DNA of 32,328 nt from Candidatus Yanofskybacteria bacterium RIFCSPHIGHO2_01_FULL_41_21. GTDB taxonomy: Bacteria; Patescibacteriota; Minisyncoccia; 2-02-FULL-40-12; GWA2-44-9. Numbering within the stretch: the stretch's first letter is position 1; each line of letters begins with the position of its first letter. The stretch covers positions 72,455 through 104,782 of the forward strand of contig MGJA01000012.1 in assembly GCA_001794025.1 (NCBI GenBank), in the 5' to 3' direction. Made by a program: the position numbers and the translations under genes. The notes beneath the pieces were generated by a model, which was not told the DNA's origin, ran no database searches, and worked only from the letters and a program-made list of their open reading frames with translations. This document shows, one piece after another, positions 1 through 32,328 of the stretch.

Positions 1-248
1 TCAATCGGTTTAGCTCCACCAAAATATCCAATTAGATACCACATCCAACCATTTAGAAAATCACCAATGACACAGACGATGACTGCGGGAATAATTGCCA
101 CTGATCCAAGGGACGCCAGAAATCCGGCCAAGATAATAGTATTAAAACCTTCAATCGTGGTGGCAATCAATAAAAACAAATACTTATACTGGACCAGAGC
201 GGGAAAATTGTTTTGAATTGAATCTACAATTGTAGCGAAGAGAGGCAT
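1..248 (-). CDS. DedA/SNARE-associated family membrane protein, N-terminal part (truncated by window edge)
   Basis: Open minus frame from ATG at 248: MPLFATIVDSIQNNFPALVQYKYLFLLIATTIEGFNTIILAGFLASLG..GDFLNGWMWYLIGYFGGAKPI, DedA-like. Confidence 0.7.
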   Translation of the reverse strand, partial: MPLFATIVDSIQNNFPALVQYKYLFLLIATTIEGFNTIILAGFLASLGSVAIIPAVIVCVIGDFLNGWMWYLIGYFGGAKPI

Positions 249-255
249 GTAAAAT

Positions 256-290
256 AAATTTCTAATTTCTAAATTCTAATTTCTAAATAA
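256..290. repeat. AT-rich simple repeat of the ctaatttctaa type
   Basis: aaatttctaatttctaaattctaatttctaaataa; a similar array lies at 25960-25999. Confidence 0.6.
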
Positions 291-888
291 GTTTGTGTTT
301 TTGCAGGATTTTGAAATCTTCAAACAATGTTTCTTTGGAATGTTGGTTATAAATCGCTACCGCCGGATGATAGAACGCCACAATCTCAATCGGACCGTAT
401 GATGTTTGGGCGGTTACGCTGGTGCCGTGCATTTTACTGATTGGCTTTAATTCTTTTTCCAGACCGAATTTGCGAATAATATATTCCATGGAGAATCTTC
501 CCAACGTCGCAATCACCTTGGGTTGAATAATATCAATCTGACGGTCTAAAAACGGCCCGTAAATTATAATCTCTTCGGGTAACGGGTCACGATTAAATGG
601 CGGTCGGTCTTTGACGATATTGGTAATATAGACGTCAGGCCGATTAATCCCAACTGACACTAACAATTGGTCCAAGATTTTACCAGCTGCGCCGGCAAAT
701 GGCCGGCCGGTTTTGGCTTCGTTCTTGCCGGGTGCTTCCCCGACAAACATTATATTTGCTGTATGACTCCCCTCGCCAATTACAGGAAAGACGCCATGGC
801 TAACCCTTTCATTATACAACGGCGAGGCCTCTAATGCGAGAACCTCGTCTTTAATCGCCCGTAATAATTCATCTCTATTATCAGCCAT
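283..888 (-). CDS. Family-4-like uracil-DNA glycosylase
   Basis: Motifs FVGEAPGKNEAKTGRPFAGAAGKILDQLL, RPPFNRDPLPEEI, IATLGRFSMEYI and AFYHPAV; no cysteine in the whole protein. Confidence 0.85.
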   Translation of the reverse strand: MADNRDELLRAIKDEVLALEASPLYNERVSHGVFPVIGEGSHTANIMFVGEAPGKNEAKTGRPFAGAAGKILDQLLVSVGINRPDVYITNIVKDRPPFNRDPLPEEIIIYGPFLDRQIDIIQPKVIATLGRFSMEYIIRKFGLEKELKPISKMHGTSVTAQTSYGPIEIVAFYHPAVAIYNQHSKETLFEDFKILQKHKLI

Positions 889-926
889 TTATGAATAGTA
901 GCCAAAAAAATGGAGATTGAAAAGTT

Positions 927-2357
927 CTATTCGGCTCCGGCCAAAAATCCTAGTGCTATAAAAAATATTAATCGTCCCGACTGAATGGTCCATAAGTAAT
1001 GGTCAAACAGGCCAAAAATTAATATTGAAACAATAACGAGGGCAAACGGGATATGATACAACTTTTTGATTCGCCAGCCGGCGAACAAGCGGTGATAAAA
1101 ATCATAGAGTAAAAATGCCAGAAAGAGTAAAAACAAGGCAATGCCAACAATCCCCGTCTCCGAATAAATCAGTAAATAAATATTATGGACGGGTTGATAT
1201 ATTTCCCGACTAAGATGTAAGTCCTGGGTCATCAGCCACGGCACAAAATTACCCATTCCCAAACCGAATAAATTTTGTCCGCTCGCTAACGATTCTTGAT
1301 TGTATAAAATCCGGAGTTGAACCGCCTCGTCATCAGAAGAAATAACCGACCGATTTATCACATACGGCCAATATACGACAATAAAAGTAACTGCAATACA
1401 AATTGTCGTCAAAAAAATTTTATGAGAGTTAGTGGCCCATATTCTTTTCCCCAGTAGCGGAAGGGGTCCCAGCGAAGAGCCGTCGGTCCGCCAACTGGCG
1501 GATGGTTTCCTGGGTCTGGGGGAAAGATTATGGGTCACTAAAAAAAACATCAGTATAAAACTTACGCCCCAAAGTCCGACAATCACTCGCGAAAAAGTCA
1601 GGAAGAAAGCCCAAAGAATTACCACATAAAAAACATGCCACCACCACTTTTTATGATATATCAAAGAATCATAAAAAATAAAGATAGCGATAAACAGAAA
1701 CAACGCCAATACGTTTGAATGGGGTGTCGTGCCATAAACACGGATAATCTTTGTGCCATCAACAAGAAAAGCCGCAATTCCGCTAAAAGCCGGCGCCAGC
1801 GGACTCTCGCTTAAATACTTCAAACCCAAACTCCCCTGCGTCATAAATTGCGCGATAGCGATGATTGATTGGAATGTGGCGCTGATAATAACCACCTCAA
1901 AAACATGTCGTAATTCAAAACGTTTCAGCGCGTAATTTTTAACATAAAAATAAAGCACGACACCTTCAACTAATTTGAACCATTGAAATACCGCTGTCTG
2001 AACATCAAGCGCCCCCCAAATAGAAAAACCAGCGACAATAACAAAAATTATAAGAAAAGTATCAGCAGACAAATTATGGTCTTTAACCCAGTAGCGGAAG
2101 GGGTCCCAGCGAAGCTGGGGAAACCGACGGGACTGGTTTCCCGGGTCTGGGTTCAAGACCATAATTCGCCTGCTGTTGAAAGCCCAAAATACTACGAGCA
2201 TTATAAAAATAATATCGGTGGCGTAGATGTAGATGGAAGTCCATTCAATAAAATTGAACGGTTCAAACCAAAAAATGTGCCGAGAGGAAATCGGAATTGA
2301 AAAAATAAAAATATAGAACACCCAATTTTCCAGTTTATTAAACATATCCAATTTCAC
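927..2357 (-). CDS. O-antigen ligase/polymerase-like multi-spanning membrane protein
   Basis: Many hydrophobic segments; ligase-like region LFGLGMGNFVPWL..QPVHNIYLLIYSETGIVGIALFLLFL; interrupted in-frame by repeats. Confidence 0.75.
   Translation of the reverse strand: MKLDMFNKLENWVFYIFIFSIPISSRHIFWFEPFNFIEWTSIYIYATDIIFIMLVVFWAFNSRRIMVLNPDPGNQSRRFPQLRWDPFRYWVKDHNLSADTFLIIFVIVAGFSIWGALDVQTAVFQWFKLVEGVVLYFYVKNYALKRFELRHVFEVVIISATFQSIIAIAQFMTQGSLGLKYLSESPLAPAFSGIAAFLVDGTKIIRVYGTTPHSNVLALFLFIAIFIFYDSLIYHKKWWWHVFYVVILWAFFLTFSRVIVGLWGVSFILMFFLVTHNLSPRPRKPSASWRTDGSSLGPLPLLGKRIWATNSHKIFLTTICIAVTFIVVYWPYVINRSVISSDDEAVQLRILYNQESLASGQNLFGLGMGNFVPWLMTQDLHLSREIYQPVHNIYLLIYSETGIVGIALFLLFLAFLLYDFYHRLFAGWRIKKLYHIPFALVIVSILIFGLFDHYLWTIQSGRLIFFIALGFLAGAE
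1431..1539. repeat. Palindromic element family A, copy 1 (in CDS 927-2357)
   Basis: Core cccagtagcggaaggggtcccagcgaag..ggtttcctgggtctggg; arms 1431-1454 and 1516-1539 pair at 21/24. Contains an extra hairpin tccgccaactggcgga. Confidence 0.85.
1651..1675. repeat. 24-nt hairpin repeat ttatgatatatcaaagaatcataa, copy 1 (inside CDS)
   Basis: Identical 24-mer also at 17964-17987 and 18448-18471. Confidence 0.85.
2072..2166. repeat. Palindromic element family A, copy 2 (in CDS 927-2357)
   Basis: Arms aattatggtctttaaccca / tgggttcaagaccataatt pair at 18/19; internal hairpins cccagc-gaa-gctggg and ggaaacc..ggtttcc. Confidence 0.9.
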
Positions 2358-2368
2358 CCCTTCTTTGT

Positions 2369-2671
2369 TTATTCTTTGGGTTTATCTAGTTTGTGGAGGC
2401 CAATGGCCTTGATACCGAAATAGACAACTAGGGCCACGACGACAAAATCTATCACGACGCTAATCAGGTCGCCATAGAGAATTTGAGCCGACCCAATCCC
2501 AAACGACGCTTCTTTAAGCCCGCCGGCTGCGCCAAGCAACATACTAAGCAACGGATTGATAATGTCAGTCACCAATGCCGTTACCACCTTAGATACCGCC
2601 CCGCCCAAGATGAAGCCGACCGCCAACCCAACCACACCCTGCTCCCGAATAAAATCCATGAATCCTTTCAT
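2369..2671 (-). CDS. mscL: Large-conductance mechanosensitive channel
   Basis: MKGFMDFIREQGVVGLAVGFILGGAVSKVVTALVTDIINPLL: typical MscL. Confidence 0.95.
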   Translation of the reverse strand: MKGFMDFIREQGVVGLAVGFILGGAVSKVVTALVTDIINPLLSMLLGAAGGLKEASFGIGSAQILYGDLISVVIDFVVVALVVYFGIKAIGLHKLDKPKE

Positions 2672-2700
2672 AGTTTTTAGGTTAGTTTATTTAATAATTA

Positions 2701-3192
2701 TTATACCATTTTACCTAACGACTTTTGGGGGGTCGGCTCACCCTGAGTCAAGTCGAAGGGCTCATATCGGGTGCCGGAAGTCGTGCCAGCCCTGCGAAGC
2801 TTGCCTTGACGAACCAGTTCCGAAAGATAACGTGTCGCGGTTGCATCGGAGACCCGAAGCAGTTTCTGAACATCATCATTGGTGATTGACCGCTTTTTAA
2901 CCGCCAACTCAACGGTCTTCGCCAATTTCGCTCTTTTCCGAAACTGAATCTTCTCCAACGCCTTCCCCAAAAAAGATTTGAGTGACGCCGGCGCAGGAGA
3001 AGTTATTGGCGCTGGTGCAGGAGTAGGTGTCGGCGGTATAACTGGCCCTGACGGCAATACCGGCACCGGTGTCTCCGTCACAACCGCCGGTTCCTCCAGA
3101 ACTGGAATCGGTGCTGGTTCACTCGGCACCACCGGTGTTGATTCGTTTGGATCCTGTACAGAATTTATTGAATTATCTTGTTCGTCAGTCAT
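2701..3192 (-). CDS. Pro/Val/Thr-rich protein with C-terminal winged-helix-like domain
   Basis: Low-complexity PVPSEPAPIPVLEEP..; then VKKRSITNDDVQKLLRVSDATATRYLSELVRQGKLRRAG. Confidence 0.65.
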   Translation of the reverse strand: MTDEQDNSINSVQDPNESTPVVPSEPAPIPVLEEPAVVTETPVPVLPSGPVIPPTPTPAPAPITSPAPASLKSFLGKALEKIQFRKRAKLAKTVELAVKKRSITNDDVQKLLRVSDATATRYLSELVRQGKLRRAGTTSGTRYEPFDLTQGEPTPQKSLGKMV

Positions 3193-3267
3193 ATATAGTT
3201 AGTTTAAAGTAATTTATATAAACCCACCTTAACAAAAACTGGTATTTCCTTCAATAAATTATTAAAT

Positions 3268-3300
3268 CAAAAAGCCCCATATAACATATAGGGCTTTTTG
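3268..3300 (-). terminator. Rho-independent terminator (possibly bidirectional)
   Basis: caaaaagccccatataacatatagggctttttg, directly after the HNH gene stop. Confidence 0.75.
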
Positions 3301-3305
3301 CGTTT

Positions 3306-3617
3306 TTATCTTGCGACTATTGGCTGAACTACATTCGGTGGCCATGTATCGCTTTTTGCGCGATTATTTTGCCACTGCAGTGGCTGTAGATTTGACAGAT
3401 CATCAGTGCCTCCATGTGTAACTGGCTTTATGTGATCTATTTCCCAACCTGTTCCACCATCTTTAGTCACACCATACTGGTCCCAATCGATCCATGCACC
3501 ATATCTATCTTTTTGTCGGCTGTGACCAGGAACAATTTGAATTTTGTTCCAAACTGCCAATTTGACCACTTCAGAGAATCGCGAACCATACGATGTAGTA
3601 CCAAACATCCTTAACAT
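3306..3617 (-). CDS. HNH endonuclease domain protein
   Basis: WEIDHIKPVTHGGTDDLSNLQPLQWQNNRAKSD. Confidence 0.8.
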   Translation of the reverse strand: MLRMFGTTSYGSRFSEVVKLAVWNKIQIVPGHSRQKDRYGAWIDWDQYGVTKDGGTGWEIDHIKPVTHGGTDDLSNLQPLQWQNNRAKSDTWPPNVVQPIVAR

Positions 3618-3850
3618 TCTTGTTAATCATACCAGCACCTAGAAACAAATTTCGGGACTATCGACAATGTTACGCTCCATTATAAATAACTTGGCATACG
3701 AGTTTTTGTCTCAAGCCATATTACTTTAATATTTCTTAGACTAGTGTTTGATATGAATTTAAAGATTTATTTTTCGACCACAGTTTTTTAACTGTCACTC
3801 ATATTATAAAACTATTTTTTAATCGTGTCTTGATCAGAGAGTGTATTAAC

Positions 3851-3894
3851 TGTGGATAAGTGCTCGGGTTTTGCTCGGGTGTTGGTGTTATACT
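3851..3894 (+). promoter_or_regulatory. Putative promoter/operator of the LexA-MTase gene with DnaA-box match
   Basis: TGTGGATAA (3851-3859), direct repeat tgctcgggtttTGCTCGGGT, TATACT (3889-3894) six nt before ATG 3901 (leaderless-like). Confidence 0.45.
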
Positions 3895-3900
3895 ATATAC

Positions 3901-5418
3901 ATGCTTACTCCACGCCAAAAACAGATTAGGAATTATGTTAATAAAATTATATCGGAAAAAAGTATCGCGCCGACAGAGCGTGAGATTGCCCATAGATTTA
4001 AAATATCGCCATCAACTACCCACGAACATCTCACTACACTTCAGCAAAAAGGATACTTGGGGAAAGCCAATGGACGAGCAAGGGGAATTCAAATTAATGA
4101 TTCTGTTTCCGATTTAATCAAAATCCCCCTCCTTGGTACAATCGCCGCCGGACAACCGATTGAGGCAATTCAAAACACGGAAATGATTGCTGTGCCAAAA
4201 AGTAAAATTCCATCTTCATCAGAGGTCTACGCTCTCCGTGTAGTCGGCAACAGTATGATTGAAGAAAATATCAACGATGGCGATATTGTATTAGTCCGAC
4301 ACCAAGCGACTGCTGAAAACGGACAAAAAGTGGTTGCCCTCATAGATAACTACGGCGCAACGCTTAAGAAGTTTTATAAAGAACGCGGCCATATTCGTTT
4401 ACAACCGGCAAATAAAACCATGGGGCCGATAATTATCAGAAATGGAAAAGATATATCAATCCAAGGAGTGGTACTTGATGTTATTAAAAATAGAGAAGAG
4501 ATTTTTAAAGAAATCACACTACCCAATGTTAAACGAGATAATACTTTACCACTTAATAGAATCATTTTAGGTGATGCTCTAACTGAACTGAAAAAACTTC
4601 CTGACGAAAGTTGCGATGTCATTATTATTGACCCGCCATATAATATAGGTAAAGATTTTGGGAACAATAACGATAAAAGAGAGCTGGGTGAATATATTTC
4701 ATGGTGTAAAGATTGGATGAATGAATGTATGAGGACAATGAAACCATCAGGAACCATGTTTATTTACGGATTCAGTGAGATTTTGGCCCATCTTTCTGTT
4801 GAAATTCCAATAAATAAGCGATGGCTTATTTGGCACTATACAAATAAAAACGTTGCCTCTCTTAATTTTTGGCAAAGAAGTCACGAGGCAATTATTTGTG
4901 CGTGGAAAGATAAGCCAGTTTTCAACAGAGATGAAGTTAGAGAGCCATACACAGAAGGCTTTCTAAACGGAGCCGCTGGAAAAGTAAGGAAAGGAACACT
5001 GGGAAGATTTAGTAGTAACGGTTTAGAAACCGTTTATAAAGCCCACGATGGCGGAGCTTTACCGAGAGATGTTATTAAAATCCCTGCTCTTGCCGGTGGG
5101 GCTGGAATGATTGAGAGATGGTTTTTGTGTAAAACTTGTGATTCTGTTTGCGAGCCACGACAACTAAAAAAACACGAAGGACACGAAATAATGAAACACC
5201 CAACGCAAAAACCATTTGAATTATCTAAAAAATTAATAAAATCCGCCATGCCTAAAAAAGATGGTGTTGTATTGGTCCCCTTTGTTGGCACTGGTTCAGA
5301 GTGTTCTGCGGCAAAAGAATTAGGACAATCGTATGTTGGGTTTGAGATCAACCCTGACTACATAAGATTAGCGGAAAAAATGATTAGCGATAAAAAATAT
5401 CCCGCCAAATTATTTTAA
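3901..5418 (+). CDS. LexA-like S24 repressor/protease fused to DPPY-type (beta-class order) DNA methyltransferase
   Basis: MLTPRQKQIRNYVNKII..TEREIAHRFKISPSTTHEHLTTLQQKGYL (LexA HTH); GTIAAGQP (A-G site); VVGNSMIEENINDGDIV (Ser) and ATLKKF (Lys); then DVIIIDPPYNIGKDFG, HPTQKPFEL and FVGTGSECSAAKELGQSYVGFEIN. Start placed at 3901, not the upstream TTG at 3871. Confidence 0.92.
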   Translation: MLTPRQKQIRNYVNKIISEKSIAPTEREIAHRFKISPSTTHEHLTTLQQKGYLGKANGRARGIQINDSVSDLIKIPLLGTIAAGQPIEAIQNTEMIAVPKSKIPSSSEVYALRVVGNSMIEENINDGDIVLVRHQATAENGQKVVALIDNYGATLKKFYKERGHIRLQPANKTMGPIIIRNGKDISIQGVVLDVIKNREEIFKEITLPNVKRDNTLPLNRIILGDALTELKKLPDESCDVIIIDPPYNIGKDFGNNNDKRELGEYISWCKDWMNECMRTMKPSGTMFIYGFSEILAHLSVEIPINKRWLIWHYTNKNVASLNFWQRSHEAIICAWKDKPVFNRDEVREPYTEGFLNGAAGKVRKGTLGRFSSNGLETVYKAHDGGALPRDVIKIPALAGGAGMIERWFLCKTCDSVCEPRQLKKHEGHEIMKHPTQKPFELSKKLIKSAMPKKDGVVLVPFVGTGSECSAAKELGQSYVGFEINPDYIRLAEKMISDKKYPAKLF

Positions 5419-6105
5419 AGTTTGATCTATTTCTTTTTTCTTCTGTTCAAAAATGTAGGGAGTAAAAACAACAAATCCATTTGATAACCTGTTTAATTCC
5501 TTGTTGTCCTTAAATCGTTTATATGGCAGTTTATATTCTCCGTTCTTTTTCTTCGGGTTTTCAAAATAATCACTACTGGGAACCTCATACTTAATATCTA
5601 CAAATTCGCCTGGTAATTGGTTTTTTGATTTTGGTTTTTCCTGTCGTACTTCTCTACCGAGAGATTTCTTTTTAACTTGATAATTTAAAATTCTGCCACG
5701 ATATTTTACTTGAAAATCGGCTCCCTTATGATCAAGTTCACCAGACATTGAGACAGCTCCTTCGCCAAAAACTGACTCTGCCACATATCCAGCATGTATT
5801 TGAGTGATGATACTTGCCCATGTCCTATAAATTCTTGCAGGTAATCCTTTACTGAAACACGTTTTACACATTCCGGTTTTTTCTTGAAATCTATCAATAT
5901 CTGTTCTATGTTCCTGTAAATATTCTTCATAAAACTTTTCAAAACTCAAAAACTTTTTCTTATCCCAATAAACCTTATATAACATATTGATGGCTTGGAT
6001 TTCTTTTGGTAAATCCATCTCGACAATTTTAATAGACCTATACTTGTCGCGATAGGATTTAAGATCGACTGATTTTAAAAAGTCGTCGAATTTTTGTATT
6101 AACAT
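5410..6105 (-). CDS. TaqI-like type II restriction endonuclease
   Basis: FDDFLKSVDLKSYRDKYRSIKIVEMDLPKEIQ..LYKVYW, LPARIYRTWASIITQIHAGY and LSNGFVVF resemble TaqI as recalled; convergent with the MTase, 9-bp overlap. Confidence 0.75.
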   Translation of the reverse strand: MLIQKFDDFLKSVDLKSYRDKYRSIKIVEMDLPKEIQAINMLYKVYWDKKKFLSFEKFYEEYLQEHRTDIDRFQEKTGMCKTCFSKGLPARIYRTWASIITQIHAGYVAESVFGEGAVSMSGELDHKGADFQVKYRGRILNYQVKKKSLGREVRQEKPKSKNQLPGEFVDIKYEVPSSDYFENPKKKNGEYKLPYKRFKDNKELNRLSNGFVVFTPYIFEQKKKEIDQTLK

Positions 6106-6145
6106 AAATTAGTTTAGATCATCCCACTTTTTCTGGTTTTAGGCA

Positions 6146-6326
6146 ATCCTTCGACAAGCTCAGGACAAGTTCTTTGACTCGCTTTGCTCGCTCACCATAA
6201 ATCCTTCGACGGGGTCGGGACAAGTCTTTCGACTACTTCAACACCGCTCAGGACAAGTCCTTCGGCGGGGTCAGGATAAATCCTTCGACAAGCTCAGGAC
6301 AAGTCCTTCGGCAAGCTTAGGATAAA
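6146..6326. repeat. About six degenerate copies of tccttcgacaagctcaggacaag
   Basis: Units near 6146, 6201, 6225, 6258, 6281 and 6304; related single copies at 2741-2760, 7735-7758 and 20381-20399. Confidence 0.8.
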
Positions 6327-6426
6327 CCAAGGTCGGCTCAATTCCCACCATTTGAGCCAACTAGGAGTGGGGACCAAACTAAGCGAGGTTGTGTAGAAAC
6401 AGGACCAAGCGAGCAGAAAATTATTT

Positions 6427-6594
6427 TTATTTTGATTCAGAAATAGTTTGGACGGCTTGCATGAATGAACCAAAATCGTACTCTTTAACACTTTCGGAAA
6501 GTTTCAAATTCGCTTCTGTGTATGTTGACGGTAGGGTTACGGCTGTGGGACCGTAAATTTCGTCCACTGCTCTGCTTGTTAATTTCCCGATAAT
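6427..6594 (-). pseudogene. 55-codon open segment with no start codon at its upstream end, in frame after the TAG of the preceding CDS; possible gene remnant
   Basis: IIGKLTSRAVDEIYGPTAVTLPSTYTEANLKLSESVKEYDFGSFMQAVQTISESK*; faint resemblance to a class I aaRS (MetRS) anticodon-binding region. Confidence 0.3.
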
Positions 6595-7698
6595 CTATCG
6601 CACTTGCGCGTTCACATCATAAGCCCCTTCAGCTCCACTATACGACCTCGTTTCAGGATACTGAACCATGAGTTCTTTTAGAAACAATTCAGGATTTTCT
6701 GTTTGAGTTGAACCTATACGACAAGCGATATCGTGCCAATGTGCGATTGCGTTTCTACGCGCTGTCTCATCTTTCATAGGTAGAATTTTCACGAACAGCA
6801 TCACAAGCCAATAGCGTCCAATGTTGGTTTTCTCTGCTTCTATGTTTTCCTCTGAGACAATGAGCTGTTTTCCCTTACCGCGTAATAAAAATGATAAACC
6901 ACGATAAAAACCATTTCGATTTAGATAAACATTTCCGTCTGGCATAACGACCCCTTCAGAACCAAACAGTGGATCGTTCTTAGCAATGAGTCGTATATTT
7001 CCTTCTTTTATATCTTGTAATGCACGATCAGGAAAAAGAAGTTTACCGTTGTAAACGGCAACTTGATTCATAGTGCAGTCAAAATTAGTAATAATACTCG
7101 GCAAGGTTGCACCAACATCTCCATCGATAATTTTTGCACCGGAAAGATCCACATTGTATTGATGTGTTTTTTTGGGAATATCTGCGTCGGTTGAAATGAC
7201 AATATCTACATCGTTAATAGGGAGTTCGTCTTGAATTTCAATGCCCGCATACATTTTAAGTGCAAGACGTGCAGTACCACCTATAACAGCAACATTTTTA
7301 TCATTTAAAATTTCAGAAGAGACGAACGGTGATATTAATTCTCGATACAACTTACCACCACAAGAAACTCCTGTTATATCAGCTTCCTGTAATAATATCT
7401 GCTCATGCTTTTTCCAAAAAGCTTCTTCTGCAAATCGTGTGATGTGATATCTAACTGAAAATGGATCTGCATCAGATACATTGTGTTGTTCTGCGTAATC
7501 AATCCATTTGCGAATGAGTTCTATTGCCTGCCTACGCAACTCTGAATCAAGATGAGTCGTCTGTGAACGGACAATTTCCGCATATCTCAGAGGTAGATTT
7601 GATAATGTCGTTTCCACTTTCGCAGCATCACGAAGAGTATCGCTAAGAGTTCTTTTATCTGGTGATAGTGACGCTTCTTTCATAAATTTTATTTCCAT
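6595..7698 (-). CDS. Nucleotidyltransferase-fold protein (poly(A) polymerase/CCA-enzyme head-like)
   Basis: VIGGTARLALKMYAGIEIQDELPINDVDIVIST and NFDCTMNQVAVYNGKLLFPDRALQDIKEGNIRLI. Confidence 0.55.
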   Translation of the reverse strand: MEIKFMKEASLSPDKRTLSDTLRDAAKVETTLSNLPLRYAEIVRSQTTHLDSELRRQAIELIRKWIDYAEQHNVSDADPFSVRYHITRFAEEAFWKKHEQILLQEADITGVSCGGKLYRELISPFVSSEILNDKNVAVIGGTARLALKMYAGIEIQDELPINDVDIVISTDADIPKKTHQYNVDLSGAKIIDGDVGATLPSIITNFDCTMNQVAVYNGKLLFPDRALQDIKEGNIRLIAKNDPLFGSEGVVMPDGNVYLNRNGFYRGLSFLLRGKGKQLIVSEENIEAEKTNIGRYWLVMLFVKILPMKDETARRNAIAHWHDIACRIGSTQTENPELFLKELMVQYPETRSYSGAEGAYDVNAQVR

Positions 7699-7763
7699 TC
7701 GACCCTTCGGATTGGTTCGACATACTCACCATAAATCCCTTCGACAAGATCAGGGTAAACTAA

Positions 7764-8894
7764 TCATTGAATAAACAGGAAATACACAATCCCGGCCGAG
7801 AACATCGCCATCAGGGTGTATAAAAGCCAGGTGGGGATGTTGAGGGAGTATTCGGGGAGGCGGTCGCCACGGGACTTGGCACGGGCGAAGAGGAAGACAA
7901 TGAGGATTTGTTCCAGGGCCAAGGCAACACCGCCCGCCAAACTAATGATACCGATAAAAGAACGGATGCCAATGATGAATAGGACCATCGGCGGAGCCAC
8001 TGCCAAGAGCCAAGCGTTTAAACGATGAATTTTAAAATCCTGATGAAAAGTATTGACCATCGCCGAAGCGTGCATTAAAAATGCGGTCGTAATGGCAAAA
8101 GTTCCAAAGAGCGAACCCAAGATGGTAATTTTACTGCCCAAAAATTGATACAGACCGGAAATTGCATCCGGCGTAGTCGCCAAGCCGGAGACGCCGACGA
8201 CGGTCGTGATAAAAATGGCGTAGAGACCAGCCGTGAATAATACCGCCAGCGCGATGGCCGACCAAAGTTTTCGTTCTCGGCCCACCAGAAGTTGACGTTG
8301 AATCGGCACCGCCAACAATCCACCAAAAGCAAAAAGTAGAACACCGTAAGGTAAAGCAATATTGGCTCGGTTAAATCCGACAAAATTAGCGGGTTGAATT
8401 GAAGACCAACCTGTAAATAAAATTAAACCCATCACCACCACAAACAGACCGCTGAAAAATAGTTCCACGTGAGATACGGATTTAAGACCCCGCAAAACCG
8501 CCAGCGAAAGGACGACACCGAAGAGGACACTATAAGTAGCGCTGGGAGTATAAAAAAAAGACGAGAGAAGATTATTTAAAAAATCACCCGAGATAATAAT
8601 ATAGGCCAAGAGTCCGACATAACCCATCAGTACGGCCGAGAAAAAAAGAAGACGCTGGGCGTAGGGACCTAAATAAAGTCGGGCGTAGCCCATAATCTGG
8701 TGCGAGGCATGGGTTCGCAAAATAACTTCGCCATACATTAAATCAACCAACAGAGTCGCTAGAGCGATGACCACCAAAAGACCCATTCCCACCCAAAAAC
8801 CGGCTTGGGCGAAAGCATACGGCAATCCGAAAATTCCAACACCGACCATGCTCCCCACTAAGACCGATGCCGAATAAAGTAATTTTCTATCCAT
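7764..8894 (-). CDS. Amino acid permease (aromatic/HAAAP-like)
   Basis: MDRKLLYSASVLVGSMVGVGIFGLPYAFAQAGF; ~10 TM segments. Start placed at 8894; the upstream extension is translated repeat. Confidence 0.75.
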   Translation of the reverse strand: MDRKLLYSASVLVGSMVGVGIFGLPYAFAQAGFWVGMGLLVVIALATLLVDLMYGEVILRTHASHQIMGYARLYLGPYAQRLLFFSAVLMGYVGLLAYIIISGDFLNNLLSSFFYTPSATYSVLFGVVLSLAVLRGLKSVSHVELFFSGLFVVVMGLILFTGWSSIQPANFVGFNRANIALPYGVLLFAFGGLLAVPIQRQLLVGRERKLWSAIALAVLFTAGLYAIFITTVVGVSGLATTPDAISGLYQFLGSKITILGSLFGTFAITTAFLMHASAMVNTFHQDFKIHRLNAWLLAVAPPMVLFIIGIRSFIGIISLAGGVALALEQILIVFLFARAKSRGDRLPEYSLNIPTWLLYTLMAMFSAGIVYFLFIQ

Positions 8895-8906
8895 CCCGTT
8901 AGTATA

Positions 8907-8960
8907 CCAGGTAGTAGAAATTCTAGAAACAAACCCGAAGGATAGAATTACACTACCTGG
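8907..8960. repeat. CCAGGTAGT-ended inverted-repeat element (family B), short copy
   Basis: ccaggtagtagaaattcta .. tagaattacactacctgg. Confidence 0.75.
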
Positions 8961-8989
8961 CAGGCCAAACAACTAAGATAAAAAGAAAA

Positions 8990-9021
8990 AGCCCCGCGGG
9001 TGGTGGACCACCCGCGGGGCT
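8990..9021 (-). terminator. Rho-independent terminator
   Basis: agccccgcgggtggtggaccacccgcggggct; minus strand continues into a T-rich tract. Confidence 0.9.
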
Positions 9022-9038
9022 GACGGACGAACTTTTCG

Positions 9039-9689
9039 TCAAGACGCAGTTTTCGTCTCCTTCTTTTCTGTCGGAAAATGCCGGTCGATAGTCAGATAGA
9101 TCGCCTGCATATAACGATCGTATTCCCTTTCATAGAGATTGAGGAAACCAGCCAATCTTTCCTGAATTCTGCAGGCCTCCAGGTCAGACCAAATCTCGTC
9201 GTACTTTTGTTGCAGGCCGACGAGATCGGTTACAACTTGCTCAATACCCGTTCTCTTGAGTTCAAAGATGTCCTTTATAAACCAATGTTTGAAATTCGTG
9301 GAGGGATCAGTAAGGCGTTCCACGATTTCCGAATGAGTAGTATCTCGGGCCTCTCTAATGCTCGGGGAAATATCATCGTCGGAATCGTTTCGCTGGAAAT
9401 CAACTCTATAGCAACCGCGAATAGACGAACTAAAACTTATGACCACTCCCGGATCAGTCCTAAGAGTTCGGCCACTGTGTTCGCCACCTTTGAATTTGTG
9501 CTCAAAGACGAACCCATGGTGAGCGAATTGATCACCGATTTTCACGAAGATATCCGTGACATCCTCGTCATGCTTTTTCTTTTCTTCGGCATACTTGCGA
9601 TTGTGCCTGTTTTCAGTCCATATCATTGATAGCAAAAAACAAGCAATGATTGCCAAAACGCCAATTACAACCATGGTTTCTGAACTCAT
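9039..9689 (-). CDS. Hypothetical N-terminally membrane-anchored protein
   Basis: SD ggGAGGt before ATG 9689; N-terminal TM VVIGVLAIIACFLLSMIW, then hydrophilic region. Confidence 0.75.
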   Translation of the reverse strand: MSSETMVVIGVLAIIACFLLSMIWTENRHNRKYAEEKKKHDEDVTDIFVKIGDQFAHHGFVFEHKFKGGEHSGRTLRTDPGVVISFSSSIRGCYRVDFQRNDSDDDISPSIREARDTTHSEIVERLTDPSTNFKHWFIKDIFELKRTGIEQVVTDLVGLQQKYDEIWSDLEACRIQERLAGFLNLYEREYDRYMQAIYLTIDRHFPTEKKETKTAS

Positions 9690-9746
9690 TATCAAAGACC
9701 TCCCTTAGAGCACCATGCTCTGACTGCCCCATATAATACAACAAGA
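9690..9746 (-). promoter_or_regulatory. Promoter (TTTACA-N17-TATTAT) plus conserved leader hairpin abutting the SD
   Basis: Near-identical to 10480-10535; hairpin agagca-cca-tgctct at 9707-9721. Confidence 0.65.
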
Positions 9747-9768
9747 GGTCCTATTTGTAAAATTTAAG

Positions 9769-9795
9769 AGCCCGCCGGTGCTACACCGGCGGGCT
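9769..9795 (-). terminator. Rho-independent terminator
   Basis: agcccgccggtgctacaccggcgggct. Confidence 0.8.
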
Positions 9796-9804
9796 TGACG
9801 ACTG

Positions 9805-10479
9805 TCAGCTTGTGACGGTCTCTTTCTGGTCGTCCAACGAAGCGACAATACTATTGATTCTGTTCTGGATATCGCTCTTCCTGATACTCAACTCATCCCC
9901 TGTTCTTTCCGCTTCTTGAATTTGAGCTTCCAAGCGAGGGAATTCTTGTTGCACACTTGTAATTGCTGACTCGTAGAATCGCACCGCATCCCCAATTTGA
10001 CCCGCCACACCTACCGGTTTCAACTTGAGAACTTGATGGAAATCAAGAGATCCATCTGGGAACGGGAACTTATTCTTTGCAGTTTCCGCTATTTTTCGTT
10101 TGAGAGCGGGTATTCCCCACACATCTTCGTATTCGTGGGGGAAACGCACCGCGATGAACAAAAATGGAAGTTCGGTATCGACCGTGATTGGAAAGAAGAC
10201 GACATGAACAACTATAAATATTCCGGACGCTCTCATTTCTTTGGTTCGCAGAAAAAAGGGAAAGGTCGACGCCAAATCATCATCCCTTTCATTCATGGAC
10301 AACCCCTGCTTTTGCAGTTCCATCACGAGTAAGGAATATGCGCGAAGTGCCTGTGTTCGACGCAAATCCCGACCCTCATAGTTCTCAATAGTTTTCTTTG
10401 CTTTTCCCAGCTTACCCAGAGTAATCCCGAGATAAATCGCAAAACCAGACGAAATAACTATTAATCCTAAAATCAACAT
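9805..10479 (-). CDS. Hypothetical N-terminally membrane-anchored protein with C-terminal coiled coil
   Basis: ATG 10479 preceded by AAGGAGG; MLILGLIVISSGFAIYLGITLG..; C-terminal RLEAQIQEAERTGDELSIRKSDIQNRI. Confidence 0.75.
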   Translation of the reverse strand: MLILGLIVISSGFAIYLGITLGKLGKAKKTIENYEGRDLRRTQALRAYSLLVMELQKQGLSMNERDDDLASTFPFFLRTKEMRASGIFIVVHVVFFPITVDTELPFLFIAVRFPHEYEDVWGIPALKRKIAETAKNKFPFPDGSLDFHQVLKLKPVGVAGQIGDAVRFYESAITSVQQEFPRLEAQIQEAERTGDELSIRKSDIQNRINSIVASLDDQKETVTS

Positions 10480-10535
10480 TATCAAAGACCTCCTTAGAGC
10501 ACCATACTCTGCCTGTCCCATATAATATAACAAGA
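10480..10535 (-). promoter_or_regulatory. Promoter (TTGCCA-N17-TATTAT, -35 just beyond this interval) plus conserved leader hairpin abutting the SD
   Basis: Hairpin agagca-cca-tactct at 10496-10510, stem kept through a G.U pair relative to the 9707 copy. Confidence 0.65.
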
Positions 10536-10578
10536 ACCACAATTTGGCAAATTAAAAAATAAAAGGAAAAGAGAGCGA

Positions 10579-10755
10579 GTTGAGTTGAAAGCCATCAGAG
10601 ACAATTGAGACGTTGCAGGAGTTGGTTGATATAATTAACGGTCAGGAGACCGATCAACCAACGAACTGCAATGTGAGTTTAGCTGAGACAAAACAAGGAG
10701 CTCGAAGAGTCCTTGTTTTGTCGGAGGCGTTTCGGTTGATGGCTTTCAACTCAAC
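10579..10755 (-). other. Three-way-junction-like inverted-repeat structure downstream of lon
   Basis: Perfect 19-bp closing stem 10579-10597/10737-10755; inner stem 10613-10630/10653-10671 capped by cggtc-agga-gaccg; inner hairpin 10687-10722. Confidence 0.85.
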
Positions 10756-10761
10756 GAGCGT

Positions 10762-13092
10762 CTATCTCAGGGCAATCTTCAGCACCTCGTCCATTGTTTT
10801 CACGAAGAAGAATTTTATATCACGTTGAATTTCTTTGGGAATATCAATCAGGTCTTTTTTGTTATCAAACGGCACGACGACGGTTTTAATACCGGCCCGA
10901 TGGGCAGCGAGAACTTTTTCTTTGAGACCGCCAATACTAAGAACTTTGCCACGGAGTGTCACTTCGCCTGTCATAGCAACTTCTTTGCGAACTGGTTTTT
11001 TAAGGAATAACGAGACCAAGGTAGTAGTGATGGCGATACCCGCTGATGGACCTTCTTTTTTGATACCGCCGGACGGCGCGTGTAAATGGATATCTTCTTT
11101 ACGAAGATCTTCTTTGACACCATTACGGGCAGCGTAAGCCCGCGCCCATGAAAGCGCGGCTTGAGCCGATTCTTTCATCACAATCCCCAACTGGCCAGTC
11201 AAGATTAATTTTCCCGTCCCCGGCATCCGGATGGCTTCAATTGAAAGCAGATCGCCACCAACGGGCGTCCAAGCCAGACCCGTCGCCCGGCCGATTTCGT
11301 CTTTCTGTTCCGCCACGTCATAGGTGTATTTAATCGGGCCAAGATAAGTGTCCACGGTCGCTTTGGTGACGCTGATTGTTTTAGTGGAAGATGATTCAAC
11401 CAGTTTACGGGTAATTTTACGAATGACGGTTGCCAATTGACGTTCCAATTCTCGGACACCGGCTTCGCGGGTGTGATCACGAATGATATCCATCACCGCC
11501 GAGTCCTGAAAATTCAAACTTCGCTTTTTTAGACCGTGGTCTTTAAAAAGTCGGGGAAGCAAAAAATTCTTGGCGATATGAAATTTTTCCAGTTCGGTAT
11601 AACCCGGAAACTCAATAATTTCCAAGCGGTCACGCAAAGCCGGCGGAATCGTGTCTAAGCGGTTCGCCGTGACAACAAACAACACGTCGGATAAATCAAA
11701 CGGTACCTCCAGGTAGTGATCCGAGAAAGCGTGATTCTGTTGCGGGTCAAGGGCTTCCAGTAAAGCCGAAGACGGGTCGCCTCGAAAATCCGAGCCGACT
11801 TTATCAATTTCATCAAGCATAAAGACAGGATTTTTGACTTTGACGTTTTGAATTCCCTGAATCAAACGGCCCGGCATCGCGCCGACATAAGTCCGACGAT
11901 GACCACGAATTTCGGCTTCATCACGCAAACCACCCAACGAAACACGGGCAAACTTGCGTCCCAAGGCGCGAGCGATGGATTGGCCGATTGAGGTCTTGCC
12001 TGTCCCTGGCGGACCAGCGAGACAAAGAATTGGACCTTTTAATTTACCGACTTGTTTTTGCACCGCCAGATATTCAAGAATACGTTCTTTAACTTTCGGT
12101 AAACCATAATGGTCTTCGTTAAGTATCTTCTCGGCTTCTTTTAAATTAATCTTTTCTTTGGTTTTCTTGGACCATGGCAGTTCACTCAAAAGGTCAAGAT
12201 AACTGCGGATATACGAACCCTCGGGATTGAAAGCCGGCATTTTACCCAAACGGGATAATTCTTTGAGAGCTTTTTCTTGGACATCTTTGGGCATCCCGGC
12301 GGACATAATCTTGGCGCGGATACCGACAAGTTCGTCTTTCTCATCATCAACACCAAGTTCTTTTTCAATACTTTTTAATTGTTCGCGGAGAAAGAGCTCT
12401 TTTTGCATCTTGCCGATTTGTTTTTTGGTTTCTTTAACGACACTCTTTTCGGTTTCAAGAATTTGAACCTCACGCGAAAGATACATATTAAGCTGACGCA
12501 AAATATCAAGCATGCTTTCCAATTCCAAAATACGTTGCTGATTTTCAACTTCCAAATTTAAATTCACCGTCATCAAGCTGGCGATATGTTCGGTATCTTT
12601 AAGTTGAGACATCATGTAAATAATCTCGGGGAGAATGGTGGGGAAAGAACGGGCTTCGGAAATAACACGGAATTGTTCAATCGCCCGACGCAGAATCGCT
12701 TTTTCATCTAAACTATCGCGAATAATTAGAGCCATCGGTTCGGCATTTACACGAAGAAACGGTTCTTCGGCAACAAAATTGGTAACCCGCGCTCGGACGA
12801 GACCTTCCACGTCAATTTTTGATGAACCGTCCGGAAGTTTAAAAACCGAAACAATTCTCCCAATAGTGCCTATTTCAAACAAATCATTTCTAGTAATGTC
12901 GTCTTCACTGTTTTTTTGAGTTACAAAAAGAACGAGCCGATTGTGGGTTTGGGCAAATTCCAACGCCCCGATTGATTTCGGACGTTGAATGATAATTGGA
13001 ATGACAATCTTTGGAAAAAGAACCGTGTTTTTAAGAGCAATCACGGGCAATTCCTCGGGAATAATTATGTTGTTTATTTTGAATTCGGACAT
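10762..13092 (-). CDS. lon: ATP-dependent protease Lon
   Basis: GPPGTGKTSIGQSIARALGRKFARVSLGGLRDEAEIRGHRRTYVGAMPGR; catalytic GPSAGIAI. Confidence 0.98.
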   Translation of the reverse strand: MSEFKINNIIIPEELPVIALKNTVLFPKIVIPIIIQRPKSIGALEFAQTHNRLVLFVTQKNSEDDITRNDLFEIGTIGRIVSVFKLPDGSSKIDVEGLVRARVTNFVAEEPFLRVNAEPMALIIRDSLDEKAILRRAIEQFRVISEARSFPTILPEIIYMMSQLKDTEHIASLMTVNLNLEVENQQRILELESMLDILRQLNMYLSREVQILETEKSVVKETKKQIGKMQKELFLREQLKSIEKELGVDDEKDELVGIRAKIMSAGMPKDVQEKALKELSRLGKMPAFNPEGSYIRSYLDLLSELPWSKKTKEKINLKEAEKILNEDHYGLPKVKERILEYLAVQKQVGKLKGPILCLAGPPGTGKTSIGQSIARALGRKFARVSLGGLRDEAEIRGHRRTYVGAMPGRLIQGIQNVKVKNPVFMLDEIDKVGSDFRGDPSSALLEALDPQQNHAFSDHYLEVPFDLSDVLFVVTANRLDTIPPALRDRLEIIEFPGYTELEKFHIAKNFLLPRLFKDHGLKKRSLNFQDSAVMDIIRDHTREAGVRELERQLATVIRKITRKLVESSSTKTISVTKATVDTYLGPIKYTYDVAEQKDEIGRATGLAWTPVGGDLLSIEAIRMPGTGKLILTGQLGIVMKESAQAALSWARAYAARNGVKEDLRKEDIHLHAPSGGIKKEGPSAGIAITTTLVSLFLKKPVRKEVAMTGEVTLRGKVLSIGGLKEKVLAAHRAGIKTVVVPFDNKKDLIDIPKEIQRDIKFFFVKTMDEVLKIALR

Positions 13093-13224
13093 GGGAATGG
13101 GTTAAGGGAAACGTGTTATGGGATATGGACCAACAGAACTCATATTTGTACATACAATACTCTAATTTCCACTAAAAATCAAGCGGATTGCCATAATACT
13201 TACCCCATGTCCCTTAATACTGTT

Positions 13225-13950
13225 TTAATAAAAGAAGTCGTCGCGGGGAGGAGCGTTTTTGACGATTTCAAAGGCCTCTTGAGCAGTGTCAACGATAGTG
13301 TAGAGTTTCAAGTCCGCCTCATCAACGGCATGTAGCTTAGTGAGTATCTCTTCGAATAACCATTGATGAATTGAGCTCCAAAATTCTTTTCCCACCATAA
13401 CTACAGGAATTTTATCGGATATTTTTTTGGTCTGAATTAAAGTTAGAATTTCAAAACATTCATCAAGTGTGCCTAAACCGCCGGGGAAAAACACGTACGC
13501 CCGCGCGGCATACGAGAGCATTAACTTTCTGACGAAGAAATAATGGAAAGCGGACGACTCTCTGACATAAGGATTGATACGTTGTTCCGTCGGTAATTTA
13601 ATATTTAAACCGATAGAAATCCCACCTGATTCGGCTGCGCCCTGATTGCCGGCTTCCATAATCCCCGGCCCTCCACCCGTCACAATCCCAAATCCATCTT
13701 CAGACAAAAGTTTCCCGAGAGTGCGGGCTTCTTCATACCATTTATCACCGGCCTGAAACCGAGCCGACCCAAAAAAGGTAACCGTCTTTTTAAAATCGGC
13801 CAAAAACTGCCAACCGTCTATAAATTCAGCGATAATCCGAAAAACTCGCCAATGCAACGATGACCGAAAATCATCCGGCTCGCGATCCGACGGCAACTTA
13901 GACGCCGGCACATTCATATTGCCACCACTTTTATTTAGCTCGTCTGTCAT
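13225..13950 (-). CDS. LOG family (Rossmann-fold nucleotide-binding) protein
   Basis: VTGGGPGIMEAGNQGA..YAARAYVFFPGGLGTLDECFEILTLIQTKK. Confidence 0.9.
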   Translation of the reverse strand: MTDELNKSGGNMNVPASKLPSDREPDDFRSSLHWRVFRIIAEFIDGWQFLADFKKTVTFFGSARFQAGDKWYEEARTLGKLLSEDGFGIVTGGGPGIMEAGNQGAAESGGISIGLNIKLPTEQRINPYVRESSAFHYFFVRKLMLSYAARAYVFFPGGLGTLDECFEILTLIQTKKISDKIPVVMVGKEFWSSIHQWLFEEILTKLHAVDEADLKLYTIVDTAQEAFEIVKNAPPRDDFFY

Positions 13951-13980
13951 AACGTAAGTATATATTAAACGGCGGTTAAT

Positions 13981-15339
13981 TTACAATTCCACGGTTTCGT
14001 TGGGGGTGGGGACAACGGCCGGAACATGGAACTGGGCGGTGATGAGTTCGGCGAGAGTAGTAGCGGAAGTGGTCTCACCCTGAACGGTGAAGATTTTATT
14101 AAGATGACCGCCTTCGGCACCTTTTGCAATCCAGCTCAACAATGTCGGTTGATCGGCGTGAGCGGAGTAACCACCAATGGCTTCCACCCGACAATGAACA
14201 GAGACCTTTTCTTCAAAAATACTGACTTCTTTTTCCCCGTCAAAAATTTTCCTCCCCAATGTCCCTTCGGCCTGAAACCCGATAAAGAGCAAAGTGGAAT
14301 TCGGATCGGAAAGATAACGACGTTCGTGATGAAGAATCCGACCGCCGGCAGACATCCCCGAACCGGCAATGATAACTTTCGGACCGACAACGGCATTTAT
14401 ATTCTTTGATTCTTCGCTGGTCCGACAATACGTCAATCCCGGAAAATTAAAGAGGTCATCACCGGAATTAATAATATACTGGCTCTCTTTATTAAAATAT
14501 TCAGGATACTTCTGATACACCTCGGTCAATTTGATGGCTAATGGTGAATCCAGAAACATTGGAATACCGGGAATCTCGCCGGCATTATGCATCGCATTCA
14601 ATTCAAAAAGTAGTTCTTGGGTTCGTTCCATCGCAAACGAAGGAATCATCAAAGTCCCGCCTTTAGAAATTGTTTCTTTGACAATTGAACGAAGTTTTTC
14701 TTTACGGGTGGAACGATCTTCATGAATCCGGTCGCCATAAGCTGATTCAACGACGATATAATCGGCCTCAAGCGGATATTCAAAATGTTGCAAAAGTGGC
14801 GTCGGTGGGTTCCCTAAATCGCCCGAAAAATAAATCTTTTTCCCTTCCGCCCGAAATTCAATAATTGACGAGCCCAAAATATGACCGGCGTCATGAAACA
14901 CAGCTGAAAAATCCGGACCAAGCTGTATTTCTTTACCATAATCAACGCCTTGGGCCAAACCTTTTATCCCCTGTAAATCTTCGTCGGAGAACAAAGCCGG
15001 ATGATTAGCTTTCTTGGCCTCAACGGTCATAAGAGACAGATTATCCGGCAAAGCGATAAAGGTCATATCTAAAGTCGGTGGCGTGGCATAAAGTATCCCC
15101 CGGAAACCTTCCTTGTGCAATTTCGGTAATCGGCCAGTATGGTCAGCATGGCTGTGAGATATAAATACCGCCGATAGTTCGGACGGTTCATAAGGAAATT
15201 GTTCGTAATTTTTTTCTTCGGCGTCGCTGGAACCCTGAAACATTCCGCAATCAACAAGTACCCGAACATCCCCTACCTCAAGCAGATAATTTGATCCTGT
15301 CACCGATTGTGCCCCGCCATAAAAAGTAATCCTGGTCAT
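13981..15339 (-). CDS. MBL-fold/beta-CASP RNA-processing type metallohydrolase
   Basis: FISHSHADHTGRLP; YFSGDLGNPPTPLL; IIAGSGMSAGGRILHH; GGYSAHADQ. Confidence 0.92.
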   Translation of the reverse strand: MTRITFYGGAQSVTGSNYLLEVGDVRVLVDCGMFQGSSDAEEKNYEQFPYEPSELSAVFISHSHADHTGRLPKLHKEGFRGILYATPPTLDMTFIALPDNLSLMTVEAKKANHPALFSDEDLQGIKGLAQGVDYGKEIQLGPDFSAVFHDAGHILGSSIIEFRAEGKKIYFSGDLGNPPTPLLQHFEYPLEADYIVVESAYGDRIHEDRSTRKEKLRSIVKETISKGGTLMIPSFAMERTQELLFELNAMHNAGEIPGIPMFLDSPLAIKLTEVYQKYPEYFNKESQYIINSGDDLFNFPGLTYCRTSEESKNINAVVGPKVIIAGSGMSAGGRILHHERRYLSDPNSTLLFIGFQAEGTLGRKIFDGEKEVSIFEEKVSVHCRVEAIGGYSAHADQPTLLSWIAKGAEGGHLNKIFTVQGETTSATTLAELITAQFHVPAVVPTPNETVEL

Positions 15340-15348
15340 TCAATAAAA

Positions 15349-15630
15349 TTAGTAATTAATCCACGGGCGATTGGGGTATTCCTGAACAAAATCTCGGTAG
15401 CCCTTCCCGTCTGGAAACGGAATATTATTATCTTTAATCCACTGAGCGATAAGTTGACGCTCGGTTGAAGACATTGTTTTAATCTCGGTCGCGGATACGT
15501 CTAATACAATTTGGTCAGAAGTGTAGTTTTGAATAGCTATAAATAAAATGCCGGCCATAAATAAAGCCAACAGGGCAATGAATACAACCCCCATGCGAGA
15601 TTCAACTTGCATTGTAAGTGGATTAGTCAT
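15349..15630 (-). CDS. Hypothetical single-TM protein
   Basis: 93 aa, TM VVFIALLALFMAGILFIAI. Confidence 0.6.
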   Translation of the reverse strand: MTNPLTMQVESRMGVVFIALLALFMAGILFIAIQNYTSDQIVLDVSATEIKTMSSTERQLIAQWIKDNNIPFPDGKGYRDFVQEYPNRPWINY

Positions 15631-15659
15631 GTAAATCTAAAAAATAAAATATCCCGACC

Positions 15660-16145
15660 TTACCGCACGATAATGGTGCCGGTTTGGTCACTATTACTTT
15701 TATTGTAATAACTAAATGTCCCTCGGGCCGCAAAGGTAAACGAGAAATAACTATCTTGGGGAATATCACCGATACTGTCAAAACCAACCAAATCTTCAGA
15801 TAAAATTCTGATAGGAAAGATGCTATCGTTCTTAAATCGGACCGTATCACCGGCATGAATACGAAGATTGGTGGGACTAAACACTCCTGAATTATATGAA
15901 ATAGTATAGATACGAGGTTGAGTTGTTGGCGTGATTGTATTATCAGAGATTTTTGTCGGCGTAGGACTGACTACGGGCTGGGGATCGGAAAAATGAACGA
16001 CCGCCAAACCGGAAAGAATTAAAAGAATAACAACAACCAACCAGGATATTCCTGGCTCATGAGTGGTTCTAAATGATGGACGATTTACCCCGCTCTTAGA
16101 GGAATCGTCCTTCTTAGTTAATTGTACCTCCAACTCTTCAGACAT
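15660..16145 (-). CDS. Membrane-anchored cupredoxin-like domain protein
   Basis: TM then YTISYNSGVFSPTNLRIHAGDTVRFKNDSIFPIRI..GTFSYYNKSNSDQTGTIIVR. Confidence 0.65.
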   Translation of the reverse strand: MSEELEVQLTKKDDSSKSGVNRPSFRTTHEPGISWLVVVILLILSGLAVVHFSDPQPVVSPTPTKISDNTITPTTQPRIYTISYNSGVFSPTNLRIHAGDTVRFKNDSIFPIRILSEDLVGFDSIGDIPQDSYFSFTFAARGTFSYYNKSNSDQTGTIIVR

Positions 16146-16183
16146 ATTCTAATAATAACAAAAATTGTTTGATTATAACAAGT

Positions 16184-17467
16184 TTAGCGGGGCAAAAAAC
16201 TCTTGGCAATTTCTTTATCCGACCAGGGAATCTTACGATTACCGGCAACCGCCATTGATATTTCCGAACCCTTACCGGTAATAACCACTGCATCGCCGGG
16301 CTGAGCCATGGTAATAGCTTTTCCGATGGCCTCCCTCCTATCAAGAATGGTTTGCACTTTGGAAATTGAAAATTGAGAATTGGAAATTCCAGATTTTATC
16401 TCCGATATAATCTGGCGTGGGTCTTCTTCGTAGGGATCTTCGTCGGTTAAAATAATTTCATCAACCAAGCGGTCAGCGATGGCACCAAACTCTGGTCGTT
16501 TCCATTTATCTCGGCCTCCACCGGCCGCCCCCAAGACACAAATCAACCGGCCATTCATCGGCTTAAGGGTCTTATAAATTATCTCCAATGAATCCGGCGT
16601 ATGGGCATAGTCCACCACTACACTGAACGGTTGTTTTTGGATAAATTCTAAACGACCCGGAATTGATTGTATTTTTGAAAGCGCTTTTGCGATTATCACC
16701 GGCTCAATATCATGGGCAGTGGCCACGGACCATGCCCCCAGAGCATTGAGAATATTAAACACTCCACCGACATGCAAATGCACCTTTTCTCCATTCACTT
16801 TAAATTCGGACTCGCTTTCTGTGGCCAGAACATCACTGGGCCTAATATTACCTTGATTGATACCGAAAGTAATTTTCTTTTCAGCGGGGAATTTATCAAA
16901 ATCAGAAATTCGCGCTTCATCGGCATTCAAAACATGAACCCGTTTGGTCGCCTCAAACAATTTTTGCTTGGCTTTGATATAATTCTCAAACGAACCGTGA
17001 TTTTCCAAATGCTCGCGGTGAATGTTCACGAATACAGCCGTATCAAATTTAATTCCCAGATGTCTATATTGTTTTATTCCTTCCGATGTCACTTCCAAAA
17101 CCACGAAATCGCAACCCGCATTTTTGGCCTCGGATAAAAATTTCTGCAACCGGAACCGGCCCGGCATGGTCTGTTTTAAAGTATTCGGCCATTCTTTGTC
17201 TTTAATTTTAAACCCTAATGAACCAATCGCGGCCACGTTGGCGCCCGATTCTTCCAAAATCTTAGTAACCATATAGACCGTGGTTGATTTACCTTTTGTC
17301 CCCGTCACACCGATTAATTTCATATCATGCGACGGAAAACCATATCGCAACGCCCCGCCCCACGCCAACAACCGATGATACATCGGTTGGAAAAAATCAA
17401 ACACCGATTTCGGTATGAATTTTTTAACCTGATATAAAATTTTATCCAGCGCCGTTTCTTTTATCAT
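16184..17467 (-). CDS. murE: Mur ligase, MurE-like
   Basis: GVTGTKGKSTTVYMVTKILEESG; VFVNIHREHLENHGS; VVDYAHTPDSLEIIYKTLKP; TDEDPYEEDP. Confidence 0.85.
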   Translation of the reverse strand: MIKETALDKILYQVKKFIPKSVFDFFQPMYHRLLAWGGALRYGFPSHDMKLIGVTGTKGKSTTVYMVTKILEESGANVAAIGSLGFKIKDKEWPNTLKQTMPGRFRLQKFLSEAKNAGCDFVVLEVTSEGIKQYRHLGIKFDTAVFVNIHREHLENHGSFENYIKAKQKLFEATKRVHVLNADEARISDFDKFPAEKKITFGINQGNIRPSDVLATESESEFKVNGEKVHLHVGGVFNILNALGAWSVATAHDIEPVIIAKALSKIQSIPGRLEFIQKQPFSVVVDYAHTPDSLEIIYKTLKPMNGRLICVLGAAGGGRDKWKRPEFGAIADRLVDEIILTDEDPYEEDPRQIISEIKSGISNSQFSISKVQTILDRREAIGKAITMAQPGDAVVITGKGSEISMAVAGNRKIPWSDKEIAKSFLPR

Positions 17468-17928
17468 TTAGATAGATTTTTAATATCCTCAACATCTACT
17501 TCTCGCTTCAATATCTTTTTATACCTTATAAGATCTTCAATTGGAACAACCGGGGTCCTTAAACCAAATATATCTTGTATTACTACCCTTGAAAAATCAA
17601 CTCTATTTTCTATCCATTTTTCTGTCATATAATCTTTAATTTTTGAATTTGAATCGCAAATATCTATTTCTTGCCCTGCGTAATCTAGAGTCATAAGATA
17701 TAAATCCCAATTATCGTCCTTAAATATTTTGGGACCAAATTTTATATAATCCTTAACTTCTTCCAAAATATACTTAAATTTATTTTTTGGAATTTCAATA
17801 TCTATATCAGCTAATGGCCTACTGGATCCATAAATTCTAGCCGCCAAGCCGCCCGTTATCTGAAAGGGAATTTTATGTTTTCCAATAATTTCCACCATCC
17901 ACTTAAAAGCATCTTCTGTATTCTTCAA
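17464..17928 (-). CDS. Minimal nucleotidyltransferase (MNT/AbiEii-like)
   Basis: FQITGGLAARIYGSSRPLADIDIEIPKNKF. Confidence 0.65.
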   Translation of the reverse strand: MKNTEDAFKWMVEIIGKHKIPFQITGGLAARIYGSSRPLADIDIEIPKNKFKYILEEVKDYIKFGPKIFKDDNWDLYLMTLDYAGQEIDICDSNSKIKDYMTEKWIENRVDFSRVVIQDIFGLRTPVVPIEDLIRYKKILKREVDVEDIKNLSK

Positions 17929-17963
17929 AATATTTTTTAAATTCTTGTTTAATATTAACTATT

Positions 17964-17987
17964 TTATGATATATCAAAGAATCATAA
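17964..17987. repeat. 24-nt hairpin repeat, copy 2
   Basis: ttatgatatatcaaagaatcataa. Confidence 0.85.
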
Positions 17988-17992
17988 GTTGG

Positions 17993-18421
17993 TCATTTTT
18001 TCTTTAAATCTTGAAAAATATGGAATAGGAGATGATGTACTGGATATCGACGCCGCAAATTTCCTAAAGGGCTTGAATCGTAATAATCTTTAAAATTTTT
18101 ATGGTTGCTGAATTGTTTTTTTAAACTAGTAATAACTTTTTCATATCCTTTATTTTCATCCTCTAGCCAACGATGAACTCGCATGATTGTATCAGGTCCA
18201 ACTTTCATTTCTTTCATAATTTGATCATACAACTGACCATCCAATAACCGACGAGCAATCATTATTCGTCGACCTATCATTATTCGTTCACTTTCCGTCA
18301 AAACATCTCGTAAAAAATCTTTTATCTCTTGTCTTGAATTCAAAGACCCGACTGCTGTGTAAAGAATATCCAAATACTCTGCTTTATCTTTTTTCTCAAC
18401 ATTTCTAGATTTAACTTTCAT
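17993..18421 (-). CDS. TrpR/YerC/YecD-like regulator
   Basis: SRQEIKDFLRDVLTESERIMIGRRIMIARRLLDGQLYDQIMKEMKVGPDTIMRVHRWL. Confidence 0.85.
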   Translation of the reverse strand: MKVKSRNVEKKDKAEYLDILYTAVGSLNSRQEIKDFLRDVLTESERIMIGRRIMIARRLLDGQLYDQIMKEMKVGPDTIMRVHRWLEDENKGYEKVITSLKKQFSNHKNFKDYYDSSPLGNLRRRYPVHHLLFHIFQDLKKK

Positions 18422-18447
18422 ATATAAGAATGTTAACTAATTTTATT

Positions 18448-18472
18448 TTATGATATATCAAAGAATCATAAA
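18448..18472. repeat. 24-nt hairpin repeat, copy 3 with extended inverted arms
   Basis: ttttattttatgat/atcataaaataaaa, 14-bp arms around the shared loop. Confidence 0.85.
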
Positions 18473-18501
18473 ATAAAAGCTAATTCTTATCCACAACTTG
18501 A

Positions 18502-19413
18502 TTAAAATATTTTGCGGAATATCTTGTAGACGACAAACCAAAAACGGCGGATGGGGAGGTCAAAGGCACCGGGGTATTCAATTTGGCGACCGGCCCAGCC
18601 GAGTTTGAAACGGGTTACGCCTGGCCATTTTTTTGCATCAATACCCCAGAAGTCATAGTGTTTCATATTATATTGCTTCGCTAATTTAATCATCTCCCAA
18701 TGTAACAAATATGGGGCCATCATCGGTTTATATTTAGGGTCCCGGTCCATTGCCCCATGCAGATAATATGCCGTATCGCCATAGGCAAGCCAAATCGCTC
18801 CGGCAATAGACCGACCGTCATGTTCCACAAAAACTGTTTCCGCCATTAATCCGGGTATGTTACATAATTTATTATAATATTCCTTGGGGTGAGTAAAAAA
18901 ATTGTCCTTCTTAGCGGTCTGTTTTAATAATTTCCAAAAAGTATCCAAATCTTTACGGACAACTAATTTTAAACCATTCCGTTCCGCGACTTTAATATTA
19001 TAACGGGTCTTGTGATGCATCTCCGTCAGTAATTCGTCTTCTGACTTTTCTAAATCAATAATCACTGACCGATGGGGCTGAATTTCTTTTGCTGATTTCT
19101 TTAATCCTGCGCCGTACAGCAATTCAATAGTACTATCCTGTAATGGTTCAATTTTTATAAAAATTGACTTTTGTTCTTTGGCGATATTTTTTATATATGC
19201 AATAAAATGTTCAAGTTCATTTTTTAACCCGCCTGTTATTTTGTCCAAATGAATCTCCGGTCCATGCGGAATATATAAATAATTCATTCCGAACGGCAAA
19301 TCGTGCTGAATGATATTGGCGATAACTTTCTCATTGTCGTATCTGAAAGTCGGCCGCCCAATAGAGCGTTGGAAATTTAACCATTCTTTGGTTTGTAGAA
19401 AACTTTTACTCAT
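18502..19413 (-). CDS. FemAB/FemX-like peptidoglycan bridge aminoacyltransferase
   Basis: FLQTKEWLNFQRSIG; LTEMHHKTRYNIKVAERNG; AIWLAYGDTAYYLHGAMDRD; HYDFWGID. Confidence 0.88.
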   Translation of the reverse strand: MSKSFLQTKEWLNFQRSIGRPTFRYDNEKVIANIIQHDLPFGMNYLYIPHGPEIHLDKITGGLKNELEHFIAYIKNIAKEQKSIFIKIEPLQDSTIELLYGAGLKKSAKEIQPHRSVIIDLEKSEDELLTEMHHKTRYNIKVAERNGLKLVVRKDLDTFWKLLKQTAKKDNFFTHPKEYYNKLCNIPGLMAETVFVEHDGRSIAGAIWLAYGDTAYYLHGAMDRDPKYKPMMAPYLLHWEMIKLAKQYNMKHYDFWGIDAKKWPGVTRFKLGWAGRQIEYPGAFDLPIRRFWFVVYKIFRKIF

Positions 19414-19422
19414 ATCTAAAAA

Positions 19423-19569
19423 TTAATCCTTGGCTCGTAACGCAAGACCACTCAAAATAATCACTGCGAGCCAGACCAGATTAATCCATCTTGTAAAAAA
19501 CTCCGGCCACTGCGCCCCAATGATTATCCCCAACCCCACAAAAGCCCCCATCAATAAACGTTTTTTCAT
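19423..19569 (-). CDS. Small hypothetical membrane protein (48 aa; absent from ORF track)
   Basis: MKKRLLMGAFVGLGIIIGAQWPEFFTRWINLVWLAVIILSGLALRAKD. Confidence 0.55.
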   Translation of the reverse strand: MKKRLLMGAFVGLGIIIGAQWPEFFTRWINLVWLAVIILSGLALRAKD

Positions 19570-19604
19570 ATAACCAAAATACCACTTCCCCTATAAAAAA
19601 ACGA

Positions 19605-19624
19605 GGGCCGCGCGTACGCGGCCC
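19605..19624 (-). terminator. Rho-independent terminator
   Basis: gggccgcg-cgta-cgcggccc, followed on minus strand by tcgTTTTTTTA. Confidence 0.9.
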
Positions 19625-19636
19625 ATCTAGTTCTGG

Positions 19637-19873
19637 TTACCCAAGCGGATCCCAATCACAACCAGCACCTCGAGAGGAGTCAGCCGGTTGTGGTATTCTA
19701 GGACGCTTGGCTGCATCTCGCCTCTGCCTGAGAACCAGGGCCTGATCAAGAACGAACTCTTTCCTTGTAACCTTGGCTCTCAATCCTTCAGCCCTGTCTA
19801 CGACAAGTCCTAGAATTTTCTTGGTCGTCTCTTCGTCCCAATCGGATGAAAACTCAATCAAACATCTATGCAT
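19637..19873 (-). CDS. Small hypothetical protein
   Basis: SD GAGAGGT before ATG 19873; promoter-like TTGTTC-N17-TATTAC; own terminator. Confidence 0.65.
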   Translation of the reverse strand: MHRCLIEFSSDWDEETTKKILGLVVDRAEGLRAKVTRKEFVLDQALVLRQRRDAAKRPRIPQPADSSRGAGCDWDPLG

Positions 19874-19924
19874 GTGCACCTCTCGCTTTTGTAATATCAC
19901 AAAATAACTAACCGAACAAGGGTT

Positions 19925-20548
19925 CTATTTTTTACCTAATATCTTTAATGCTTCCCGGACTCGTTCTTGTAATGTTTCGGCTTTAGTATCTTTGAGGACC
20001 TCTTTGGCTTGAGTCGTTGAGTAACCGAGAACAAGGAGGGCTTCGGTCGCTTGACCATCTTGTGAAAGATCAATACCCTCGGTTTCACCTTCCAGATGGT
20101 CAACTTTGCCTTTTAATTCCAAGACCAAGCGCTGAGCAATTTTCGGACTGATAGTTGAAACCTTTTTTAGATAATCGGCATCTTGATTAATAACCGCCAC
20201 TTTTAAATGGCTTGGTTCAACATTTGAAAGGATATTTTGGGCCCCTTTGGGGCCGATGCCGGAAACGGTTGTCAAAAGATGAAAAAGGTCTAAGTCCGCT
20301 TTTTTATCAAAGCCATACATATCAAAAGTTCCCTCCCGCATGTTCATTTGGGTATGGATATACAAACGAATTTTTTGCTTCCCTTCGACATGATCAGGGT
20401 CTCCAGCCGTCTTGACGGACGGCTTGCGATTTGCTACCATATTCAATACTCTGGGGGATAGTATCACCCTATACCCTATACCCCCCGTGTTTAAAACGAC
20501 ATATTTGTCGCCTAAATGTTCAATTGTACCTTCCAGAAAAGAAATCAT
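19925..20548 (-). CDS. ruvA: Holliday junction helicase subunit RuvA
   Basis: MISFLEGTIEHLGDKYVVLNTGGIGYRV; LLTTVSGIGPKGAQNIL; ISPKIAQRLVLELKGK. Carries repeat-derived insertion. Confidence 0.95.
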   Translation of the reverse strand: MISFLEGTIEHLGDKYVVLNTGGIGYRVILSPRVLNMVANRKPSVKTAGDPDHVEGKQKIRLYIHTQMNMREGTFDMYGFDKKADLDLFHLLTTVSGIGPKGAQNILSNVEPSHLKVAVINQDADYLKKVSTISPKIAQRLVLELKGKVDHLEGETEGIDLSQDGQATEALLVLGYSTTQAKEVLKDTKAETLQERVREALKILGKK

Positions 20549-20577
20549 CAGGATAGTAATTAGGACTCCCGCCCGAA

Positions 20578-20596
20578 CGACTGAATCGTTCAGTCG
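20578..20596. promoter_or_regulatory. 19-bp perfect dyad in the divergent ruvA-uvrB intergenic region
   Basis: CGACTGAA-TCG-TTCAGTCG. Confidence 0.5.
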
Positions 20597-20651
20597 GGCA
20601 AGGTAGCCATTAGAACTTAGAATAGCATTTTAATCGGAAAACAAAAGCCAT

Positions 20652-22649
20652 ATGTTCAAACTGACATCAAAATTTCAACCGACTGGTGACCAACCTGAAG
20701 CCATAAAGAAACTCGCTAAAGGTTTAAAGACCGGCAAGAAACGCCAGGTGCTTTTGGGTGTGACAGGTTCGGGTAAAACCTTCACCATGGCCAAGGTCAT
20801 TGAGGAATACAAAAAACCGACACTGATTATTTCTCATAACAAAACCCTCGCCGCCCAGCTCTACAAAGAGATGAAAGAATTTTTTCCTAACAACGCCGTT
20901 CACTATTTCGTCAGCTATTATGATTATTACCAGCCTGAAGCGTATATCCCCCACAGTGATACTTACATTGAAAAGGATTCCAAAATCAATGAAGAGCTTG
21001 ATCGCCTTCGCCATGCCACCACCCAGGCCTTGATGAATCACGACGATATTATTGTTGTCGCCTCGGTTTCGTGTATCTACAACCTGGGTAATCCGGAAGA
21101 ATACAAAAACTTGGGTCTGGAATTATTTGAAGGTAAAAAAATAAAACCATCGGACTTAATCCGTGGGTTGATGCGTTTGCAATATGTTCAAGATATTGAA
21201 TTAAAGCGGGGAACTTTCCGTAAAACACCCACCGAAATTGAAATCATTTCCCCAACTGGCCAAGAAGTGACAAAACTTGTGTTCAAGAGTGATGTCATTG
21301 TCCGAATGTATCGCACCTTACTCAACGACCCTGAAGATTTAGAAACAAAGGATTTAAACTACGAAAAAATAGTTCATACAATTATCTTTCCCGCCAAATA
21401 TTGGATAACGACCGATAACAAAGTCGGCCTCGCCATTGAGAATATCAAAAGCGAACTTCAGCAACACGTTAAACATCTAAAGAAAGTCGGCAAAAATCAA
21501 GAGGCCTCCCGTCTCCAAGAAAAAACTATGAGCGATTTGGAAATGATGCGCCAGACCGGCTACTGTCATGGTATTGAAAATTATTCCCGTCACTTAGATT
21601 TTCGTAAGCCAGGTGAACCGGCCTTCTCGCTGTTGGACTTCTTCTCTTCCAAAGGCGAGTTTTTAACTATTATTGACGAGTCCCATATTACCATTCCCCA
21701 ACTGCGGAGTATGTATAAAGGCGATCACTCCCGTAAATCCACCCTGATTGATTATGGTTTTCGTCTGCCATCAGCCATTGATAATCGACCTCTTAAATTT
21801 GATGAATTTGAGAAACGAGTTCAAAAAGTGGTCTATGTTTCGGCGACGCCGGCTAAATTTGAAATGGAAGAAGCCGGACCGGAAAATATTGCTGAACAGC
21901 TTATTCGCCCGACCGGGCTTTTAGATCCGACTGTTGAAATTGTACCAACCAAGAATCAAGTTGAACACTTAATCGGCCGAATTAAAGAACGTATCGCCAA
22001 AAACGAGCGGGTAATTATTACTACCCTCACCAAACGCATGGCGGAAGATTTATCCGAGCACCTCGCCCGAAACGGTATCAAAGTAAACTATCTTCATTCG
22101 GAAATAAAAACTCTGGACAGAGTAAAAATTATCAAAGATCTGCAATCAGGTGTTCATGATGTTATTGTCGGTGTAAACCTTCTCCGAGAAGGATTGGATT
22201 TACCCGAGGTCTCACTCATCGCCATTCTTGATGCCGATAAAGAGGGCTTCCTTAGAAACGCTACTACCCTTATCCAAACCATGGGCCGAGCCGCCCGCCA
22301 TAAAGACGGCCACGTCATTATGTACGCCGATAAAATTACAAAATCCATGAAATTATCTATCGGTGAGACCCAGCGTCGACGCATCAAACAAACCGCCCAC
22401 AATAAAAAACATGGCATTACTCCAACCAGTATCGCCCGCTCCACCAGTAAATTTGAAATGGGGACAGGCCGAAAACCGGAACAACATTACGGCGAAGGAG
22501 AAAATGAAATTATTTTCTACGGTAACGGCACCAAACAAAAAGCCCTCCGACAACTCCAACGCATGTTGGACAGCGCCATCAATAAATTTAACTACGAACA
22601 AGCCATCGGAATTAAAGAACAAATCCGGAAACTCAGAGAAAGTTTGTAA
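20652..22649 (+). CDS. uvrB: Excinuclease ABC subunit B
   Basis: FKLTSKFQPTGDQPEAIKKL; GVTGSGKTFTMAKVI; YYDYYQPEAYIP; VNLLREGLDLPEVSL; UVR motif at C-terminus. Confidence 0.98.
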   Translation: MFKLTSKFQPTGDQPEAIKKLAKGLKTGKKRQVLLGVTGSGKTFTMAKVIEEYKKPTLIISHNKTLAAQLYKEMKEFFPNNAVHYFVSYYDYYQPEAYIPHSDTYIEKDSKINEELDRLRHATTQALMNHDDIIVVASVSCIYNLGNPEEYKNLGLELFEGKKIKPSDLIRGLMRLQYVQDIELKRGTFRKTPTEIEIISPTGQEVTKLVFKSDVIVRMYRTLLNDPEDLETKDLNYEKIVHTIIFPAKYWITTDNKVGLAIENIKSELQQHVKHLKKVGKNQEASRLQEKTMSDLEMMRQTGYCHGIENYSRHLDFRKPGEPAFSLLDFFSSKGEFLTIIDESHITIPQLRSMYKGDHSRKSTLIDYGFRLPSAIDNRPLKFDEFEKRVQKVVYVSATPAKFEMEEAGPENIAEQLIRPTGLLDPTVEIVPTKNQVEHLIGRIKERIAKNERVIITTLTKRMAEDLSEHLARNGIKVNYLHSEIKTLDRVKIIKDLQSGVHDVIVGVNLLREGLDLPEVSLIAILDADKEGFLRNATTLIQTMGRAARHKDGHVIMYADKITKSMKLSIGETQRRRIKQTAHNKKHGITPTSIARSTSKFEMGTGRKPEQHYGEGENEIIFYGNGTKQKALRQLQRMLDSAINKFNYEQAIGIKEQIRKLRESL

Positions 22650-22663
22650 CCATTCCTCGTCCG

Positions 22664-22781
22664 CCGGACCTCTTCGAAATCTGCTCGGCCCTGAATAATC
22701 AAAACAACTTATTATCCTTTCGTACGAAAGGATAATAAGTTGTTTTGATTGGCCTGCGAGAGCTTTTCGAGAGAGGTCCGG
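22664..22781. repeat. Long nested inverted repeat with 54-bp perfect palindrome
   Basis: aatcaaaacaacttattatcctttcgt/acgaaaggataataagttgttttgatt (22697-22750), flanked by imperfect arms ccggacctct..ctcggcc / ggcctgcgag..agaggtccgg. Confidence 0.92.
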
Positions 22782-22883
22782 TCTCCCTCGGAACTTTGTC
22801 AGTTCATCGAAATAAACGTTACCTGAATCGTGGTTTTGTGGGACTGAAGGTTACTTACCATGGAGGGTCTATAAATATAAAAA

Positions 22884-22930
22884 ACAAAGTGCCCGCTGGT
22901 GACACTTTGTTTGGTGTACCAGCGGGCATG
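22884..22930 (-). terminator. Terminator with two overlapping alternative stems
   Basis: GCCCGCTGGT/ACCAGCGGGC and AAACAAAGTG/CACTTTGTTT overlap; minus strand tail TTTGTTTTTT. Confidence 0.75.
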
Positions 22931-22981
22931 TCCTTACGAACTCCAATCATTTGGATCAGGTAGATAAAATATATAGTTAAA

Positions 22982-23224
22982 TTATATCTGGGCCAAATGA
23001 AGTCCTACAACACCATCAATCTCTCGTAGAATGGCCACAGCTTCAGGAGTTAAAACTGCGTCATTTGGTGGCATTTGGCCCGACTTGAGACCGAAGTCGA
23101 CCTCGATTTGCTTGCTAAACGCCAGAATCTTATCGCGATAAACTCGTAGCACATCTTCTGGTGCACTCTGCATCATGACAATCGTGTAACAAAAAACATG
23201 AGCCGCATCTTTCATGGTGTACAT
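22982..23224 (-). CDS. Small hypothetical protein
   Basis: AAGGAGG 6 nt before ATG 23224; promoter TTGCAA-N17-TATAAA. Confidence 0.65.
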   Translation of the reverse strand: MYTMKDAAHVFCYTIVMMQSAPEDVLRVYRDKILAFSKQIEVDFGLKSGQMPPNDAVLTPEAVAILREIDGVVGLHLAQI

Positions 23225-23309
23225 AGACATCCTCCTTTACTATAATTTATATCAAATTTTAGTTTAACTTGCAAGAAATAAAAAGATATGCTAATATGTG
23301 CATTATAAA

Positions 23310-23573
23310 ATGCCAATCACAAAATCAGCAAAGAAGGCCCTAAGACAAAGCAAAACCCGACGAATCGGGAATTTGAAGCGACTCAATGGATACAGAACTG
23401 CGGTTAAGCAGTTTAATAAACTCGTTGAAGCCGGTAATGTAAAGGAAGCCGGAGCCATGCTAGATAAGGTCTATCAGTCATTGGATAAGGCGACCAAAGC
23501 TGGCGTCATCAAAGCCAACAAGGCCTCCCGTCTCAAATCCCACTCCATCCTTTCTTTAGCTAAGAAAAAATAA
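23310..23573 (+). CDS. rpsT: 30S ribosomal protein S20
   Basis: MPITKSAKKALRQSKTRRIGNLKRLNGYRTAVKQF..GVIKANKASRLKSHSI. Confidence 0.93.
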   Translation: MPITKSAKKALRQSKTRRIGNLKRLNGYRTAVKQFNKLVEAGNVKEAGAMLDKVYQSLDKATKAGVIKANKASRLKSHSILSLAKKK

Positions 23574-23580
23574 TCCCACC

Positions 23581-23616
23581 AAATAAAACCTCGCTTAAAT
23601 AAGCGAGGTTTTATTT
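23581..23616. terminator. Bidirectional terminator between rpsT and ftsW
   Basis: aaataaaacctcgctta-aa-taagcgaggttttattt, 17-bp perfect stem. Confidence 0.92.
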
Positions 23617-23632
23617 GCGTAAAAATACAAAA

Positions 23633-24712
23633 CTATTCGCGGGCTATATTGAACACGATTCCCAATCCCGCAAGCAACGCGATCATCGCTGTTCCGCCAT
23701 AGCTGATGAACGGAAGCGGAATACCCGTCAATGGAGCAAGACCGGAGATGGCTGAAATATTAATAAAGGCCTGGGCCATAATCCAAATATTTATTCCACT
23801 CACAAAAAAACGACCGAATGGATCAGCCGTAGATATGGCAATTTGAGTAAGGGTAAGACAAAGAAGGACAAAAAGACCCACGATGGCTAAAGCGCCAACC
23901 AATCCCAATTCTTCGGCAACGACAGCAAAAATTGAATCCCCGACGGGTTCGGGCAAAAATCCTAATTTTTGCGTGCTTTTTCCAAAACCAACACCAAAGA
24001 TACCACCCGAACCTATGGCGATTTTGGCTTGATTCACCTGATATGAAATTCCTCGTGTATCGTTATTTTGATTAACAAAAGAACGTATGCGATTAAAACG
24101 ATATGGCTCAAGCCATATAAGAAGCGCGAGGATTATTAATCCAATACCAACAATGGATCCGATAAGTTTTAAATTGGCCCCGGCCACAAAATACATTCCT
24201 AAAGCGATACAACCAACGACAATCAAAGTACCAATATCCGGTTGAAGTGCCAAAAGAAGACCAACAAACCCCAACACAATAAAAAATGGCGCTGCACCAT
24301 AAAGCCAATGATTGGTTCGTTCATTACGACCATGACCGCTAAACCAAGCTGCTAAATAAATAACGAGAGATAACTTTAGTATTTCGGACGGTTGGAAAAC
24401 AATTCCGCCTATGCTTAACCAACGAATCGCCCCTTTAGCGCCAAAACCAAAATGAGATACAAACACTAGTGTCATTAGAGCCAGGGCACCCAAAAGAATT
24501 AATAATGAAAGTTTCCGCCAAATTTTAAAATCAATTTTAGATAAAATATAGGCGAGTAAAACCCCTGGAGCAATACCGTAAAGCAACTGATGAAAAAAAT
24601 AATAATACGCCGACCCAAATCTTTTTTGCGCTTCCACAATCCCAGCCGAAGACAACACGGCCAAGCCGATAATAATCAAAATTCCCAAAATCCAAAACAG
24701 CCGTTTCTTCAT
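23633..24712 (-). CDS. ftsW: FtsW/RodA/SpoVE (SEDS) family protein
   Basis: LLLALQPDIGTLIVVG; GFLPEPVGDSIFAVVAEELGLVGA; TGIPLPFISYGGTAMI. Confidence 0.92.
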   Translation of the reverse strand: MKKRLFWILGILIIIGLAVLSSAGIVEAQKRFGSAYYYFFHQLLYGIAPGVLLAYILSKIDFKIWRKLSLLILLGALALMTLVFVSHFGFGAKGAIRWLSIGGIVFQPSEILKLSLVIYLAAWFSGHGRNERTNHWLYGAAPFFIVLGFVGLLLALQPDIGTLIVVGCIALGMYFVAGANLKLIGSIVGIGLIILALLIWLEPYRFNRIRSFVNQNNDTRGISYQVNQAKIAIGSGGIFGVGFGKSTQKLGFLPEPVGDSIFAVVAEELGLVGALAIVGLFVLLCLTLTQIAISTADPFGRFFVSGINIWIMAQAFINISAISGLAPLTGIPLPFISYGGTAMIALLAGLGIVFNIARE

Positions 24713-24727
24713 AAATATAGTATATCA

Positions 24728-24840
24728 CGTCACTTGGGGTATATTCTTAGACCCAGTAGCGGAAGGGGTCCCAGCGAAGCTGGGGGAACCGACGGGACTG
24801 GTTCCCCGGGTCTGGGGATAAGAGTATACCCCAAGTGATG
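24728..24840. repeat. Palindromic element family A, copy 3 (intergenic)
   Basis: Core acccagtagcggaaggggtcccagcgaagctgggggaacc..ggttccccgggtctgggg; 29-nt arms pair at 25/29, two mismatches being G.U-compatible. Confidence 0.9.
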
Positions 24841-24891
24841 TTGACTCAATTCGTTAGATAATCGAGTCAAGGGTTTATCCTCGACGAGCGG

Positions 24892-25959
24892 TTATTTGAA
24901 TGGGGGCAACTTGCTATCAATCAGGAAGAGGATGAGGCCGATGATGGCGCCGATGGCGTTGACCATCCAGAAACGCATGGTGATTTGGGTTTCGGGCCAA
25001 CCCATCGCCTCAAAAGTATGGTGGATCGGTGTGGAAGGAAATATTTTTTTCTTGCGGATTTTTTTAGAAATTGTCTGAAGAATGACCGAGCCCGATTCCA
25101 TTAAAGGGACAATAGCGATAATTGGTAGAAGTAACTCGGTGTTGGTGAGTAAGGCCACCGCCCCAGCCGTGAAACCAAGAGCCATGACACCAGTATCACC
25201 CATAAAAAATTTCGCTGGATAAATATTGAACCAAAGAAACCCAATCAACGCTCCCATAATCGCGCTCATGAAAATAGCGAGGTCTAAACGGCCTTGGTCA
25301 AAAGCAATTGCGGTCAATGCGCCGAATATTGTTAAAAATACACCCCCCGATAAACCATCCAAACCATCGGTCTCATTCATTGAAAACGCTGTCGCGACCA
25401 TGATGAAAATAAAATATGGAACATACCACCAACCAATAAAATATTCGCCCATGAACGGTACGGTAATAGTTCTGATATCAAGTTTAAAATAGAACCACCA
25501 CGCTCCAATCGCCGCCACACCAATAAAGAACAATAAACGTTTACCAAGTTTGAGACCGCCTCGTTTTAAAACACCAATCATATCATCAGCCATACCAACT
25601 ATACCTGCCAAAATTAAAAATCCCAACGGAAGTAATGTCTGACTTCGGGACAGAAAATTAATCCTGTTCCAAACACCATCAACCAAAGAAGCCAACAACC
25701 AACACCCCAGAGTGATAATTGATACCGTCAACCAAATCGGCAAACCACCCATAGTTGGCGTCCCTTCTTTTTTTCTGTGTAAAGCATTAAAGATTGGCGT
25801 GTCTGGACGCTCAATCTGCTTGCCAGGTTTAAATCGGGTAAATAAAACTTTGGTCCAAAAATAGGTGATGATAAGATTTAAAAAGAAAGCCATTGTCGTG
25901 ATGACAAACAGCCGAACGATATTAAAAATATTGAAGCTTTCTAGAGGAGGGGTCAGCAT
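24892..25959 (-). CDS. mraY: Phospho-N-acetylmuramoyl-pentapeptide transferase
   Basis: KEGTPTMGGLPIW; FSMNETDGLDGLSGG; FMGDTGVMALGF; TPIHHTFEAMGWPETQITMRFW. Confidence 0.96.
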   Translation of the reverse strand: MLTPPLESFNIFNIVRLFVITTMAFFLNLIITYFWTKVLFTRFKPGKQIERPDTPIFNALHRKKEGTPTMGGLPIWLTVSIITLGCWLLASLVDGVWNRINFLSRSQTLLPLGFLILAGIVGMADDMIGVLKRGGLKLGKRLLFFIGVAAIGAWWFYFKLDIRTITVPFMGEYFIGWWYVPYFIFIMVATAFSMNETDGLDGLSGGVFLTIFGALTAIAFDQGRLDLAIFMSAIMGALIGFLWFNIYPAKFFMGDTGVMALGFTAGAVALLTNTELLLPIIAIVPLMESGSVILQTISKKIRKKKIFPSTPIHHTFEAMGWPETQITMRFWMVNAIGAIIGLILFLIDSKLPPFK

Positions 25960-25999
25960 AAAATTTCTAATTACTAATTTCTAAGTCCTAATTTCTATT
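25960..25999. repeat. AT-rich simple repeat of the ctaatttctaa type
   Basis: aaaatttctaattactaatttctaagtcctaatttctatt. Confidence 0.6.
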
Positions 26000-26926
26000 T
26001 CATTGCCAGCGATACGCCCGCTTGGCCCACGAAATCAAGTTTTTTATATCTCCAAAACGATCATTGGAACCAAGGACAATAGCAATTATACGATCTTTCT
26101 GATTTGGAACATCTACGATAAGAATCATACACCCAAGAGCGCTATCTGTATATCCTGTTTTTCCACCGACAATATCCGAAAGAACCCCCAAAAGCTGGTC
26201 TGTATTTTTAATTTCGTGAGTGATTTTACCATCAGTTGACACGACTGTTGCGGATGTCTCGCGGGATAAACTCCAAATAGCGTCATAGCGCAAAGCGTAG
26301 ACCACCCCCTTAACTAAATCTCTTGCTGTGGAATAACCTGTGTCATCTAAACCGGCCGGATCAATAAAATGAGTATCAAACATTCCTAAAGATAACGCTT
26401 TAGTATTCATCTCCGCTATTAAATCAACGCTTTTGCTGGTCGCATAATCACGCAAAGCATAGGCGGCATCATTGGATGATTCAATAAACATCATCTGCAT
26501 TAAATCGTGAACGGAAAGGGTCTCCCCGACATAAAGATCTTTACGTTGACCGTCCACCCTGACAGCCGAAGATTTTATTGTGACAATTTCATTAGGACTG
26601 AATTTTTCCCAAACAACGACGGCGTTCATAACTTTCGTCAGTGAAGCGATTGGCAACCTTTCTTTGATATTTTTTTCAAATAGATTCCGATCTGATTTCA
26701 AATCATAAAGAATTGCCGACTTGGCATTCAAAACAACTTCCTCCATTGAAGTATCTAACACCGGTAAATAACTGACGGGATTCGGCGGAATGATAAAGGC
26801 CTGATTATTTTGAGACACTATATTAGGAACCACAGCCGGTATCCGATAAATTGTAATAAAAAAATAGGCGTTCACCAACACCAGAATTGCAACGACAATT
26901 GTCAGTCCTTCTAACTTCCGTTCCAT
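26000..26926 (-). CDS. Peptidase S11 D-Ala-D-Ala carboxypeptidase
   Basis: SLTKV (SxxK), ESSNDAAYAL (SxN), GGKTGYTDSA (KTG). Confidence 0.92.
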   Translation of the reverse strand: MERKLEGLTIVVAILVLVNAYFFITIYRIPAVVPNIVSQNNQAFIIPPNPVSYLPVLDTSMEEVVLNAKSAILYDLKSDRNLFEKNIKERLPIASLTKVMNAVVVWEKFSPNEIVTIKSSAVRVDGQRKDLYVGETLSVHDLMQMMFIESSNDAAYALRDYATSKSVDLIAEMNTKALSLGMFDTHFIDPAGLDDTGYSTARDLVKGVVYALRYDAIWSLSRETSATVVSTDGKITHEIKNTDQLLGVLSDIVGGKTGYTDSALGCMILIVDVPNQKDRIIAIVLGSNDRFGDIKNLISWAKRAYRWQ

Positions 26927-28315
26927 TTATTTTTCTATTTTAATATGAAGTTCTTTTAACTGCTTTTGATCAAGGGGTGATGGTGAATCCATCATTAAAT
27001 CTCGGGCATCCCCTGTTTTTGGAAACGCAATTACTTCCCTAATATTTGGTTCATTATTTAATAAAGTAACTAGGCGATCAAGACCCCAAGCAATTCCGCC
27101 GTGAGGTGGCGCGCCAAAAGAAAACGCTTCCAGCATGTGACCGAAATTTTGGTTAATTCTTTCTTCCGAAAATCCCATAATTTTAAACACGGCCTTGAGC
27201 CCCTCGGGAGTATGATTACGGATACTGCCCCCGCCAATTTCCGAACCATTCAATGCCACGTCATATTGGGTAGTAAGAATATCTCCGATATTTTCCATTT
27301 TCAGTAAATCGTCCATGAATTCGGGCTTAGGAGCAGAAAATGGGTTGTGAGTGAAAGTCCAACCATCATTAGTTTTCTCAAAAAATGGGAAATCGATAAC
27401 CCAACAAAAAGCCAAAAGATTAGGGTCATCTTTATCAGTGCGTAAATCCGGCTTATCAGTACCGTATTTTTCTATTGCTTCTTTGTAAGAAAAACGGGGA
27501 AAAGGAATTTCTTGAATTTTCTTTTCCGGATAAAGATTTTTTACAATGGAAATCAGAAGTTCTTCGTTGAGACGAATTACGTCCTCGCGTTCAACAAAAC
27601 TCATTTCCAAATCCAGTTGAGTAAACTCCGGTTGTCTGTCGCCTCGGGTATCTTCATCCCTAAAACAACGGGCAATCTGAAAATACTTTTCTAAACCGGC
27701 GACCATTAATAACTGCTTGTATTGTTGGGGTGATTGAGGTAGAGCATAAAATGAACCGCTATAAAGACGAGAAGGAACAACATAATCACGAGCCCCTTCG
27801 GGTGTTGATTTAGTTAAAATCGGGGTTTCAATTTCCAAGAATCCATTATCATCAAGATAATCACGAATAAACTTAATTAATTTATGACGAGTAACCATAT
27901 TCTTGGCCATTCGTTCCCGGCGTAAATCAAGATAGCGATATTTCATCCGATGCTCTTCGCCTATCTCCAAGCCATTCGTATCAATCGGGAAGGGCGGGGT
28001 TTCGGATTTATTTAAAATTTCCAGTTCAATCGGCTCAATTTCAACTTTACCGGTCGGTATATCGGCATTGACCATCTTGTCCGGTCGAGCATTAATTTTT
28101 CCTTTCAAATGAATCACCCACTCCGAACGCAACTGGCTGGCCAGCTCATGAATATCCTTATTACCGGGTGTAAAGACAACTTGGGCCATTCCGCTCCGGT
28201 CACGAATATCAATAAAGATTAATTTACCGTGATCACGGCGTGTATGAACCCAACCATAGACGTCAACCGTCTCTCCGACCAAATCCTTAATATCAACAAT
28301 AGAAGTGCGTTTCAT
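26927..28315 (-). CDS. aspS: Aspartyl-tRNA synthetase, short form
   Basis: MKRTSIVDIKDLVGETVDVYGWVHTRRDHGKLIFIDIRDRSG; YLDLRRERMAKNM; FRDEDTRGDRQPEFTQLDLEMSF; GIAWGLDRLV. Start placed at 28315. Confidence 0.95.
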   Translation of the reverse strand: MKRTSIVDIKDLVGETVDVYGWVHTRRDHGKLIFIDIRDRSGMAQVVFTPGNKDIHELASQLRSEWVIHLKGKINARPDKMVNADIPTGKVEIEPIELEILNKSETPPFPIDTNGLEIGEEHRMKYRYLDLRRERMAKNMVTRHKLIKFIRDYLDDNGFLEIETPILTKSTPEGARDYVVPSRLYSGSFYALPQSPQQYKQLLMVAGLEKYFQIARCFRDEDTRGDRQPEFTQLDLEMSFVEREDVIRLNEELLISIVKNLYPEKKIQEIPFPRFSYKEAIEKYGTDKPDLRTDKDDPNLLAFCWVIDFPFFEKTNDGWTFTHNPFSAPKPEFMDDLLKMENIGDILTTQYDVALNGSEIGGGSIRNHTPEGLKAVFKIMGFSEERINQNFGHMLEAFSFGAPPHGGIAWGLDRLVTLLNNEPNIREVIAFPKTGDARDLMMDSPSPLDQKQLKELHIKIEK

Positions 28316-28360
28316 GCAAATATAATAGTATAAAAAACCAACCAAAACAAGAGAATAAAA

Positions 28361-28411
28361 AACGCCGGGCGAGCGAAGAAACGATTAGGTCTCTTCCCTC
28401 GCCTCGGGCGT
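28361..28411 (-). terminator. Imperfect-stem terminator
   Basis: acgccgggcgagcgaag..cttccctcgcctcgggcgt; minus strand continues TTTTTTATT. Confidence 0.7.
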
Positions 28412-28414
28412 GTA

Positions 28415-28927
28415 CTACCCAGCCGCCATTCTTTTGTACAGCCACCAAGGCATGAACTGGATAGCCCAGTCCCGTTTCTGCCACTCCTTTTCCGTGGCAG
28501 TCCAGGGCTGGGTTGAATCCATGCAAAACCAATCTTCTTTTTTGTAGAAACACATCCCGGGATGAGGATAGATTTCCGCCCCGAAGTACCATGCGCCCGC
28601 CTCTTCCCTTGCAACTCTCCTAATGTCTCTCAGACACCGCCACATGTGCGGACCTGCGGCGACTACAATCAAATTCTCAAAGAAATTTGCTTCGGCCCAC
28701 TTGACCGCTTTCTTAGCAATCTGCAACGTGGATGGCGGTTTACCATACTTATCCTTAATGTAAGTAACACTTAGGTTCAACTCTTCAGGAAACTGGATAT
28801 CTTCCTGGGTGAAAATTGGCGCATTATCCTCCATGGCTTTTTTCGCCGTAATACCGGCGATTATCCGATTTGAACGAATTAACGATGGCTTCCCAAAGGC
28901 GAACGCCACGATACCAATCTTCCTCAT
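28415..28927 (-). CDS. Hypothetical protein (possibly YdcF/DUF218-like)
   Basis: Promoter TTGCAA-N17-TATAAT upstream; IGIVAFAFGKPSLIRSNRII..VVAAGPHMWRCLRDIRRV. Confidence 0.6.
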   Translation of the reverse strand: MRKIGIVAFAFGKPSLIRSNRIIAGITAKKAMEDNAPIFTQEDIQFPEELNLSVTYIKDKYGKPPSTLQIAKKAVKWAEANFFENLIVVAAGPHMWRCLRDIRRVAREEAGAWYFGAEIYPHPGMCFYKKEDWFCMDSTQPWTATEKEWQKRDWAIQFMPWWLYKRMAAG

Positions 28928-29016
28928 CACTATCCCACCTTTCTGTGAATGACCAATTCAAACTCTACACGTTAACATTATACCACAATATATCTAAAAT
29001 TGCAAGAAAATTTGTA

Positions 29017-29042
29017 GTAGGTTCAATAAGTAAGTGCAACAC
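29017..29042. mobile_element. Possible solo IS30-type terminal repeat
   Basis: gtaggttcaataagtaagtgcaacac shares aagtgcaacac with the region upstream of the IS30-like ORF at 32279. Confidence 0.3.
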
Positions 29043-29055
29043 TAAAGATGTTCAA

Positions 29056-29709
29056 CTAACGAACTTCCAAAATTGGAACTTCGGCAGGAACTTTGAGAGA
29101 ACTAGGATTCACTCCATCCCAAGAAATTTCACCCTTAACCACCAAGTTGGTGATGTAGGACTGCCAAGCGTGCTCAATCTTGTTGACCCGTTTGGCTAGT
29201 GTCTCGGACGTATCGTCAGGTCGTATCGCGACGGGATACCGAAAGATATCGGGACCATCATCATATTTTTCGGTTACAAAATGTATCGTTACTGCCGAAC
29301 ATTTTACTGTTCCGGCCCGATACGCTTCCATTACCGCTTCATGGACGAAATGACCATACATCCCCGCTCCGCCAAAACGCTTGGCATCACCAGGGTGAAT
29401 ATTGATGGTCCGAGTCGGATCCAAACCTTTGACCATTTTCAGCCAGCCCGAAAGGGAAACAAAATCGGCTTTGGTTTCGGCCACGATTCGCTGGTAGTCC
29501 TCGGCTTCGCGCGGAAGCGGAAAATAGATAAAAGGAACACCCAGTTTATCAGCGCGTGTTCGGACACCACCATGTTTGTGATTTGAAACCACAGCCACAA
29601 TTTCGGCCTCAAGAACACCTAATTGAGAATTCTCCACCAATTCCTGAAAACCGGAACCGCCGTCATCCGGTTCTTTCCCGCCCGATGCAAATACAAGAAG
29701 TTTTTTCAT
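29056..29709 (-). CDS. Phosphoribosylglycinamide formyltransferase-like (PurN family)
   Basis: LVFASGGKEPDDGGSGFQELVE; VSLSGWLKMVKGLDPTRTINIHPGDAKRFGGAGMYG; CSAVTIHFVTEKYDDGPDIFR. Confidence 0.82.
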   Translation of the reverse strand: MKKLLVFASGGKEPDDGGSGFQELVENSQLGVLEAEIVAVVSNHKHGGVRTRADKLGVPFIYFPLPREAEDYQRIVAETKADFVSLSGWLKMVKGLDPTRTINIHPGDAKRFGGAGMYGHFVHEAVMEAYRAGTVKCSAVTIHFVTEKYDDGPDIFRYPVAIRPDDTSETLAKRVNKIEHAWQSYITNLVVKGEISWDGVNPSSLKVPAEVPILEVR

Positions 29710-29781
29710 AGTCATCCTTTCTGGTGCAGATTACCAATAAAACTTGAGAAAATCAAGATTAATAGTATAATACATGGATAT

Positions 29782-29857
29782 GCGCTCATAGCTCAGTTGG
29801 TAGAGCAGCTCCCTTTTAAGGAGACGGTCGTAGGTTCGAATCCTACTGAGCGCACCA
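29782..29857 (+). tRNA. tRNA-Lys (anticodon TTT), CCA encoded
   Basis: Acceptor GCGCTCA/TGAGCGC, D-arm GCTC AGTTGGTA GAGC, anticodon loop CTTTTAA, T-arm GTAGG TTCGAAT CCTAC, A-CCA. Confidence 0.96.
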
Positions 29858-29858
29858 T

Positions 29859-31118
29859 TTAATAAATCTCACGATTGATAAGGGTGTGTATTTTTTTGGC
29901 GTTGTTGTAGATTTTATCGCGATCACCGATGATTGAAACACGCAAAGACAGATAACTATTTAGTTCATCACTCATTCCCTTAAAATACTCTGTCTGACTC
30001 TTCTTTAAAGAAATAATCTTGCCGTCGTCATGATATAAAATATCTTTGGGAATAAAACGGCGAGTGGAAACAGTCGGTACAACTATCACGGTGTGGGCGG
30101 GAACACTAATCAAGTCCGCAATCTTTTTTTCAATAATTTCTAACGCCTGCGGGGATGAATATTTAGCGACTTGATCAAAAAATTTCTGGCTTTCACCGAT
30201 AACCTTAATTTTCTTACCCGCCAGACGTTCTCGGGATTGTTTAGTGTCAATCCGAAAAACCAATCCCGTCATCGGTAAATTACGCTGAATATAGGCGGTA
30301 TATAAAAACTTTAGACGCTCGTCCGAATCAGTGTATAACTTAGCCATAATTTCCTGATCATTAAGAGCCCAAAGTTCTAATGGGTCAATTTTGTGCCTGG
30401 AAAGCCAAATCATAATCATTTTTTGCAGGAAACGCTGGGCAATAAGAGATGACTTGTGAAGATGAACTTCTTTGTACATATATAGATACAACCGTTGAAT
30501 TTGTTTGGCTGATTCAAGGGACTTCTTATCAATCACCAACCCACCCTTCAAATAAATCAGATAATTAAAGACACTTTCCAAATCCGGCCTCTGACCGAAA
30601 CCAGTATGAAAAACATCCCGCTCCAAATAGTCCAACTTATCCATCCCTAAATTTTTATCCATGATTATTTGGCAGAGCGGATTTTTGTGTGCGAAAAGTT
30701 TTTTAATGAACGTGGGGTCTCCGCCCGCTTTCTTAATCTCTTTTTTCATTTCATCAATAATCTTGGCGCCATTTTTGTCATGGTCATATGGTGTCAGCTC
30801 TTCAATTAAATGAGAAAACGGTCCATGGCCGATATCGTGAAGTAAACCAAAAAGAGGAACATTTTTTGCCTCAAATTTAGTGAGATACCCTTCGTCCACC
30901 ATCTTCTTACAAAAACGTAGCGCCTTACTGTAAACACCTAACGCATGTTCAAATCGGTTATGAGAGGCGCCGGGAAAAATAAAAATGGTTGTCCCCAACT
31001 GGGAAACATGCCGAAGCCGTTCAAATCGCGGATGCTCAATAATCGGCATTATCGGCCTAATATCAATTGACTCCCCCGGCGGAATCCGAATATATTTTTT
31101 GTAGTATTTGCTCACCAT
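29859..31118 (-). CDS. HD-domain (dNTPase/SAMHD1-like) phosphohydrolase
   Basis: HPRFERLRHVSQLGTTIFIFPGASHNRFEHALGVY; LLHDIGHGPFSHLIE. Start placed at 31118, just outside the repeat. Confidence 0.88.
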   Translation of the reverse strand: MVSKYYKKYIRIPPGESIDIRPIMPIIEHPRFERLRHVSQLGTTIFIFPGASHNRFEHALGVYSKALRFCKKMVDEGYLTKFEAKNVPLFGLLHDIGHGPFSHLIEELTPYDHDKNGAKIIDEMKKEIKKAGGDPTFIKKLFAHKNPLCQIIMDKNLGMDKLDYLERDVFHTGFGQRPDLESVFNYLIYLKGGLVIDKKSLESAKQIQRLYLYMYKEVHLHKSSLIAQRFLQKMIMIWLSRHKIDPLELWALNDQEIMAKLYTDSDERLKFLYTAYIQRNLPMTGLVFRIDTKQSRERLAGKKIKVIGESQKFFDQVAKYSSPQALEIIEKKIADLISVPAHTVIVVPTVSTRRFIPKDILYHDDGKIISLKKSQTEYFKGMSDELNSYLSLRVSIIGDRDKIYNNAKKIHTLINREIY

Positions 31119-31119
31119 C

Positions 31120-31253
31120 CCAGGTAGTAGAAATTCGACTTGCGCTGGTTGTTTTGCCACGCAAGACGTAAATCAAAGTTTACCTAAATAATATAGCTAG
31201 ATAGTGATTTAAGGTAAGCGCATTGCAAAACCTGTCGAATTTTCACTACCTGG
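31120..31253. repeat. CCAGGTAGT-ended inverted-repeat element (family B), long copy
   Basis: ccaggtagtagaaattcgac .. gtcgaattttcactacctgg, 18/20 match; internal hairpins. Confidence 0.8.
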
Positions 31254-31291
31254 CATATTAAAAACGTAACATATTGTATAAAAAACAAAAG

Positions 31292-31329
31292 CGTCCCTCT
31301 CCAGCTCTGGTAAGAATTGGAGAGGGACG
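31292..31329 (-). terminator. Rho-independent terminator
   Basis: cgtccctctcca..tggagagggacg, followed on minus strand by cTTTTgTTTTTT. Confidence 0.92.
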
Positions 31330-31362
31330 GACTGCGATTCAAGCATCATGTGCGAGGTCGTA

Positions 31363-32133
31363 TCAGACGGGGCGCATCTCCTGTGGTGTCTGCATGACCA
31401 CTAGATCATTCAGATAGCGTCCCGGAGCACGATTGAATTTGTGCTCCTTAAACGGGAGCACTGATGAGTTCACAAATGGCACGAATATCTCGGGCTTCTG
31501 CTCCAGCGTAATCTTGTAGCGTTCAACCATATCGTCAAGATCAGTCAGCCAGCCACTCACGTAGTTGAAGCCAATCGGATCATGAGTGCCTCTGTGGTTG
31601 CGGACAAACATGTCGCGGCCATTCGCATCCACAAACAGAAACGCCTCTAGGTCCGGCATCAACACGTTCTTATCCCAGAGAGCGTTCCGCCGATGCCATT
31701 GCGTTGATATCTGGCACGCTTCGTACTGAACTGGGGTCATGACCACGGTGATGCCACTCATGGTATGGTAGTAGAGCGTGAGACCATGTTCTTTGATCCA
31801 CGCCTCGCGGAGCTTCGCCCGCTCAACATTAACCCTCTCTCTTTCGGATTCGGCTTTGGCTTCAGCCAGCTTCCTCTGGTGAGCTTCCTCTCGTCTCCGA
31901 CGCTCCTCAGCTTGCTCGTCCATTTTCTTGAGCCGATACCTAAGATATGGAGCAACCGAGAACAACGCTACAATAGTGATGCTCCGTACTAGAAAGGACA
32001 GGCGCAAACGCTGAACGCGGTGCCCAACTGTTCTGATAGCAACCTCCTGGCGATAGAACTTTCTCACCGTTGAAGTGTAGCTAACGATATAAAGAACCAT
32101 CCCGATGCTTAACACGATTTCAAAGAACGTCAT
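31363..32133 (-). CDS. Hypothetical membrane protein with charged coiled-coil segment
   Basis: N-terminal TM segments, then DEQAEERRRREEAHQRKLAEAKAESERERVNVERAKLREAW; SD GGAGG upstream. Confidence 0.7.
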   Translation of the reverse strand: MTFFEIVLSIGMVLYIVSYTSTVRKFYRQEVAIRTVGHRVQRLRLSFLVRSITIVALFSVAPYLRYRLKKMDEQAEERRRREEAHQRKLAEAKAESERERVNVERAKLREAWIKEHGLTLYYHTMSGITVVMTPVQYEACQISTQWHRRNALWDKNVLMPDLEAFLFVDANGRDMFVRNHRGTHDPIGFNYVSGWLTDLDDMVERYKITLEQKPEIFVPFVNSSVLPFKEHKFNRAPGRYLNDLVVMQTPQEMRPV

Positions 32134-32278
32134 CTCACACCTCCGCTCCCGTAGGAGCTTGCCTCAGTCCGTCAGGTAGAAATTAAGTACCGTAGCCTAC
32201 AATTTCTATCCCAAGGTAGAGACTAGCCAATCACCATGAAAATTCCCCTTTGAAGTGCAACACCAGTACAATGGGAAG

Positions 32279-32328
32279 ATGACATATAAACATCTAAATC
32301 AGTCAGCTCGGGATCGAATTGAGGTTTT
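32279..32328 (+). mobile_element. IS30-family transposase, N-terminal fragment (runs off window)
   Basis: MTYKHLNQSARDRIEV, typical IS30 transposase start; gaagtgcaacacc upstream resembles a terminal repeat. Confidence 0.75.

Follow-up and report, generated by a model that had tools for sequence, protein, structure and literature searches.

The window (the whole stretch of 32,328 nucleotides analysed here, from Candidatus Yanofskybacteria bacterium RIFCSPHIGHO2_01_FULL_41_21) carries on its forward strand, at positions 3901..5418, a gene encoding a fusion of LexA to a DNA methyltransferase (MTase). The open reading frame runs from ATG to stop without interruption and gives a single protein of 505 amino acids, as the earlier note on this DNA, made from the letters alone, had described. 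Profile searches assigned residues 2-197 to the TIGR00498 lexA equivalog (180.5 bits against a cut-off of 110.95), with a winged helix-turn-helix (HTH) DNA-binding domain at residues 2-62 (3904..4086, forward strand; PF01726, 52.8 bits) and an S24 self-cleavage and dimerisation domain at residues 76-191 (4126..4473, forward strand; PF00717, 104.7 bits). Residues 239-493 (4615..5379, forward strand) form a beta-class N6/N4 DNA MTase domain (PF01555, 131 bits), in which DPPY (244-247) precedes FVGTGS (461-466); this is the beta-class order, as the note had read it. The closest solved structures by sequence were Thermotoga LexA (3k2z) for the LexA part and the beta-class adenine MTases M.BceJIV, RsrI, MboIIA and CcrM for the MTase part. 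An AlphaFold model of the fusion (mean pLDDT 70) matched the same two groups, LexA and beta-class MTases, and supports the predicted two-domain make-up of the protein, but not the relative placement of the domains.

The neighbouring gene, at 5410..6105 on the reverse strand and convergent with the fusion, encodes a TaqI-family restriction endonuclease (REase) of 231 amino acids (PF09573 RE_TaqI, 131.4 bits against a cut-off of 26.1), which also matches the PADLOC REase_II profile with 115.9 bits. The 3' ends of both genes overlap by 9 bp, including both stop codons (5410..5418), and the same overlap is present in several relatives. The description of the system as TaqI-like holds for the REase, through its PF09573 membership, and for the depletion of TCGA in these genomes (see below), but not for the MTase, since M.TaqI is a gamma-class NPPY enzyme whereas the cognate MTase here is a beta-class DPPY one. 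The locus differs from the TaqI restriction-modification (RM) system also in the convergence of its genes and in the predicted control of the MTase by LexA. A 103-residue HNH endonuclease (PF01844) is encoded upstream of the fusion at window positions 3306-3617, on the reverse strand. Upstream of the REase, positions 6150-6330 contain a repeat cluster with TTCGACAAGCTCAGGACAAGT-like units, where relatives have an XRE or tRNA gene. The genome to which the window belongs (704 kb, 96.9% complete) encodes RecA.

Relatives, partner genes and head lineage

One pattern scan of 85,462 species returned about 20 full-length, collinear relatives of the fusion with 66-80% identity, the top ones belonging to Patescibacteria and one of them (L082, 76% identity) coming from another genome of the same order as the window. 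A TaqI-like REase, whole or in part, occupied the same convergent place in 18 of the scanned loci; both the fusion and its REase partner recur in CPR genomes, where the earlier note had suggested looking for them. Since the collinear full-length relatives occur in independent assemblies, the fusion is genuine, and a frameshift, chimaera or assembly error was ruled out. Remoter matches consisted of LexA heads 43-66% identical to that of the window, joined to other MTases. The only full-length fusion labelled outside Patescibacteria lies on a 3.8-kb contig named Omnitrophota (L018), which is possibly misbinned; absence outside the phylum is as judged by this single pattern scan, and the data behind the comparisons are mostly metagenome-assembled genomes. 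A phage or plasmid origin was rejected: in collections of 72,556 plasmids and 50,697 phages, nothing matched the fusion protein along as much as 80% of its length; one IMG/VR contig (L131) carries a LexA-MTase fusion.

A profile built from 22 fusion heads was run against 380 genomes sampled evenly across the phylum. The 22 best matches included 21 fused frames of at least 494 amino acids from 20 genomes, and the approximately 130 next matches listed after the fusions were all standalone LexA proteins of 201-276 amino acids. All 21 fused frames were DNA MTases, identified by a Pfam match or by motifs and similarity. The MTases found on fused heads belong to the beta N6/N4, D12 (L098, L100) and C5-cytosine (L105, L125, L126, L128) types, and bipartite forms also occur (L104, L106, L123, L124). 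A profile-verified REase adjoins the fusion in 14 of the 21 cases of the sample, and these neighbours comprise TaqI, MamI, BglII, EcoRV, HindIII, MutH-like, BsaWI, ScaI, MvaI/BcnI and NgoFVII enzymes and a PADLOC type II family; EndoVII-type (EndoVII-HNH) and plain HNH nucleases adjoin fusions in other loci. Across Patescibacteria, at least 12 unrelated REase families were found beside fusions, most partner genes being convergent with the fusion and ending a few bp from it. In two proteins of 275 and 288 amino acids (L113:3079-3906 and L114:3854-4720), a LexA head of this kind carries a short excisionase-like HTH tail where the fusions have an MTase.

When 47 fusion heads were placed in one tree with 30 standalone LexA proteins, the latter being the best lexA matches and thus an incomplete sample, the fusion heads fell on one side of a single branch (SH-aLRT 89). 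Heads carried by TaqI-type MTases did not group together as a clade (p-AU 0.023; 5 changes or more), which argues that heads and MTases have been exchanged. An unfused LexA that scored together with the fusion heads (L129, G145 contig 12) lies tail to tail with an AlwI-type REase, which adjoins a D12 MTase, so that the head lineage accompanies RM genes even when unfused.

Cleavage residues and promoter of the fusion

The predicted self-cleavage site Ala83-Gly84 (4147..4152), the S24 peptidase catalytic nucleophile Ser118 (4252..4254) and the catalytic general base Lys156 (4366..4368), all on the forward strand, were found exactly where the note had placed them. None of them varies among the 53 fusion heads, whose identity with the head of the window goes down to about 43%, and this conservation supports that the fused heads are, as far as residues can tell, competent for self-cleavage. 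Two TaqI-type relatives (L022:3497-4726 and L023:4001-5200) lack the S24 domain in frame and keep the HTH, the MTase and the operator box, thus representing a natural non-cleavable version; as both lost S24 yet kept HTH and box, SOS cleavage appears to be dispensable in some lineages.

Upstream of the fusion lies a predicted LexA operator, a direct repeat GCTCGGGT-TTT-GCTCGGGT with a period of 11 (3862..3880, forward strand), followed by a -10-like TATACT at 3889..3894 (forward strand), 6 nt before the ATG; the fusion mRNA is probably leaderless. A shared palindromic LexA box was sought first across the fusion promoters and was not found, the shared feature being instead a period-11 direct repeat in or near the promoter spacer, with letters such as TTTCTA-N5-TTTCTA or TTTCGG-N5-TTTCGG in other fusion promoters. 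When periods from 5 to 21 were compared in 46 promoters, only period 11 stood out, with at least 7 of 8 bases identical in 34 of the 46 against 4.1 in shuffles. The pattern [CT]TC[GT]N7[CT]TC[GTA] was present in the forward orientation in 49 of 54 fusion promoters and only in reverse in 4 more, against 2.6 in shuffles; in both comparisons the shuffles preserve dinucleotides only and kinship is ignored. The same kind of repeat precedes many standalone lexA genes of Patescibacteria.

The letters of the box covary with the recognition helix of the head, located around SPSTTHEH (residues 36-43). Of the 22 heads with E or Q at residue 42, 21 are preceded by a CGG box; of the 31 with F, Y or H there, none is (0/31; Fisher 7e-14), so that box letters agree with residue 42 in 52 of 53 cases. 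When the tree was built from the S24 part only, residue 42 and box type each underwent 11 changes or more. Well-supported branches provided 3 independent pairs, all in agreement with the link between helix and box but too few for a sign test. This covariation ties the fused HTH to the box before its own gene and, together with the presence of the 11-bp-repeat box at fusion promoters, makes it most likely that the LexA head represses its own fusion gene through the predicted box.

Next to the operator there is a DnaA-box-like 9-mer, TGTGGATAA (3851..3859, forward strand), the reverse complement of TTATCCACA. A perfect copy of TGTGGATAA occurs in 35 of 54 fusion promoters against 1 of 30 promoters of standalone lexA, either 11-12 or 19-26 bp upstream of the start of the LexA box, that is, about one or two helical turns away, which suggests a possible input from the replication initiator into MTase expression. 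Some promoters, such as those of L028 and L031, have a near-palindromic -10 (TATTATAATA) with TTGACTT on the other strand downstream, and look like back-to-back promoter pairs; in L102, L103, L121 and L123 a reversed copy of the box is also present there.

Target site and control of the restriction enzyme

TCGA is present at 0.34 of expectation in the window and at 0.40 elsewhere in its genome, the lowest value among the 16 palindromic tetramers. For TCGA, loci of the TaqI type have a median of 0.45, and those in which such systems are absent or of another kind have 0.88 (Mann-Whitney p 6e-7). Because of this strong depletion, the REase would be, or would once have been, active at the site of TaqI; as a sequence trace, it shows past selection, presumably by a TCGA-specific nuclease, and is not a sign of current activity. 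The depletion fits a putative TCGA-cutting REase together with a TCGA-protecting fusion MTase, and from the partner REase and the depletion the MTase is predicted to methylate TCGA. In L013, L015 and L019 (the same locus as L120), a TaqI-type LexA-MTase lies beside a different, profile-less neighbour of about 205 amino acids; as TCGA is still strongly depleted there (0.38), this neighbour may itself be a nuclease, unrelated but of the same site specificity.

The operator is single in the 704-kb genome of the window at up to 3 mismatches, and its relaxed form is no commoner there than the reversed control, so this search gave no multi-gene SOS regulon for the fusion. Since the operator occurs once genome-wide, the fusion would be a LexA homologue and not the SOS regulator of the genome. 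Apart from the fusion, this genome has a single regulator-like S24 protein (L002, G000 contig 3, 59862-60245); it has 229 amino acids, a divergent HTH and a Cys-Gly at the cleavage position with Ser and Lys kept, and proteins like it were found again within this family of genomes.

At least 17 relatives have, ahead of the REase, an XRE gene for a protein of 68-75 amino acids, in several cases accompanied by its own inverted-repeat site. The 17 such XRE-REase promoters examined were all without a LexA box (only 48 nt were readable in L010), and the REase of the window lacks one as well. The earlier proposal that damage would also govern REase expression was consequently not borne out: by the sequence evidence it is the MTase, not the REase, that stands under the LexA head, and damage should raise the MTase only. 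A small XRE HTH gene upstream of the REase recalls C-protein RM systems such as Kpn2I (PMC6237814); here, however, the C-like gene appears to serve only the REase, while the MTase is under a controller of its own, LexA. No XRE gene adjoins the REase of the window, and the locus does not show the C gene and C-box of such systems.

A predicted damage-responsive circuit and its alternatives

The coupling to DNA damage that the earlier note had proposed is retained here for the MTase, on account of the intact cleavage residues, the covarying predicted operator at its own promoter, the presence of RecA and the TaqI-like partner, but not as SOS control of the REase. We consider it fairly probable that the locus is a type II RM system in which an SOS-cleavable autorepressor-MTase would re-protect the chromosome after damage. 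In the undamaged cell, LexA-MTase dimers would bind the 11-bp direct-repeat box over the promoter, keeping MTase synthesis low while TCGA methylation continues; this predicted repression of the own promoter by dimers is the strongly supported step. Chromosome breaks, caused either by outside damage or by the REase cutting under-methylated host sites, would give rise to RecA filaments and to cleavage at A83-G84, a predicted step supported by cleavage residues that do not vary and by a RecA gene in the genome. Cleavage would separate the DNA-binding part from an S24-MTase remnant of 422 amino acids, which is assumed to be able to stay active. Finally, we infer that the promoter would open, that a burst of LexA-MTase would re-methylate the chromosome, and that repression would return once RecA filaments vanish. 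Because the REase would be under separate control, exerted in many relatives by an XRE gene of the C-protein kind, damage would shift the balance from restriction to modification. A feedback loop is plausible, as REase action on host DNA induces SOS in other systems (PMC3874152).

A broader reading, which as a joint claim we put forward tentatively and with somewhat more doubt than belief, would have a portable cassette in Patescibacteria, formed by a dedicated LexA lineage and its 11-bp-repeat operator, often with a DnaA box, placed before MTases of at least three catalytic classes. This cassette would act as a homeostat, in which the cell's own REase cuts an under-methylated chromosome, RecA filaments cleave the fused repressor and the ensuing burst of MTase restores protection, with DnaA adding replication timing.

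The alternative deserving most attention is that the LexA head only binds DNA and dimerises, keeping MTase dosage constant as in M.EcoRII and M.Ecl18kI, with SOS cleavage vestigial or irrelevant. MTases of the M.EcoRII, M.Ecl18kI and M.SsoII kind do carry an N-terminal HTH that represses their own gene (PMC12707154; PMC3874152), and resemble the fusion in having an N-terminal repressor fused to the MTase, for which an operator over its own promoter is predicted here; moreover, L022 and L023 persist without S24, and the covariation of box and helix requires no cleavage. The repressor of the fusion is, however, a whole LexA with the S24 self-cleavage residues, so its repression could be switched off by damage, and this module is common to beta, D12 and C5 MTases. 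The invariance of all four residues in 53 of 53 diverged heads would be unexpected were proteolysis irrelevant, and we regard constant dosage as an unlikely, if serious, explanation.

Two further readings appear very improbable to us, to a similar degree. The adjacent, convergent REase might itself be induced through the LexA head by damage or phage DNA, for attack on the invader or cell suicide, but against this stand the lack of a LexA box at 17 of 17 XRE-REase promoters and elsewhere in the genome of the window, and the XRE controller that REases often have of their own. The fusion might, on the other hand, be the general LexA of the organism, with a genome-wide SOS regulon and the MTase riding along, in line with the divergence of the only other regulator-like S24 match of the genome; this conflicts with the single operator and the control-level count of its relaxed form, and with other genomes that have the fusion alongside a standalone LexA. 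A joining of two genes by chimaera, frameshift or assembly error has a negligible chance, given that about 20 independent genomes have the fusion in collinear form and that many versions with other MTases exist.

MTases with N-terminal repressor domains are already known, as is LexA; a description of their joining, or of SOS-cleavable control of a type II system, was not found in the literature covered, to which the 2017 study of the Patescibacteria LexA network did not belong. That study, reportedly by Sanchez-Osuna, Barbe and Erill in Environ Microbiol, may mention the box or the fusion. The fusion shares with the LexA/SOS repressor the full HTH and S24 architecture and a period-11 direct-repeat box over its own promoter, but differs from it in being fused to an MTase, in belonging to a lineage separate from standalone LexA and in having one site in the genome of the window. 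A direct-repeat LexA box, GTTC-N7-GTTC, is known in Alphaproteobacteria (PMC8565304). Restriction alleviation of EcoKI, which proceeds by ClpXP proteolysis of the restriction complex (PMC11109961; PMC12707154), has the same goal, shielding the host chromosome at times when damage has given rise to unmodified sites, whereas the route proposed here would be induction of the MTase. The question of how cells live safely with an REase during DNA breakage, repair and passing loss of methylation has long been asked, chiefly for the type I systems of E. coli. In the present case the protective MTase itself bears the predicted damage sensor, and the arrangement suggests that DNA damage may directly boost protection against the cell's own DNA-cutting enzyme. 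As the same sensor was attached repeatedly to unrelated RM systems, damage-coupled protection has probably been selected for throughout these bacteria. The fusion would also offer a ready-made switch for damage-inducible methylation.

Two minor observations concern other MTases. A bare MTase encoded in a Spiroplasma citri plasmid (CP047444.1, match H1) is 49% identical to the MTase domain of the window, has no LexA match and is possibly a head-less relative of the fusion MTase. In the genome of the window, GATC is the second most depleted palindrome (0.49-0.58) and another MTase-like frame is present (G000 contig 3, 18129-18851), perhaps pointing to a second RM system.
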